DNA from: Limimonas halophila
GTDB taxonomy: Bacteria; Pseudomonadota; Alphaproteobacteria; Kiloniellales; Rhodovibrionaceae
Assembly: GCF_900100655.1 (NCBI RefSeq)
Contig: NZ_FNCE01000003.1
Location: forward strand, 62,001-126,000
Length of the DNA stretch: 64,000 nucleotides
Direction of reading: 5' to 3'
Numbering within the stretch: position 1 is the stretch's first letter; each line of letters opens with the position of its first letter. The notes beneath the pieces are model-generated. The model was given only the letters and a program-made list of their open reading frames with translations. It was not told the origin of the DNA and made no database searches. A program made the translations under genes and the position numbers. Shown here piece by piece: positions 1-64,000 of this stretch.

Positions 1-21
1 CCCAGCCGTCGGCCGGCTGGG
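1..21. terminator. GC-rich hairpin at window edge
   Basis: CCCAGCCG at 1-8 pairs with CGGCTGGG at 14-21. It may end a transcript that lies outside the window, but there is no T-run after it, so a terminator role is only a guess. Confidence 0.3.
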
Positions 22-98
22 GCTCTTCGTATGTCCATGCCGGGCAATGTCTGTGGTGCGATGCCGTTCAATGGTACGCTCGGGTCGGAGGTTCGGCC

Positions 99-611
99 AT
101 GGCGCTGCTGGCAAACGACGATCTCTACGAGCGCGATTTCCATGCCTGGACGCAGGACCAGGCGGCGCGGCTGCGTGCCCTGGGCCGCGACAACCGTTTC
201 GACGTCGCCCACGTCGCCGAGGAGATCGAGGACTTGGGCAAGCGCGAACGCCGCGACCTCGAAAGCCACCTTCATCAACTCCTGCGCCACCTGATCAAGC
301 TGGCCTGGAGTGGCGCCGACGAACCCCGCCCCGGTTGGCGCCGGGAAGTGCGCGACCACCATCGCGCCGCGCTGCGCACGCTGCGGGACTCGCCGGGGTT
401 GCGCCAGAAGATCGACCTCGCGGCCATCTGGGCCGCCGCCCGCGCCGACGCGAACGCGGACCTGAGCGATTACGGCGAGGCGCCGTATCCCGATACGCTC
501 GCGTGCCCGTTCGCTACGGACGACGTGCTGGGCGACGTGCTGGACCCCGGCGACGCCGTTGCCACGCTCGTTCGCGCGGGCACTTCGCAAGCTGGCGACG
601 CTGGCACGTAA
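99..611 (+). CDS. DUF29 family protein
   Basis: A 170-residue cytoplasmic protein matching the DUF29 pattern: an N-terminal segment with D-LYE-DF-AW, then E-EIEDLG-RERRDLES and a short helix HLIKLAW. The length fits the family, whose function is unknown; members are common in cyanobacteria and proteobacteria, often in many copies. The ATG at 99 is preceded by GGAGG at 86-90. It stands alone, with a 500-base non-coding gap after it, and its codon use is as GC-rich as the neighbouring core genes. No catalytic motif or membrane segment is visible. Confidence 0.85.
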   Translation: MALLANDDLYERDFHAWTQDQAARLRALGRDNRFDVAHVAEEIEDLGKRERRDLESHLHQLLRHLIKLAWSGADEPRPGWRREVRDHHRAALRTLRDSPGLRQKIDLAAIWAAARADANADLSDYGEAPYPDTLACPFATDDVLGDVLDPGDAVATLVRAGTSQAGDAGT

Positions 612-652
612 GGTTTTCCCCGGCCTTGAAGGCGTGTGCTTCACGGGGGCCT

Positions 653-822
653 AGAGCATCGTGCGTGAAATCGTGTTTGCCGGGAAAACTGGAAACCTCA
701 CGCTAGGTTCCTGTTTTTCCTGTGCGAGCAGTTTGCGCGCCTGCGGCGCGCGAGCCTTGCGGCTGTCCACGCACGAGCAAGCAGAATCCCGCAGGTGATT
801 CTGCTTTACGGCGATCTGCTCT
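653..822. repeat. Composite palindromic intergenic element
   Basis: The ends are inverted (AGAGCATC at 653-660 against GATCTGCTCT at 813-822). Inside are smaller hairpins: GCAGAATC/GATTCTGC at 781-804 and a GCGCGC pair near 750-765. This is the style of the dispersed AGAGCA... palindromes of alphaproteobacteria. The remaining gap up to 1129 shows no gene. Confidence 0.6.
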
Positions 823-1129
823 AAAGCTGGGTAATTCCGGGCGTCGTTGCCTGACCGATCCCGTATATTGCACCGCCGCATAAGTGGCGGATCACAAAGG
901 GTTGCCAAGCGGGTTCACGCGTGCGAGGTGACCGGCTGGTGCGCCTGCGAGTCCAGCCGCTGACGGGGTCGCTCGCGGCGGTCGCGCGACGGGCGCCGCG
1001 GCGGCGATCGGCCGGTGCGGCATGCCGCCACAGGGCGGTCTGACGGCCTTGGCCGGCGCGCGGCACGCCCGAGAGTCAGTTGGGACCGCACGGCGCGACA
1101 TCCACGCGGCGCGGGGAGACAAGGGCGCG

Positions 1130-2785
1130 ATGAGCGAACGCGAGTCCATGGAATACGACGTCGTCATCGTCGGCGCTGGCCCGGCGGGGCTGGCCGCGGC
1201 GATCCGGCTGCGTCAACAGGCTGAGGAGTCCGGCCAGGATCTGGCCGTGTGCGTGCTGGAGAAGGGCTCCGAGGTGGGCGCGCACATCCTCTCCGGCGCG
1301 GTGCTGGAAACGCGCGCGCTCGACGAATTGATCCCCGACTGGAAGGACAAGGGCGCGCCGCTCAACACGCCGGTCAGCGACGAAAAGTTCATGTTCCTGA
1401 CCGGCAAGGGCAGCATGTCCATGCCCATCCCGCTGTTGCCCCAGGAGATGCACAACGAGGGCAACTACATCGTCTCCATGGGCAACGTCTGCCGCTGGAT
1501 GGCGGAGCAGGCCGAGGAGATGGGGGTGGAGATCTACCCCGGCTTCGCCGCGGCGGAAGTGCTGTTCGACGAGCAGGACCGTGTGGTGGGCGTGGCCACG
1601 AACGACATGGGCGTGGCCGCCGACGGCTCCGCCAAGGCGGGCTATGAGCCCGGCATCGAGCTGCGCGCCAAGTACACGATGTTCGCGGAGGGCTGCCGCG
1701 GCTCGCTGTCCGGCCAGCTCATCGACACGTACGGCCTGCGCGAGGGCGCCGATCCGCAGACCTACGGCATCGGCCTGAAGGAGCTGTGGGAGGTTCCGGA
1801 CGAGAACCACCAGGAGGGGCTGGTCGTCCACACCGCCGGCTGGCCCATGGACAACAAGACCTGGGGCGGCTCCTTCATCTACCACCTGGAAGACAACCAG
1901 GTGTACGTCGGCTACGTCATCGGCCTGGACTACGAGAACCCGCACCTCTCGCCCTTCGACGAGTTCCAGCGCTTCAAGACGCACCCGGCCGTGCGCGGCA
2001 TGCTGGAGGGCGGCAAGCGTGTTTCCTACGGCGCGCGCGCGCTCAACGAGGGCGGCCTGCAGTCAATCCCGCGCCTCGTCTTCCCGGGCGGCATGCTCAT
2101 CGGCTGCTCGGCGGGCTTCCTGAACGTGCCCAAGATCAAGGGCAACCACAACGCCATGAAGACGGGCATGCTGGCCGCCGAGTCCGTCGCCGAGGCCATC
2201 GCCGAGGGCGACGCGGGCCAGCAGACGCTCGACCGCTACCCGACCAAGTTCGAGCAGTCCTGGGTGCACGAGGAGTTGCACCGCGCGCGCAACTTCCGCC
2301 CCGCCGCGGCGCGCTTCGGCATGGCGCTGGGCACCGTCTACGCCGGCTTCGACCTCAAGGTCATGAAGGGCAAGCTGCCGTGGACCCTGCACCACAAGCA
2401 CTGGGACCACGAGACGCTCAAGCCCAAGGACCAGATGCCCAAGATCGAGTACCCGAAGCCGGACGGGGTGGTCAGCTTCGACAAGCTCTCCAGCGTCTAT
2501 CTGGCGAACGTCTGGCACGAGGAGGACCAGCCGGTCCACCTGCGGCTCAAGGACGACAGCATCCCCGTCTCGCACAACCTCGAATACTTCGACGCGCCGG
2601 AGCAGCGCTACTGCCCGGCCAACGTCTACGAGATCGTGCGCGACGACGACGGGTCCAATCCGCGCCTGCAGCTGAACTTCACGAACTGCGTTCACTGCAA
2701 GACGTGCGACATCAAGGATCCCAAGCAGAACATCCAGTGGGTGACGCCGGAAGGCGGCGGCGGCCCCAACTATCCCAACATGTAA
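1130..2785 (+). CDS. Electron transfer flavoprotein-ubiquinone oxidoreductase
   Basis: A 551-residue membrane-associated flavoprotein that moves electrons from reduced ETF to ubiquinone. The N-terminal FAD-binding motif GAGPAG is at residues 15-20. The C-terminal single [4Fe-4S] site is present, with Cys495, Cys520, Cys523 and Cys526 (CPANVYE and NCVHCKTC). Length and order match the ETF-QO family (ETFDH). An upstream in-frame ATG exists at 1022, but the ATG at 1130 follows GGGGAG at 1113-1118 and gives the expected N-terminus just before the FAD motif. The next gene is a flavin dehydrogenase that would reduce ETF, and etfB follows, so the three form a functional group although each is separated by over 200 bases. 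Confidence 0.95.
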   Translation: MSERESMEYDVVIVGAGPAGLAAAIRLRQQAEESGQDLAVCVLEKGSEVGAHILSGAVLETRALDELIPDWKDKGAPLNTPVSDEKFMFLTGKGSMSMPIPLLPQEMHNEGNYIVSMGNVCRWMAEQAEEMGVEIYPGFAAAEVLFDEQDRVVGVATNDMGVAADGSAKAGYEPGIELRAKYTMFAEGCRGSLSGQLIDTYGLREGADPQTYGIGLKELWEVPDENHQEGLVVHTAGWPMDNKTWGGSFIYHLEDNQVYVGYVIGLDYENPHLSPFDEFQRFKTHPAVRGMLEGGKRVSYGARALNEGGLQSIPRLVFPGGMLIGCSAGFLNVPKIKGNHNAMKTGMLAAESVAEAIAEGDAGQQTLDRYPTKFEQSWVHEELHRARNFRPAAARFGMALGTVYAGFDLKVMKGKLPWTLHHKHWDHETLKPKDQMPKIEYPKPDGVVSFDKLSSVYLANVWHEEDQPVHLRLKDDSIPVSHNLEYFDAPEQRYCPANVYEIVRDDDGSNPRLQLNFTNCVHCKTCDIKDPKQNIQWVTPEGGGGPNYPNM

Positions 2786-3010
2786 GGCCCGGAAGCGGGC
2801 CGCCGCGGCGGCGGCCGGTGGGGCGCGGCGCAATCCCACTAGCTGCCGTCGCAGGATCGCAAGCCCCCGTCACGGACGCGGGCTTATGCCCTCACCGGGT
2901 TGCGCGAAACCGGAACCGGACATGCGCTCGGCACGGCCGTCCCCGGCGGGGGCGCCGGCCGGCGGCGCTGAAAACAACGCCACGACATCCTTCCAGGCGG
3001 AGACGGACAC

Positions 3011-5578
3011 ATGTCGAAATTCCCCGAGAGCGCAAACGTCGTCATCATCGGGCAGGGCGGCATTGTCGGTGCTTCGGTGGCCCATCACCTGATCGAGCGC
3101 GGGTGGGACAACATCGTCGGTATCGACAAGTCGGCCATCCCGACGGACATTGGCTCGACGTCGCACGCCTCCGACTTCTGCTTCATGACGGCTCATGACC
3201 ACATGACCGTCTACACGACCACCTACTCGAAGAACTTCTTCGAGAAGTACGGCTACTACGCCCGCGTCGGCGGCTTCGAGGTCGCGCGGGCCGACGACGA
3301 CGAGCGCATGGAGGAGCTCAAGCGCAAGGTGGGCTCCGGCAAGGCCTTCGGCACCAACGTGTCGCTCGTCAGTCCGGAAGAGGTGAAAGCCAAGTTCCCG
3401 CTGGTCGACGAGACCAAGATCCAGGGCGCCATGTGGGACCCGGACGCCGGCCTCGTGATCCCGCGCTCGCAGAGCATGACCGGCGACATGGTCCAGTGGG
3501 CCGAGGACACCGGCAAGCTGCAGGCCTTCGGCAACACCGCCGCGACCAGCCTCGACATCCAGAACGGGCGCATCGTCGGCGTCGAGACGACGCGCGGCTA
3601 CATCAAGGCGCCCTACGTGGTGTGCTGCGCCGGCCTGTGGGGCCGCCTGATCGCCGAGATGGCGGGCGAGGACCTGCCCATCATGCCGGTCGAGCACCCG
3701 CTGCTGTGGTTCGGCCCCTTCAACGAGTTCGAGGGCACCGGCAAGGAGATCGGCTACCCGCTGTTCCGCGACCAGGGCAACTCCGCCTACATGCGCGACA
3801 CGGGCGATCCCAAGACCACCGAGGGCGGCCAGTTGGAGTGGGGCTACTACGAGGAGAAGGCCCCGCGCATGGTGCACCCCAAGAACATCCTCACCAAGGA
3901 GCAGGCGCGGCTGTCGCCGTCGCAGCGCGACCTCGACCTGGAGCAGGTCATGGAGCCGCTGGAGAAGGCGATCGAGCTGACGCCGGTGCTCGGTGAGCTG
4001 GGCGTGGACGAGCGCCACTCCTTCAACGGCCTGCTGCAGGTCACGGCGGACGGCGGCCCGTCCATCGGTGAGTCCCCGAACGTGCGCGGGCTGTGGTACG
4101 GCGAGTCCGTCTGGATCAAGGACGGCCCCGGCACCGGCAAGGTCATCGCCGACTGGATGACGGACGGCCGCGTCGAGATCGATCCGCACGGCATCGACGT
4201 CGCGCGCTACTACCCGATCCAGAAGACGCCGTCCTACATCCACGACCGTTGCTACGAGACGGCCTTCAAGATCTACAATCCGCCGGTGCACAACCGCGAG
4301 CCCTACAGCATGGGCCGCAACCTGCGGTGCAGCCCCTTCTTCGCCCGCGAGCAGGAGCTGGGCGGCTACTTCATGGAGGCCGCGGGTTGGGAGCGCGCCC
4401 ACGGCTACGCCGCCAACGAGAAGACGCTCATGGAGAAGTGGGCGGATCACGTGCCGACGCGCCAGAACGAGTGGGACGCCCGCCACTTCTGGCACGTCTC
4501 CAATGCCGAGCATCTGGAGATCTCCAACAACGTCGGCATGATCAACCTGTCGCACTTCGCGATCTACGACGTCTCGGGGCCGGACGCCGAGGGACTGATG
4601 GAGTTCTGCTCCGTCTCCAAGGTCGGCGGCAACACCCCGATCGGGAAGGGCGTCTACTCCAACTTCCTCGACCACGAGGGCGGCATCCGCGCGGACCTCA
4701 CCATCATCCGCCTCGACACCAACCACTACCGGGTGATCGACGGCGGTGACACGGGGAACCGCGACTACGTCTGGATGACCCGCATGGCCGAGGACTACGG
4801 CTTCAACGTCACGATCGAGGAGCGCTCGGACCAGTACGGCTGCCTGGGCGTGTGGGGCCCGAACGCCCGCGAGACGCTGAAGCAGCTCGCCGATCACCCC
4901 GAGCAGCTGGACCCCGAGAACTTCCCCTTCGCGGCCTCGCGGGACTTCACGCTCAAGGGCATCCCGGTGAAGGGCTTCCGCATCTCCTACGTCGGCGAGC
5001 AGGGCTGGGAGCTGCACTTCCCCTTCAGCTACGGCCTGCCGCTGTGGGACATGCTGCGCGAGCAGGGCGTGCCGGCGATCGGCATCGAGACCTACGCCAA
5101 CAGCCGCCGCCTGGAGAAGAGCCTGCGGCTGCAGAACCACGAGCTGCTGACCGAGTACAACATGTACGAGGCGGGGCTCGCGCGGCCGAAGGTCAAGGAC
5201 GCCGACTTCTACGGCAAGCAGGCCTATGTGGCCCAGCGCCAGCGCGAGCATCAGCCGGCCTATCTGTGCACGCTGACGATGCAGGACAACGTCGATTCCA
5301 ACGGCGTGGCGCGCTATCCGGTGGGCTCCTGGCCGATCCTGGACCCGGAGACGGGCGAGACGCTCAAGGACGAGCTGGGCCGGCCGTCCTACGTTACCTC
5401 CGTCGCCTACGGGCCCTCGATCGGGAAGAACATCGCCATGGCCTACCTGCCCTACAGCTACTGCGAAGAGGGCCGGCAGGTCACGATGGAGTACTTCCAC
5501 GAGCACTACCCGATGAAGATCGAGGCGGTCGGCTACAAGCCGCTCTACGACCCCAAGAACGAGCGGCCGAAGTCGTAA
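3011..5578 (+). CDS. Dimethylglycine/sarcosine dehydrogenase-type flavoprotein (DAO-GcvT fusion)
   Basis: An 855-residue protein with two parts. Residues 1-400 are an FAD-dependent DAO oxidoreductase (dinucleotide motif GQGGIVG at 14-20). Residues about 430-830 are a GcvT-like aminomethyltransferase fold that binds tetrahydrofolate in this family. His52 in TSHASDF sits where dimethylglycine dehydrogenase carries its covalently linked flavin. The family oxidatively demethylates dimethylglycine or sarcosine and hands electrons to ETF, which agrees with ETF-QO upstream and etfB downstream. Substrate choice (dimethylglycine, sarcosine or a related methylated amine) cannot be settled from sequence alone. 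The betaine genes 3 kb away favour dimethylglycine. Confidence 0.85.
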   Translation: MSKFPESANVVIIGQGGIVGASVAHHLIERGWDNIVGIDKSAIPTDIGSTSHASDFCFMTAHDHMTVYTTTYSKNFFEKYGYYARVGGFEVARADDDERMEELKRKVGSGKAFGTNVSLVSPEEVKAKFPLVDETKIQGAMWDPDAGLVIPRSQSMTGDMVQWAEDTGKLQAFGNTAATSLDIQNGRIVGVETTRGYIKAPYVVCCAGLWGRLIAEMAGEDLPIMPVEHPLLWFGPFNEFEGTGKEIGYPLFRDQGNSAYMRDTGDPKTTEGGQLEWGYYEEKAPRMVHPKNILTKEQARLSPSQRDLDLEQVMEPLEKAIELTPVLGELGVDERHSFNGLLQVTADGGPSIGESPNVRGLWYGESVWIKDGPGTGKVIADWMTDGRVEIDPHGIDVARYYPIQKTPSYIHDRCYETAFKIYNPPVHNREPYSMGRNLRCSPFFAREQELGGYFMEAAGWERAHGYAANEKTLMEKWADHVPTRQNEWDARHFWHVSNAEHLEISNNVGMINLSHFAIYDVSGPDAEGLMEFCSVSKVGGNTPIGKGVYSNFLDHEGGIRADLTIIRLDTNHYRVIDGGDTGNRDYVWMTRMAEDYGFNVTIEERSDQYGCLGVWGPNARETLKQLADHPEQLDPENFPFAASRDFTLKGIPVKGFRISYVGEQGWELHFPFSYGLPLWDMLREQGVPAIGIETYANSRRLEKSLRLQNHELLTEYNMYEAGLARPKVKDADFYGKQAYVAQRQREHQPAYLCTLTMQDNVDSNGVARYPVGSWPILDPETGETLKDELGRPSYVTSVAYGPSIGKNIAMAYLPYSYCEEGRQVTMEYFHEHYPMKIEAVGYKPLYDPKNERPKS

Positions 5579-5589
5579 CGCCGCCACCG

Positions 5590-5620
5590 GCCCGCCGGGG
5601 TCCGCGCGGCCCCGGCGGGC
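5590..5620 (+). terminator. Hairpin after the dehydrogenase gene
   Basis: An 11-bp perfect stem, GCCCGCCGGGG at 5590-5600 with CCCCGGCGGGC at 5610-5620, twelve bases after the stop codon. The following GCGGTTTGAC is only weakly T-rich, so termination may be partial. Confidence 0.5.
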
Positions 5621-5670
5621 GCGGTTTGACAGGTTTCGGACGGGCTGCTAGGCGACGCCCGCTCCGGTCA

Positions 5671-5744
5671 GAGCGCAATGAGACGACGCAGAATTGCTCT
5701 ACGAGCCTCATCGCACTCTATCTCTTTCGTTTGCGGGCATGATT
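5671..5744 (-). repeat. Repeat family B, copy 1 (reverse)
   Basis: The reverse complement of this stretch matches the elements at 12945-13057 and 20371-20483: ATCATGCCCGCA, then AATGAGATAGAG, then GATGAG...CTCAT arms. This copy lacks the outer GGGCATGAT arm. It lies between the dehydrogenase gene and etfB. Confidence 0.75.
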
Positions 5745-5848
5745 CAGCGCCCGGACCGCTTGCGCGCCGCCGGCGTGCGCTGGCCTTTCGGCCTGGTCGG
5801 TCCGACCTCGTCATGCCCTAGGCACACCCCAACCAGCGTGGGACAACG

Positions 5849-6598
5849 ATGAAGGTTCTCGTTCCGGTCAAGCGCGTGCTCGATCCCTACGTGAAGGTCC
5901 GCGTGAAGAAGGACAACAGCGGCGTCGACCTGTCCAACTCCAAGATGGCGATGAATCCCTTCTGCGAGATCGCCGTCGAACAGGCGATCCGGCTGAAGGA
6001 GCAGGGGCACGCCTCCGAGGTCGTGCTGGTGTCCGCCGGCCCGCAGCAGGCCCAGGAGACGATCCGCACGGGCCTGGCGATGGGCGCCGACCGCGGCATC
6101 CTCATCGAGTCGGACGAGGCGCTGGAGCCGCTGGGCGTGGCCAAGCTCCTCAAGGCCGTGGTCGAACAGGAGGATCCCGGCCTCGTCCTCATGGGCAAGC
6201 AGGCCGTGGACAACGACAACAACCAGACCGGCCAGATGCTGGCGGCGCTGCTCGGCTGGTCGCAGGGCACCTTCATCTCCGAGGTCAACGTCCAGGACGG
6301 CACCGCGCGCATCACGCGCGAGATCGACGGCGGCCTGGAGACGCTGGACCTCAAGATGCCGGCGGTGCTGACGACGGACCTGCGGCTGTGCGAGCCGCGC
6401 TACGCCTCGCTGCCGAACATCATGAAGGCGAAGAAGAAGAAGCTGGACAAGACCGCGCCGGCGGACTGGGGCGTCGACGTCACCCCGCGCCTGGACGTGC
6501 AGAAGGTCGAGGAGCCGCCCGCGCGCGAGGCCGGCGTCAAGGTCTCCAGCGTGCAGGAGTTGGTGGACAAGCTGCGCAACGAGGCGAAGGTCATCTGA
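5849..6598 (+). CDS. etfB: Electron transfer flavoprotein beta subunit
   Basis: A 249-residue soluble protein that pairs with EtfA to carry electrons from acyl-CoA, dimethylglycine and sarcosine dehydrogenases to ETF-QO. The family signature around the AMP site is seen as [10 protein letters not shown] at residues 120-129, and the N-terminus [10 protein letters not shown] is typical. Length is normal. In most bacteria etfA follows directly, but here the next gene, past a strong terminator, is an unrelated solute-binding protein on the same strand, and no etfA lies anywhere in the window. The partner must be encoded elsewhere. Confidence 0.96.
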
Positions 6599-6630
6599 TC
6601 GCGGCACACCGTGCGCGTTGGCTGGCAGCG

Positions 6631-6662
6631 AGCGCCCGGCCCCTAGGGTCGGGCGCTTTTTT
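6631..6662 (+). terminator. Intrinsic terminator after etfB
   Basis: AGCGCCCG at 6631-6638 pairs with CGGGCGCT at 6650-6657, the stem extends inward through GCCC/GGGT, and a T-run follows at 6658-6662. It closes the etfB transcript. Confidence 0.9.
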
Positions 6663-6804
6663 GTGCACCGCGATCGAAGCCGATGCGGTTAGCATAAAGC
6701 AGGTGGTCGGACCTTGGCGGCCCGCAACGCCCGGCCTACGATGGTGAATCGTATGTCAACCGTCGCGGCGCGGCGGGTGTGCACCGGGGGGAAGAGCCCG
6801 CAAG

Positions 6805-7617
6805 ATGCCGCGCTTCCGCCAATCCCTTGCCGGTCGCCGACGCGGGCCGGGGTGGGGCACCGGCACGGTGGTCGCCACGGTGATGGCGGCGCAGGCCGTC
6901 GCGGCGGAACCGGTGCGCCTCGTCACCGGCAACGGCTACGCGCCCTTGTCCGACGAGGACTGGCTCAACGGCGGCCTGGTCACGGACGTGGTGCGCCAGG
7001 TCTACGCGCAGCTCGATCGCCGCGTGACGATCGACTTTCTGCCGTGGGTGCGCGGCGCGCAGGCGACGCGCGCGGGGCGGTACCGTGCCACCTTCCCCTA
7101 CATTCACAACGCCGAGCGCGAACGGCGGTATTTCTTTTCCAAGCCGGTGATCCGCACGGAGAAGCGCCCGATGACGCTCGCCGGCAGCGGCCTCCGCGCG
7201 GAAACCGTGGGCGAACTGGCGGGGCTGACCTACTGCATGCCCCACGGCTATCCGCCCCAGGCCGCCATCGCCCGCCTGACCGAGCGGGGCAGGCTGCGCC
7301 GGCTCGATCCGCCGAGCATGCGCGCCTGCGTGAAGACCCTGGCCGAGGGCTACGCCGACTTCATCCCCGTCAGCACGCTCCAGGGCCGCGCGGTGGCGGA
7401 TGCGGTGCTGCCGGAGGGGCGCAAGGTCCGCTTCCTCGAGATCGTGCTTCAGTGCAACGGCCAGCACGTGATCTTTCCGCGCGGCCAGCCTGGGGCCGAA
7501 AAGGCGCGCGACCGGTTTGACCGGGGCCTCGCCGCGCTCAAGCGCAGCGGCCGGCATCAGGAAATCGTCGCCCGCCACATCCGGCGTCTGCGCGAGGTGG
7601 CGTCAAACGGCGACTGA
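6805..7617 (+). CDS. Periplasmic solute-binding protein (SBP family 3-like)
   Basis: A 270-residue protein with a likely signal peptide over residues 1-35 (Arg-rich start, hydrophobic core, AVAAEP cleavage region). The mature part opens with VRLVTGNGYAPLSD, the usual first strand of family 3 solute-binding proteins, and has a later FPYIHNAERERRYFFS segment as in many transporter-like sensors. No permease or ATPase gene is adjacent, so it may serve a distant ABC transporter or be a stand-alone sensor. Cys residues in TYCMPHG and MRACVKT could form a disulfide. The ligand is not predictable. Confidence 0.75.
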   Translation: MPRFRQSLAGRRRGPGWGTGTVVATVMAAQAVAAEPVRLVTGNGYAPLSDEDWLNGGLVTDVVRQVYAQLDRRVTIDFLPWVRGAQATRAGRYRATFPYIHNAERERRYFFSKPVIRTEKRPMTLAGSGLRAETVGELAGLTYCMPHGYPPQAAIARLTERGRLRRLDPPSMRACVKTLAEGYADFIPVSTLQGRAVADAVLPEGRKVRFLEIVLQCNGQHVIFPRGQPGAEKARDRFDRGLAALKRSGRHQEIVARHIRRLREVASNGD

Positions 7618-7635
7618 GGCTGCTGAGCGGACACG

Positions 7636-7667
7636 AAAAGGGCCGGCACCCCTCGGGATGCCGGCCC
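7636..7667 (-). terminator. Intrinsic terminator for choX
   Basis: GGGCCGGCA at 7640-7648 pairs with TGCCGGCCC at 7659-7667. Read on the minus strand the stem is followed by TTTTCG (7639-7634), about 30 bases past the choX stop. It also lies just beyond the convergent solute-binding gene. Confidence 0.85.
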
Positions 7668-7696
7668 GCTCGCGGCTGGTTCCGGTCGCGGCCGGA

Positions 7697-8680
7697 TTAG
7701 CCGGACATGCCCAGCGCGTCCTTGATGACGGCGACCGGGTCGCCGTCGCCGCTGCGCGTGGTCACGCCCGTGGTGGTGTACTTGCCGCCCTGCTTGAACC
7801 AGCGCTCCAGGATCTTCGGGTTGTTGCGGATGAGCTCCTTGCCGGCCTCGGCGTAGTCCATGTCCTTGTTCAGGACATAGTCGCCCATCTTGTTCTGCTC
7901 GTTCAGCGTGAAGGTGAAGTTCTCAAGCAGCTGGCCGACGTTCGGGCAGTCCCAGGCGTAGCCCTTGCGGGTCATCGTGTAGACCGTGGCGCCGCCCTTG
8001 TTGGGCCCCCAGTACTCCTCACCGCCGGAGAGGTAGCGCGTGTTGTACTTGAGGTTCATCGGGTGCGGCTCCCAGGCGAGGTGGGCGATCGGCTTCTCGT
8101 TCTTCACCATGCGCCCGACCTGGGCCAGCATCCCGGCGGAGGAGGAAGGCACCAGCTCCCAATCGCCGAGGCCGTAGGCGTCGTCCTTGATCATCTGTTT
8201 GATGATCTTGTTGCCGTCGTTTCCGGCCTCGATGCCGTAGATCTTGCCGTCGAACTTCTCCTTGTTCTCGGCGAGATCCTTGAAGCTCTTGATCCCGGAC
8301 TCATACACGTATTCCGGCACGCCGACCGTGTACTTGGCGCCGTCCAGGTTGACGCCGATGATATCGATCTCGCCCTTCTTCATGTACTTTTCGATCATGC
8401 CGCGCTGCGTGGGCAGCCACAGCCCCAGGAACGCATCGCGCTCGTTGCGGGCCAACGACTGGAACATGATCGGCACGGACGCGGTGATGATGTCCGTCTC
8501 GTAGCCCAGTTGCTGCAGCACCCAGGCCAGCGTCTCGGTCTTGGCCGTCACGCCCGTCCAGTTCACCTGCTCCAGGCGGACCGTCTTGCACGCGTCGTTT
8601 CCGTTGTCCTGGGCCGAGGCCACGCCGGTGGTGGCAAGCAGCCCGACCGCGGCGACAGCGAGTGTTTTGCGCAGTTTCAT
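7697..8680 (-). CDS. Choline/glycine betaine ABC transporter substrate-binding protein (ChoX-like)
   Basis: A 327-residue periplasmic protein with a signal peptide (residues 1-23, cut after VASA). The start at 8680 has a GGGAGGCG ribosome site and a correct signal sequence; the longer frame from 8743 does not. It belongs to the OpuAC type II binding fold. Aromatic residues Trp41, Trp88, Tyr117 and Trp203 fall at the spacing of the aromatic box known from rhizobial ChoX (Trp43, Trp90, Tyr119, Trp205), and Asn154 matches Asn156. The position equal to Asp45, which contacts choline's hydroxyl, is Gly43 here, so betaine or another quaternary amine remains possible. It is divergent from betIBA. The permease and ATPase are not in the window. 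Confidence 0.88.
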   Translation of the reverse strand: MKLRKTLAVAAVGLLATTGVASAQDNGNDACKTVRLEQVNWTGVTAKTETLAWVLQQLGYETDIITASVPIMFQSLARNERDAFLGLWLPTQRGMIEKYMKKGEIDIIGVNLDGAKYTVGVPEYVYESGIKSFKDLAENKEKFDGKIYGIEAGNDGNKIIKQMIKDDAYGLGDWELVPSSSAGMLAQVGRMVKNEKPIAHLAWEPHPMNLKYNTRYLSGGEEYWGPNKGGATVYTMTRKGYAWDCPNVGQLLENFTFTLNEQNKMGDYVLNKDMDYAEAGKELIRNNPKILERWFKQGGKYTTTGVTTRSGDGDPVAVIKDALGMSG

Positions 8681-8799
8681 GTGAACGCCTCCCGTACCTT
8701 CATCGGCCGGCCGGGTGCCGGCCGTGGGTGTCGCACTGGTCAACCCGGAAAAAGCTACGCACCGCCGGGCCGACCGTCGATACCCTTAGCATACGTTTT

Positions 8800-8819
8800 T
8801 TGATTGAGCGTTCAACCAA
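8800..8819. promoter_or_regulatory. Candidate BetI operator
   Basis: TTGATTGAGCGTTCAACCAA is a 20-bp imperfect palindrome, 8 of 10 positions symmetric, resembling the ATTGAACGTTCAAT core bound by BetI-type TetR repressors. It lies between divergent choX and betI, where one repressor could control both. A choline-responsive role is inferred. Confidence 0.75.
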
Positions 8820-8920
8820 AAACCGCTACACAGGACTCGCGACGCGGGACGACGCCGGCGCTTCGGCGGGCTCCGGGCCCGCACGGCCGGCGCCGAAACA
8901 CCCGCGCGGGGAGGTCGGCG

Positions 8921-9541
8921 ATGCCCAAGGTCGGGATGGAGGAGGTGCGGCGGCGCCAGCTCATCAACGCCACGATCCGAACGATCCACGAGCTGGGCTA
9001 CGAAAAGGTCACGCTGAGCCGGGTCGCGCGCACCGCCGGCATCTCGCCGGGGCTCGTGCCCCACTACTTCCGCGACAAACAGGGGCTGTTGGCGGCGACG
9101 ATGCGCCACATCGCGGAAGAGTTGCGCATGGAGCTGTCCCGCCATCTGGCGGACGCGCACGGGCCGCGCGAGCGCTTGCACGCCATCCTGAACGCCAACT
9201 TCGCCGCGCGCTGCTTCACGCCGGAGATCGTCTCGGCGTGGCTGGCGTTCTGGGGGCAGGCGCACAGCGACCCGAACCTGACGCGCATGCAGCGCCTCCT
9301 GCGCCGCCGGCTGCGCAGCAACCTGGCGCGGCCGCTGCGCGCGTTGGTGCCCGACACCGACGCGCACCGCATCGCCCTGGGGCTGTCGGTCTTCATCGAC
9401 GGCCTCTCGCTGCGCCACGCGCTGGGCGAGGAGGGGCTGGACCGCGACCGGGCCCACGCCTTCGCCCGCGACTACCTGGAAACACAGCTCGCGAACGCGC
9501 CCCACCGCGCCGAGGAGACCCACGATGCCCAACCTGCCTGA
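8921..9541 (+). CDS. betI: TetR-family repressor BetI
   Basis: A 206-residue repressor. The N-terminal TetR helix-turn-helix spans about residues 10-55 (TIHELGYEKVTLSRVARTAG then ISPGLVPHYFRDK), and the C-terminal ligand domain has the BetI-like CFTPEIVSAWLAFW segment. ATG 8921 follows GGGGAGGT at 8909-8916. An in-frame upstream start at 8804 would place coding sequence on top of the operator and is unlikely. The 3' end overlaps betB by 17 bases, indicating translational coupling. In relatives BetI represses the bet genes and choline relieves this; the palindrome at 8800-8819 is the likely target. Confidence 0.93.
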   Translation: MPKVGMEEVRRRQLINATIRTIHELGYEKVTLSRVARTAGISPGLVPHYFRDKQGLLAATMRHIAEELRMELSRHLADAHGPRERLHAILNANFAARCFTPEIVSAWLAFWGQAHSDPNLTRMQRLLRRRLRSNLARPLRALVPDTDAHRIALGLSVFIDGLSLRHALGEEGLDRDRAHAFARDYLETQLANAPHRAEETHDAQPA

Positions 9542-10991
9542 CGGGAGCCTGTACATCGGCGGCCGCAGCGCGAACGCCCGCGACGGCCGTACCTTCACCA
9601 CGATCAACCCCGCCACCGGCGAGGTGCTGGCGACCATCCAGCAGGCCGGCGCGGACGACGTCGAGGCGGCCGTCGCCGCCGCCGAGCGCGGCCAGCGCGC
9701 CTGGGCCGCGCTGGGGCCGACGGAGCGCGGCCGCATCCTGCGCCGCTGCGCCGACGCCCTGCGCGCCCACCGCCAGGAGCTGGCGGAGTTGGAAACGCTG
9801 GACGCAGGCAAGCCCATCCAGGAAACGCCCGAGGCCGACGTCGATTCCGGCGCGGACTGCCTGGAATACTTCGCCGGCCTGACCGACAAGCTCCAGGGCA
9901 GCTTCCAGGAGGTGGAGAACGCCTTCGTCTACACCCGGCGCGAGCCGCTCGGGGTGTGCGCGGGCATCGGCGCCTGGAACTACCCGCTCCAGATCGCGTG
10001 CTGGAAGGGCGCGCCCGCGCTCGCCGCCGGCAACGCCATGGTGTTCAAGCCGGCGGAGCTGACGCCGCTCTCCGCCATCCGCGTGGCCCAGCTCTTCAGC
10101 GAGGCGGGCGTGCCGGACGGCGTCTTCAACGTCGTCCACGGCTTTGCCGAAACCGGGCAGGCGCTGGTGCGCCACCCGCGCGTCGCCAAGGTCTCGCTGA
10201 CGGGCGAGGCGGAAACCGGCAAGCTCGTCGCCTCGGACGCCGTGAGTTCCTCGCTCAAGCACGTCTCCATGGAGCTGGGCGGCAAATCGCCGCTGATCGT
10301 CTTCGACGACGCCGGGCTGGATGAGGCGGTGTCCGGCGCCATCCTGGGCAACTTCTACACCCAGGGCGAGGTGTGCACGAACGGCACCCGCGTCTTCGTG
10401 CACGAGCGCCTCCGCGACGCCTTTCTGGACAAGCTCGTCGAGCGCACGAAGCGCATCCGCCTGGGCGATCCGCGCGATCCCGAAACCCAGATGGGTCCCC
10501 TCATCTCCAGGGAACACCGCGAAACTGTCCTCGGCTACATCGAGGCCGGCAAGCGCGAGGGCGCCAAGCTGCTCACCGGCGGCGGCGTTCCCGACGACCC
10601 GGCGCTGGCGAACGGGGCCTACGTCGAGCCCACGATCTTCGACCAGTGCAGCGACGACATGACGATCGTGCGCGAGGAGATCTTCGGCCCCGTGCTGTCC
10701 GTGCTGACCTTCAGCGACGAGGACGAGGTCGTCGCCCGTGCCAACGACACGAAGTACGGCCTCGCGGGTGGCGTGTTCACGCGCGATCTCAACCGCGCCC
10801 ACCGCGTCGCGGCGAACCTGCAGTGCGGCATCTGCTGGGTGAACCACTACAACGAGACGCCCATCCCCATGCCGTTCGGCGGCGCCAAGCACTCCGGCCT
10901 GGGCAAGGAGAACGGCGTCGAGGCGCTGGACGCCTACAGCCAGCTCAAGAGCGTCTACGTCGCCACGGCGCCCTGCGAAGCGCCGTACTGA
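9525..10991 (+). CDS. betB: Betaine aldehyde dehydrogenase
   Basis: A 488-residue NAD(P)-dependent aldehyde dehydrogenase that oxidises betaine aldehyde to glycine betaine. The catalytic Glu250 (SMELGGKSPL) and nucleophile Cys284 (QGEVCTNGTR) are both present, and the length matches BetB. It overlaps the end of betI and is followed 55 bases later by betA, so betI-betB-betA form one operon. The sequence is clearly BetB-like (GICWVNHYNETPIPMPFGG near the C-terminus). Confidence 0.95.
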   Translation: MPNLPDGSLYIGGRSANARDGRTFTTINPATGEVLATIQQAGADDVEAAVAAAERGQRAWAALGPTERGRILRRCADALRAHRQELAELETLDAGKPIQETPEADVDSGADCLEYFAGLTDKLQGSFQEVENAFVYTRREPLGVCAGIGAWNYPLQIACWKGAPALAAGNAMVFKPAELTPLSAIRVAQLFSEAGVPDGVFNVVHGFAETGQALVRHPRVAKVSLTGEAETGKLVASDAVSSSLKHVSMELGGKSPLIVFDDAGLDEAVSGAILGNFYTQGEVCTNGTRVFVHERLRDAFLDKLVERTKRIRLGDPRDPETQMGPLISREHRETVLGYIEAGKREGAKLLTGGGVPDDPALANGAYVEPTIFDQCSDDMTIVREEIFGPVLSVLTFSDEDEVVARANDTKYGLAGGVFTRDLNRAHRVAANLQCGICWVNHYNETPIPMPFGGAKHSGLGKENGVEALDAYSQLKSVYVATAPCEAPY

Positions 10992-11046
10992 GCCGGCGCC
11001 GCCGCCCCAGCGACAACAGCATCAACAACCCGGGAAGGCTGTCGAG

Positions 11047-12708
11047 ATGGCCGAGACCGAGACGTTCGACTACGTGATCGTGGGCGCCGGCTCCGCGGGG
11101 GCCGTGCTCGCCCACCGCTTGAGCGAGGACCCCGAGACCTCCGTCCTGCTCCTGGAAGCGGGGCCGATGGACTATTCGGTCTTCATCCACATGCCGGCGG
11201 CGTTCGCCGAGCCGCTCAAGGGCCGCCGCTTCAACTGGGCCTTCAAGACCGAGGCCGAGCCCCACATGGGCGAGCGCGTGATGGACCAGCCGCGCGGCAA
11301 GGCGATCGGCGGCTCCAGCTCCATCAACGGTATGGCCTACATCCGCGGCAACGCCGGCGACTACGACCGCTGGGCCGAGAACAAGGGCCTGGAAACCTGG
11401 TCCTACCGCCACTGTCTGCCGTACTTCAAAAAGGCGGAGACGCACGAACTCGGCGGCGACGCCTACCACGGCGACCGCGGGCCGCTCTACGTCACGCGCG
11501 GGAAGTGCGAGAACCCGCTGCCGCAGGCCTGGATCGAGGCCGGCCAGCAGGCGGGCTACGGCTACACGCCGGACATGAACGGCTACCGCAACGAGGGCGT
11601 CGGCCCCATGGACCGCACCACCAAGGACGGGGTGCGCTGGTCCACCGCCAACGCCTACCTGCGCCCGGTCTGGGGGCGCTCGAACCTGACCGTGCGCACG
11701 CGCGCCTTCACCGAGCGCATCCTCATCGAAAAGGGCACGGCCGTCGGCGTGCGCTACACCAAGGGCGGCCGCACACGGGACGTCCGCGCCACGCGGGAGG
11801 TGCTGTGCTGTGCCGGCGCCATCCAGTCGCCGCAGCTTCTCCAGGTTTCCGGCATCGGCCCGGCCGACCGCCTGCGCGGCATCGGCGTGGACGTGGTCGC
11901 CGACCTGCCGGGCGTGGGCGAGAACCTGCAGGACCACCTGGAGTGCTACATCCAGGAGCGCGCCAAGGCGCCGGTCAGCCTCTACCCCGTGACGCGGCCG
12001 GTGAAGCGCACGCTCGTCGGCATCCAGTGGCTCTCCACGCGCAAGGGGCTGGGCGGCAGCAACCACTTCGAGGCCGGCGGCTTCATCCGCTCCGAGCCCG
12101 GCATCAAGTGGCCCAACATCCAGTACCACTTCCTGCCGGTGGCGGTGAACTACGACGGCACGGGCGCGGCCCCGTACCACGGCTATCAGGCCCACGTCGG
12201 GCCCATGCGCCCGGAAAGCCGCGGCTACGTGCGCGCGCGCAGCGCCGACATGCGCGCCGCGCCCGCCATCCGCTTCAACTACAACCAGACCGAACGCGAT
12301 CTGCGCGAGATGCGCGACAGCATCCGCCTGACGCGCGAAATCCTGCGCCAGCCCGCCTTCGAGCCCTACCGCGAGCGCGAACTGGCGCCCGGCGACGACG
12401 TGCAGAGCGACGCCGAGATCGACGAGTTCATCCGCGCCGAGGGTGAAAGCGCCTACCACCCCTCGTGCACCTGCGCCATGGGCGACGGCGAGGGCGGTGT
12501 CGTGGACGCCCAGGGCCGCGTTCACGGGGTCGAGCGGCTGCGCGTGGTTGATGCCGCCATCATGCCCACGATCCCGTCCGGCAACCTCAACGCGCCCACG
12601 ATCATGCTGGCGGAAAAGCTGGCCGACGCCATCCGCGGCCGCGACCCGCTGCTGCCCGAAGACCCGCCGGTCTGGGTCCATCCCGACTGGGAAGCCAAAC
12701 AGCGCTGA
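11047..12708 (+). CDS. betA: Choline dehydrogenase
   Basis: A 553-residue GMC-family flavoprotein, usually membrane-associated, that oxidises choline to betaine aldehyde. The FAD motif VGAGSAGAV is near residue 12, the GMC signatures PRGKAIGGSSSINGM and GAIQSPQLLQVSGIG are intact, and the active-site His471 lies in YHPSCTCAMG. Length is normal. It is the last gene of betIBA. A family A repeat begins five bases after the stop codon and may help end or stabilise the transcript. Confidence 0.95.
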   Translation: MAETETFDYVIVGAGSAGAVLAHRLSEDPETSVLLLEAGPMDYSVFIHMPAAFAEPLKGRRFNWAFKTEAEPHMGERVMDQPRGKAIGGSSSINGMAYIRGNAGDYDRWAENKGLETWSYRHCLPYFKKAETHELGGDAYHGDRGPLYVTRGKCENPLPQAWIEAGQQAGYGYTPDMNGYRNEGVGPMDRTTKDGVRWSTANAYLRPVWGRSNLTVRTRAFTERILIEKGTAVGVRYTKGGRTRDVRATREVLCCAGAIQSPQLLQVSGIGPADRLRGIGVDVVADLPGVGENLQDHLECYIQERAKAPVSLYPVTRPVKRTLVGIQWLSTRKGLGGSNHFEAGGFIRSEPGIKWPNIQYHFLPVAVNYDGTGAAPYHGYQAHVGPMRPESRGYVRARSADMRAAPAIRFNYNQTERDLREMRDSIRLTREILRQPAFEPYRERELAPGDDVQSDAEIDEFIRAEGESAYHPSCTCAMGDGEGGVVDAQGRVHGVERLRVVDAAIMPTIPSGNLNAPTIMLAEKLADAIRGRDPLLPEDPPVWVHPDWEAKQR

Positions 12709-12712
12709 ACGA

Positions 12713-12837
12713 AACACGAGCGTGTTAGCGCGCCTTAGGCGCGCGAGGCGGTCTGCGACCGCCTGTCCATCCCTTGCGTCAGTCCAATGGACGCCCGCCA
12801 GGGTGAGCTCGCGGGGCTGTCTTGGGGAAGGTGCCGG
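12713..12837 (+). repeat. Repeat family A, copy 1
   Basis: Starts with the palindrome AACACGAGCGTGTT (12713-12726) and ends with the family core from GTCAGTCCAATGGACGCC to GGGGAAGGTGCCGG (about 12777-12837). Two extra hairpins lie between: GCGCGCC/GGCGCGC at 12728-12744 and GGCGGTC/GACCGCC at 12747-12763. Directly behind betA. Confidence 0.85.
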
Positions 12838-12944
12838 CCCCGTTCGGATCGGAAAATCCGGTGTTCAGCCGGGCCGACCGGCTGCGCGCAGGGTCTCCTC
12901 CCTGCCTCCCAGAAGGCCGCCAACCCCGAGTGCCCTCCCCCTCA

Positions 12945-13057
12945 GGGCATGATGGGGTCGCTCCGGGAACGGCGTGGGCCCTGAATCATGCCCGCACATG
13001 AATGAGATAGCGCGCGATGAGGCGCGTCGGGTCATTCCGCGTCGTCTCATCGTGCTC
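12945..13057 (+). repeat. Repeat family B, copy 2
   Basis: GGGCATGAT (12945-12953) pairs with ATCATGCCC (12985-12993). A second part follows with AATGAGATAG and GATGAG...CTCATCG arms, ending at 13057. It closely matches 20371-20483. Confidence 0.8.
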
Positions 13058-13083
13058 GATTTCCGTGGGTGGCGGTCGCCTTG

Positions 13084-13118
13084 CCCGCCCATCGGCGCGC
13101 CCGGTGGGCGGGTTTTTT
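13084..13118 (+). terminator. Strong intrinsic terminator upstream of prpE-like gene
   Basis: CCCGCCCA at 13084-13091 pairs with TGGGCGGG at 13105-13112, followed by six Ts at 13113-13118. It lies 376 bases after betA and 99 bases before the next start codon, so it could end betIBA or act in the leader of the following gene. Confidence 0.85.
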
Positions 13119-13216
13119 GTTCGATGTGGGCCGGGCGGCCGGTTTGATTCGCGCGGCCTGCCGGCGCATCCTGTGGCAAAAAGAAATTCCACATGCGGCG
13201 AACGGGGAGGTGCGTC

Positions 13217-15115
13217 ATGGCCGGCTACCGCGAGCTGTACGAGCGCTCGCTTCGCGACCCCGAGGGCTTCTGGGGCGAGGAAGCCGAGGCGATCACCTGG
13301 CACCGCCGCTGGGACCGCGTGCTGGACGACAGCGAGGCGCCCTTCTACCGCTGGTTCACCGGCGGCCAGTTGAACACCGCCTACAACTGCCTGGACCGCC
13401 ACGCCGACGGCGGGCGCGGCGAGCAGCCGGCGCTGATCCACGACAGCCCCGTCACCGGCACGCAGACCACCTACACCTACGCGCAGCTGCGCGACGCCGT
13501 GGCCCGCTTCGCCGGCGTGCTCCGCGGCCTGGGCGTGGGCCACGGCGACCGCGTCATCGTCTACATGCCCATGATCCCCGAGGCCGCGATCGCCATGCTC
13601 GCCTGCGCGCGCATCGGCGCGGTGCACTCCGTGGTCTTCGGCGGCTTCGCCGGCGCCCAGCTCGCCAAGCGCATCGACGACGCCGAGCCCAAGGCCCTCG
13701 TCACCGCCTCCTGCGGCATCGAGCCGGGCGGCGTCGTCGACTACAAGCACCTCTACGAGCACGCGTTGTCCGAAGCCGCGCACGCGCCCACCACGGTCGT
13801 GGTGAAGCAGCGCGAGCGCCAGCCGTGCGAGCTGGTCAACGGGCGCGATCACGACTGGGACAGCGCCATGGCGCACGCGGCGCCGGCCGACCCCGTGCCC
13901 GTCGCCGCGACCGATCCGCTCTACATCCTCTACACCTCGGGCACGACCGGCTGGCCGAAGGGCGTCGTGCGCGACAACGGCGGCCACGCGGTCGCCCTGC
14001 ACTGGACGATGAAGGGCCTCTACGGCATCGACCCCGGCGAGGTGTTCTGGACCGCCTCCGACGTCGGCTGGGTCGTCGGCCACTCCTACATCGTCTACGG
14101 CCCGCTGCTGCGCGGTGCGACCACGGTGATGTTCGAGGGCAAGCCCGTGGGCACGCCCGACGCCGGGGCCTTCTGGCGCGTCATTGAGGAGCACGGCGTC
14201 GCCGCGCTCTTCACCGCGCCCACGGCCTTCCGCGCCATCCGCCAGCGCGACCCCGAGGGCCGCGAGATCGCCAAACACGACCTGCGCGGCTTCCGCACCC
14301 TCTTCCTGGCGGGGGAGCGCTGCGATCCCGACACCTTCGTCTGGGCGCAGAACCGACTCAATGTGCCCGTCGTCGACCACTGGTGGCAGACGGAAACCGG
14401 CTGGGCCATCGCCGGCAACCCCATGGGCATCGAGCCCATGCCCGTCAAACCCGGCTCCGCCTGCAAGCCCATGCCCGGCTGGGACGTGCGCGTGCTCGAC
14501 GAAGGCGGCGCCGAGCTCGGCGCCAACGAGGTCGGCGCCATCGCCTGCAAGCTGCCGCTGCCGCCGGGCACGCTGCCGAGCATCTGGGGCTCGCGCGACC
14601 GCTTCTACAACGAGTATCTCTCCACCTTCCCCGGCTTCTACCGCACCGGGGATGCCGGGATGCTCGATTCCGACGGCGACGTCTGGGTCATGGGCCGCCT
14701 CGACGACGTCATCAACGTCGCCGGGCACCGCCTGTCCACCGGCGCCATCGAGGAAGCGCTCGCCAACCACCCCGATGTGGCCGAATGTGCCGTCATGGGT
14801 GTTCACGACGACCTCAAGGGGCAGGTGCCCGTGGGCCTGGTGGTGCTCACGGCCAGTTGCGATCGGGATTCCGACGCCGTCGCCAAGGAATGCGTCCAGC
14901 AGGTGCGCGAGGAAGTCGGCCCCGTCGCCGCCTTCAAGCACGTCGCCGTCGTCCCGCGCCTGCCCAAGACGCGCTCCGGCAAGATCCTGCGCGGCACGAT
15001 GCGCAAGCTCGCCGACGGCGAGGAACCCACGGTGCCGCCCACGATCGACGATCCCGCCATCCTCGACGAAGTCCGCCACGCCCTCGCCGACCTCCGTAAA
15101 CATTGGGATGTTTAA
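13217..15115 (+). CDS. prpE: Acyl-CoA synthetase, propionyl-CoA synthetase (PrpE) type
   Basis: A 632-residue AMP-forming synthetase that activates a short-chain fatty acid (propionate or acetate) to its CoA thioester. The P-loop-like YTSGTTGWPKG, the acetyl-CoA-synthetase N-terminal domain (FWGEEAEAITW), the adenylate motif DHWWQTETGW and the C-terminal SGKILRGT lysine motif are all present. CGIEPGGVVDYKHL and VAALFTAPTAFRAI are more typical of PrpE/ACSS3 than of Acs. ATG 13217 follows GGGAGGT; an earlier in-frame ATG at 13193 lacks a site. The rest of a methylcitrate cluster is absent. The stop codon is embedded in the palindrome that opens repeat A copy 2. Confidence 0.88.
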   Translation: MAGYRELYERSLRDPEGFWGEEAEAITWHRRWDRVLDDSEAPFYRWFTGGQLNTAYNCLDRHADGGRGEQPALIHDSPVTGTQTTYTYAQLRDAVARFAGVLRGLGVGHGDRVIVYMPMIPEAAIAMLACARIGAVHSVVFGGFAGAQLAKRIDDAEPKALVTASCGIEPGGVVDYKHLYEHALSEAAHAPTTVVVKQRERQPCELVNGRDHDWDSAMAHAAPADPVPVAATDPLYILYTSGTTGWPKGVVRDNGGHAVALHWTMKGLYGIDPGEVFWTASDVGWVVGHSYIVYGPLLRGATTVMFEGKPVGTPDAGAFWRVIEEHGVAALFTAPTAFRAIRQRDPEGREIAKHDLRGFRTLFLAGERCDPDTFVWAQNRLNVPVVDHWWQTETGWAIAGNPMGIEPMPVKPGSACKPMPGWDVRVLDEGGAELGANEVGAIACKLPLPPGTLPSIWGSRDRFYNEYLSTFPGFYRTGDAGMLDSDGDVWVMGRLDDVINVAGHRLSTGAIEEALANHPDVAECAVMGVHDDLKGQVPVGLVVLTASCDRDSDAVAKECVQQVREEVGPVAAFKHVAVVPRLPKTRSGKILRGTMRKLADGEEPTVPPTIDDPAILDEVRHALADLRKHWDV

Positions 15116-15183
15116 TCCCTTCAGTCAGTCGAGCGGACGCCGTCCAAACGAGATGGTGGCGGCTGTCTTGGGGAAGGTGCCGG
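15098..15183 (+). repeat. Repeat family A, copy 2
   Basis: Opens with AAACATTGGGATGTTT (15098-15113), which contains the last codons and overlaps the TAA stop (15113-15115) of the synthetase gene, then the family core to GGGGAAGGTGCCGG at 15183. Its middle (CCGTCCAAACGAGATGGTGG) differs from copies 1, 4 and 5. Confidence 0.85.
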
Positions 15184-15196
15184 CCGCAGTGTCATA

Positions 15197-15251
15197 GGGC
15201 GGATTGGCCGTAGGCCCGCCTGCGGCGTCGCCGCGCCAGCGGCAATCCGCC
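15197..15251. repeat. Repeat family D, copy 1
   Basis: A long hairpin with outer arms GGCGGATTGGCCG and GGCAATCCGCC. The middle GTAGGCCCGCCTGCGGCGTC is shared with the copy at 31733-31788. It joins directly to repeat A copy 3. Confidence 0.8.
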
Positions 15252-15252
15252 T

Positions 15253-15338
15253 AAACACGAGCGTGTTTAATCGCGGCAGTCAGTCGAACGGACGCCGTCC
15301 AAACGAGATGGTGGCGGCTATCTTGGGGAAGGTGCTGG
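15253..15338 (+). repeat. Repeat family A, copy 3
   Basis: Begins with AAACACGAGCGTGTTT (15253-15268) and ends in CTTGGGGAAGGTGCTGG. It is nearly identical to copy 2 in the core, suggesting local duplication around the family D hairpin. Confidence 0.85.
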
Positions 15339-15370
15339 TATAAGGGCTGCCGACGTTTACCACCGAAATC

Positions 15371-15549
15371 GTCATTGCCCGGCCCAGACCGGGCAATCCC
15401 GGCGCGGGTTGGCAGGCCGCGGGATTTCGGGGCGGTCGCGACGGGTGGGATCACCGCTTCGGAGAGCGGTGATGACGCGTGCGGGCGAGACGCAACCGCC
15501 GGCGGCAATCCCCGGCGTCATGCCCGGACACTGATCCGGGCATCCAGCG
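15371..15549. repeat. Cluster of three hairpins including two family E elements
   Basis: Three successive stems fill the gap before the Mrr-type gene. GTCATTGCCCGG...CCGGGCAATCC is at 15371-15399, a perfect 9-bp stem ATCACCGCT/AGCGGTGAT at 15450-15473, and CGTCATGCCCGGA...TCCGGGCATCCAG at 15516-15546. The first and third are the widespread alphaproteobacterial GTCATGCCCGG...CCGGGCATCCAG type. No gene is seen between 15116 and 15575. Confidence 0.75.
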
Positions 15550-15575
15550 CCAAACGTCCGAAACGGGGCGAAGCG

Positions 15576-16445
15576 TTAAATGCTCTCGAACCAGGACCCG
15601 TCGACCACGACCTGCTCCACCGTGCGCGTGTGGACGCCCAGGCCGTATTTCTTGATGAGGTCGCACAGGAAGTCGCCGTCCACGAGGTCAATGGCGGTGG
15701 CCCCGTCGCGTGAGGCTTCCTTTTGCGCGTCGGCGGTAAACGTGCCGGTGGTGATGATGAGACCCTTGTCGCAGCGCCCGGCCATGGCGCCGCGGAAATC
15801 CCGGATCACGCCCGATCCCACGCTGCCCGCGTAGCGCTTGCACTGGAACAGGACCTGGAAGGAGATCAGGTTCACGCGCAGCACGCCCGTGCCGTCGATG
15901 CCGCCGTCGCCGGAGCGCTGCGTGACTTCCACCTTGATGAAGCCCGCCTCGCGCAGCAGGCGTTGGGCTAGCCGCTCGAACGCCTCGGGCGGCATGGCTT
16001 TCACGACATCGAGAAGCTGCGTCTTCCAGTCCGTTTCGGCGTCGTTTTCCGGCTGCGTGCCATTTGGCGGCGTCACGCCGTTGTCGCCGTTTCCCCCGTC
16101 GCCGTTGGTGCGCCTGCGCTCATAGTTCATGCGACGAACTCGGCGCGGGACGTCCGCGCAATCGGCTTCGCTGTACTGTTCGCCTTCGGGCGTGATGGTC
16201 CAGACACCCCTGGTAGAATTCTGGATTGCCCCAGCTTTCTTTAAGTACGTCTTAGTCCAGCCGAAATTATAATGTAGGCGTGTCTGGCGCCCGTCGTTGT
16301 GGAGGACGTTTGCAGCCTCATCAGAAATGTCTTTGATCTCGATGACTTTCTGCAAAAGTTCTTGATTTGATGCTGATCCACCAAGCTCTCTCAGCGCTTT
16401 GAGGCAGGGCCACATCAATTCATCGAAACGCGGGGCGCTCGTCAT
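15576..16445 (-). CDS. Mrr-type restriction endonuclease
   Basis: A 289-residue protein with an N-terminal winged-helix Mrr_N domain (residues 8-90, with TRLHYNFGWTKTYLKKAG) and a C-terminal PD-(D/E)XK Mrr_cat domain (150-280). The catalytic signature is intact: Asp180 and Asp184 in DGGIDGTG, then Gln201-Cys-Lys203 in FQCKRY. Mrr proteins cut DNA carrying foreign methylation or serve as nucleases of restriction systems. A Gly/Asn-rich linker (about 112-135) separates the domains. It lies 83 bases downstream of, and on the same strand as, a methyltransferase-nuclease gene. The two may form one restriction locus, or the Mrr may be a separate methylation-dependent system. Confidence 0.88.
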   Translation of the reverse strand: MTSAPRFDELMWPCLKALRELGGSASNQELLQKVIEIKDISDEAANVLHNDGRQTRLHYNFGWTKTYLKKAGAIQNSTRGVWTITPEGEQYSEADCADVPRRVRRMNYERRRTNGDGGNGDNGVTPPNGTQPENDAETDWKTQLLDVVKAMPPEAFERLAQRLLREAGFIKVEVTQRSGDGGIDGTGVLRVNLISFQVLFQCKRYAGSVGSGVIRDFRGAMAGRCDKGLIITTGTFTADAQKEASRDGATAIDLVDGDFLCDLIKKYGLGVHTRTVEQVVVDGSWFESI

Positions 16446-16528
16446 CTGTCGGTCTCCGCGGCAACACGCAGAGCACCGTTTAGGCCCCGAACCCCGACAC
16501 CGTCAACGTGCGTTTGGGGCGTACCACG

Positions 16529-19500
16529 CTACTGAATCGCGAAGTAGCGGGCGGGATCGTCCGGGGGTGTGGCGGCGCTGCCGGTCACGACGAGGGTTTG
16601 GAGCACGTCTTCGACGCGCTGCCGGCGTTTGGGCGAGAGCTTGCCGGCGAAGGCGCGGGCGAGCGTCTCCGGGTCCACGGGGCCGTCGGCCTCGCGCAGG
16701 ATGTCCTGCACGGCGCGGATCTGCGCCAGGCCGTCGCTGGGCCACTTGGGCTTGGACTCCTCGGCCACGAGCGCGAGCTCGGTTTCGGGCGTTTCCGCCT
16801 CGGCCGGTTCCGGCACCTTGTGCGCCAGCTTGGGGCGCTGGAACTCGGGGCGCAGCCAGCGCACGTGCCCGCGCGCCTCTTCCGCCGCGCGCTCCTGGTT
16901 GAGCGCCACCAGCCGGCCCAGCAGGTCCTGTTCCGCCGCCTCCTGCTCGGGCGTCACGTGCGGGCTGGGCGCGGTGGCGCCGGGCTTGCCCACCAGCGCG
17001 TCGATCAGGTCGCGCCAGCCGTAGGCGCGCAGCACGGCCGCGTCGATCTCGTCGTGGATCTCCTTCAGCACGCCCACCAGCCCGGCGTCGTAGACGTCCT
17101 TCTCCGCCGCCGAGAGCGGCTCGGCGTCCGCTCCGGCCTCCAGCGCGCGCACGCGCTCCAGCACGTTGTACAGCCCCGTCATCGTCAACTGTGGGTTGGC
17201 GTCCAGCACCGCCTTGCGGTGGCGGTCCAGCCGCTCGCCCTGGTGGCGCAGGTGCCGGGCCAGCGCCGGCGAGAGCGCGTCGAAGGCCGGGAAGGGGAAG
17301 GGATCGAAGCACCGCGACTTGGTGTAGCGCGGATCGTTGCCGACGCCGAGGTTGCCGCCCGCCGCCAGCATCCAGCGCACGTGCAGGCGCGAGGACAGCA
17401 CGCTCAACGCGCCCGCGTCGTCCAGCCCGATGTTCACCAACATGTTGTCGGGCCGGACGGCGGCGTCGAGGAACTGGAAGAAGCGATGCTTCGCCGTTTC
17501 GACCGTGGCGATGTAGCGGGGCAGGCCGTCCAGGATTTCCCGCAGGTCGCTACGCGGTTCGCCGAAAATCCACCAGTTGTCCCGGTACACGCGGCGGCGG
17601 TTCTGGTCGCGTTCCGGTTTCACGTGGTCGACCACGTGCTGATAGACGGCGCGAAATCGTTCCCGAACCTCGTCGGCGCGCAGCCCGAATAGGTCGATAA
17701 CCATGACGCCGCGCGGGCGCTGGGTGAGATCGCGGCCGTTGCGATAGGGACGGATGTGCGCGTCCAGCCCGGCGACGCGGCCCAGGCCCAGCTCCTGGGC
17801 TTTCCGCGGCGTCACGATGAAGCCTCTCCCATGAAGAGAGACGCCACGGCTCGCCAGGTTGGTGTTGGCGAAAAGCGATCTCGTGAGCGAGAGGTCCGCG
17901 CCGATCGTGAAGTTCGCCAGCACCTTGCCCTGCTCGCGCTCCAGGTCCACGCGCGGGGCGTCGGTGTTCAGGTCGGCTTCGCGGGTGACGCGGCCCAGCA
18001 CGCCTTCGCGTTCGCCCTTGGCCGCCACGGTCATGGCGATGCGCACGGCGGCGCGGTCGGCCTGTTTCAGCCACGGATGGTCCGGCACGGCGAAGACGAG
18101 CGAGAGCGGGTCCTTGGCGTTCAGGTGGCGTTCCACGACGCGGCGCGAGAAGGTCTGCGTGATCGAGTTGGTGGTGATGAAGCCGAAGCGGCGCAGGCGC
18201 CATCCCTTGGCGCGCAGGCGCGTCGCCGCCGCGTCCCAGAAGTGCATGACGAAATCGGCGCCGCGCGGCATCTCCGGCCGCGCCGCCCACACGGCCTCGG
18301 CGTAGCCGTCGCCCAGCTCGGCGCGCAGGTCCTTGCCCGCGATAAAGGGTGGGTTGCCGACGACGAAGTCCGCGTCCGGCCAGCCGGCGGGTTGCGGGCC
18401 GTGGTAGCGATAGGTCTCCACGCGCTGTGCCGTGTCGGGCACCGGCTCGCCCGTGACCGGGTGCGGCGTATAGCTGCGCCCGTCCCACACCGTGATGGGG
18501 CGGCCGTGGTCGTCGCGGCGCAGCTCGCGCTGCGTCCAGGTGAGGACGGCGTCCTGCTCGCGGATGGTGTTGTGGGGGTGCAGCACGGGCTCGCCGATGG
18601 CCTCCACCCCGCCGGTCTTGAGCTGCCACTTCAGGTAGCCGATCCACAGCACGAGGTCGGCGATGGCGACGGCGCGCGGGTTGACCTCCAGCCCCAGGAA
18701 CTGGCTCGGGTCCACGGTCTCGCCCGAGAGCGCCAGGCGCGGCGCGGTTTCGTCCAGCTCCGCCAGGGCGGTGACGACCTCGCCCTCCAGCCGCTTCATC
18801 AGCTCCATCGCCACGTAGAGGAAGTTGCCCGTGCCGCACGCGGGGTCGAGCACGCGCGTCGTCGCCAGGGTGTTGAGGAAGTCGCGCAGCACGGCGCGCG
18901 CCGCGTCGAGCTTCCCGGCGCGGCGCAGCTCGTCGGCGCGCGCCTTCACGTCGCGCCAGTCGGCGCGCAGCGGCTCCATGACCGTGGGGATGACGAGGCG
19001 CTCGACGTAGGCGCGCGGGGTGTAGTGCGCCCCGAGCTGCGCCCGGTCGCGCGGGTTGAGCGCCCGTTCCAGCAGCGTGCCGAAGATCGTGGGCTCGACG
19101 TCGGCCCAGTTGCGCCGGGCCGCGGCCAACAGCTCGCCGATGCTCTCGGCGTCCAGCGGCAGGGCCGTGCGGTCCTTGAACAGCGTGCCGTTGAAGCGCT
19201 TGAGCTGCGCGTTGAGGTGCAGGGCGTAGCCGCCCGTGTCCATGATGCCCCAGAAGGTCTCCAGGGCGGTGGGGAAGTTGGCCGGCGTTTCCACCTGCTG
19301 CGCCAGAAGTTCCGTGAACGCGTCTTCCGGCAGCAGGTCCACGTCCTCCGCGAACATCGTGAAGACGCAGCGCATGAGGAAATCCGCCACGGCGTGCGGG
19401 TCGTGGCCGGCGCCTTCCAGGCGCGTCGCGATGCGGGCGAGGCGTTTGGCGATGTCCTGCGTGACCTCGGCGGACTCGCGTGCCGGGTCGAGCGTCTGCG

Positions 19501-20119
19501 GCGCCGTCCAGATGGCGCGCAGGCGCTCGCGGACCTTGGGATCGTGCAGGTCGTCCAGGTCGATGCGGTAGTGCTGGGTGTCGGGGAAGTGGGCGTAGTT
19601 CTTCCCCTGGCCGGAGAAGTCGGCGAAGACCTCGATGACGTTGCCGACGTCGACCACGAGCAGGAAGGGCGGGTAGCCGTGCTCGACGGGCAGGGCGCGG
19701 GCGTAGCCTTCCGCCTGATCGCGGGCGCCGCGCATGATGCTGTCCCAGCCCCGCCGCCGGCCTTTGGACCGCGGCGCCGGCGTTTCGCCGAACATGTCCG
19801 GCGCGTCGGCATCGTCGCGCTGCCCGGCGCGCCTGGGGGACTGCTTGGCTTCCAGGATGAAGCAGTCGCGCTTGTAGCAGTCGATGAAGCGCGTCGTGCT
19901 GGCGCCGCCGGGGTGCTTGAAGGTAACGCCGCGCTCGAAGACGCAGGTCGCGCGTTCGTTCGCCTCGGTGGCCGGGCCGGGACGCGGCAGGTCGAGCAGC
20001 TCGCACAGCTCGACGATGAAGAGCTGGTAGTTGGACCGCTCGGACCCCTCGGGATCGCGCCACTTGGCGACGAAAGCCTCGACCGCGGGGTCGGTGTCGG
20101 GCGCGTCCTGCTCCGCCAT
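16529..20119 (-). CDS. MmeI-like fused restriction nuclease-DNA adenine methyltransferase
   Basis: A 1196-residue protein. The N-terminus carries a nuclease-type motif, D85 with ILEAKQ (Glu90, Lys92). The centre has the SAM-binding motif DPACGTGNFLY (about residue 425) and the catalytic NPPFIAG (about 588) of N6-adenine methyltransferases. The C-terminal half would hold the target-recognition and helical domains. This order is that of MmeI-like single-chain type IIL/IIG restriction-modification enzymes; related methylases also occur in DISARM, but no DISARM helicase genes are here. ATG 20119 has GGGAG upstream, while the longer frames from 20146 or 20167 lack one. The Mrr-type gene follows on the same strand. 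Confidence 0.83.
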   Translation of the reverse strand: MAEQDAPDTDPAVEAFVAKWRDPEGSERSNYQLFIVELCELLDLPRPGPATEANERATCVFERGVTFKHPGGASTTRFIDCYKRDCFILEAKQSPRRAGQRDDADAPDMFGETPAPRSKGRRRGWDSIMRGARDQAEGYARALPVEHGYPPFLLVVDVGNVIEVFADFSGQGKNYAHFPDTQHYRIDLDDLHDPKVRERLRAIWTAPQTLDPARESAEVTQDIAKRLARIATRLEGAGHDPHAVADFLMRCVFTMFAEDVDLLPEDAFTELLAQQVETPANFPTALETFWGIMDTGGYALHLNAQLKRFNGTLFKDRTALPLDAESIGELLAAARRNWADVEPTIFGTLLERALNPRDRAQLGAHYTPRAYVERLVIPTVMEPLRADWRDVKARADELRRAGKLDAARAVLRDFLNTLATTRVLDPACGTGNFLYVAMELMKRLEGEVVTALAELDETAPRLALSGETVDPSQFLGLEVNPRAVAIADLVLWIGYLKWQLKTGGVEAIGEPVLHPHNTIREQDAVLTWTQRELRRDDHGRPITVWDGRSYTPHPVTGEPVPDTAQRVETYRYHGPQPAGWPDADFVVGNPPFIAGKDLRAELGDGYAEAVWAARPEMPRGADFVMHFWDAAATRLRAKGWRLRRFGFITTNSITQTFSRRVVERHLNAKDPLSLVFAVPDHPWLKQADRAAVRIAMTVAAKGEREGVLGRVTREADLNTDAPRVDLEREQGKVLANFTIGADLSLTRSLFANTNLASRGVSLHGRGFIVTPRKAQELGLGRVAGLDAHIRPYRNGRDLTQRPRGVMVIDLFGLRADEVRERFRAVYQHVVDHVKPERDQNRRRVYRDNWWIFGEPRSDLREILDGLPRYIATVETAKHRFFQFLDAAVRPDNMLVNIGLDDAGALSVLSSRLHVRWMLAAGGNLGVGNDPRYTKSRCFDPFPFPAFDALSPALARHLRHQGERLDRHRKAVLDANPQLTMTGLYNVLERVRALEAGADAEPLSAAEKDVYDAGLVGVLKEIHDEIDAAVLRAYGWRDLIDALVGKPGATAPSPHVTPEQEAAEQDLLGRLVALNQERAAEEARGHVRWLRPEFQRPKLAHKVPEPAEAETPETELALVAEESKPKWPSDGLAQIRAVQDILREADGPVDPETLARAFAGKLSPKRRQRVEDVLQTLVVTGSAATPPDDPARYFAIQ

Positions 20120-20370
20120 CCGGGCCTGCTCCCTGCACGCGGACATGCGCGACGGGATGAGAACCACGACGCACGCCCGACCGCAAGCGGTCAGTGTGCC
20201 GCCGTCGATGCCGGTCTCATGCTGCGCGAAAAAGCGCCGGGGCTGCGCGAACGGACGCGCCGCCGGCGTACGGGCGGGATCAGGGGGGGTGGTCGACGGA
20301 TCGGCGCGCCGGGCCGGCGCGCGGGGAGATACCCCGCGCGGGTCCGGCGCATCGCGCGCGTTTCCGGTCA

Positions 20371-20483
20371 GGGCATGATGAGGTCAGGCTGCGTCAGCCT
20401 GGGCTCTTAATCATGCCCGCACACGAATGAGATAGAGCGCGATGAGGCTCGTCAGATGATTCCTCGTCGTCTCATCGCGCTCT
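20371..20483 (+). repeat. Repeat family B, copy 3
   Basis: GGGCATGAT (20371-20379) pairs with ATCATGCCC (20410-20418), with AGGCTG/CAGCCT inside. A second stem, GAGCGCGATGAG (20435-20446) with CTCATCGCGCTC (20471-20482), ends on the stop codon of the DUF1150 gene. Confidence 0.85.
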
Positions 20484-20706
20484 AGTGGACGCTGAGCGGT
20501 TCCATGTCGTGCTGGCGCACGGCGGCGAACGCCACGTCGCGGTCGTCCATCACGGCCATCTGCGTGCCGTCGGCGGCGTAGATGCCGTAGCCCCGGCCGC
20601 CGTCGTCCTTCGTGACCGCGCGCACATAGGCGACGTCGTTGACGCCCCAGGCGGCCAGTTCCTGCTCGCTGAAAGCCTCGGTGTGTTCAACCTGCTGGAC
20701 GGTCAT
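20482..20706 (-). CDS. DUF1150 family protein
   Basis: A 74-residue protein with the DUF1150 pattern: LAAWGVNDVAYVRAV, then YGIYAADGTQMAVMDDRD and the ending EPLSVH. The function is unknown; the family is typical of alphaproteobacteria and is regularly encoded just after a small heat-shock protein. Here it follows the Hsp20 gene on the same strand after 132 bases. The reverse complement of GAGGATCTGC (GCAGATCCTC, 20707-20716) provides the ribosome site. Its stop codon lies in the end of repeat B copy 3. Confidence 0.88.
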   Translation of the reverse strand: MTVQQVEHTEAFSEQELAAWGVNDVAYVRAVTKDDGGRGYGIYAADGTQMAVMDDRDVAFAAVRQHDMEPLSVH

Positions 20707-20838
20707 GCAGATCCTCCTTCGTTCGGCCCGGTGGGCCCGCGTCGGCCCCTGGACCAGAGCCCCCGGACAGCCGTGCGTCCGGTGGCGTTGTCGCGTCGCG
20801 TGCCGCCGAATGGCGGCGCCGGCCGGCCCGATCGGGGG

Positions 20839-21321
20839 TCAGCCCGAGCGGGGCGTTTGGGCGCGGGCCCGGCCGCGCTGGTGCGTGGAGACGTCCCGCG
20901 TGCCCTGGTGGTTCGTCTGGATCTCCACGGTGCGCACGACCGGTTCGGGCCGTACCCGTTGAAGATCGACGTGCAGCAGGCCGTTGTCCAGATGCGCGCC
21001 CTGAACTTCGATGCCTTCCGACAATACGAAGCTGCGCTGGAACTGCCGCGACGCGATTCCGCGGTAGAGGTAGACCCGCTCGCTCTCGTCGTCGGCGCGC
21101 CGGCCCCGGATGGTGAGCTGCGTGTCCTCGACGCGGACCTCCAGCTCCTCCGGCTTGAAGCCGGCCACCGCCAGCGTGATTCGCAGCTGGTCGTCGCCGA
21201 GCTGCTCGATGTTGTAGGGCGGATAGCCGTCGCTGGCCGTTTTCGACACACGGTCGAGCGCCCGCTCGAAGTGGTCGAATCCGAGCAGCAGCGGATTGTT
21301 GAAGACGGATACGCGCGACAT
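20839..21321 (-). CDS. Small heat-shock protein Hsp20
   Basis: A 160-residue holdase of the IbpA class. It has the bacterial class A start (FNNPLLLGFDHFERALDRV), the alpha-crystallin domain over about residues 35-125 (YNIEQLGDDQLRITLAVAGF), and the LSEGIEVQGAHLDNGLLHVD strand pair. A GAGGAGGCCGAG ribosome site lies before the ATG at 21321. The C-terminal tail is long, with Arg/Thr-rich residues and no clear I-X-I motif. It is followed by DUF1150. A heat-responsive promoter is expected but I could not identify one. Confidence 0.93.
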   Translation of the reverse strand: MSRVSVFNNPLLLGFDHFERALDRVSKTASDGYPPYNIEQLGDDQLRITLAVAGFKPEELEVRVEDTQLTIRGRRADDESERVYLYRGIASRQFQRSFVLSEGIEVQGAHLDNGLLHVDLQRVRPEPVVRTVEIQTNHQGTRDVSTHQRGRARAQTPRSG

Positions 21322-21594
21322 CTCGGCCTCCTCGCGCGAGCAAGGCTGTCGCCTGGCCCCTGCGACCGGCCCGCGTGCGGGCCCGATCCGGGCAGTGTAT
21401 CAGGACCCCGGCTCGTCCGGCGGTCCGTGTGCGTGCACGGCCCGTTCAACGGCGCCGCGCATCAGCGCATGTGGGGAGCCTCCCCCGGACGGTCAATAAC
21501 GCACGGCGGGCAGCCCGGCGCACGCCACGCGCCCCCTTCGTTCGCGGCGCCGTGTGCTCTACTGTCCCCGGCGACGACGAGAGGGAGAGACATC

Positions 21595-23919
21595 ATGGGT
21601 CAGTTCGGCTTCGGCCAGGCGGTTCGCCGCGTGGAGGACACGCGGCTGCTCACCGGGCACGGCAGCTACACCGACGACCTCGGCCAGCCCGGCGACGCGC
21701 ACCTGAAGCTGGTGCGCAGCCCGCACGCGCACGCCGTCATCAGCGCCGTCGACACGACCGAGGCGCGCGAACAGCCCGGCGTGCTGGCGGTCTACACCTG
21801 CGCCGACCTGGACGCGCGGGGCATCGGCGACATCCCGTGTCTGGCCCCCATGCAGGGCCGCGACGGCAATCCGGGCGTGACGCCGGGCCATCCCGTGCTG
21901 GCGCGCGGGCGCGTGCGCCACGTCGGCGATCCCGTGGCCGCCGTCGTCGCCGAGAGCGCCGAGGTCGCGGACGCCGCCGCCGAGCTGGTCGAGGTGGACT
22001 ACGAGCCGCTGGACGCCGTCACCGAGGGCCCGGCGGCGCTGCGCGAGGGCGCGCCGCAGCTGCACGAGCAGGCGCCGAACAACCTCGCGCTGGACTGGGA
22101 GATCGGCGATCCCGACGGGACGGCCGACGCCGTGGCCCAGGCCGAGCACGTCACGCGCCTGCAACTCGTCAACAACCGCGTCGTGGTCAATGCGCTGGAA
22201 CCGCGCGCGGCGCGCGGCAGCTACGACGCCGAAACCGGGGAATGGCACCTCGCCACCGCCACGCAGGGCGTCTTCGGGCTGCGCCGGCAGCTCGCGGAGC
22301 AGGTGCTGGGCGTGGATCAGGACCGCATCCGCGTCACCACGCCGGACGTCGGCGGCGGCTTCGGCATGAAGATCTTCCTCTACGCCGATCAGGTCCTGGT
22401 GCTGCTGGCGGCGCAGGATGTCGGCCGCCCCGTGCGCTTCACCGCCAGCCGCGGCGACGACTTCGTCAGCGCCAGCCAGGGCCGCGACCACGTCACCGAC
22501 GCCGCGCTCGGCTTCGATGGCAGCGGGCGCATCACCGGGCTGTGGATCGACACCGTCGCCAACATCGGCGCCTACGTCTCCAACATGGCGCTTTTCGTCG
22601 CCACCCAGGCGGGGGCGCGCATGTACCCCGGCGCCTACGTCGTGCCGGCGGTCTACGGGCGCACGCGCGTCGCCTTCACCAACACCGTGCCCGTGGACGC
22701 CTATCGCGGCGCCGGCCGGCCCGAGGCCGCCTATCTGATCGAGCGGCTGATGGACACGGCCGCGCGCGAGCTGGGCATGGACCCGGCGGCGCTGCGCCGG
22801 CGCAACTTCGTCCCGCCGGAGGCCATGCCGCACACCACCGCCACCGGGCTGACCTACGACTGCGGCCAGTTCGCCCGCTTGCAGGACACGGCGCTGGAGA
22901 ACGCGAACGCCGCCGGGCTGGCGGAGCGGAAGCGGGAGGCCCGCACGCGCGGCAAGCTGCGGGGGCTGGGCCACGCCAGCTACCTGGAGTGCTGCGGCGG
23001 CATCGGCAGCGAGGAGGCGCGCTTCCGCCTGGACGCCGACGGCGGGGTGACGCTCTCCGTGGGCACGCAGTCGAACGGGCAGGGGCACGCCACGGCCTAC
23101 GCGCAGATGGTGGCCGACAAGCTGGGCCTGACGCCCGAACAGGTGCGCGTGCGCCAGGGCGACACCCGCGACCTCAACCGCGGCGGCGGCACGGGCGGCT
23201 CGCGCTCCGTCATCATGGGCGGCGGCGCGGCCACGGCGGCCACCGACAAGGCGGTCGAGCGCATGAAGCGGATCGCCGGGCACCTGCTGGAAGCCTCGCC
23301 GTCCGACCTCGATTTCGCCGAGGGCCGCTTCGCCGTGGCCGGCACGGACATCGCGGTGTCCTTCCAGGCGGTCGCCGAGGCCGCGCACGGCACCGACCTG
23401 CCGGCCGAGTTGCAGGGCGGCGTCGACGAAACCGCGCAGTTCAGCGAGGCGGGGCTGACCTATCCCAACGGCTGCCACGTCTGCGAGCTGGAGGTGGACG
23501 AGGCCACCGGCCACGTGGACATCGTGCGCTACGTCATCGTCGACGACATGGGCACCATCCTGAACCCGTTGATGCTCCGGGGACAGATCCACGGCGGCGC
23601 GGTGCAGGGCATCGGGCAGGCCCTGCTGGAGCACACCGTCTACGACGCCGACAGCGGCCAGCTCCTCACCGCCACCTTTCAGGACTACACCATGCCGCGC
23701 GCGGCCGACGTGCCGGACTTCGAGATTGCCTTCGTGGAGGACATCCCCACGCCCTCGAATCCCTGGGGCATCAAGGGCGCGGGCGAGGCCGGGTCCATCG
23801 GCGCGCCGCCGGCGGTGATGAACGCGCTGGTGGATGCGCTCCAGCCCTACGGGGTGCGCCACCTGGACATGCCCGCCACGCCCGAGCGCGTGTGGCGGGC
23901 GATGCACGGCGCGGGCTGA
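21595..23919 (+). CDS. Xanthine dehydrogenase-family molybdopterin-binding subunit (form II CoxL-like)
   Basis: A 774-residue large subunit of a molybdenum hydroxylase. The N-terminal a/b-hammerhead domain (15-130) and two molybdopterin-binding halves are complete, and the catalytic Glu731 is in KGAGEAGSIG. The active-site loop reads AYRGAGR (369-375), the form II variant, not the AYRCSFR of true CO dehydrogenase, so the substrate is probably an aldehyde, purine or other heterocycle. ATG 21595 follows GAGGGAGAG. The FAD (CoxM) and 2Fe-2S (CoxS) subunits that normally sit beside it are absent from the window. Confidence 0.9.
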   Translation: MGQFGFGQAVRRVEDTRLLTGHGSYTDDLGQPGDAHLKLVRSPHAHAVISAVDTTEAREQPGVLAVYTCADLDARGIGDIPCLAPMQGRDGNPGVTPGHPVLARGRVRHVGDPVAAVVAESAEVADAAAELVEVDYEPLDAVTEGPAALREGAPQLHEQAPNNLALDWEIGDPDGTADAVAQAEHVTRLQLVNNRVVVNALEPRAARGSYDAETGEWHLATATQGVFGLRRQLAEQVLGVDQDRIRVTTPDVGGGFGMKIFLYADQVLVLLAAQDVGRPVRFTASRGDDFVSASQGRDHVTDAALGFDGSGRITGLWIDTVANIGAYVSNMALFVATQAGARMYPGAYVVPAVYGRTRVAFTNTVPVDAYRGAGRPEAAYLIERLMDTAARELGMDPAALRRRNFVPPEAMPHTTATGLTYDCGQFARLQDTALENANAAGLAERKREARTRGKLRGLGHASYLECCGGIGSEEARFRLDADGGVTLSVGTQSNGQGHATAYAQMVADKLGLTPEQVRVRQGDTRDLNRGGGTGGSRSVIMGGGAATAATDKAVERMKRIAGHLLEASPSDLDFAEGRFAVAGTDIAVSFQAVAEAAHGTDLPAELQGGVDETAQFSEAGLTYPNGCHVCELEVDEATGHVDIVRYVIVDDMGTILNPLMLRGQIHGGAVQGIGQALLEHTVYDADSGQLLTATFQDYTMPRAADVPDFEIAFVEDIPTPSNPWGIKGAGEAGSIGAPPAVMNALVDALQPYGVRHLDMPATPERVWRAMHGAG

Positions 23920-23931
23920 GGGCGCACGAAA

Positions 23932-23959
23932 AAACCGCCGGCGCTGTGCGCCGGCGGTT
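23932..23959. terminator. Strong hairpin after the CoxL-like gene
   Basis: AACCGCCGGCGC at 23933-23944 pairs with GCGCCGGCGGTT at 23948-23959 over a three-base loop. The T-run lies on the minus-strand side, since AAAAAA precedes the stem at 23929-23934. It would terminate best leftward, yet no minus-strand gene ends here; a plus-strand 3'-end stabiliser is possible. Confidence 0.55.
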
Positions 23960-24136
23960 CGCGGGAAGGCCGGTCGTTCCCCCAACCCCACAGTGGCGTC
24001 CGGGCCTCTCCCACTCGGATTTTGGCACAGGAGGCGGTTCGGGTTCGCGTTTGCGGCAACGTCGCCGGCGCCTCCTGCAACCTACAGGGGATGCTTCCAA
24101 AGCCGGGTTGATATTTCGTAAACGCATGGAATTGGC

Positions 24137-24568
24137 ATGACCGAAACCGCTTCGGACAATGAACACGGGTGGGCCGGTCTCGCCGCCGCCGGCCGCGCGC
24201 TGCTGGTGCCGCTGACGCCGGCCGTGCTGCGGGCCGGGGCCGATCTTGCCGAGACGGCGCGCGAGCGGGCGAGGGTCGCGGACGCCGAACCCGCCGACCT
24301 CTTGGCCGGCAACGCCTTCCTCGCACTGGAAGCGGGCGCCGGGGACGCGCGCGGCATGGCCGCTGCCTGTCTGGGCGCGATCGCGCGGGTGCGCCGGCTC
24401 GACTCCTTCGTCGTGCGGGTCACGCGCGCCGGGGAGGCCCTCGACTGTGCCATCGAATCGGTTGCACCCGGCGGGTCCGGCGCCCATGCCGTCCGCGCGC
24501 GCCTGGCTTCCCTGACGGGCCTGGCACCGGCCGAGCTGGTGCCGGGGCGCGTTGCTGAAATGGGGTGA
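24137..24568 (+). CDS. Hypothetical protein
   Basis: A 143-residue reading frame with coherent alphaproteobacterial codon use (high GC at third positions) and Ala-rich predicted helices: LAAAGRALLVPLTPAVLRAG, then LAGNAFLALEAG and ARLASLTGLAPAELVPG. I do not recognise a family. No ribosome site is clear before ATG 24137. It sits between the CoxL-like gene and the NadQ-like gene, and a family C repeat begins 40 bases after its stop. It could be a false frame, so the call is tentative. Confidence 0.45.
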   Translation: MTETASDNEHGWAGLAAAGRALLVPLTPAVLRAGADLAETARERARVADAEPADLLAGNAFLALEAGAGDARGMAAACLGAIARVRRLDSFVVRVTRAGEALDCAIESVAPGGSGAHAVRARLASLTGLAPAELVPGRVAEMG

Positions 24569-24607
24569 TGCCAGCGAGCTGATCAGGGATCGTGCGCGCC
24601 GGCGTGA

Positions 24608-24702
24608 CCCCATCCCCCTCTGGCTTTGGAGCTGTCGCACCAAACCCGTCTCCCCCTTCCCCGCGTCGGGGGAAGGGGGAGACCATAGAGGGGGTTGGGG
24701 CG
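24608..24702. repeat. Repeat family C, copy 1
   Basis: CCCATCCCCCTCTGG...CCAAACCCGTCTCCCCCTTCC, then a reversed GGGGGAAGGGGGAGA arm. The reverse complement of 46207-46300 is closely similar. It spans the short gap before the NadQ-like gene. Confidence 0.75.
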
Positions 24703-24745
24703 CTTGATTTCAGAAGCGGCTCGCAGTCGCGAAACGGACGGCGGT

Positions 24746-25771
24746 ATGACCGTGAACGGCATCGACACCGAAACCCGCCTCGCCACCGGGGCCAGCGCGG
24801 TCACCGTCGACCTCACGGCCGTGATCGTGGCGGTCGGCGCCGGCACCCCGCGCGTGCTCACCGTGCGCCCGCCGACCGCCGGGGCGGACGCCCTTCCCTG
24901 GGGCCCGCTCGGCCCCGAGCACCGCACCCTCCAGGCCGGGCTGCGCGCCTGGGTGGAGCGGCAAACCCGCCTGCGCCTCGGCTACGTCGAGCAGCTCTAC
25001 ACCTTCGGCGACCGCGACCGCGTCCACGCCGGCGGCGATCCCGGCGGCGGCGACCGCAACATCTCCGTCGCCTACCTCGCGCTCGTGGACACGGCCGCGC
25101 CCGTGGGTGTGTCCGACGCCGCCTGGCGCGACTGGTACGCCCACCTGCCGTGGGAGGACGCCCGCGACGGCGTCCCCGCCGCCCGCACCGCCATCGTCGA
25201 GCACCTGCGCGGCTGGGCCGAGCGCGGCGACACCCCCGCCGAGCGCCGCCACCGCCGCGAGCGCGTGCGCCTGACCTTCGGCGGCCCCGACACCCCCGCC
25301 CCCGACACCCCCGCATGGGACGAAGAGCGCGCGCTGGAACGCTACGAACTCCTCTACGAAGCCGGGCTCGTCCCCGAAGCCTGGCAGGACGCGGGCCGCG
25401 GCGTCCCCGCCTGGGTGGCCGAGCTGCCCGGCACGGCCATGGCCGCCGACCACCGCCGCATCCTCGCCACCGCCATCGCCCGGCTGCGCGCCAAGATCAA
25501 ATACCGCCCCGTCCTCTTCGAGCTGCTGCCCGCCGAGTTCACCCTGCTCGACCTCCAGCGCACCGCCGAGGCCCTCTCCGGCGTGCGCCTGCACAAGCAG
25601 AACTTCCGCCGCCTCGTCATGCGCCAGAACCTCGTCGAACCCACCGGCGAAGTCGCCACCGACACCGGCGGCCGACCCGCACGCCTCATGCGCTTCCGCC
25701 CCGACGTCCTTCTCGAACGCCCCGCCCCAGGCGTGCGCGTCACCGCCACCCGACGCGCCAGCCCTTTTTAA
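24746..25771 (+). CDS. nadQ: NadQ-like NAD biosynthesis regulator (Nudix-like plus winged helix)
   Basis: A 341-residue protein of the COG4111 type. The N-terminal Nudix-like fold (about 1-160) has TLQAGLRAWVERQTRL where the Nudix box should be; the catalytic REXXEE glutamates are lost, so it should sense rather than hydrolyse. The C-terminal winged helix (about 225-325) has KYRPVLFELLPAEFTLLDLQ and FRRLVMRQNLVEPTGE, as in NrtR-type regulators. Family knowledge: NadQ represses nadABC in alphaproteobacteria, and two matched palindromes precede nadA at 34952 and 35136. ATG 24746 was preferred over TTG 24695. The stop codon overlaps the palindrome of repeat A copy 4. Confidence 0.75.
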   Translation: MTVNGIDTETRLATGASAVTVDLTAVIVAVGAGTPRVLTVRPPTAGADALPWGPLGPEHRTLQAGLRAWVERQTRLRLGYVEQLYTFGDRDRVHAGGDPGGGDRNISVAYLALVDTAAPVGVSDAAWRDWYAHLPWEDARDGVPAARTAIVEHLRGWAERGDTPAERRHRRERVRLTFGGPDTPAPDTPAWDEERALERYELLYEAGLVPEAWQDAGRGVPAWVAELPGTAMAADHRRILATAIARLRAKIKYRPVLFELLPAEFTLLDLQRTAEALSGVRLHKQNFRRLVMRQNLVEPTGEVATDTGGRPARLMRFRPDVLLERPAPGVRVTATRRASPF

Positions 25772-25856
25772 AACACGCGCGTGTTTTATCGCTTCAATCA
25801 GTCCGATGGACGCCCGCCAGGGTGAGATCGCGGGGCTGTCTTGGGAAAGGTGCCAG
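25770..25856 (+). repeat. Repeat family A, copy 4
   Basis: Opens with the perfect 18-bp palindrome AAAACACGCGCGTGTTTT (25770-25787), whose first bases are part of the TAA stop at 25769-25771. The core ends at GGTGCCAG. It could work as a hairpin with a U-rich tail. Confidence 0.85.
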
Positions 25857-25927
25857 GGTCGTAATACGCGTGCTCAGTAAGCGACATTCACCATCGGCCG
25901 GGTGATATCGGCGGAATCGCGTTAGGG

Positions 25928-25951
25928 TTCTTTCTCCTTCAGGAGAAAGAC
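25928..25951. other. Hairpin TCTTTCTCCT/AGGAGAAAGA
   Basis: A perfect 10-bp stem with a two-base TC loop in the gap between repeat A copies 4 and 5. No gene is adjacent in a way that explains it. Confidence 0.5.
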
Positions 25952-25992
25952 AGAATGAGGCCATGTCGTCCGCTCTATGAAATGAAGTATAA

Positions 25993-26023
25993 GGCGGATT
26001 CGCCGCGCGAGCGGCAATCCGCC
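25993..26023. repeat. Repeat family D, copy 2 (short)
   Basis: GGCGGATTCGCCGC and GCGGCAATCCGCC form a hairpin. It lacks the central GTAGGCCCGCC stretch of copies 1 and 3. As with copy 1, repeat A follows immediately. Confidence 0.75.
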
Positions 26024-26024
26024 T

Positions 26025-26109
26025 AAACGCAGGCGTGTTTCATTGCTGCCGTCAATCCAATGGACGCCCGTCCGGGTGAGATTGCGGGGCTGTCTGGGGA
26101 AGGTGCCAG
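26025..26109 (+). repeat. Repeat family A, copy 5
   Basis: AAACGCAGGCGTGTTT (26025-26040), then the core CAATGGACGCCCGTCCGGGT...GGGGAAGGTGCCAG. The whole 25772-26146 gap consists of repeats A4, a hairpin, D2 and A5. Confidence 0.85.
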
Positions 26110-26146
26110 TTCGACCTTCAGGTGGGCTGAGCCATGACGTTTTTCG

Positions 26147-26611
26147 TCATGGTCTGTTTGCCGTGCGTCGGGGCAGGGCGCGGAACGGGTCGCGCATGAC
26201 CATCAGCGCGCTTCGCCGCGGCGGCGGTGCGGCGGCAAGCCGGTGGGCAAGCAGCGTCCGCGCCTGTCGTTCCGAGGCGGGTTCCTGGCGCCACAAGCGC
26301 AGCGCCGTTTCCATCACCGTCGGCGGGTCTGGCAAGGGAACCACCTCCGCCGGCCAGCCGTCCGGCCGGAACAGGATCGTCAGCAGGTGCGCCGGATCGG
26401 CGCCGCACATCTGCACCAGCCCGCCGGCGTAGGTCGTGGAGACGCCGGCGGCGCCAAACTCGTACAGCGCGATGCGCTCGCGCGAAACACGCAGCGCCGC
26501 CGCCACCTCCCGCCGCGCCAGCCCGTGCATCGCCCGGAACCCCGCCACGACCTTCGCGATCCGCGCCGTTTCCGCCGCGACCGCCCGCGTACCCGGCAGC
26601 TCGTCGACCAT
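26147..26611 (-). CDS. Putative XRE-like helix-turn-helix protein
   Basis: A 154-residue protein. Residues about 12-65 look like an XRE-type fold: KVVAGFRAMHGLARREVAAA, LRVSRERIALYEFGAAG, then TTYAGGLVQMCGADPAHLL. The C-terminal half is Arg/Ala-rich with no recognisable domain. The ATG at 26611 was chosen because the minus strand reads TAGGAG seven bases before it; a longer frame reaches 26710. It is divergent from a second helix-turn-helix gene across a comparatively AT-rich gap (26612-26804), so one may control the other. No target is known. Confidence 0.6.
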   Translation of the reverse strand: MVDELPGTRAVAAETARIAKVVAGFRAMHGLARREVAAALRVSRERIALYEFGAAGVSTTYAGGLVQMCGADPAHLLTILFRPDGWPAEVVPLPDPPTVMETALRLWRQEPASERQARTLLAHRLAAAPPPRRSALMVMRDPFRALPRRTANRP

Positions 26612-26804
26612 TGAAACAACTCCTACGGCCGTTCGGCGGCTACCCCGAGGCATCGTGACCCGCTGAGGCCTTGATTCACCTACAACCGCATGACCGCGGC
26701 TCAGCCTCACTTGTATTGCAGTTACAACATTCAGCCTTCAATGTCTAGAAATCCTTGAATGGACTGTGTTCCTTCCCGAACGCCGCAACCGCAGCGTTTG
26801 GGGC

Positions 26805-27191
26805 ATGGCGAGCGACCTCGACTCAGAAGACCGCCGCTTCTGCAAAGCCTTCGGCCGTCGACTGGCGGAGTTGCGGGATCAGGCAGGGCTTACCCAAGCT
26901 CAGTTGGGCGAGCAGATCGGTCGCTCGGAGAACACGGTTGTTTCCATCGAAACTGGGCGATCGGGAACCTCCACCTATGTTGCCGCGCGCATGGCGCGTG
27001 CACTTGGAGTCACGCTCCCCGATCTTTTTGATGTCGCGGATCAGCCGGCCCAGAACAGCGAGAAGCGACGTTTAATCCGTCAGCTCGTGAAAACCATGCG
27101 CCACGACGATCCACAGACGCTGCGCCTCATCGCGCGCTTGGCCGAGGTGACCCACGACGAGCTTGAAGACGGCTCGTCGGACCGGGTTTAG
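26805..27191 (+). CDS. XRE-family transcriptional regulator
   Basis: A 128-residue DNA-binding protein with a clear Cro/CI helix-turn-helix at about residues 14-70: RRLAELRDQAGLTQAQLGEQ, IGRSENTVVSIETGRSG, and VAARMARALGVTLPDLFD. The rest is a short helical tail. ATG 26805 follows GTTTGGGG; GTG 26766 is an alternative. It lies 78 bases upstream of a large membrane-protein gene on the same strand and may regulate it. Its AT content is a little higher than in the core genes nearby. Confidence 0.85.
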   Translation: MASDLDSEDRRFCKAFGRRLAELRDQAGLTQAQLGEQIGRSENTVVSIETGRSGTSTYVAARMARALGVTLPDLFDVADQPAQNSEKRRLIRQLVKTMRHDDPQTLRLIARLAEVTHDELEDGSSDRV

Positions 27192-27269
27192 CCGCCCAGC
27201 TATTTACACGCGCCGCGCCACTTCAGGACAATCCTTCGCGCGCTGGTGGCGGCCGAACGCGGCGGCGAT

Positions 27270-28808
27270 ATGGATTGGTTCAAGGAATTTCTCACAGATG
27301 CCCTGGGCCTGAGTCCCGGTGTCGCGGCTCTGGCCCTGGTCCTGGTCGGCGGCATCGGCTGGTTGTATCTCTTTCACGTCAAGCTCTTGTGGCGCGTCGG
27401 AACGCGCGACACCCCCGGCCTCCGCGAAGAGGCCGACAAGGCGGCGCGCCCACATCTGGTACCCGGCGCGGAGGAGACCTATCGCGCGCTCCGGCAGGGC
27501 CTTTTGACCTTTCTCAATAACCGTCTGGGTGCGCATCCGTGGAGCGCACGAAGCTACGACTGGTGCCTGCGATTGGCGGTGGCTTATCCAATCATAACTG
27601 TATTGTTGGTCTGGGCCGCTACCGGTCAGAATACTTCTGGTATAGATGGCATGCTGCCGGCGACGATAGGGCCTGAGTCGCGCATGCTCACGGTTGTGTT
27701 CTTGGCGATCTCATTGGGCGCGGTGGCCTGGGGCGAGCAAACACGTGGTTGGCGGGCTATTGCTTTCTATTCCGCTGCCGCTGGCGCTGCTATTGTCGGT
27801 GTAAGTTCTGCTAGTTCTGTCGCTTTTGCTGTGACTGGATATGTCGTTCTAACTTTTTCCACTGCTGTCGCTACAGCTTCCACAGGCCTTGTTGCTGGTA
27901 ATTTCACTGCGGCTGTCGCCATTGCTGTCGCCGGCTATGTCGCTATTGCTTTGGCTGTCGCCGGATCTGCCATTGTTGCCGCCACTTTAGCTGTAGCAAC
28001 ACTTTTCGGTGCATTTGGTGTTGCTATCATCGTAAGCTTGCTCGACCATCAGTTATCTGGAAGAGAGAAATCTGGATTGGATTACGTTTTATTTGTATCT
28101 GTTTTTTTGCTGGGGTTATTAGTACTTGCAGTGATTTTGATCTGCTCGCGCTCGTGGCTAGAGATGAACGAATCCGGCAGAAGCCTGCTCGTCTTCCTGG
28201 CCGCATTGCCGCTGATAAATTCCGTGGCGGACTGGCTCTCGCTCGGCCTGACCCGGCATCTACTCAGCCGGGCCGGCGGAACCTGGTCCAGTCTGGGCAA
28301 CGGGGTCGTGGACGCGCTCGCGGCGGTGATCTTCTTGGGGGTGCTGGCCGTTGCCGTGACCGCGGGGTTGCAGGGGCTGAACGCGCTTGCCCTGGCAAGC
28401 GGGGCGGAGGCGGCGCTGATCGACGTGGCCGGTGTTCTCCAGCGCGTGCGGGAGACGCCGGGCGACCCGGCGGTCTGGTGGGTCTATATCATGCTGTTTT
28501 CGACCTTGCTGCCGAGCTTCGCCCACGCCGTGGTGGCTGCGGCAGCCGTGGTCACCGTCGCGCTGCCGGGCTCGTGGCGAGACTGGCAACGAAAGAAGCT
28601 TGCGGCCGGATTCACGGAGGACCATCCGCAGGAGGTCTGGCGCGCGGCGGCGTTCCTGACCCTTCGCCGCGTGGCGGCGATCCTGCTGGCGCTCCTCGCT
28701 CTTGGCGCCGTGGCGGCGGTATTGGGCGGGTACCACGTCGCCCTGCCGTGGCTTGCGGACGCGCTGCTCGTCATCGCCGAGACCACCGCGATGGCGCTGG
28801 GTGCGTAG
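27270..28808 (+). CDS. Large polytopic membrane protein of unknown function, Ala/Val-repeat core
   Basis: A 512-residue inner-membrane protein with about ten predicted membrane segments. An N-terminal helix (ALALVLVGGIGWLYLFHV) is followed by a soluble loop and segments from about residue 95. The core (about 180-275) is a degenerate run of Ala/Val/Gly such as AVAIAVAGYVAIALAVAGSA, encoded by repeated GCTGTCGC words (27817, 27864, 27912, 27924, 27954). DNA from about 27590 to 28160 is visibly more AT-rich than both ends of the gene. I recognise no family. A start at GTG 27246 or ATG 27270 is possible; neither has a good ribosome site. Confidence 0.75.
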   Translation: MDWFKEFLTDALGLSPGVAALALVLVGGIGWLYLFHVKLLWRVGTRDTPGLREEADKAARPHLVPGAEETYRALRQGLLTFLNNRLGAHPWSARSYDWCLRLAVAYPIITVLLVWAATGQNTSGIDGMLPATIGPESRMLTVVFLAISLGAVAWGEQTRGWRAIAFYSAAAGAAIVGVSSASSVAFAVTGYVVLTFSTAVATASTGLVAGNFTAAVAIAVAGYVAIALAVAGSAIVAATLAVATLFGAFGVAIIVSLLDHQLSGREKSGLDYVLFVSVFLLGLLVLAVILICSRSWLEMNESGRSLLVFLAALPLINSVADWLSLGLTRHLLSRAGGTWSSLGNGVVDALAAVIFLGVLAVAVTAGLQGLNALALASGAEAALIDVAGVLQRVRETPGDPAVWWVYIMLFSTLLPSFAHAVVAAAAVVTVALPGSWRDWQRKKLAAGFTEDHPQEVWRAAAFLTLRRVAAILLALLALGAVAAVLGGYHVALPWLADALLVIAETTAMALGA

Positions 28809-28840
28809 CTCATCCGCATCGGCGGGTTTACGAAACGGCG

Positions 28841-28938
28841 TCCGGCACCTTTCCCAAGATTGACCACGATAGGGCGTCCGGCACCTTCCCCAAGACAGCC
28901 CCGCGATCTCACCTTGGCGGGCGTCCGCCAGACTGACG
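28841..28938 (-). repeat. Repeat family A, copy 6 (reverse, with partial tandem copy)
   Basis: Read on the minus strand, a full core (CAGTCTGGCGGACGCC...GGGGAAGGTGCCGG, 28938-28878) is followed by a second partial core ending CTTGGGAAAGGTGCCGG (28868-28841). It is the only inverted copy, and it lacks the AAACAC palindrome. Confidence 0.8.
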
Positions 28939-29101
28939 CATGGGATGCAACGCCCGGCGTTGCCCTGGAATCGTCACGATTGTGCCAAGCTGTGGCGCGG
29001 GGTGGTGGCCTGGAATGCGGTTATCGCGTGAAAGGCGCCCGTCCGGTGGATTCCGGATGGTGGCGTCCTTACATGCCGGTCAAAAGGGGATGGACCGCAT
29101 C

Positions 29102-29800
29102 ATGCCGGAAACCGTGGCGCTGGTGGACGACGACCGCAACATTCTGACCTCTGTTTCCATGGCGCTGGAGGCGGAGGGCTACAAGGTGCGCACCTATGCC
29201 GACGGGCAGGAGGCCTTGCGCGGGATCGGGACGCAGCCGGTGGATGTGGCGATCGTGGACATCAAGATGCCGCGCATGGACGGCATGGAGCTGCTCAACC
29301 GGCTGCGCGAGGAGTCCAACCTGCCGATCATCTTCCTGACCTCGAAGGACGACGAGGTGGACGAGGTGGTGGGCCTGCGCATGGGCGCGGACGACTACAT
29401 CACCAAGCCGTTCTCGCAGCGCCTGTTGATCGAGCGCGTGCGCGCGGTGCTGCGCCGCGAGCGGCTGGCGGCGGGCACCGAGACGGACGAGGGCGAGCAG
29501 ACGATCGTGCGCGGCGAACTGACGCTGGACCCGGCGCGGCACCTGTGCACCTGGAAGGGGCGGGAGGTCACGCTGACCGTGACCGAGTTCCTGATCCTGA
29601 AAACGCTGGCCCAGCGCCCCGGGCACGTGAAGTCGCGCGATCAGCTCATGGACGCGGCCTACGGCGAGGCGATCTACGTCGACGACCGCACGATCGACAG
29701 CCACATCAAGCGCCTGCGCAAGAAGTTCAAGGCGGTGGACGACGACTTCGCGCAGATCGAGACGCTCTACGGCGTGGGCTACCGCTACCGCGATGCCTGA
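29102..29800 (+). CDS. chvI: Two-component response regulator ChvI
   Basis: A 232-residue OmpR/PhoB-family regulator. The receiver domain (1-120) has the acidic pocket VDDD at 8-11, phospho-acceptor Asp53 (IVDIKMP) and Lys in TKPF. The C-terminal winged helix (130-230) has [17 protein letters not shown] and [15 protein letters not shown]. It matches ChvI, which with ChvG controls envelope and acid stress and host-association genes in alphaproteobacteria. The start at 29102 is spaced correctly from AAAGGGGA, whereas ATG 29090 is too close. The last 8 bases overlap chvG. Confidence 0.92.
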
Positions 29801-31490
29801 CGCCGACACCGGAACCAGCCAAGCCGCAGGCGAGCAGGACGCGCGGCGCACGGTGCGCGCGGCGGGGCGCCGCCGCCACCGTCAGGCGTGGCGGTCGCCC
29901 CTGCTGTGGCGGATTCTGGCGATCAACGTGCTGGTGCTGCTGATCCCCGTGCTGGGACTGCTGCACCTTCAGCAATACCGGGAAAGCCTGATCGGGGCGG
30001 AACTGTCGGCGCTGCGCACCCAGGCGCGCGCGTTTTCCACCACCCTGGCCAACAGCGCCGCCGTGGTGTCGGCCAGCGGGCAGGAGCGTTTGCTGCCGGA
30101 GGCGACGCGGCACGCCCTGCGCGTGCTGGCGGCGGGGCGCGACATCCGCGCGCGCGTCTTCACCCGCGACGGCCGCATGATGGCGGACAGCTTCGCGCTG
30201 CTGGGCGCGGGCGGGCAGGTGCGCGTGGAACACCTGCCGCCGCCGGATTCCACGACCTTCCTCCCCGCAGCGCTCAGCGACGCCTACCGCTGGGTGCTGC
30301 GCCATGTGCCCGGTGTGGGGGAGTTTCCGCGCTACCGGGAAAACGCCGTCCAGAGCGCCGAGGACTACCGCGCCGTCGAACGTGCCCTGGAGGGCGAGGG
30401 CGCGGGTCGGGTCTACCGCAACGGCGAGGGCGGCCTCGTGCTGACGGTGGCCTCGCCGGTGCAGCGCTACCGCAAGGTGCTGGGCGCGCTGATGATCTCG
30501 CGCAACGGCACGGACATCCAGGCGGCCGTGCGCGACCGGCGCACCGACATCCTGATCGTTTTCGGCATCGCGCTGGGCGTGACGCTGCTGCTGTCGTTCT
30601 ACATGACGCGCGCGATCGCGCGGCCCATGCGCCGGCTGGCGGAGGCCGCGGACGCCGTGCGCCACGCGCGCGGGCGGCAGGCCAACATCCCCGACCTCTC
30701 GCAGCGCGGCGACGAGATCGGCGACCTCTCGGCGGCCCTCAACGAGATGACCGAGGCGCTGTGGGACCGCCTGGACGCCATCGAGCGCTTCGCCGCCGAC
30801 GTGGCGCACGAGATCAAGAACCCCCTGACCTCGCTGCGCAGCGCGGTGGAGACGGTCTCGCGCGTGGACGATCCCGAGCAGCAGAAGAAGCTCATGGGCA
30901 TCATCCTGGAGGACGTCCAGCGCCTGGATCACCTGATCAGCGAGATCTCCGACGCCTCGCGCCTGGATGCCGAGCTGTCGCGCGCGGAAACCGCGCCCGT
31001 GGAGCTGGCGCGGCTGTTGGAGGCGCTTGTGGAGGTGCAGCGCGCCGGCGCCGAGGAAACTGGCCCGGCGTTCGAACTGCACCTGCCGCACGGGGCGGAC
31101 GGCGAGCGCGACGCACTCATCGTGCCGGGCCTGGAGGCGCGGGTGGCCCAGGTCTTCCGCAACCTGATCGCAAACGCCGCGACCTTCTGCCCACCCAACG
31201 GCACGATCGCCGTCACCGCCCGCCGTGTGGACGGCTGGGTGGAGGTCACGGTGGACGACGAGGGCCCCGGCGTGCCCGAGGCCAAGCTTCAGGCCATCTT
31301 CGAGCGCTTCTACACCGACCGCCCGACGGCCGAAAAAGCGGGCACCCACTCCGGTCTGGGGCTCGCCATCTGCAAGCAGATCGTCGACGCCCATCGCGGC
31401 ACGATCACCGCCGAAAACCGCCGCGACGCCGACGGCACGATCACCGGCGCACGCTTCACCGTCCGCCTCCCCGCCCAAGACCAAAGATGA
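29793..31490 (+). CDS. chvG: Sensor histidine kinase ChvG
   Basis: A 565-residue membrane sensor kinase. Two membrane segments (about 37-57 and 249-270) flank a periplasmic sensing domain; then come a HAMP linker, the H-box with His339 ([12 protein letters not shown]), and an ATPase domain with [17 protein letters not shown] and [12 protein letters not shown]. It phosphorylates ChvI; in relatives its signalling is restrained by periplasmic ExoR. The N-terminal cytoplasmic tail is Arg-rich. It overlaps chvI. The next real gene, 450 bases on, is hprK-rapZ, the usual alphaproteobacterial order. Confidence 0.92.
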
Positions 31491-31647
31491 TCTTTGGGAG
31501 CATCTGTCATTCGATACCAGCGTGGCATCGAGATGAATGGGTCTCTCATGACCGAACGAAAGGTTGTTTGATCCCATCCGTCTCTCGACACCGGTGTGCC
31601 GTGGCGGATGGACCGGGCACGCACGACCAAATATGATTTGTGGAAAC

Positions 31648-31679
31648 GGGCGGTTTGCTGCGTGGCAGCGAAACCGCCC
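31648..31679. repeat. Hairpin GGGCGGTTT/AAACCGCCC
   Basis: GGGCGGTTTGCTGC at 31648-31661 pairs with GCAGCGAAACCGCCC region ending at 31679. It resembles family D in style (paired GGGCGG arms) and lies in the chvG-hprK gap. Confidence 0.6.
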
Positions 31680-31732
31680 TACAGTGCTACGTTACCCTTC
31701 TCGGAGAAAATGATGTCTCCCTGCGGTTGTGT

Positions 31733-31788
31733 AGGGCGGATTGGCCGTAGGCCCGCCTGCGGCGTCGCCGCGCAAGCGGCAATCCGCC
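31733..31788. repeat. Repeat family D, copy 3
   Basis: Nearly identical to 15197-15251, including the middle CGTAGGCCCGCCTGCGGCG. It abuts the broken antitoxin-like reading frame at 31799 and probably marks the break. Confidence 0.8.
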
Positions 31789-31798
31789 GATCGAACGG

Positions 31799-31933
31799 CG
31801 TGGGCAGCTGCGGTTCGAAGAGAAGACGCCCAACGAGGCCACGCGCCAAGCCATCGAAGAGGCGCGCGCACGCACCGATCTTACGCGCCACGCCAGCGCT
31901 GCGGCGCTGTTGAGCGGGGAGGATAACGCGTAA
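31799..31933 (+). pseudogene. 3' remnant of a RelB/DinJ-type antitoxin gene
   Basis: In the frame ending at TAA 31931-31933 the sequence reads LRFEEKTPNEATRQAIEEAR, then ARTDLTRHASAAALLSGEDNA. This is the C-terminal, toxin-binding part of RelB/DinJ antitoxins, about 44 codons. There is no start codon: a TAG lies in frame at 31748 and the upstream DNA is a family D repeat. The N-terminal DNA-binding half and the toxin gene are missing. The assignment rests on pattern recognition of a short segment. Confidence 0.6.
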
Positions 31934-31944
31934 GTTCGGCTGCC

Positions 31945-33303
31945 ATGACCCACCGCATCCACGCCACCTGTGTCGCGCTCGACGGGCGGGGTGTGGTGCT
32001 GCGCGGGCCGTCGGGCGCGGGCAAGTCGGCGCTGGCGCTGCGGCTGATCGCGGAAGCCGGCGCCGCCCTGGTGGCGGACGACCAGACCGAGCTGACCGCC
32101 CACGGCGGCGAGGCGGTCGCGACGGCCCCGGCCGGCCTGCCCGCAGCGATCGAGGGGCGCGGGGCCGGGCTGCTCGCCGCGCCGCGCATCGAGCGCGCGC
32201 CCGTGGCGCTGGTGGTCGACCTCGTGCCCGGCACCACCGTCCGCCTGCCCGATCCGGCCGAGGTCACGCTCGACGGCATCACCGTCCCGCGCGCCGAGCT
32301 GGACGCGGGCGACCCGGCGGCCGTCGCGAAAGTGTTGCTTGCGGTGCGCGGGGGCTGCGGCGCAGGCTCGCGCCCCACACCGCAGGATCGTACCGCCATG
32401 ACCGAGGCGCCGCCACCCGCCGACCCCGCCGCCGCGCGCCGCGTCGTGCTCGTCACGGGCATGTCGGGGGCCGGCCGCTCCACCTTCCTGCGCGCGCTGG
32501 AGGACGTGGGCTACGAGGTCGTGGACAACCTGCCTTTGCACCTGCTGGACGCCGTGGTGCGCGAGGACGGCCGTGACACCCCCGTCGCCATCGGCATCGA
32601 CATCCGCTCGCGCAGCTTCGCCGTCGAGCCCTTCCTGGACGCGCTGGACGCGCTGCGCGCCGATCCGGCGCTGGCGGTCACGCTGGCCTTTCTGGACTGC
32701 GAAAACGCCGTGCTCCAGCGCCGCTACACGGAAACGCGCCGCCGCCACCCGCTGGCGCGCGAGCGCCCCGTGCGCGACGGCATCGCCGCCGAGCGGCGCC
32801 TGGTCGAGCCGCTGCGCACGCGCGCGGACATGGCGATCGACACCTCCACGCTCGATCCCAAGGACCTGCGGCATCTGGCCGCCGCGCAGCTCGGCCTGGA
32901 CCGCCAGGCGGGCATGGCGATCTTCGTCACCTCCTTCGCCTTCCGCGAAGGCGTGCCGCGCGAGGCCGATCTGGTCTTCGACGTGCGCTTTCTGCGCAAC
33001 CCGCACAGCGATCCCGAGCTGCGCCCGCTGACGGGCCTGGACCCGGCCGTGGGCGAGCACGTGTGCCAGGACCCGGACTACCCCGCGCTGCGCGCCGGGC
33101 TGGCGGCCATGCTGCGCCGCCTGGTCCCGCGCTACGAGCGCGAGGGCAAGAGCTACCTCACGATCGCCGTCGGCTGCACGGGCGGGCGCCACCGCTCCGT
33201 CGCCGTGGCCGAGGACTTGGCCGCCATCCTGCGCGGCCTGGGCCGCGAGCCGGTGCTCAGCCACCGCGACCTGGGCGACAGCGCGGGCGGAGCGCCGGCA
33301 TAA
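31945..33303 (+). CDS. Fused HPr kinase/phosphorylase and RapZ
   Basis: A 452-residue open frame joining two proteins normally made separately. Residues 1-145 are the short alphaproteobacterial HprK, with the P-loop GPSGAGKS (21-28) and LVADDQTEL. Residues about 167-445 are RapZ (YvcJ family), with Walker A GMSGAGRS (172-179), DIRSRSF and the C-terminal GCTGGRHRSV (410-419). HprK phosphorylates HPr of the nitrogen-type phosphotransferase system. RapZ binds nucleotides and, in enterobacteria, controls small-RNA decay. ATG 32398 with AGGA upstream (32384-32387) begins the RapZ part, so internal initiation could also give free RapZ. The usual EIIA and HPr genes do not follow. Confidence 0.85.
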   Translation: MTHRIHATCVALDGRGVVLRGPSGAGKSALALRLIAEAGAALVADDQTELTAHGGEAVATAPAGLPAAIEGRGAGLLAAPRIERAPVALVVDLVPGTTVRLPDPAEVTLDGITVPRAELDAGDPAAVAKVLLAVRGGCGAGSRPTPQDRTAMTEAPPPADPAAARRVVLVTGMSGAGRSTFLRALEDVGYEVVDNLPLHLLDAVVREDGRDTPVAIGIDIRSRSFAVEPFLDALDALRADPALAVTLAFLDCENAVLQRRYTETRRRHPLARERPVRDGIAAERRLVEPLRTRADMAIDTSTLDPKDLRHLAAAQLGLDRQAGMAIFVTSFAFREGVPREADLVFDVRFLRNPHSDPELRPLTGLDPAVGEHVCQDPDYPALRAGLAAMLRRLVPRYEREGKSYLTIAVGCTGGRHRSVAVAEDLAAILRGLGREPVLSHRDLGDSAGGAPA

Positions 33304-33327
33304 GCGGTCGCCGGCGCTCGCGACGGG

Positions 33328-34824
33328 TCAGCGGCAGGTCACCATCTCGTAGTCCAGCTTGCCCATCGGTTCCGCTTCGATCACCGGGATGTCATCGAGC
33401 AGCTTGGTGCGGGCCTCGATGCTGCCCAGCAGGTCGCGGCCGAGGTCCAGCGCGGCGGCCGCACGCGTGTGGCTGTAGTCGGTGAGCACCTGCCGCGCCA
33501 GCTTGCTCTTTTCGTTCTCCAGCAGCGTGCGCGCGGTTTCCTCCACCTCGTCCGTTTCCGCCAGCCGCGCGTCCTCGAAGGCCGTCAGGGCCTCGGTGAC
33601 CTCCGGCAGGTATGTGTCCGCGTTGGTGCAGGTGAAGTACATCAGCCGCTTGAACACGCGCCCGGCGAACTCGGTGCCCTCCTGACGTGCGGCTTCCTCG
33701 GTGACGAAGGTGGAGTCCGAGCCCTTCGTCAGATAGCGGTGCTTGCGGAATTCCGGCGGCACCGAGGTGACGCCGATGCGCCAGGGGATGAAGGGTGCTG
33801 TCACCGAGCCGGTGGGCGCGACCCACAGCGTGCGCAAGGCGTCGTGGTCCACGTCCCCGCTGAGCCGCGCCGCCTGTCCGTAGCCGTTGGTGTCCTTCGA
33901 CATGGCCGGGTCGCGGACGACGTTGAGGAACTCACGGAAGGTCATGCCGGGGGCGAGGTCGCGCAGCTTGCCCTCGATCTCCTCCACCGTCGGCCGGCGC
34001 ATGGGCGCGTCCTGGGCGCCGTAGACCTCGTGGACGTTGAAAGTGTCCGTGCCCTCGGGGTCGTACCAGCCCTGCTCCTCGGCGAAGGAAATCAGGTTGT
34101 CGGATGCCAGGACGTCCTCGGACTCCTCGAAATTCTTGGGGATTTCGCCGATGTAGCCGGGGTAGGACATGCGCACTTCGTCCGGGCCCAGGCGCTTGGC
34201 GACCCACAGCCCCTGGCTGCCGGCGAAGTTGATGAAGACCCAGCCTTCCCTGTGGTCGGCGAAGAGGTGGGAGTTGCCGCCGTAGGTCGAGTAGCCGTGC
34301 TTGTCGATCAGCTCGCCCGTGATCTCCACGGCCTCGCGCGCGCTTTCGGCGCGCTGCATGACGATGCGGGCGAGGTCGCTGTACTGCGGCCCGGTCTGCG
34401 GCGCTTCCGTCATCTCGATCAGCTCGCTGCGCGAGGGCGACCAGATGTCGCGCGCGGCCACACCCTTTTCGTTCAGGCCGCCGTTGGTGAGCGGCGGCGG
34501 GAAGCCTTCCCAGTTCGTGTAGGTCATCGAGATGTAGGCGTAGGTTTCCGGCACCTGCGGGATCTCGGTGAGCTTGCCCGGCTTGTCGGTGCCGCCGTAC
34601 ATGCTGGCGTCCTCGGTGACGCCGACGGTGATCGTGGCGTCCTCGGGATGCGTCTGGTGCGGCACGATGCGCAGGTAGTGGCTGGAAACCTCGTCGCCCG
34701 TGCCGCCGATGTAGACCTCGCCGTCGGCGGTCAGGTTGCGGCCGACGTAGAGGCCGTAGCTCGCCTCGACGGCGGGGGCGGCCAGCAGCGCGGCGGCTGC
34801 CAGCGGGAAGGCAATGCGGCGCAT
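33328..34824 (-). CDS. C69-family dipeptidase-like secreted protein
   Basis: A 498-residue exported protein with a signal peptide (1-22, MRRIAFPLAAAALLAAPAVEA). ATG 34824 has GGAGA upstream; the frame running to 34908 is too long for the signal. It matches family C69 (PepD-like Ntn hydrolases): YVGRNLTADGEVYIGGTGDE, NEKGVAARD, and GYSTYGGNSHLFADHREGW. In active members the mature N-terminus is Cys; here the aligned residue reads ASYGLYVG, i.e. Ser. Either Ser acts as nucleophile or the protein is not a peptidase. It is convergent with hprK-rapZ and divergent from nadA. Confidence 0.8.
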   Translation of the reverse strand: MRRIAFPLAAAALLAAPAVEASYGLYVGRNLTADGEVYIGGTGDEVSSHYLRIVPHQTHPEDATITVGVTEDASMYGGTDKPGKLTEIPQVPETYAYISMTYTNWEGFPPPLTNGGLNEKGVAARDIWSPSRSELIEMTEAPQTGPQYSDLARIVMQRAESAREAVEITGELIDKHGYSTYGGNSHLFADHREGWVFINFAGSQGLWVAKRLGPDEVRMSYPGYIGEIPKNFEESEDVLASDNLISFAEEQGWYDPEGTDTFNVHEVYGAQDAPMRRPTVEEIEGKLRDLAPGMTFREFLNVVRDPAMSKDTNGYGQAARLSGDVDHDALRTLWVAPTGSVTAPFIPWRIGVTSVPPEFRKHRYLTKGSDSTFVTEEAARQEGTEFAGRVFKRLMYFTCTNADTYLPEVTEALTAFEDARLAETDEVEETARTLLENEKSKLARQVLTDYSHTRAAAALDLGRDLLGSIEARTKLLDDIPVIEAEPMGKLDYEMVTCR

Positions 34825-34951
34825 GTCGTTTCTCCGTGCGGTGTCGATCGCGCGGGCCCATGGACCCGACGTTGGCGAGGCTACGCCGGGCGGACGACGG
34901 CGGGACACGCTGCATCGGGAGGAGCGGGGTCGCCCTTGGGGATTGACACCC

Positions 34952-34972
34952 TTATGCTCAAACCTAGCATAA
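34952..34972. promoter_or_regulatory. Upstream palindromic operator of nadABC (NadQ-type, site 1)
   Basis: TTATGCTCAAACCTAGCATAA, an imperfect palindrome with the same ATGCTCA-N3-xxAGCAT layout as site 2 at 35136. Assignment to NadQ is inferred from the nad genes and the nadQ-like gene in the same window. Confidence 0.65.
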
Positions 34973-34977
34973 GGACA

Positions 34978-35095
34978 GGGTCAATTCGGTCGAGGCGGCA
35001 CGCCTCGGGCGAAAAATTGACCCGTGAAAAAAACCCGAAAGGGTCAATTCGGTCGAGGCGGCACGCCTCGGGCGAAAAATTGACCCGTGAAAAAA
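34978..35095 (+). repeat. Two-unit 63-bp direct repeat with nested palindromes
   Basis: Units start at 34978 and 35041 and are identical over about 55 bases. Each holds GGGTCAATT...AATTGACCC outer arms (34978-34986 and 35015-35023) and inner arms CGAGGCG/CGCCTCG (34991-34997 and 35001-35007). ACAGGG flanks the array on both sides. It lies between the two operators of nadA. Confidence 0.9.
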
Positions 35096-35135
35096 CAGGG
35101 TGGCCGGACAATCGGCCACATCTTTTTGGCCGGTA

Positions 35136-35156
35136 AAATGCTCATACTGAGCATAA
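35136..35156. promoter_or_regulatory. Proximal palindromic operator of nadABC (NadQ-type, site 2)
   Basis: AAATGCTCATACTGAGCATAA, with a perfect ATGCTCA/TGAGCAT palindrome ending ten bases before the nadA start, directly before the AAGGAG ribosome site. Binding here would block translation start or transcription. Confidence 0.7.
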
Positions 35157-35166
35157 GGAGACTCGC

Positions 35167-36201
35167 ATGGCCCTCGAGGTCCAGCCGGGCGACAGCGCCC
35201 CCGCCGACACGGCCCCCACCTACACAGCCGAGGTGGCCGAGCGCGTTGACCACCTATACGACCGAATGAAGAGCGTCATTCCGCCCTTCGAGTGGCCCGC
35301 CTACGCGCCGGAGATCGACGCCATCCTGCGGCTCAAGCGGGAGCGCAACGCCGTCGTCCTGGCGCACAACTACCAGACGCCGGAGATCTTCTACGGCGTC
35401 GCCGACATCGTGGGCGATTCCCTGGCGCTCGCCCGCAAGGCCGCGGAGACCGAGGCGGACGTGATCGTCCAGGCGGGTGTGCACTTCATGGCGGAGACGG
35501 CGAAGCTGCTGTCCCCGGACAAGACGGTGCTGATCCCGGACGTGCGCGCCGGCTGCTCGCTGGCGGAGTCCATCACGCCCGAGGACATCGCGCTGCTGCG
35601 CCAGCGCTACCCCGACGCGCCCGTGGTGACCTACGTGAACACCTCGGCGGCCGTGAAGGCGGCCTCGGACATCTGCTGCACCTCCTCCAACGCCGTGACA
35701 ATCGTGGAATCCCTGGGCGCGGAGCGGGTGATCTTCCTGCCCGACGAGTACCTGGGCAAGCACGTCGCCCGCCAGACGGACGTGGAGATCATCACCTGGA
35801 AGGGCCACTGCGAGGTGCACGAGCGCTTCACCGGGCAGGAGATCGCCAACTACCGCGAGAACCACGCTGGCCTTCAGGTCATCGCCCATCCCGAGTGCCC
35901 GCCGGACGTGCTGGACGCGGCGGACTTCGTGGGCTCGACCTCGCAGATGATCGGCTACGTACGCGACCGGCGGCCGGATCGCGTGCTCATGGTCACGGAA
36001 TGCTCCATGAGCGACAACGTCGCCGCCGAGGTCAGCGACGTCGAGTTCGTGCGCCCCTGCAACCTCTGCCCGCACATGAAGCGGATCACGCTGCCCAAGA
36101 TCCGGCAATCGCTCGAAACCCTGAGCCCCGAGGTGACGGTCGATCCGGGCGTGGCGGCCGACGCGCGCCGCGCCGTCGACCGCATGCTGGCGGCGAGCTG
36201 A
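35167..36201 (+). CDS. nadA: Quinolinate synthase A
   Basis: A 344-residue [4Fe-4S] enzyme that condenses iminoaspartate with dihydroxyacetone phosphate to give quinolinate. The cluster ligands are visible: Cys130 (RAGCSLAES), Cys215 (GHCEVHERF), and Cys298/Cys301 (CNLCPHMK). HNYQTPE near the N-terminus is the substrate region. An AAGGAG site precedes ATG 35167. It opens the nadABC operon (5 bases to nadB) behind two palindromic operators, so the pathway is probably repressed when NAD is plentiful. Confidence 0.96.
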
Positions 36202-36206
36202 GGGTC

Positions 36207-37706
36207 GTGGCGGACGCGCCCGTCATCGTGGTCGGCGCCGGGGCGGCGGGCCTCGCGACGGCGCTGCACCTGGCGCCGCTGCCCGTCACCGTGCTGACGC
36301 CCGCATCCCTGGGACGCGAGGCCGCGACCGGCTGGGCGCAGGGCGGTTTGGCCGCAGCCGTCGGGCCGGACGACACCCCCGCGCGCCACGCCGCGGACAC
36401 CGAGGCCGTCGGCGGCGGGCTGGTCGACCCGGCCGTGGCCCGCGCGGTGGCGGACGCCGCGCCGGAGCGCATCGCGTGGCTGGACCGGCTGGGAACGGTG
36501 TTCGACCGGGACGACGGCGGCGCGCTGGCGCTCGGCCTGGAAGCCGGACACAGCCGCCGGCGCATCGTGCGCGCGGCGGGCGACGGCTCGGGCAAGGCCG
36601 TGCTGGATGCTCTGATTGCTGCCGTGCGCGCGGAGCCCGCCATCACGGTGCGCGAAGGCGCGTGGGCGGTGCGCGTGCTCACCGGCGAGGCGGGCGTGCA
36701 GGGCGTGGCGCTGGCCGACGGCACGGTGCTGCCGGCGCGCGCGGCGGTGCTGGCCTGCGGCGGCGTCGGCGGGCTGTTCGCGGGCACGACGACCCCGCTG
36801 GGCGCGTGCGGGCAGGGGCTGGCGATGGCGGCGCGGGCGGGCGCGGGCATCCGCAACGCCGAATTCGTGCAGTTCCACCCCACGGCCATGGACCTCGACG
36901 CCGACCCGCTGCCGCTGGCGACGGAGGCGCTGCGCGGGGAGGGCGTGCCGCTGGTCGATGCCACGGGCGCGCGCGTCATGGCCCGGCACCCGGCGGGGGA
37001 GCTGGCGCCGCGCGACGCCGTGGCGCGCACGGTGCACGAATGCCGCGCGGTGGGGCACGCGGTCTATCTGGACACGCCCACCCAGCTCGGTGGGGACATG
37101 CCCGCGCGGTTTCCGCGGGTGACGGCGGCGTGCCGCGCGGCCGGGCTGGACCCGGTGACGCGGGCGATCCCCGTGCGCCCGGCGGCCCACTTCCACATCG
37201 GCGGCGTCGCGGCGGACCTGCACGGGCGCACGGGCGTGGACGGGCTCTACGCCTGCGGCGAGGCCGCGTGCACCGGGCTGCACGGCGCCAACCGGCTGGC
37301 GAGCAACGGCGTCATCGAGGGGCTGGCGACGGCGCCCTGGGTGGCCGAGGCCATTGCCGCGTCGCCGCCCGCCGATGCGAGAGCGCCGCGCGCTCAGGTT
37401 CAGCCGCAGGCCGCCGCCGACCGCGCGCCGCTGGCCCTGCGCCGGCTGATGGAGCGGAACTGCGGTCCCGTGCGCGACGGCGCCGGATTGGCGGCGGCCG
37501 TCGACTGGCTGGCGGACCGCGCGGATCGCGACGACACCGCGCTGGCGGCCCTCGTCATCGCCGAGGCCGCGCGGCGGCGCCCGGAAACGCGCGGCGCGCA
37601 CGCCCGCCGCGACGCGCCCGACGCCGAGGCAATCGCCGGCGACAGCCAGCTGACGCTTGCGGATGTGGTTCCGCGCTCCGTCGGCCTGGAGGGATGCGCC
37701 GCATGA
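36207..37706 (+). CDS. nadB: L-aspartate oxidase
   Basis: A 499-residue flavoprotein oxidising aspartate to iminoaspartate, which NadA uses. The FAD motif VVGAGAAGLAT starts at residue 8, and GWAQGGLAAAVGPDD and HFHIGGVAADLHGRTGVDGL are typical of the fumarate reductase/NadB family. It starts at GTG 36207 after GCTGAGGG, five bases past nadA; a longer frame exists upstream, but its product inside nadA is not NadB-like. Its TGA overlaps the nadC ATG. Confidence 0.93.
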   Translation: MADAPVIVVGAGAAGLATALHLAPLPVTVLTPASLGREAATGWAQGGLAAAVGPDDTPARHAADTEAVGGGLVDPAVARAVADAAPERIAWLDRLGTVFDRDDGGALALGLEAGHSRRRIVRAAGDGSGKAVLDALIAAVRAEPAITVREGAWAVRVLTGEAGVQGVALADGTVLPARAAVLACGGVGGLFAGTTTPLGACGQGLAMAARAGAGIRNAEFVQFHPTAMDLDADPLPLATEALRGEGVPLVDATGARVMARHPAGELAPRDAVARTVHECRAVGHAVYLDTPTQLGGDMPARFPRVTAACRAAGLDPVTRAIPVRPAAHFHIGGVAADLHGRTGVDGLYACGEAACTGLHGANRLASNGVIEGLATAPWVAEAIAASPPADARAPRAQVQPQAAADRAPLALRRLMERNCGPVRDGAGLAAAVDWLADRADRDDTALAALVIAEAARRRPETRGAHARRDAPDAEAIAGDSQLTLADVVPRSVGLEGCAA

Positions 37707-38551
37707 TCCCGCCGCACCTCATCGCCCCCGCTGTCCGCGACGCGCTGGCCGAGGACCTGGGCCACGGCGGCGACCTGACCTCGCAGGCCGTGGTGCCGGC
37801 GGGCACGCGCGTCACAGCCACCGTCGCGGCGCGCGCGCCGGGCACGCTGTGCGGCGTGCCGCTGGCGGCAGAGAGCTTCCGGGCGACCGATCCCGGCGCG
37901 CAGATCACGGTCCACCGCGACGACGGCGACAGAGTCGGGGCGGGCGACGCGATCCTGACGGTCGCGGGGGATGCGCGTGCCGTGCTGGCGGCCGAGCGCA
38001 CGGCGCTGAACTTTCTCGGCCACCTCTCGGGCATCGCCACCGCGACGGCGGAACTGGTGGCCCGAGTCGCGCCCCACGGCACGCGCATCGCCGAGACGCG
38101 CAAGACGACGCCGGGCCTGCGCGGGCTGGAAAAGGCGGCCGTGCGCGCGGGCGGCGGGCACAACCACCGCTTCGGCCTCGACGATGCGGTGATGATCAAG
38201 GACAACCACCGCGCTCTCGCGGACCCGGCCGAGGGCCTGGCGGCCCTGGTGGACCGCGCACGCCGGCGTGTCGGCCACACCGTCACGATCACGGTCGAGG
38301 TGGACACGCTCACCGAGCTGGACCGCGTGCTGCCCGCGCGCCCCGACATCGTGCTGCTGGACAACATGGCCCCGGCGACGCTGGCCGAGGCCGTGCGCCG
38401 CGTGGCCGGGTGCGCGCTGACCGAAGCCTCCGGCGGCATCACGCGCGACACGGCCGCCGCAGTCGCCGCGACGGGCGTGGACGTTATCTCCGTCGGCTGG
38501 CTCACCCACAGCGCCCCGGCGCTGGACGTGGGGTTGGACGTCACGACGTGA
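37703..38551 (+). CDS. nadC: Nicotinate-nucleotide pyrophosphorylase (quinolinate phosphoribosyltransferase)
   Basis: A 282-residue enzyme converting quinolinate and PRPP to nicotinate mononucleotide. It has the NadC hallmarks RKTTPGLRGLEKAAVRAGGG, NHRFGLDDAVMIKDNH, and EVDTLTELDRVL. ATG 37703 overlaps the nadB stop (ATGA), and GGAGGG lies ten bases before it; ATG 37694 is too near that site. It ends one base from the stop of the convergent MocR gene, with no terminator visible between. Confidence 0.95.
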   Translation: MIPPHLIAPAVRDALAEDLGHGGDLTSQAVVPAGTRVTATVAARAPGTLCGVPLAAESFRATDPGAQITVHRDDGDRVGAGDAILTVAGDARAVLAAERTALNFLGHLSGIATATAELVARVAPHGTRIAETRKTTPGLRGLEKAAVRAGGGHNHRFGLDDAVMIKDNHRALADPAEGLAALVDRARRRVGHTVTITVEVDTLTELDRVLPARPDIVLLDNMAPATLAEAVRRVAGCALTEASGGITRDTAAAVAATGVDVISVGWLTHSAPALDVGLDVTT

Positions 38552-38552
38552 T

Positions 38553-39968
38553 CTACACGACAGGCCCCACGCTGGCCGGCGGGGTGGCGAGCAGCTCGGC
38601 CAGGGTGTCGAGTGCGCGCACGAGGGCGTCCTCGTGTTCCGGCGCGCACAGGCACAGCCGCACGGCGCGCGGGTCGTCGCCCACGGCGAAGGCGTCGCCC
38701 GGCGACACCACCACGCCCCGCGCCTCCGCCTGCTGCGCGAACGCGGCCGTGGACCAGGCGGCGGGCAGCTTCAGCCACGCGTGGAAGGAGTGTGGATGGG
38801 TCGATAGCGCGTCCGCCGGCAGCCGCGCGCGGGCCAGGTCCTGCCGCCGGGCCGCGGCGTCGCGCTGCGCCCGGGCCGCGTTCCCGGCGATGTCGGTGTC
38901 CAGCGCCACGCGCGCCCATTCCAGGGTCAGCGTCGAGGTCATCAGCAGCGAGGCGCGCAGGGCCGCGATCAAGCGCGCGTGCAGCGCGTCCGGCGGCACC
39001 ACGTAGCCCACGCGCACGCCGGGCGAGACGGCCTTGGACAGCCCCGTCAGGTGCACCACGCGCTCGCGGTCCATGGCAGCGAGGTGGGCGGGTGCCTCGG
39101 GGTCGAGGAAGGCGTAGATGGCGTCCTCGATCACCGTCAGATCGTGGTCGCGGGCGACGGCGAGGATGTCGCGGCGGCGCCGTTCGCCCATCGTGGCGTT
39201 CGTGGGGTTGTGCAGCGTCGGCATCGTGAAGACCACGCGCGCCCCGCTGCGCCGCGCCGCCTCGGCAAGCGCGTCGGGGCACAGGCCGTCGCCGTCCATC
39301 GCCACCGGCACCGGCCGCAGGCCGAGCGCGTGGGCGGCGGCGCGAACGCCGGGGTAGGTCAGGGCTTCAACCAGCACCGCGTCGCCGGGCGTGCACAGCG
39401 CGTTGAGCGCCAGCGTCAGGCCCGGTTGCGTGCCGGGCACGGCCACGACCCGCTCCGCATCCACGGGCAGGCCGGTGGCGGCCAGCCACGCCGCGCCGGC
39501 CTCGCGGTGTTCGGCACGCCCGGCGGCGGGCTGGTAGCCGCCCAACTCCGCCCAGCGCTCGGGGCCGGGCAGGGCGGCGGCCGTCTGCGCCAGCGCGTCC
39601 GCCACCAGCCCCGGCACGGGCAGGTTGGTGCTGAGGTCCACCGTCGCCGCGCCGCCGGGATCGGGCGCGTCGCTGCGCGAGGCGCGCAGGCGGGCGGTGA
39701 AGGCCGTTTCCTTCGGGCTCGGCGGCTCGGTGGCGGCGCACACGAAGGTGCCGCGCCCGACCGTGGCCTCGACCAGCCCCCGGCGCTCGGCTTCGGTGTA
39801 GGCGCGCGTCACCGTGCCCACGGTGACACCCAGCGCCTCCGCGAGATGGCGGTGCGTGGGCAGGCGCGTGCCCGGCTGCAGCTCGCCGCCGGCGACGGCG
39901 TCGGCGAGGGCGTCCGCGATGGCGCGGTAGCGCGGCCCGGTGCGGCCGTTCAGATCAGGCTGCCACAT
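38553..39968 (-). CDS. MocR-family (GntR-aminotransferase) transcriptional regulator
   Basis: A 471-residue regulator. The GntR winged helix is at residues 10-75 (RYRAIADALADAVAGGELQP, LGVTVGTVTRAYTEAERRGL). The rest is a type I aminotransferase-like domain with the PLP lysine in HLTGLSKAVSPG. The start at 39968 (MWQPDLNG) follows a GGGG site; the longer frame to 40022 does not fit. Repeated TTGTA/TACAA words in the divergent region are likely operators. Many such regulators control pyridoxal phosphate, taurine or GABA genes. Here only a DUF1127 gene is divergent, so the role is open. Confidence 0.88.
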   Translation of the reverse strand: MWQPDLNGRTGPRYRAIADALADAVAGGELQPGTRLPTHRHLAEALGVTVGTVTRAYTEAERRGLVEATVGRGTFVCAATEPPSPKETAFTARLRASRSDAPDPGGAATVDLSTNLPVPGLVADALAQTAAALPGPERWAELGGYQPAAGRAEHREAGAAWLAATGLPVDAERVVAVPGTQPGLTLALNALCTPGDAVLVEALTYPGVRAAAHALGLRPVPVAMDGDGLCPDALAEAARRSGARVVFTMPTLHNPTNATMGERRRRDILAVARDHDLTVIEDAIYAFLDPEAPAHLAAMDRERVVHLTGLSKAVSPGVRVGYVVPPDALHARLIAALRASLLMTSTLTLEWARVALDTDIAGNAARAQRDAAARRQDLARARLPADALSTHPHSFHAWLKLPAAWSTAAFAQQAEARGVVVSPGDAFAVGDDPRAVRLCLCAPEHEDALVRALDTLAELLATPPASVGPVV

Positions 39969-40067
39969 TGTACCCCGACAAAACTTCTGTTGATGCCGAT
40001 TGTTTCTCTCTTGTATCGCCATAAAAGGGACAATACAAGAGGCGGAGCGTTATTGTATGGGTACAAT
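39967..40067. promoter_or_regulatory. Divergent control region with repeated TTGTA/TACAA operator words
   Basis: CTTGTAT (40010-40016) mirrors ATACAAG (40033-40039), ATTGTATGGGTACAAT (40052-40067) is a palindrome, and ATTGTACC occurs at 39967-39974. This pattern is usual for MocR-type regulators. The last palindrome overlaps the first codons assigned to the DUF1127 gene, so that start may be further downstream. Confidence 0.6.
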
Positions 40068-40311
40068 CAAGGCGCAGCGCGGAACGGTGCGTCGGCTGCT
40101 GGCTGCACCGTCCCCCGTAGCCCCGGTGCGCGGAATTGGCCGGGCATTGAACCACGTGCCCGGGATGCTGGTGCGAACGCTTCGACAGTGGCGGCGGCGG
40201 GCGCGTGGCCGGGCGGAGCTGGCCGGGCTGGACGCCCGCGCCCGCGCGGATCTGGGCGTGCGCTGGGAGGACGCGCGGGCCGAAAGCCGCAAGCCGGGCT
40301 GGCGGGCGTGA
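40057..40311 (+). CDS. DUF1127 family small protein
   Basis: An 84-residue Arg-rich basic protein. The C-terminal 48 residues (LVRTLRQWRRRARGRAELAG, LDARARADLGVRWEDARAES) match DUF1127. Family members are short proteins of unknown biochemical role, with some implicated in RNA-linked or metabolic regulation. DUF1127 genes are often found divergent from MocR-type regulators, as here. ATG 40057 lies in an operator-like palindrome; ATG 40165, just before the DUF1127 core, is an alternative start. Confidence 0.7.
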   Translation: MGTIKAQRGTVRRLLAAPSPVAPVRGIGRALNHVPGMLVRTLRQWRRRARGRAELAGLDARARADLGVRWEDARAESRKPGWRA

Positions 40312-40345
40312 GCGCGGGGCGGCTGCCTGCCGCCCAACGGGCCAA

Positions 40346-40380
40346 CGAAAAGAAGCCCGGTGCGCGGGGCACCGGGCTTC
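40346..40380 (-). terminator. Intrinsic terminator of the liv operon
   Basis: GAAGCCCGGTGC (40352-40363) pairs with GCACCGGGCTTC (40369-40380). On the minus strand the stem is followed by TTTTCG. It is 26 bases past the livM stop and also faces the end of the DUF1127 gene. Confidence 0.9.
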
Positions 40381-40405
40381 GGAAGGTGTCGATTTTGCGC
40401 TGACG

Positions 40406-41668
40406 TCACCCGGCCCGGAAATCCGCCTCGCGGTGGTCCGCCGTGGCGCGCTTGGGGCTGTCGCCGGTGCCGTTGGTCCCGAGCAGGTAGCGCGAGACGA
40501 TCTTGTTTTCCTTGATGATTCCTTGCGGGCGGAAGAGCACCACGACCGCCAGCAGGATCGCCACCAGCATCCAGCGGATGTAGGAGCTGCGCTCCGCCAA
40601 GGGCTGCGAGACCTCCGCCAGCACGGGCTCCAGGCCCGCGGCGATGAAGGCGGTGCCGGCCCAGACGCCCCAGATGACGAAGGCGCCCAGCAGCGCGCCC
40701 TTGTTGTTGCCGCTGCCGCCCAGCATCAGCATCACCCAGATCAGGAAGGTGGCGAAGAGATGCCGGAAGTGGGTGTAGTCGATCGTCACCATGTAGTGGG
40801 CGTAGAGCGCGCCCGCGACGCCCATGATGACCGCGCCCGCGACGAAGGCCTGCACGCGGTAGTTCGTCACCGCCTTGCCGTTCATCCCGGCGCTGGCTTC
40901 CTCGTCGCGGATGGAGCGCAGCACGCGGCCCCAGGGCGAGCGTGTCGCCGCCTCCAGCACCAGATAGACGAGCGCCAGGAAGATCACCAGCACGATCAGG
41001 TAGATGAAGCTGTAGTGCCGGGGCTCCAGCGGGCCCAGGAAGGCGACCAGGAACTCCGGCATCCAGGCGCAGCCGCCCTCGCCCACGGCGCACTTCAGCG
41101 GCTGGGGAATGCCGCGCAGCGGCTGCGGGCCGTTCGCCAGCCAGCGCTCGTTCTGGAAGATGCGCCGGATGATCTCGGCGATGCCGATCGTGGCGATGGC
41201 CAGGAAGTCCATGCGCAGGCGCAGCACCGGCGGCGCGATGATGAGCGCCACGATGCCGGCCACGCCGCCGGCGGCGACGACGCCCACCAGGAAGGGCATC
41301 TCCAGCCCGAAGGCCTGCTGGCTGTACTGCGCCAGCGTGCCCGTGGGGGCCGAGGTGGTCACCAGCGCCGTGGTGAAGGCGCCCACGGCGAAGAAGCCGG
41401 CGATGCCGAAGTTCAGGTGGCCGGTGTAGCCCCACTGCACGTTCAGCCCCAGCGTCAGCACGGCGTAGATGCTGGCCATGCTCAGGAAGCTGACGACGTA
41501 GGACAGGTTGCCCGCGCCCATCAGACTGGCGATCAGCAGCCCCAGGGCGATGCCGGCCACCGCCGCGCCGGGCACGCGCGCGTACCAGCGCCCCGGCACC
41601 AGCCACAGCGCCAGCACGAAGATCGGGATCGCGAGCAGGATACCTTTGACGAATGCTGCCTCGGTCAT
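40406..41668 (-). CDS. livM: Branched-chain amino acid ABC transporter permease LivM
   Basis: A 420-residue inner-membrane permease with about ten membrane segments and the LivM signatures LTLGLNVQWGYTGHLNFGIA and AFVAGAVIMGVAGALYAH. The EAA-like loop (RSIRDEEASAGMNGKAVTNY) contacts the ATPases. The C-terminus runs into a 30-residue hydrophilic tail. It is last in the operon livG-livF-livH-livM, six bases after livH, and is followed by a strong terminator. The true substrate could be any branched-chain amino acid, amide or urea-like compound. Confidence 0.92.
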   Translation of the reverse strand: MTEAAFVKGILLAIPIFVLALWLVPGRWYARVPGAAVAGIALGLLIASLMGAGNLSYVVSFLSMASIYAVLTLGLNVQWGYTGHLNFGIAGFFAVGAFTTALVTTSAPTGTLAQYSQQAFGLEMPFLVGVVAAGGVAGIVALIIAPPVLRLRMDFLAIATIGIAEIIRRIFQNERWLANGPQPLRGIPQPLKCAVGEGGCAWMPEFLVAFLGPLEPRHYSFIYLIVLVIFLALVYLVLEAATRSPWGRVLRSIRDEEASAGMNGKAVTNYRVQAFVAGAVIMGVAGALYAHYMVTIDYTHFRHLFATFLIWVMLMLGGSGNNKGALLGAFVIWGVWAGTAFIAAGLEPVLAEVSQPLAERSSYIRWMLVAILLAVVVLFRPQGIIKENKIVSRYLLGTNGTGDSPKRATADHREADFRAG

Positions 41669-41674
41669 GACGGC

Positions 41675-42724
41675 TCACTCCCCCGGCGCGCCAAGCAGGC
41701 CCTGGGGCCGGATGACGATGGTGATGATCAGCAGCACGAAGGCCACGGCGGGGCCGTAGGCCGGGCTGATGAGCGAGGTGGAGAGCTGCGTGGCCACCCC
41801 GATGATGAGCGCGCCCACGAGTGCGCCGCGCGGGTTGCCGATCGAGCCCATGATCACGGCGGCGAACATCGGCAGCAGCAGCCAGAAGCCCATCTCCGGG
41901 CGCAGCTGCGAGGACAGGCCGTACATCGCCCCGCCGGCCGTGGCGAGCGCGCCGGCCATCATCCAGGTTGAGGCGATCACGCGCTCGGTGTTGATGCCGC
42001 GGACGCGGGCCAGCTCGGGGTTGTTGGCCGTGGCCCGCATGGCCTTGCCCATCTTGGTGTATTCCAGCAGCAGGTAGACGGCCGCCACCAGCACGGCCGC
42101 GAGCAGCAGGATGAAGAGCTGGTCCGCCTGCACGCGGATGCCCAGCGGCAGGTCCAGCGCCGGCGCGGACCTGCCGGGGTAGTAGAAGCGGAAGTCGCCG
42201 CTCCAGATCATGTAGATGATGGAGCGCAGGAAGAACGCCATCGCCAGCGACGCCATGGCGAAGAGCACCAGCGAGGCGTTGCTCGTGCGCAGGGGCCGGT
42301 ACATCACGCGGTCGATGGCCAGGCAGACAACGCCCACGATGGGGGCGCCGACGAGGATGCCCAGCACGAACTCCCAGCCGAAGGAGAACGGGCCGATGCG
42401 CGCGGTATTGGGCAGCAGGTCCACCACCGCGAAGGCCAGATAGGCGCCCAGCGACACCAGCGCGCCGTGTGAGAAGTTGGGAAACTTGAGCACGCCGTAG
42501 GTCAGCGTCAGCCCGATGCTGCCGAGTCCGATCACGCCCCCCAGCATGATCCCCCAGGCGATGAGCGAGATGATGCGTCCCGAGGACACGCCGCTGGCCA
42601 GCGAGATCACGATCCAGATGGCGAAGAGCGCGATCAGCGTGCCCCACAGCATCTTCCTGGTCTGCACGGCGGCGCGGATGCGCTCGCTCAAGCGGATGTC
42701 GGCCTGGTCCTGTGCGACGGCCAT
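41675..42724 (-). CDS. livH: Branched-chain amino acid ABC transporter permease LivH
   Basis: A 349-residue inner-membrane permease. The LivH signatures GLGSIGLTLTYGVLKFPNFS and RATANNPELARVRGINTERV (EAA loop) are present. The N-terminal 40 residues form an extra cytoplasmic, charged segment (DIRLSERIRAAVQTRKM) not found in short LivH proteins. It is followed six bases later by livM. Confidence 0.92.
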   Translation of the reverse strand: MAVAQDQADIRLSERIRAAVQTRKMLWGTLIALFAIWIVISLASGVSSGRIISLIAWGIMLGGVIGLGSIGLTLTYGVLKFPNFSHGALVSLGAYLAFAVVDLLPNTARIGPFSFGWEFVLGILVGAPIVGVVCLAIDRVMYRPLRTSNASLVLFAMASLAMAFFLRSIIYMIWSGDFRFYYPGRSAPALDLPLGIRVQADQLFILLLAAVLVAAVYLLLEYTKMGKAMRATANNPELARVRGINTERVIASTWMMAGALATAGGAMYGLSSQLRPEMGFWLLLPMFAAVIMGSIGNPRGALVGALIIGVATQLSTSLISPAYGPAVAFVLLIITIVIRPQGLLGAPGE

Positions 42725-42778
42725 GCCGTGACTCCCTGTTCGAAGGTCTTGTCCGTGCGATCCGGTGCCGTGGCGCGA

Positions 42779-43486
42779 TCAGCCGCCCAGGTAGAGGCGC
42801 GCCACGTCCGGGTCGTTGAGCAGCTCCTGGCCGGTGCCTTCCACGCGGTTTTCGCCGCTGGCGAGCACGTAGCCCCGGTGCGCCATCTGCAGCGACTGCT
42901 TGGCGTTCTGCTCCACCATCATGATCGCCAGCCCGGTGCGGTTGATGGTGCGGATGCGGTCGAAGATGTGCTCCACCATCTTGGGCGCGAGCCCGGCGGA
43001 CGGCTCGTCGAGCAGCAGCAGCGACGGGTCGAGCATGAGCGCGCTGCCCATGGCGACCATCTGGCGCTCGCCGCCCGACATCTTGCCCGCCCGCTGGCGC
43101 CGGCGCTCGGCGAGGCGCGGGAAGAGCTCGAAGACGGTGTCCTTGCGCTCCTGCAGGCTGGCGCCGGTCAGCGTGTAGGCGCCGATCTCCAGGTTTTCCT
43201 CGACCGTCAGCCAGGTGAAGACGTTGTCCACCTGCGGCACGTAGCACATGCCCGTGCGCACGATCTCGTAGGGCTCGAAGCGGGAGATGTCCTGGCCGTT
43301 GAAGCTGATCGTGCCGCGCCAGGGGTGCAGCAGGCCGAAGACGGCTTTCATCAGGGTCGACTTGCCGGCCCCGTTGGGGCCGATGATGGAGACGATCTCG
43401 GCGTTGCCGATCTCCATGGAGACGTTGGAGAGGATTTCGGCGTCGCCGTAGCCGCAGGTGATCCCGTCAACCTTCAGCAGCGGCAT
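42779..43486 (-). CDS. livF: Branched-chain amino acid ABC transporter ATPase LivF
   Basis: A 235-residue cytoplasmic ATPase with Walker A GPNGAGKST, signature MSGGERQMVAMG and Walker B LLLLDEPSAGLAP. The length is that of LivF. Its start overlaps the end of livG by 20 bases, indicating coupled translation. Confidence 0.95.
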   Translation of the reverse strand: MPLLKVDGITCGYGDAEILSNVSMEIGNAEIVSIIGPNGAGKSTLMKAVFGLLHPWRGTISFNGQDISRFEPYEIVRTGMCYVPQVDNVFTWLTVEENLEIGAYTLTGASLQERKDTVFELFPRLAERRRQRAGKMSGGERQMVAMGSALMLDPSLLLLDEPSAGLAPKMVEHIFDRIRTINRTGLAIMMVEQNAKQSLQMAHRGYVLASGENRVEGTGQELLNDPDVARLYLGG

Positions 43487-44279
43487 ACTGGCCCCCCAGG
43501 TAGGCTTCCAGCACGCGCGGGTCGTTGCGCACGACCTCCGGCGGGCCCTCCATGAGCTTGGCCCCCTCGCTCATCACGATGACCGGGTCGCACAGGTTCA
43601 TCACCAGGTCCATGTCGTGCTCGATGAGCAGGAAGGTGATGCCGCGCTCGCGCTGCATGTAGCTGATGTTGTCGGTGATGCGCTGCATCAGGGTGCGGTT
43701 CACGCCCGCGCCCGGCTCGTCCAGCAGCACCATCGCCGGCTCGGCCATGAGGATGCGGCCCAGCTCCAGCAGCTTCTTCTGGCCGCCGGACAGCTTGCCG
43801 GCGTATTCGTCCTTGATGTGGGTGAGGTTGAGGAACTCCAGCACCTCCAGCGCCTGCTGGCGGATGCGGGCTTCCTCCGTGCGCACCTTGCCCGGCCGGA
43901 AGATCGCGGCGAGCACGAACTCCCCGCTCTGGTGCGGGGGCACGAGCATGAGGTTTTCCAGCACCGTCATGCTGGGGTGCTCGCGCGGGATTTGGAAGGT
44001 GCGGCACAGTCCCTTCAGGAAGATCTTGTGCGCGGGCAGGTTGGTGATGTCGTCGCCGCGGAAGCGCACGCGTCCGCTGTCGGGCGGGATATAGCCCGTG
44101 ATGATGTTGAACAGCGTGGTCTTCCCGGCGCCGTTGGGCCCGATGAGCCCGGTGATCGTGTTCGGGGCGACCGACAGGCTGGCGTGGTCGATGGCCCGCA
44201 GGCCCCCGAAACTCTTCACCAGGTCGTCGACTTCCAGCATGGGCGGGCTCGTCCCCTCGGACGCGGCGTGTTCGGCCAC
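43467..44279 (-). CDS. livG: Branched-chain amino acid ABC transporter ATPase LivG
   Basis: A 270-residue cytoplasmic ATPase with Walker A GPNGAGKTT, signature LSGGQKKLLELGR and Walker B MVLLDEPGAGVN, plus the C-terminal LivG-specific tail RNDPRVLEAYLGG. First gene of the operon; GGGGAG precedes the ATG. The periplasmic binding protein that usually heads such operons is not upstream; the 44280-44474 gap holds no gene. Confidence 0.95.
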   Translation of the reverse strand: MAEHAASEGTSPPMLEVDDLVKSFGGLRAIDHASLSVAPNTITGLIGPNGAGKTTLFNIITGYIPPDSGRVRFRGDDITNLPAHKIFLKGLCRTFQIPREHPSMTVLENLMLVPPHQSGEFVLAAIFRPGKVRTEEARIRQQALEVLEFLNLTHIKDEYAGKLSGGQKKLLELGRILMAEPAMVLLDEPGAGVNRTLMQRITDNISYMQRERGITFLLIEHDMDLVMNLCDPVIVMSEGAKLMEGPPEVVRNDPRVLEAYLGGQYAAAEG

Positions 44280-44474
44280 GGCGCTCCCCTTCTTTCACGT
44301 TGTTGCTGCGCTTGGATCGACCGTGTGAGTCCGACCGGACCCCTTCGCGTGCAGGTTAGGCTACGTTAACGGAAGCCCCAACCGAGCCCAACCCCCTCGA
44401 TAATCCCCTGGGGAGCTTGCGTCTTTTCCGTTGTGTCAGGCAAACTGATGACGGCTTTGGAGTCCGGAGCGATC

Positions 44475-44744
44475 ATGCGCCTTCCCGGCAGTCTCGGGCA
44501 GAACGAGCAGGTCAACACCGTCCTGCGTCAGCTGCAGAATCTGGTCCAGCGGCCACAGATTCCGGATCAGAGCGTGCCGGAGACACGGCCCAACCGCCAG
44601 GTCGGCGGCGGGCAGCCGGACGCCGGGACGCCGGATCCGGCTACGCAGCAGGAGCGCCCGTTCGATCCCGCCGAGCGCGCCGCCCGCGCCGCCGAAGCCG
44701 GGCGCATCCTCCCGCGCGGCAGCTTCGTGGATCTGGTGGTCTAG
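44475..44744 (+). CDS. Small hypothetical protein, Pro/Gln-rich
   Basis: An 89-residue protein with a helical N-terminus (LGQNEQVNTVLRQLQNLVQR), a disordered Pro/Gly/Gln-rich middle and the ending RILPRGSFVDLVV, a tail I have seen in small alphaproteobacterial hypothetical proteins. ATG 44475 has GGAG at the right distance; earlier in-frame starts at 44433 and 44448 lack one. Function unknown. Confidence 0.65.
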   Translation: MRLPGSLGQNEQVNTVLRQLQNLVQRPQIPDQSVPETRPNRQVGGGQPDAGTPDPATQQERPFDPAERAARAAEAGRILPRGSFVDLVV

Positions 44745-44870
44745 CCGGTTCTTTTCGTTGACCGGTTTTGTGTAGCGGCATTAATATAAAATTTAACGTG
44801 AATGCGGGCGCAGCATCGGTCGCCCGCCGTCGTTGGCGGCAACGGCCCTGCCGGGGGAGGGCAGAGCCCA

Positions 44871-45479
44871 ATGTTTGCGAGGAAACCGGAACCGGACCGC
44901 GTGCTGTCCGCGCCGGCCGAGACGCGGCTGAGCGCAACCCAAACGACTCCGAGAGACATCCCCGAGGCGCGCTTGTCCGAATTTTACCGCTACTGGCACG
45001 CCCGGCGCTGTGGGACCGGCGAATGGCCGCGTCGCCGCGATCTCGACCCGGCTGACATTCCGGCCCTGCTGCCCAACCTCATGCTGGTCGAGGTGCACGG
45101 CGAGCGGTACCGCTACCGCCTCGTCGGGACGGCCGTTACCGACGCGCTCGGCATGGACCCCACCGGCCGCTTCATGGACGATCTGCCGGCGGGCACGCCG
45201 TTCACCGGGCTGATGACGCGGATCCACGACGCCGTGCGGCAAGCCGAGGGGCCGGTTTGCGCGCACTCGCGGCACGTGACGCCGTATGGAACGCTGCGGT
45301 CGTGTGGGCGGGTGCTCTGCCCGCTGGCGGACGAAGATGGCGGGCTGGCGATGATCGCGACCTGCGCCGTCGTGATCGCCAACGCCGACGCACCGACGGT
45401 CGTCGACGGGGGCGGCGAGGTCGTTCTCGACGGCGTGTTCCCGATCGTGCCGGACACGGAAGCCGTCCCGGCGGCATAA
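44871..45479 (+). CDS. PAS domain-containing protein (PAS_5 type)
   Basis: A 202-residue cytoplasmic protein of the alphaproteobacterial PAS_5 type: [20 protein letters not shown], then [20 protein letters not shown] and a core sheet through [13 protein letters not shown]. It has no output domain (kinase, cyclase, HTH), so it may act through protein contact. ATG 44871 follows GGGGGAGGG; an earlier in-frame ATG at 44802 is ignored. The neighbouring Nudix gene is 73 bases downstream. Confidence 0.75.
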
Positions 45480-45552
45480 ACGCGCCCGCGCGCCCAACAG
45501 CGGCCCGCCGCCGCCTTGTCGCGGGCCTCGGTGCCGCCCACACTCCCGCACC

Positions 45553-46089
45553 ATGAGCGATCCCGAGCGCCCCGCCCGAACCGGCTTCGTCCGCCGCATT
45601 CCCGAGGGTGACGACCGTCACCGCCTGGTCTGCGGCGACTGCGGCTTCATCCACTACGAGAACCCCAAGATCGTCGTCGGCGCCGTGTGCTATGCGCCCG
45701 ACGAGCGCATCCTGCTGTGCCGGCGCAACATCGAGCCGCGGCTGGGCACCTGGACGATGCCCGCCGGCTACATGGAGCTGGGGGAGGCCGCGGAAACGGG
45801 CGCGGCGCGCGAGGCCTGGGAAGAGGCCGGCGCGGACATCGCCATCGAAAGCCTGCTGGGGGTGTATTCCATTCCCCACATCGGGCAGGTGCACCTGATT
45901 TACCGGGCGCGTTTGTTGAATCCGGAGACGATCGAAGCGGGGCCGGAATCGGCGGAGCTTATCCTGGTGCCCTGGGGCGATATCCCCTGGGCCGAGCTGT
46001 CCTTCCCCTCGGTGCGCTGGGCGTTGACGCACTTCCGCGACACCTATCACCAACACGCCTTCCCGCCGCGCGAAAACCCGGAAATCTGA
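45553..46089 (+). CDS. Nudix hydrolase with N-terminal zinc-ribbon remnant
   Basis: A 178-residue hydrolase. The Nudix box [22 protein letters not shown] is complete, with REAWEEAG carrying the metal-binding glutamates (residues about 75-97). The N-terminus has CGDCGF (Cys27, Cys30), one half of a zinc ribbon whose second cysteine pair is missing. Such proteins often hydrolyse ADP-ribose, NADH or nucleotide sugars; the substrate is not predictable here. It ends before a family C repeat region. Confidence 0.88.
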
Positions 46090-46206
46090 AGGCCGGAGCG
46101 GACGCCTTTTCAGAAATCAGACGTGGATGGCCGTTACCATCGGACGCCGATCCGGTGGTCCACGTACCTGAACATGAATAATACCGCCGAGTTGATGAAA
46201 TCATCG

Positions 46207-46300
46207 ACCCCAACCCCCACTGTCATCTCTCCCTTCCCCTAGCAGGGGAAGGGGGAGACGGGTTTGGGGCGACAGCCCAAAACCCAGAGGGGGATGGGGC
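46207..46300. repeat. Repeat family C, copy 2
   Basis: ACCCCAACCCCC...CTTCCCCTAGCAGGGGAAGGGGGAGACGGGTTTGGGG...CAGAGGGGGATGGGG. Its reverse complement matches 24608-24702. Between the Nudix gene and folD nothing else is seen. Confidence 0.75.
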
Positions 46301-46384
46301 TATGCTCTCGCAGCTTATGACTTGATTGGCTCGATGGTATAAGTGTCCGCTCCGGGCGCAACTGATTTCATTGCCTCGCTGGTA

Positions 46385-47302
46385 TCAGCTCCGCGCCGGC
46401 TCGGCGACGTTGTGCTGGCGGCAGGTGGCGGTGACGGTGTTGGCGAGCAGCACCGCGATCGTCATGGGGCCGACGCCGCCGGGCACGGGCGTGATCGCGC
46501 CGGCGACCTGCTTGGCCTCGTCGAAGGCGACGTCGCCGACCAACTTGCCTTTTTCCTCGCCCGGCTCGGGGTCCAGGCGGTTGATGCCCACGTCGATGAC
46601 CGTGGCGCCGGGCTTGATCCAGTCGCCGCGCACCATCCGCGTCTTGCCCACGGCGACGACGAGGATGTCGGCGTCGCGGCACTCGGCGGCGATGTCGCGC
46701 GTGCGCGAGTGCACGATCTCGGTCGTGCAGTTGTTGGCCAGCAGCAGGTGGGCCATGGGCTTGCCGACGATGTTGGAGCGCCCGGCCACGACCGCCTTCT
46801 TGCCGGAGAGGTCGCCGAGCTGATCCTTGAGCAGCATCAGGCAGCCCAGCGGCGTGCAGGGCACCATGGCGTTGTCCAGGTCGCCGGTCGCCAGCCGGCC
46901 CACGTTCATCAGGTGGAAGCCGTCCACGTCCTTCTGGGGATCGATGGTGTGGATCACCTTGTCCTCGTCGATGTGATCCGGCAGCGGCAGCTGGACGAGG
47001 ATGCCGTGGACGCGCTCGTCGTCGTTGAGCTGCTGGACCAGGTCGAGCAGCTCGTGCTCGCTGGTGTTGGCGTCCAGGTGGTGGTGGAAGGACTCCATCC
47101 CCACCTCGACCGTCTTCTTGGCCTTGGAGCGGACGTAGACCTGACTGGCCGGGTTCTCGCCCACCAGCACGACCGCCAGGCCGGGCGTGATGCCGTGCTG
47201 GTCCTTCAGCGCCTGGACCTGCTGCGCGACGCCGCTGCGCAGATCGGCCGCGAAGCCCTTGCCGTCGATGATGGTGGCGTCACCCGCCTGGGCCTGGCTC
47301 AT
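46385..47302 (-). CDS. folD: Bifunctional methylenetetrahydrofolate dehydrogenase/cyclohydrolase
   Basis: A 305-residue enzyme interconverting methylene-, methenyl- and formyl-tetrahydrofolate with NADP. The hallmarks [14 protein letters not shown] (catalytic Lys), QLPLPDHID and the nucleotide-binding [17 protein letters not shown] are present. Start at 47302 has GGGGAG upstream; a longer frame begins at 47368. It lies downstream of yggT and DUF167 on the same strand, a common alphaproteobacterial order, after a 150-base gap. It feeds one-carbon units, a natural partner for dimethylglycine demethylation. Confidence 0.95.
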
Positions 47303-47452
47303 GGCGTTGCTCCCCTTCGTGTCATGGCTGTTGGTTCGGCGCGCCGGTGGTGGCGCGCCCGTATGCAATCCGCCCGGGATGTGCGCGCAAACGCGCGCGG
47401 GCGCGTGTTTGTCACCGCCGTTCGTGTGTTCGCAACCGACCCGCTCGATAGC

Positions 47453-47764
47453 TCATTCACAATCGGCCGCGAGGCGCGCGGCGAGTTCGGCCGGGTCGCC
47501 GCGCAGGTGGACCGTCTTGTCGCGGCCCGTCTGGCCGGCCGTTAGGGTGACGTCGGCCTTCTTCAGGCCCCAGCGCTTGGCGAGGAAGGCGGTCAGCGCG
47601 GTGTTGGCCTTGCCGTCCTGGGCCGGGGCGCGCACGCGGACCTTGAGCGCGGGGCGCCCGTCGGCGTGGGCGTGGAGGCCGTCGATGCGGTCCGCTTTGG
47701 CGCCCGGCTGGGCGCGCACGCGCAGGCGCAGGCCGTCGGCGAGCTGGTCCCACGGGCCGTCCAT
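47453..47764 (-). CDS. DUF167 (YggU) family protein
   Basis: A 103-residue protein of the YggU/DUF167 family: LRLRVRAQPGAKADRIDGLH, APAQDGKANTALTAFLAKRW and LTAGQTGRDKTVHLRGD. Function unknown, with a small conserved alpha/beta fold. It starts nine bases after the yggT stop, so the two are co-transcribed. Confidence 0.92.
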   Translation of the reverse strand: MDGPWDQLADGLRLRVRAQPGAKADRIDGLHAHADGRPALKVRVRAPAQDGKANTALTAFLAKRWGLKKADVTLTAGQTGRDKTVHLRGDPAELAARLAADCE

Positions 47765-47773
47765 GGGTAGGCG

Positions 47774-48109
47774 CTACATTGGCGTCCCGCCCGCGACCGG
47801 GGCGCCGGCGGTCTGAAGTTGCATGGCGACGTTGCCGAGGATCCGCTGCAGCAGGAAGATGCCGAGGATCAGCACGATCGGCGAGATGTCGATGCCGCCC
47901 AGGTTGGGCAGGAACTGGCGAATCGGCCGCAGCGCGGGTTCCGTGATCCGCCACAGGAAGTCGACGACCATGTAGACGAACTGGTTGCGCGTGTTGATCA
48001 CGTCGAAGGCGATCAGCCAGCTCATGATCGCGGAGATGATGATCGCCCAGACGTAGAGCTGCAGGGCGATGTTGACGACCTGGATCAGCGGCAGGAGCAC
48101 GGTCTGCAT
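47774..48109 (-). CDS. YggT family membrane protein
   Basis: A 111-residue inner-membrane protein with the YggT repeat: a first hydrophobic segment LQLYVWAIIISAIMSWLIAF, the conserved RITEPALRPIRQFLP loop and a second segment DISPIVLILGIFLLQRIL. The family has been linked to cell-division membrane assembly and osmotic stress, but its mechanism is unclear. First gene of yggT-DUF167-folD. Confidence 0.92.
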   Translation of the reverse strand: MQTVLLPLIQVVNIALQLYVWAIIISAIMSWLIAFDVINTRNQFVYMVVDFLWRITEPALRPIRQFLPNLGGIDISPIVLILGIFLLQRILGNVAMQLQTAGAPVAGGTPM

Positions 48110-48305
48110 GCGGTGGAACCTTCAACCGGCGTGCGGGCAGTGAGCGCGGGCAGGCTAGCCATCGCCCCGGACCCACACAAGGCCGCGGCGCAGGCTTGAC
48201 AGCCCGCAACCGTGTCCGCATGTTCCAGCGCACACGACGGCGGCGCGGGCATCACAGCCCTTGTCTCAGCCCGCCGTTGGCCTTACGTCCTTCGTGGACC
48301 TCGGT

Positions 48306-48381
48306 GGGGCCGTAGCTCAGCTGGGAGAGCGCCAGAATCGCACTCTGGAGGTCACGGGTTCGAATCCCGTCGGCTCCACCA
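48306..48381 (+). tRNA. tRNA-Ala(CGC)
   Basis: A complete 76-base cloverleaf with encoded CCA. Acceptor GGGGCCG pairs with CGGCTCC, including the G3:U70 identity pair of alanine tRNAs. The anticodon stem CCAGA/TCTGG frames the loop ATCGCAC, giving anticodon CGC for codon GCG, and GTTCGAAT is the T-loop. It serves a codon that is frequent in this genome. Confidence 0.97.
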
Positions 48382-48530
48382 CCCACCTTCCTCGCGTTTC
48401 CTAAAGCCAGAACGGCTTTGCCGGTTATTCGCCAGTTACTCGGCCACGGGGCGCGTTGGCGTTTTTCCGCGCAGACCGGCGAATCGCCTGTTGGCGGATC
48501 CAGTCGAATGGTGCGGCGGTCGTGACTTGC

Positions 48531-48607
48531 GTCATCCCAAGACCCCGATCTTGGGATCCAGCGTGCCGGGGATCGGCGGATTGCCGCTGACGCGGCTAAT
48601 CCGCCCT
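48531..48607. repeat. Family E and family D hairpins after tRNA-Ala
   Basis: GTCATCCCAAGA/TCTTGGGATCCAG at 48531-48561 (family E style) is followed directly by GGCGGATTGCCGC/GCGGCTAATCCGCC at 48575-48605 (family D). A further palindrome AAACACCCTCGTGTTT at 48786-48801 resembles the family A opening but has no family A core. No gene is seen between 48382 and 48844. Confidence 0.75.
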
Positions 48608-48844
48608 ACATGAATGCAAATCGTCTTGTAGGTCGGTTCGATTCCACTGAAAATAGCCGCAAGCTTTTTATTTCCCCGTTTTGCTTGTATAAAGTTACGG
48701 ATGCGATAAAACAGGATCGTGTTTTGGTCATGAGTGACCCGTGCATTTGCTGCGTGATGCCGGTATCGAATGACAAAAAGGGATTAAACACCCTCGTGTT
48801 TACGCCGCTGTCGAATGACAGATGGTTCTAAGAATCATCCGTGG

Positions 48845-49462
48845 CTATGGGTACAACATTGTGGTGGTCCAGCCGCCGGCGTCGTCGGGCTCGTAGACGA
48901 GGCGGTTGTGCAGGCGGAAGCGGCCTTCCTCCCAGAACTCGATGCGGGTTGGGGAGATGCGGAAGCCGGACCACTCGGGCGGGCGCGGCACGGGGCCGAC
49001 GGCGTAGCGGGTGCCGTATTCGGCGACGCGCTTCTTGAGGGCGTGCTTGGATTCCAGCGGGCGCGACTGCTTGCTGGCCCAGGCGCCGACCTGGCTGCCG
49101 TGGGCGCGCGAGGCGAAGTATTCGTCGGCTTCCGCGTCGCCGACCTGGCTGACGTGGCCTTCCACGCGCACCTGCCGGCGCAGGCTCTTCCAGTGCATGA
49201 CGAAGGCGGCCTTGGGGTGGGTTCGCAGCTGCACACCCTTGCGGCTTTCCAGGTTGGTGTAGAAGACGAAGCCGTCGTGGTCGTAGCCCTTCAGCAGCAC
49301 CATGCGCACCGAGGGCATGCCGTCCTCGCCGACGGTGGCGACGGCCATGGCGTTGGGGTCGTTGATCTCGCTGTCCCAGGCGTCCTGATACCAGGACGCG
49401 AACAGCTCCAAGGGGTCGGCGGGCGGGTCGTCGGGGAACATGGTTGCGTCGGCCCTTTGCAT
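48845..49462 (-). CDS. pdxH: Pyridoxamine 5'-phosphate oxidase
   Basis: A 205-residue FMN enzyme making pyridoxal 5'-phosphate. It shows the PdxH pattern [54 protein letters not shown] and the C-terminal RLVYEP near [10 protein letters not shown]. The frame opens at 49462; ATG 49441 (MFPDDPP) with AAAGGGCC upstream is an equally good start. Divergent from a lipoprotein gene. Confidence 0.94.
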
Positions 49463-49566
49463 TTATGGGTTATGGAAAAATCGTGGCCGCTGGCGTGACG
49501 GGTCAAGTATACTCCCGCCCAGGCAGCGCATTCGTGCGGCGCGCGCCGCGGCAGCGAGGATACGAG

Positions 49567-50049
49567 ATGACGGTGCGACGCATTTTGGCGGCCCTGGCCC
49601 TGACCGCGATGGTGGCGGCGGGGTGTGCGAATTCGGGGGATCAGCCCGGGCCGAAGCAGTCGATCGGCACGATCGGCGGCGCCATCCTGGGTGGATTTCT
49701 TGGCTCCAAGGTGGGCGGCGGCAAGGGGCAGCTGTGGGCGACGGGCGCGGGCGCGGCCGTGGGCGCGCTCATCGGCAGCGAGTTCGGCAAGTCGCTGGAC
49801 CGCGCGGACCGGATTTACGCCGCGCGAACGACCCAGGCGGCGCTGGAGCACACGAAGAGCGGCCAGACCTCGACCTGGAGCAATCCGGACAGCGGCAACA
49901 GCGGCAAGGTGACGCCGACGGAAACGTTCCAGCGCGCGGACGGCACCTACTGCCGTGAGTTTCAGCAGACGGTGACGGTGGGCGGCGAGACGCAGCAGGC
50001 CTATGGCACGGCGTGTCGTCAGCCCGACGGCTCTTGGAAAATCATCTAG
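49567..50049 (+). CDS. Glycine-zipper outer-membrane lipoprotein
   Basis: A 160-residue predicted lipoprotein. The signal has lipobox VAAGC with Cys20. A glycine-zipper stretch follows (IGTIGGAILGGFLGSKVGGG, then GAGAAVGALIGSEFG). The C-terminal region (TETFQRADGTYCREFQQTVT, CRQPDGSWKII) matches the 17 kDa surface antigen-like (rickettsial) domain. Likely anchored in the outer membrane. A longer frame from 49444 would hide the signal peptide. Role unknown; family members affect envelope integrity. Confidence 0.87.
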   Translation: MTVRRILAALALTAMVAAGCANSGDQPGPKQSIGTIGGAILGGFLGSKVGGGKGQLWATGAGAAVGALIGSEFGKSLDRADRIYAARTTQAALEHTKSGQTSTWSNPDSGNSGKVTPTETFQRADGTYCREFQQTVTVGGETQQAYGTACRQPDGSWKII

Positions 50050-50245
50050 CCCCACTTAGGTCGGAGACACGGGCAACATCGTCGCTCCGCCGGCCGGGCG
50101 GGGCCGGACCACCGCCGGGCGGCCCGCAGCGGTACAGCGCGGCCGCCGGCCTTGACGGGGCCAGCCCGCTGGCGGATCACCGGAACCATCGCCGCCGGCT
50201 CACGGGCCGGCGCAGGCAGGCAGCGAACAGGGCGAAGCGGGCCGC

Positions 50246-51226
50246 ATGACCGACCTTTACGCGGTGCTGGGCATCTCGCGCGATGCCAGTCAGGACGACA
50301 TCAAGAAAGCGTACCGCAAGCTGGCGAAGAAGTACCATCCGGACCTGAATCCGGGAAACAAGGACGCCGAGCAGAAGTTCAAGGATATCTCCCAGGCTTA
50401 CGACATCCTGGGCGATCCGGATAAGCGCAAGCGCTACGACGCCGGGGAAATCGACGCCGCGGGCCAGGAGCAGGGCATGCGCGGGGCCGGCGCGGGCGCT
50501 GGACCGGGCGGCTTCTACCGCTCCTACGCCGACGGTGGTGGCGGCGGCAAGTACCGCCAGTTCGACTTCGGCGAAGAGTTTTCGGCCGAGGACATCTTCG
50601 CCGACCTCTTCGGCGGCGGCTTCAAGCGCCGCAGCGGCTTTTCAGCCGGTGGTCCCGGTGGCGGAGGCGGCTGGAAGCGCTCCGAGGCGCGCGGCGGCGA
50701 CGTCAACTACCAGATCCGCGTGAGCTTTCAGGAAGCCGCGGCAGGGGCGCGCAAGCGCGTGCGCCTGGCCGACGGGGAGACGGTGGACATCAACATCCCG
50801 CCGGGCTGCGAAGACGGGCAGACACTGCGCCTCAAGGGCAAGGGCAAGCCGGGCCTGGGCGCCGGGCCGCCGGGCGACGCCTACGTCAAGATCAACGTGG
50901 ACAAGGACCCGCGCTTCTCGCGCGACGGCAAGGACGTCTACGTGGATCTGCCGGTGAGCCTGCAGGAGGCCGTGGAGGGCGCGACCGTCACGGTGCCCAC
51001 GGTGACCGGCAAGGTGCAGATGAAGGTGCCGCCGGGCTCCAACACCGGCAAGACGATGCGCCTGCGCGGGCGCGGCATCCAGCCCAAGGGCGAGGACGCG
51101 GGCGACCAGTACGTGCGCCTGCAGGTGGTGTTGCCCGAGAAGCCCGACGACGAGCTGAAGAAGTTCGTCAAGGACTGGGCGAAGAAGCACCCGTACAACC
51201 CGCGTGAAAAGGCGGGCATGGTCTGA
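50246..51226 (+). CDS. cbpA: DnaJ-class co-chaperone CbpA
   Basis: A 326-residue J-protein without zinc fingers. The J-domain is residues 1-70 with the HPD motif at 31-33. Next comes a Gly/Phe-rich linker (about 76-150), then the two C-terminal substrate-binding domains with [20 protein letters not shown] and [20 protein letters not shown]. It stimulates DnaK and resembles the curved-DNA-binding CbpA. The modulator gene cbpM follows 14 bases downstream. Confidence 0.93.
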
Positions 51227-51240
51227 AACGGGGGCCAGGT

Positions 51241-51588
51241 ATGGCGAAGACGCTGGCGGAGGTGGTCGCGGCCACGTCGGTGTCGGAAGCCGAGATCACC
51301 GCCTGGGTCGAGGAAGCCTGGGTGCTCCCGGTAGCCGAATCGGGCCGCTGGTTCTTCGACGAGGCGGACGAGGCGCGCATCGCGCTGATCGCGCAGCTGC
51401 ATCACGACATGGGCATCGACGCCGAGGCGATGCCGCTGGTGCTCCACCTCCTCGACCAGCTGTACAGCCTGCGCGCGGCGCTGAGCGAGATCCACGCGGC
51501 TTACCGCGACCTCTCCCCCGAGCACCGCCACATCCTGTCCACGCGGCTCTACCGCGCGCGCTACGGCCACGACCCCGGCCTGCGGTGA
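51241..51588 (+). CDS. cbpM: Chaperone modulator CbpM
   Basis: A 115-residue MerR-like protein. LAEVVAATSVSEAEITAWVE and VLPVAESGRWFFDEADEARI form the winged-helix-like N-terminal half, and MGIDAEAMPLVLHLLDQLYS and LRAALSEIHAAY a C-terminal helical arm. CbpM binds the J-domain of CbpA and inhibits its activity. Its place directly after cbpA supports the call. Confidence 0.88.
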   Translation: MAKTLAEVVAATSVSEAEITAWVEEAWVLPVAESGRWFFDEADEARIALIAQLHHDMGIDAEAMPLVLHLLDQLYSLRAALSEIHAAYRDLSPEHRHILSTRLYRARYGHDPGLR

Positions 51589-51591
51589 GGC

Positions 51592-52626
51592 TTACCCGCG
51601 ATCGAGCGCGGCAAAGCCGCGCAGCGCCGCCTGGAGGTTGGCTTCCAGCGCGGGCTGGAGATAGCCGCCTTCCTGCACCAGCAGCGTGGGCAGGCGCAGC
51701 GCCGCGATCGCTTCCGTAACGCGGCCCAGCTCGGCGGTCGTCAGCGCCATGCCCTGCAAGGGGTCGTCGACGTGGGCGTCCAGGCCCAGCGCGACCACCA
51801 GGACGTCCGGGTCGAAGGCGCGGATCTGCGCCAGCGCATGGTCGAGCGCGGCCATGTAGGCGTCGATCCGCGTGCCCAGCGGCAGGGGCAGGTTGAGATT
51901 GTAGCCGGTGCCGGGGCCGGTGCCGCGCTCCTGCGCGTAGCCCCAGTAGAAGGGGAAGTAGTGCGCCGGGTCGGCGTGCAGGGACACCGTGAACACGTCC
52001 GGGCGCTGGTCGAAAACGCTCTGGGTGCCGTTGCCGTGGTGCACGTCCACGTCGAGCACGGCGACGCGCCCGGCGTGACGGCGCAGGCGCTCCACGGCGA
52101 TCGCGGTGTTGTTCAGGAAGCAGAAGCCGCCGGCCATGTCGGGAAAGGCGTGGTGGCCGGGCGGGCGGCACAGGGCGTAGGCGACGGGTTCGCCCGCGGC
52201 CACCAGCTCGGCCCCGGTCACGGCGGCCTCGGCGCTGTTCACGACCGCCTCCCAGGTGCCCTCGGCGATGGGGCAGGCGGTGTCGGCCTGGTGGTAGCCG
52301 GCCTGACCGACCGGGGACTCCGGGTAGCCCGCGCCCCAACGCCCCTGTGGATGCGTTTTGGGGATGACCTCCTCGCTGGCGCCCTCGATCTGCCGCCAGC
52401 GCCCCACGATCGTGCGCAGAAAGTGCAGATAGGCCGGCGTGTGCACCGCCGCAGCCGGGCCGGGGCCGTGCGCGTCGGCGGCGATCACGGTGTGCCCGTC
52501 CGCCTTGGTGGCGGCGCGCAGGCGGTCGGCGCGCTCGGGCGCTTCCGGGTTCGGGCGGTGCGCCCCGGCCGCCAGGAAGTGCCGCGGGCGGTGGTAGGCG
52601 TGACGCTCGGGGTAGACGACTTTCAT
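51592..52626 (-). CDS. Histone deacetylase superfamily amidohydrolase (acetylpolyamine-type)
   Basis: A 344-residue zinc amidohydrolase. The active-site histidines are in RPPGHHAFPDMAGGFCFLNN, the metal ligands in VAVLDVDVHHGNGTQ and the second Asp in ALGLDAHVDDPLQGMALTT. The segment HRPNPEAPERADRL and the wide insertion before the HH motif resemble acetylpolyamine amidohydrolases more than AcuC. ATG 52626 was chosen over a longer frame to 52743 that precedes the conserved MKVVY start. It is convergent with cbpM (3 bases between stops). Confidence 0.9.
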   Translation of the reverse strand: MKVVYPERHAYHRPRHFLAAGAHRPNPEAPERADRLRAATKADGHTVIAADAHGPGPAAAVHTPAYLHFLRTIVGRWRQIEGASEEVIPKTHPQGRWGAGYPESPVGQAGYHQADTACPIAEGTWEAVVNSAEAAVTGAELVAAGEPVAYALCRPPGHHAFPDMAGGFCFLNNTAIAVERLRRHAGRVAVLDVDVHHGNGTQSVFDQRPDVFTVSLHADPAHYFPFYWGYAQERGTGPGTGYNLNLPLPLGTRIDAYMAALDHALAQIRAFDPDVLVVALGLDAHVDDPLQGMALTTAELGRVTEAIAALRLPTLLVQEGGYLQPALEANLQAALRGFAALDRG

Positions 52627-52660
52627 GTCGGCTCGGCAGCGCTCAAGACATCGTGATCCC

Positions 52661-53890
52661 TCAGGACATCGTGATCTTGGGCGCCTGACGCGTGGCGCCG
52701 CCGTCCAGCACCTGCTCGGCGATGCGCCGGGCGATGTTGCCATAGGCCGCGGCGTGCGGGCTTTCGGGATGGGCGACGACCACCGGGTTCCCGCCGTCCG
52801 AGGTCTCGCGGATGACGATGTCCAGCGGGATCTCTCCCAGCAGCTCCGTGCCCAGGCGCGCGGCCTCGCGCCGGCCGCCGCCCTCGGCGAAGACGTGGTG
52901 GCGCTCGCCGCAGCTCGGGCACTGGAAGTAGCTCATGTTCTCGATGAAGCCGAGCACGGGCACGTCCACCTTGCGGAACATGTTCAGGCCCTTGTTGGCG
53001 TCGGTCAGGGCCAGGTCCTGCGGCGTGGTGACGATGGCCGCGCCCGCCAGCGGCACCTGCTGGGACAGCGTGAGCTGCGCGTCGCCCGTGCCCGGCGGCA
53101 TGTCGACGATCAAAAGGTCCAACTCGCCCCACTCGACGTCGCGCAGCATTTGCTGGATGGCCGTCTGCACCATGGGCCCGCGCCAGACCGTGGGCGTGTC
53201 CTCGTCCACCAGGAAGCCCATCGACATCACCTTGATGCCGTGCGCCTCCTTGGGAATCAGCCGCTTGCCCTCGGTCAGCTCCGGCTTGCCGCTCACGCCC
53301 ATCATGCGCGGGGCGGAGGGGCCGTAGATGTCGGCGTCCAGCAGGCCCACGCGGTGGCCTTCCCGCGCGGCGGCGAGGGCGAGGTTGGCGGCCGTGGTGC
53401 TCTTGCCCACGCCGCCCTTGCCGCTGGCGACCGCCACGATGGCGCGCACGCCCGGCATCTGGATGGCCTGCTGCGTGCCGCCCCGGCGCTGGTCGCCGCC
53501 GCGCTGACCAGAGCCTTGGCCCTGGCCCTGGCCCTGAGCGTGACCCTGGCCGTGGCCATGCCTGTGCCCGCCGCCGTGCTGCTGCGCGCCACCGGCCTGT
53601 TGCTGCATCTTCCCGGCGGAACCGCTGTCGCCCGGCGCCTCGGTGTGGGCCGTGAGCACGGCCGTGACCGAGGACACGCCGTCCAGCGCGAGCACCGCCT
53701 GTTCGGCGCGCTTGCGCACGGCTTCCATGTCGTGGGATGTTTGCGGGTCGATTTCGATGGCGAACCCGACGTTGCCGTCCTTGACCACGAGGCCGGTGAC
53801 CATCTTCCGGGTGACGAGGTCCTGGCCGGAGGCGGGGTCCAGGATGTTCCGGAGGGCGGCGTAGATGCTGTCCTCGGTGACACGGCTCAT
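52661..53890 (-). CDS. mrp: Iron-sulfur cluster carrier ATPase Mrp/ApbC
   Basis: A 409-residue P-loop ATPase that carries [4Fe-4S] clusters to apo-proteins. The N-terminal MIP18/DUF59 domain (1-82) is joined by a long low-complexity linker (83-147), rich in Gly, Gln and His (GGGHRHGHGQGHAQGQGQG), to the ATPase domain. Walker A GKGGVGKST is at 157-165 and the cluster-binding CPSCG motif is near residue 320. The start at 53890 has GGAGAG upstream. The His-rich linker is longer than in most Mrp proteins and could bind metal. Divergent from hflK. Confidence 0.93.
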   Translation of the reverse strand: MSRVTEDSIYAALRNILDPASGQDLVTRKMVTGLVVKDGNVGFAIEIDPQTSHDMEAVRKRAEQAVLALDGVSSVTAVLTAHTEAPGDSGSAGKMQQQAGGAQQHGGGHRHGHGQGHAQGQGQGQGSGQRGGDQRRGGTQQAIQMPGVRAIVAVASGKGGVGKSTTAANLALAAAREGHRVGLLDADIYGPSAPRMMGVSGKPELTEGKRLIPKEAHGIKVMSMGFLVDEDTPTVWRGPMVQTAIQQMLRDVEWGELDLLIVDMPPGTGDAQLTLSQQVPLAGAAIVTTPQDLALTDANKGLNMFRKVDVPVLGFIENMSYFQCPSCGERHHVFAEGGGRREAARLGTELLGEIPLDIVIRETSDGGNPVVVAHPESPHAAAYGNIARRIAEQVLDGGATRQAPKITMS

Positions 53891-54043
53891 GCTTGATCTC
53901 TCCGCTTTCCGGACGATATGGCGACGCCTGACGTCATGGCCGCGGCGCGCCGGCTCGTCGATGTCCGCAGCGGATATGGGCGGTGATCCGGCGGCGTGAA
54001 AGGCCAGCGTCGACACGAGATACCCACGCGGAGCGCATCCATC

Positions 54044-55270
54044 ATGCCTTGGCAGCAGCAGGGCGGCCCTTGGGGCGGCGGTTCCGGCGGCGGCGGCCCC
54101 TGGGGCGGCGGCGGTCGCGGCAACGGCAGCGGCGGCCGGGGCGGCCGCGGCGGCGGCCCCTTCGGCGGCGGCGGAGGCGGCGGGGGCGGTCAGCGCCCGC
54201 CCGACATCGACGACCTCGTCCGCAAGGGGCAGGACCAGCTCAAGCAGTTGATGCCCGGCGGCAACATGGGCGGCCGCGGCATTCTGCTGGCGGTGCTGGT
54301 GATCGTCGCGATCTGGTTGGTGACCGGTTTCTACCGCGTCCAGCCGGACGAGCGCGGCGTCGTGCTGCGCTTCGGGCAGTGGGTGGCGACCACGCAGCCC
54401 GGCCTGAACTGGCATCTGCCGTACCCCATCGAAAGCGTGGTCACGCCCTCGGTGGAGCAGATCAGCCAGATCAACATCGGTCTGCGGCAGGTCGGCACCG
54501 GCTCACAGACGCGCACCCGCGACATCGCCGAAGAGAGCCTGATGCTCACCGGCGATCAGAACATCATCGACATCCAGTTCTCGGTGCAGTGGCGCATCGC
54601 GGACGCGGGCAAGTACCTCTTCAATGTCCGCAACGCCCAGGAAACCGTGAAGATCGCCGCCGAGAGCGCGATGCGCGAGATCATCGGCCGCACGGCCCTG
54701 CAGCCGGCGCTGACCGAGGCGCGCGCCGAGATCGAGACGAAGACCCGCGAACTGCTGCAGGACATCCTGGAGAACTACGGCGCGGGCGTTCAGATCACGG
54801 GCCTGAAGCTGCAGAACGTCCAGCCGCCCGAGCCGGTGATGGACGCCTTCAACGAGGTCCAGCGCGCCAAGCAGGACCAGGATCGCCTCGTCAACGAGGC
54901 CCAGGCCTACCGCAACGACATCATTCCCAAGGCGCGCGGCAAGGCGGCCCAGATCCGCAACGACGCGCAGGCCTACGCCTCGCGCATCGTCAACGAGGCC
55001 GAGGGTCAAGCGGAGCGCTTCTCGCAGGTGCGCGGCGCCTACGAGGAGTCGCCGAAGATCACCCAGCGGCGCATGTTCCTGGAGACGATGCAGACCATCT
55101 ACGGGCGCACGGACAAGGTGCTGATGAGCGGCAGCGGCAACGGCACGGTGCCGTATTTGCCCCTGGATGAGCTGCGCAAGCGCCGTCCGGCCGGCGGGCA
55201 GACCACCTCGCAGAGCGAGGACACGTCCGGCGGCGACTCCAACGCAACCTCGGCGCAGCGCGCGCGCTGA
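54044..55270 (+). CDS. hflK: FtsH protease modulator HflK
   Basis: A 408-residue membrane protein. A Gly-rich N-terminal tail (GGPWGGGSGGGGPWGGGGRG) precedes one membrane segment (GRGILLAVLVIVAIWLVTGF) and a periplasmic SPFH/prohibitin domain with a coiled coil. With HflC it forms a cage that regulates FtsH. Its C-terminal tail is hydrophilic and Thr/Ser-rich. ATG 54044 follows GCGGAG. Followed by hflC after 56 bases. Confidence 0.95.
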   Translation: MPWQQQGGPWGGGSGGGGPWGGGGRGNGSGGRGGRGGGPFGGGGGGGGGQRPPDIDDLVRKGQDQLKQLMPGGNMGGRGILLAVLVIVAIWLVTGFYRVQPDERGVVLRFGQWVATTQPGLNWHLPYPIESVVTPSVEQISQINIGLRQVGTGSQTRTRDIAEESLMLTGDQNIIDIQFSVQWRIADAGKYLFNVRNAQETVKIAAESAMREIIGRTALQPALTEARAEIETKTRELLQDILENYGAGVQITGLKLQNVQPPEPVMDAFNEVQRAKQDQDRLVNEAQAYRNDIIPKARGKAAQIRNDAQAYASRIVNEAEGQAERFSQVRGAYEESPKITQRRMFLETMQTIYGRTDKVLMSGSGNGTVPYLPLDELRKRRPAGGQTTSQSEDTSGGDSNATSAQRAR

Positions 55271-55326
55271 ACCCCGGGCGCCGGCCGGGCCGCTGCCCGC
55301 CGGCCCCAACCGCGGAGCGGTTCGTG

Positions 55327-56316
55327 ATGACGAGCAAGAAGGTCATATCGCTGGGCGTGCTGGCGGTGGCGCTGATCATCGTGGCGTCCAGCGCGCTCTT
55401 TACCGTCCACCAGACGCAGCAGGCGATCGTGCTGCAGTTCGGCGACCCGCGGAACGTCATCCGCGAGCCCGGCCTGCACGTGAAGGTGCCCTTCGTTCAG
55501 GAGGTCGTGACCTACGAGAAGCGCCTGATCGACCTGGACCCGCCGGTGGAGCGCGTGCTGCTGGCGAACCAGAAGCCGTTGGACGTGGACAGCTTCGCGC
55601 GCTACCGCATCGACAACCCGCTGCAGTTCTTCCAGACGGTGCGCGTGGAAGAAAACCTGCGCGCGCGGCTGGGCTCCATCATCAACTCCAGCCTGCGCAG
55701 CGTGCTCGGCAGCGTCGATCTCGCCAGCCTGCTGTCCAACGAGCGCGCCGCGATCATGGAGCGCATCAGCAAGCAGGTGAACAAGGAGGCCGAACGCTTC
55801 GGCATCAACGTCGTCGACGTGCGCATCGGCCGCACCGACCTGCCCGAGCAGGTGCAGGAGGCCGTCTACTCGCGCATGCGCTCCGAGCGCCAGCAGGAAG
55901 CCGCCCAGATCCGGGCGCGCGGGCAGGAGCGGGCGCGCGAGATCCGCGCCAACGCCGAGCGGCAGGCCACGGTTATCAAGGCCGAGGCGCAGCGCGAGTC
56001 GGAGATCCTGCGCGGTGAGGCCGAGGCGACGCGCACGCGCACGCTCAGCAAGGCCTATGGCCAGGCGCCCGAGTTCTTCAACTTCTACCGCTCGCTGCAG
56101 GCCTACGAGAAGTCGATCAACCAGGACGGCTCGGACAACAGCTACCTCGTGCTCTCCACGGAGCGGAACGCCTTCTTCCGGCTGTTCAACCAGGGCGCCA
56201 TCACCGACGCCCTCGGTGTGGAGCCCGGGGACATCCCGGATGCGCCGTCGCAGGACGGCCAGGTGTCGGGCCGCGAGGGCGGCGAGACCGCCACGAGCTC
56301 GGTGTTCGGCGGATAA
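55327..56316 (+). CDS. hflC: FtsH protease modulator HflC
   Basis: A 329-residue partner of HflK. One N-terminal membrane segment (VISLGVLAVALIIVASSALF) is followed by an SPFH domain with FGDPRNVIREPGLHVKVPF, a coiled coil (REIRANAERQATVIKAEAQR) and a short Gly/Thr tail. ATG 55327 is preceded by GGAGCG; a GTG three bases earlier is in the same frame. Third gene group: hflK-hflC-DUF2065-degP. Confidence 0.95.
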   Translation: MTSKKVISLGVLAVALIIVASSALFTVHQTQQAIVLQFGDPRNVIREPGLHVKVPFVQEVVTYEKRLIDLDPPVERVLLANQKPLDVDSFARYRIDNPLQFFQTVRVEENLRARLGSIINSSLRSVLGSVDLASLLSNERAAIMERISKQVNKEAERFGINVVDVRIGRTDLPEQVQEAVYSRMRSERQQEAAQIRARGQERAREIRANAERQATVIKAEAQRESEILRGEAEATRTRTLSKAYGQAPEFFNFYRSLQAYEKSINQDGSDNSYLVLSTERNAFFRLFNQGAITDALGVEPGDIPDAPSQDGQVSGREGGETATSSVFGG

Positions 56317-56352
56317 GGCGCACCTGGGGCGGGGCGGCGAGAGCCGATCACC

Positions 56353-56550
56353 GTGGCGCTCGATCTGGCGGACTTCGTGACGGCCCTGGGCTTGGTGCTG
56401 GTGTTCGAGGGCGTCGCGCTCGCTCTCCTGCCCAGTGCCCTGCGCCGGGCGCTGGAAACCCTGGACGCCATGCCGCGCGAGGCCATGCGCTGGGGCGGCT
56501 TGTTGGTGGCCCTGGCCGGTGTGTTCGTGCTGTATTTGGTGCGGGGCTGA
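56353..56550 (+). CDS. DUF2065 small membrane protein
   Basis: A 65-residue protein with two hydrophobic segments (FVTALGLVLVFEGVALALLP and MRWGGLLVALAGVFVLYLV), matching DUF2065 (YjeT-like). It starts at GTG 56353. It lies between hflC and a DegP-type protease, where the family is typically found in proteobacteria. Function unknown. Confidence 0.88.
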   Translation: MALDLADFVTALGLVLVFEGVALALLPSALRRALETLDAMPREAMRWGGLLVALAGVFVLYLVRG

Positions 56551-56600
56551 GGCCCGGACCGGCTCGCCGGGCCGCGCCAGACCGCGAGGAGGAAAGACCC

Positions 56601-58046
<1,446 letters not shown>

Positions 58047-58052
58047 CCCGGT

Positions 58053-58088
58053 CCCTTCAAGAAACCCGCTCCCTTCACGAAACCCGCT
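58053..58088. repeat. 18-bp imperfect tandem repeat at folA end
   Basis: CCCTTCAAGAAACCCGCT followed by CCCTTCACGAAACCCGCT. The second copy holds the folA stop codon. It looks like a small duplication of the gene end between convergent genes. Confidence 0.7.
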
Positions 58089-58605
58089 CGTAGCGCAGGA
58101 AGGTGTGCGGGTGGGCGTTGGCGTCGTCCGCCGCCCGCTCGTCCCGCCAGGTTTCGCGCCAGCTCGCCCAGTCCGGATCGGGCAGCGCGGTGTCGGCCGG
58201 GAAGCTGGCGTGGACGCGCGTCAGGTAAAAGACGTCCGCGTAGGAAAGCGCCTGCTCGAAGATCGCGGCGCCGCCGATCACCATGATGTCCTCGCCGCCG
58301 GGCGCCGCGCGCGCCTGCGCCAGACCTTCGTCCAGCGAGCCCGCGAGCACGCAGCCCTCCGCCGGTTGGTAGGCCGGGTTGCGGCTGACGACGACGTTGG
58401 TGCGCCCCGGAAGCGCGCGGCCGATGGCGTCGTGTGTCGTCCGTCCCATGACGACGGGGTGGCCGCGCGTGACCCGCTTGAAGAAGGCGAGATCGCCGGG
58501 CAGGTGCCACGGCAGCCCGCCGTCCTGGCCGATGCCGTCGCCGTCATCGGCGGCCAGGACGATCGTGACCCGCGCGCCCTTCGGATCGTTCGCCGGATAG
58601 GTCAT
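58075..58605 (-). CDS. folA: Dihydrofolate reductase
   Basis: A 176-residue enzyme reducing dihydrofolate to tetrahydrofolate. It has the DHFR signatures GIGQDGGLPWHLPGDLAFFK, GRTTHDAIGRALPGRTNVV and MVIGGAAIFEQAL, with the length expected. It sits between degP (convergent) and secA (same strand, upstream). No thyA is adjacent. Confidence 0.95.
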   Translation of the reverse strand: MTYPANDPKGARVTIVLAADDGDGIGQDGGLPWHLPGDLAFFKRVTRGHPVVMGRTTHDAIGRALPGRTNVVVSRNPAYQPAEGCVLAGSLDEGLAQARAAPGGEDIMVIGGAAIFEQALSYADVFYLTRVHASFPADTALPDPDWASWRETWRDERAADDANAHPHTFLRYERVS

Positions 58606-58635
58606 GGAGCCGCAGCACCGTACGCTTAGGGCCGG

Positions 58636-61407
<2,772 letters not shown>

Positions 61408-61783
61408 GAAGGATCCTCAGAGCACTGTTCGCACAACGCCGGGGGCGGCGGCGCGTCGCCGACAGATAGGCCCCGGCGCACAGCCTGTCAACGCGCGCCG
61501 CCCGCCGGGCCGCCGCAGAGCGCGTGCGGTGCCGCGTTCCCGTCAACGCGGGCGCGTGCGGCGGCGGGGCGAGTCGGGTATGGACGCCGGCGGCGGCCGC
61601 CACCAGCCGCGCGTGCAGGTGAAAGATCGCGTTACGCACGCCCGGCTCGTATCCGGCTGGCCGGGCGATCCGGTCGGCCGGCGCTTGTCCGGGCGCGACC
61701 GCGTATGCACAAATGCGCGCCGGCTCGCGCGGGCCATCCGGCCCGCGCAAACGACATCACAGCAAAGACAAGAGGTTCATGGG

Positions 61784-62707
61784 ATGACGGCACGATCGCT
61801 TCGCACCCGGCTGACGGGCGTGTGCTTCGCTGCGCTCGTGGCACTGCCGGCCACGGCGGCGCAGGCCGCCGAGGGCGGTGACAGCGGGACGGCGAGCGCC
61901 AAGGAGAACCCGGTCGTCGCGACCATCGACGGCAACGAGATCCGTTTCCAGGAGGTCATGAAGGCGACGGAGCGCCTGCCCAAGCGCTACCAGAACCGCA
62001 TCCAGCAGCTCTTTCCGCAATTGCTCGACCGCCTGGTGGACATGCGCGTCGTCTCCGACAAGGCGGAGGCCGAGGGCTTCCTGGACAAGCCCGAGGTTCA
62101 GGACCGCCTGCAGCGCACGCGTCAGCAGATCCTCGCCGACGTCTACCTGAAGAAGCAGGCCGAGGACTACGTCACCGAGGAGCGCCTGCGCGCCGAGTAC
62201 GAGGAGTACAAGAAGAACAACAAGGCCGAGACGCAGGTGAAGGCGCGCCACATCCTCGTGGACAGCAAGAAGCTGGCGAACAAGCTCATCAAGAAGCTGG
62301 ACGAGGGCGCCAACTTCGTTGAGCTGGCGAAGCAGCACTCCACCGGCCCGTCCGCCAAGAAGGGCGGCAACCTCGGCTTCTTCGGCAAGGGCGACATGGT
62401 GGAGTCCTTCTCCAAGGCCGCATTCGGCCTGGGCGTCGACGAGTACACCGAGAGCCCGGTGAAGACGCAGTACGGCTGGCACGTCATCAAGGTCGTGGAC
62501 GAGCGCACGAAGGAGCCCAAGAGCTTCGAGGAGATGAAGGACGAACTCTCCAAGAAGCTGCGGCAGCAGGGCGTGAAGAAGGCCATTCAGCAGGTGCGCG
62601 AGCAGTCCGACGTGGAAACGTATCCGGACCGCGGCGTGAAGTTGCTCTCCGGCGGCCAGGGCGGCAACGGCCAGGGTGGCGCCGGCTCCAGCGGCTCGGG
62701 GAACTGA
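61784..62707 (+). CDS. Parvulin-type peptidyl-prolyl cis-trans isomerase, exported
   Basis: A 307-residue periplasmic foldase with a signal peptide (1-28, cut near AAQAAEG). A SurA-like N-terminal region (about 40-130) precedes a PpiC rotamase domain (145-245) with ARHILVDSKKLANKLI, GGNLGFFGKGDMVESF and TQYGWHVIKV. The C-terminal tail is Gly/Ser/Gln-rich. ATG 61784 has AGAGG eight bases before it. Secreted substrates of SecA could be folded by it. argJ starts 3 bases after its stop. Confidence 0.92.
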   Translation: MTARSLRTRLTGVCFAALVALPATAAQAAEGGDSGTASAKENPVVATIDGNEIRFQEVMKATERLPKRYQNRIQQLFPQLLDRLVDMRVVSDKAEAEGFLDKPEVQDRLQRTRQQILADVYLKKQAEDYVTEERLRAEYEEYKKNNKAETQVKARHILVDSKKLANKLIKKLDEGANFVELAKQHSTGPSAKKGGNLGFFGKGDMVESFSKAAFGLGVDEYTESPVKTQYGWHVIKVVDERTKEPKSFEEMKDELSKKLRQQGVKKAIQQVREQSDVETYPDRGVKLLSGGQGGNGQGGAGSSGSGN

Positions 62708-62710
62708 GCT

Positions 62711-63955
62711 ATGGTCGGCCCGCTCCCCCGGTCGCCGCTGGCGCCCGTGTCCTTTCCCGAGATGCCGGCGGTGCCGGGCGTGCGCGTCGCGGCCGGCGCC
62801 TGCGGCGTCGACAGGCAGGACCGGCGTGACGTGGCACTGATCGAGCTGGCCGACGCCAGCGCAGTGGCGGGCGTGTTCACGCGCTCGCTCACCGCCGGTG
62901 CGCCGGTCAACTGGTGCCGCAGTGCCCTCGCCGCGACCGGGGGATCGGGCCGCGCCGTCCTGGTCAACTCGGGCAACGCCAACGCCTTCACGGGCCGGCG
63001 CGGCGACGACGCCGTGCGCCGGGAGGCCCGGGCGCTGGCCGAGCGCCTCGGCTGCACGCCGGAGGCCGTCCTGGTCGCCTCCACGGGGGTGATCGGCCAG
63101 CAGCTTCCGGTGGACCGCATCACCGATGGGCTGCACCACCTTGTCGACGGGCTGACCCCGGCCGGCTGGGAAGCTGCCGCCGATGCGATTCGCACCACCG
63201 ACACCTTCGCAAAGGGGAGCTGGGCGACGGCGGAGATCGACGGCACCCGCGTCACGCTCGCCGGAATCGCCAAGGGTTCGGGCATGATCGCGCCCGACAT
63301 GGGCACGATGCTGGCCTTCCTGGCGACCGACGCCAACCTGCCCGCAAGCACGCTGGACAGCCTGCTGCGTGAGGCCAACGCCACCAGCTTCAACTGCATC
63401 ACGGTCGACAGCGACTGCTCGACCTCGGACAGCGTCCTGCTCGCCGCCACGGGCAAGGCGGACACGCCGGCCGCGGTCGATCCGAGCGATCCGCGCTTGG
63501 CCGATTTCCGGCGCGCGCTCGGCGAGGTGATGCGCGATCTCGCCCAGCAGGTCGTGCGCGACGGCGAGGGCGCGGAGAAGTTCGTCACCGTCCGCGTCTC
63601 GGGCGCGGAGAGCGACGCCGCGGCGCGGCGCATCGGCCTTGCGATCGCCAACTCACCGCTGGTGAAGACGGCCGTGGCCGGCGGCGACCCCAACTGGGGC
63701 CGCATCGTCATGGCTGTGGGCAAGGCGGGCGAGTGGGCCGACCGTGATCGCTTGGCGATCTGGATCGGCGGCCACCAGACGGCGCGCGACGGCGAGGGCG
63801 TGCCGGACCTGGACGAGGCCCCGCTCGCGGCGCACATGGCGGGCCGCGAGATCGATCTGGCGGTGGACGTCGGCGTCGGGGCCGGCAGCGCAACGGTGTG
63901 GACCTGCGACCTGACCGACCGCTACATCGCCATCAACGCCGATTACCGAAGCTGA
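62711..63955 (+). CDS. argJ: Glutamate N-acetyltransferase/amino-acid acetyltransferase
   Basis: A 414-residue arginine-biosynthesis enzyme that transfers acetyl groups from N-acetylornithine to glutamate. It is made as a precursor that cuts itself: the scissile bond lies in MIAPDMGTMLAFL before Thr199, the later nucleophile; in many relatives the preceding residue is Ala, here Gly. LVNSGNANAFTG and NCITVDSDCSTSD are family hallmarks. It overlaps the parvulin operon, an arrangement typical of alphaproteobacteria. Confidence 0.94.
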   Translation: MVGPLPRSPLAPVSFPEMPAVPGVRVAAGACGVDRQDRRDVALIELADASAVAGVFTRSLTAGAPVNWCRSALAATGGSGRAVLVNSGNANAFTGRRGDDAVRREARALAERLGCTPEAVLVASTGVIGQQLPVDRITDGLHHLVDGLTPAGWEAAADAIRTTDTFAKGSWATAEIDGTRVTLAGIAKGSGMIAPDMGTMLAFLATDANLPASTLDSLLREANATSFNCITVDSDCSTSDSVLLAATGKADTPAAVDPSDPRLADFRRALGEVMRDLAQQVVRDGEGAEKFVTVRVSGAESDAAARRIGLAIANSPLVKTAVAGGDPNWGRIVMAVGKAGEWADRDRLAIWIGGHQTARDGEGVPDLDEAPLAAHMAGREIDLAVDVGVGAGSATVWTCDLTDRYIAINADYRS

Positions 63956-63960
63956 CCCGC

Positions 63961-64000
63961 ATGACCGGTGATACCCAGGGCGGGACTGGTGATAGACAGG
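63961..64000 (+). CDS. Start of a further gene, truncated by window end
   Basis: ATG 63961 opens a frame (MTGDTQGGTGDRQ) that runs off the window, five bases after the argJ stop. In relatives a Nudix MutT gene or an acetyltransferase gene often follows argJ, but too little is visible to identify it. Confidence 0.4.
   Translation, partial: MTGDTQGGTGDRQ

Follow-up and report, generated by a model that had tools for sequence, protein, structure and literature searches.

A single gene at positions 31945–33303 of the forward strand encodes an HPr kinase (HprK) and a RapZ protein in one frame, which runs from ATG to TAA with no stop in between and yields 452 residues (47.6 kDa). The window, by which we mean the whole stretch of 64,000 nucleotides that was analyzed, belongs to a genome in whose order (Kiloniellales) most relatives carry the same fusion. 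To judge from this conservation, the fused frame is probably a genuine and long-kept link, and not a sequencing error. We favor, at a probability of roughly 0.55, the idea that the gene makes one bifunctional protein, fused near the base of the order, in which the ligand of RapZ would set the serine phosphorylation of HPr in cis. A literature search that covered titles and the openings of abstracts found no description of an HprK-RapZ fusion. As far as the comparison of genomes can tell, the fusion is real and old in the order, and it is built from two known families.

The fused frame and its two halves

The earlier note had read HprK and RapZ in a single stop-free frame, and this was borne out by Pfam, which places three domains above cut-off on the 452-residue protein: Hpr_kinase_C at residues 3–78 (45.6 bits, cut-off 33.3), RapZ-like_N at 167–313 (139.2 bits, cut-off 25.4) and PapZ_C at 324–443 (141.5 bits, cut-off 27). 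All three were also present in each of the 28 fused proteins scanned, out of 41 fused loci. On the forward strand, the HprK domain, which is of the short alphaproteobacterial form, spans 31951–32358 (about residues 3–138, by Hpr_kinase_C and a fold match). It is followed by a linker at 32356–32433 that is predicted to be disordered, with pLDDT below 50 at residues 138–159, in agreement with the length of about 25 residues that had been proposed. The N-terminal P-loop domain of RapZ occupies 32434–32883 (residues 164–313; Pfam and a fold match to 9m1v_A) and its C-terminal domain 32914–33273 (residues 324–443; Pfam and a fold match to 5o5s). The AlphaFold model of the fused protein has a mean pLDDT of 86.8 and is confident for most of the domains, but not for residues 138–159; at a pTM of 0.46 it contains no fixed docking of the HprK and RapZ halves, and no interface that would back allostery. 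The folds resemble those of E. coli RapZ, the N-terminal domain of Rv1421 and L. casei HprK/P. In the 3.04-Mb genome, the fused protein is the sole match at E ≤ 0.01; neither half has a second copy, and the fused gene is the single match of the genome for HprK or RapZ.

The P-loop of the HprK half (GPSGAGKS, 32005–32028) lies at residues 21–28, as the earlier note had it, and retains its lysine. All 39 fused rows that extend to the region have the same lysine (two of the 41 are cut before it), as do 44 of 47 separate rows. The window HprK further keeps a histidine before the P-loop (His6), two aspartates after it (Asp45-Asp46), Glu70, Arg72-Gly73 and Gly75, and it matches L. casei HprK/P (1kkl_B) with a TM score by target of 0.67. 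The whole-enzyme model TIGR00679 of NCBIfam is not reached (48.7 against a cut-off of 240), as expected of the short form. The published HprK signature reads (I,L,M)E(I,V)RG(I,L,M,V)G(I,V)(I,L,M) (PMC2937029). In the window, the corresponding IEGRGAGLL fits at six of the nine positions and departs at three, with E, R, G and G intact, and because of these departures the HPr kinase of the window may be weak. Residue 67 is Ala in the window and Gly in 38 of the 41 fused rows.

The RapZ half scores 313.4 bits (cut-off 244) with the NCBIfam equivalog for RapZ, NF003828 (PRK05416.1), and its N- and C-terminal domains match 9m1v_A and 5o5s with TM scores by target of 0.81 and 0.92, respectively. The Walker A motif of RapZ is situated at residues 172–179 (GMSGAGRS, 32458–32481), where it had been located before, but it is degenerate and not intact, since Arg178 replaces the Walker lysine. 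An Arg or His occupies this position in all 41 fused rows. Separate RapZ proteins have the lysine in only 10 of 47 rows, so that it does not appear to define the RapZ family in this class. E. coli RapZ and YvcJ possess the lysine (Lys22 in YvcJ, PMC7525490), and exchange of Lys22 for Ala abolishes UDP-GlcNAc binding by YvcJ (PMC7525490), which argues against nucleotide sensing by a RapZ with Arg or His. In favor of sensing, Rv1421 of M. tuberculosis likewise has an Arg at the Walker position of our alignment, and its N-terminal domain binds UDP-GlcNAc (PMC11229554). Whether the fused RapZ senses nucleotides is therefore unsure.

The core of the C-terminal domain is conserved, including the stretch GCTGGRHRS that is common to the window and E. 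coli RapZ, and the C-terminal domain of the E. coli protein binds GlcN6P (PMC9841335). RNA binding by E. coli RapZ needs Lys270, Lys281, Arg282 and Lys283 (PMC7073468). In the alignment, Lys270 faces an Arg of the window RapZ; the tail HRDLGDSAGGAPA of the latter lacks the basic C-terminal RNA-binding tail of the E. coli protein, and none of the 41 fused tails reaches three basic residues over the five positions compared at the place of Lys281-Arg282-Lys283. As the fused tails are without this basic cluster, a role as RNase adapter for GlmZ/GlmY as in E. coli is unlikely for fused RapZ.

Distribution of the fusion and probable translation of the join

Each of the 61 available genomes of the order carries a relative, which is fused in 42, split in 18 and unreadable in one. 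By genus, 22 are fused, five split and one unknown, and the fusion is thus found in 22 of 27 readable genera. The junction was read in 56 of the 61 genomes (40 fused, of which G001 and G032 are cut on the HprK side by contig ends, and 16 split); these 56 loci represent 24 genera, 20 fused and four split, with none mixed. Of the remaining five genomes, two (G296 and G043) are fused up to the ends of their contigs, two (G295 and G297) are split, and the region is missing from G040. Comparison of the junction in relatives, which had been suggested as a check, speaks for the fusion as such, but takes away its exceptional status.

Outside the order, the situation is different. We sampled 241 genomes of the class, 237 of them from other orders. 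In 185 of the 241 there is a match to the fused protein, mostly over the RapZ range, and G286 is the only genome outside the order for which the matches listed show a full-length span free of stops. From the better-scoring rows, 33 loci were fetched and one (L088) was dropped for having no HprK match; hprK and rapZ are separate in 31 of the 32 class loci read outside the order. Seven of these (L060–L066) had been chosen because a single alignment crosses the junction, so that selection accounts for their frame-0 state. Among 199 genomes sampled from the phylum, the only fused cases among the matches listed are G000 and G006, both of the order. The best 80 of 588 relatives in named organisms gave 54 readable loci (in 25 the stretch contains no HprK match, and in one the match is far off); none of the 54, which are mostly Alphaproteobacteria and of which none was shown to be of the order, is fused. 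The plasmid search found hprK adjoining rapZ in Azospirillum, Sphingomonas and Paracoccus, as separate genes where both features are given. The view that the two genes are neighboring but separate in alphaproteobacteria mostly holds elsewhere (31/32 class loci outside the order and 54/54 named loci), but not within the order (42/61 genomes fused).

In a RapZ tree of 88 rows, the 56 rows of the order form one clade (97/97), and the fused label requires 5 changes of state, compared with 29.5 after shuffling. The tree excludes the five genomes read later, and the basal branches of the clade are poorly separated. Read most simply, it suggests a single fusion at the root of the order, followed by three splits (in G002, in genus g14, and in g6 together with g12); by this reading, the tether would be dispensable in at least three lineages, because the genes have split again there. 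We take the fifth change to be a separate gain in G286, apparently an independent event in another family of the class. In G286 (L059) the frame is fused, but AGGAGG stands only two bases ahead of a linker ATG, which makes a fused product less sure. In genus g14 (L020, L022, L027), a single in-frame TGA parts hprK from rapZ and no ATG precedes RapZ; RapZ may be made there by read-through or from a GTG start.

An open frame alone is poor proof of a fusion, because linkers in such GC-rich DNA are often open in other frames as well: the other two forward frames are also open in 25 and 18 of 40 fused linkers. More telling is the behavior of linker length, measured between the fixed reference columns 134 and 167, which ranges from 15 to 65 residues among the fused relatives. 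For 10 fused genera, at least two members could be compared. Within these, no fewer than 13 changes of length took place, each of them a multiple of three, and every member is in frame; if the changes are independent, the chance of 13 three-base steps is about (1/3)^13 = 6e-7. In the split genus g6, hprK and rapZ occur in all three relative frames. We therefore take the constancy of the in-frame state within genera, and not the length of the frame, to be what excludes chance. The substitution pattern, in contrast, was dropped as proof of translation. Counts at the three codon positions of the linker are 490/503/673 for fused pairs (third position 40%) and 32/42/45 for separate in-frame pairs (38%), from overlapping pairs; there is no third-position excess that would be a coding signal, and fused pairs do no better than separate ones. 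A fast-evolving disordered linker would give such a pattern, yet the pattern is no support for translation.

Start codons were counted over columns 138 to 167. ATG, GTG and TTG are all absent from 14 of the 40 fused linkers, and 7 further linkers lack ATG. Because of the 14, RapZ can hardly be made alone in those lineages, although it might start inside the last helix of HprK. A fused product is likely.

Possible internal start and promoter-like element

The earlier note had also pointed to an internal start that might give free RapZ. The elements are present in the window, where an ATG at 32398–32400 follows an AGGA at 32384–32387 by 10 nt, and the product from this ATG would have a calculated mass of 32.8 kDa; this value and the calculated 47.6 kDa of the whole protein compare with the roughly 32 and 48 kDa that had been named before. 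The start is not conserved, linker ATGs lie at differing places among relatives, and with 21 of 40 fused linkers devoid of ATG it is no general feature.

Within the 3' end of hprK, a CTTGC at −9 and a hexamer resembling TATAAT at +17, counted from a fixed HprK column, recur in many loci. This CTTGC-N20-TATAAT element is found inside the hprK coding sequence of many Alphaproteobacteria and is complete, for example, in L041, L020, L073 and L076; the window has one half, CTTGCG at 32338–32343 of the forward strand, and lacks the TATAAT half. The codon at +18 is ATA in 25 and ATC in none of 88 rows, while ATA makes up 62 of 1359 Ile codons in the flanking domains; the codon at −9 is CTT in 45 of 88 rows, as against 464 of 5092 Leu codons. 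The constraint on this element thus acts on the DNA. Its halves co-occur, with CTT in 31/32 rows that have TAT at +17 versus 14/56 that do not (Fisher 8e-12), and with 11/12 versus 11/38 when one row is kept per genus or family (1.7e-4). Within the order, the −10-like half is retained by 15 of the 16 split loci and 10 of the 40 fused ones, or, counted by genus, by 4/4 split and 4/20 fused genera; separate class loci have it in 11 of 31 cases by a looser pattern.

The element looks like a rapZ promoter, though one with a long spacer, and is a candidate only: the spacer is 20 nt counted from CTTGCC and 19 from TTGCCN, and as this exceeds the textbook spacer of 17, the label "promoter" is unproven. 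In our reading, rapZ would no longer have needed a transcript of its own after the fusion, and the element would then have decayed. A promoter scan gave no standard match inside the fused gene and one match upstream, at 31609–31637. A relaxed −35/−10 scan against shuffles had a modest excess (below 0.05 in 12/41 fused and 9/47 separate rows) and was given up in favor of the position-specific tests.

PTS genes, proposed role and known systems

Upstream of the fused gene, on the same strand, lie a ChvI-like response regulator (28940–29800; Pfam Response_reg and Trans_reg_C, named from synteny) and a ChvG-like sensor histidine kinase (29793–31490; Pfam Stimulus_sens_1, Sensor_TM1, HisKA and HATPase_c). 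A ChvG-like match is upstream in all 38 fused loci of the order for which the sequence extends far enough in that direction. EIIA-Man is downstream in 37 of the 38 with enough sequence on that side, and the window is the exception. The report that EIIA and HPr are missing is right for the DNA directly downstream, but not for the genome (G000), where EI, HPr and EIIA-Man lie together on contig C9 (C9:48859–51438, L068), away from chvI-chvG-hprK-rapZ. The EI has the N, mobile and C domains of PEP-utilizers in Pfam, and the HPr retains LHARAA, as well as GDSIMGLMMLAA around its serine. Between chvG and the fused gene there is a dispersed repeat (31731–31789) with 10 matches in the genome including itself, four of which cover most of it. 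An open stretch that ends just before the fused gene (31802–31933) bears a weak likeness to the final part of a RelB antitoxin, but as the match is below cut-off (Pfam E 0.14) we do not count it as a RelB remnant.

Together, these data suggest a model in which a short HPr serine kinase, a flexible linker and a complete RapZ form a single bifunctional protein. The fusion would have arisen near the base of the order from the neighbors hprK and rapZ of a chvG-hprK-rapZ-EIIA-HPr cluster, and would have been kept in most of the order. An amino-sugar metabolite would be bound by the RapZ part (GlcN6P by its C-terminal domain, perhaps UDP-GlcNAc by its N-terminal one), and the ligand state of RapZ would determine, in cis, the extent to which the kinase phosphorylates HPr on serine. 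The supply of envelope precursors would thereby be tied to the regulatory PTS and, by gene neighborhood, to ChvG/ChvI. The fused frame, its conservation, the many lineages without separate RapZ starts and the core residues of both halves are directly established; from there, the model takes the kinase step from homology to the Brucella enzyme (PMC2937029), sensing from E. coli RapZ, and gating from the fusion alone.

Other explanations have to be weighed against this model. The fusion could be real and serve only as a tether that fixes the ratio and place of two independent halves, with no cross-regulation. The disordered linker of very variable length (15–65 residues), the low pTM (0.46) and the re-splitting in several lineages are all consistent with this idea, which we nevertheless regard as rather improbable; retention in 22 of 27 readable genera suggests some benefit, although stoichiometry could still be that benefit. 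We also consider it unlikely that the gene has two products, full-length protein and free RapZ, the latter made from the ATG at 32398 or, in relatives, from a transcript that starts inside hprK. The AGGA 10 nt ahead of this ATG and the element of the relatives, with its −10-like half in 10/40 fused and 15/16 split loci of the order, speak for a second product, which would be compatible with the bifunctional protein; the missing TATAAT half in the window, the scan without a standard promoter inside the gene, and the 21/40 fused linkers without ATG speak against it.

A decaying HprK half, such that only the RapZ half still matters in this strain, is quite improbable. It would account for the signature departures at three of nine positions, for Ala67 where 38/41 fused rows have Gly, and for the relocation of the PTS genes away from the locus, but not for the retention of His6, the P-loop, Asp45-Asp46, Glu70, Arg72-Gly73 and Gly75, for the HPr serine region kept in the genome, or for a reading frame without damage. 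Least probable by far is an artefact or chance, in which a missed stop or an assembly frameshift merged two ordinary genes. High GC content and the other forward frames open in 25/40 and 18/40 fused linkers invite this suspicion, but with 42 of 61 genomes fused and no mixed genus among 24, it is refuted for the order as a whole.

The bifunctional protein, if it works as proposed, would matter beyond this locus. RapZ is common in the class, to judge from the 185 of 241 sampled genomes that match the fused protein, and in the portions of the literature that were available no role is assigned to it there. A fusion that persists across an order suggests with which protein RapZ works in this class. 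If an amino-sugar ligand of RapZ alters HPr kinase activity, the regulatory PTS would be linked both to the supply of envelope precursors and to the envelope response of ChvG/ChvI. It is a tentative extension, possible rather than probable, that alphaproteobacterial RapZ in general is a metabolite-sensing subunit of HPr kinase and not an RNase adapter, with GlcN6P or UDP-GlcNAc setting HPr serine phosphorylation whether the two proteins are fused or co-encoded.

The product of crh is an HPr-like substrate of HprK. In B. subtilis, yvcJ and crh are in one operon (PMC6171935). The gammaproteobacterial operon rpoN-ptsN-rapZ-ptsO (PMC13104625, PMC5024086) also places RapZ with regulatory PTS genes, as here, and the tie there is by operon only; in Salmonella, EIIANtr hampers GlmS (PMC5024086). 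HprK itself is described as lacking in most other proteobacteria, E. coli included (PMC13104625).

For the kinase half, the closest known system is that of Brucella melitensis (PMC2937029). Its short HprK, like that of the window, lacks two parts of the Firmicute enzyme, the N-terminal domain and a phosphorylase region at the C-terminus. The Brucella enzyme is active as an HPr kinase and is a poor phosphorylase (PMC2937029). Its gene has, as here, PTS genes and a two-component system of the ChvI/ChvG type for neighbors (PMC2937029). The Brucella HprK is a free protein, whereas the window HprK is the N-terminal half of a fusion. For the RapZ half, E. coli RapZ (5O5O, 5O5S; PMC5737377, PMC9841335) shares both domains, at 35–41% identity between aligned full-length chains; it has the Walker lysine and the RNA-binding residues, whereas the window has Arg at the former and, among the latter, a basic residue only at the position of Lys270. 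YvcJ of B. subtilis and Rv1421 are RapZ homologues as well, for neither of which a kinase fusion is reported in the parts of the sources at hand. YvcJ keeps Lys22, whereas fused RapZ has Arg or His there and Rv1421 has Arg.
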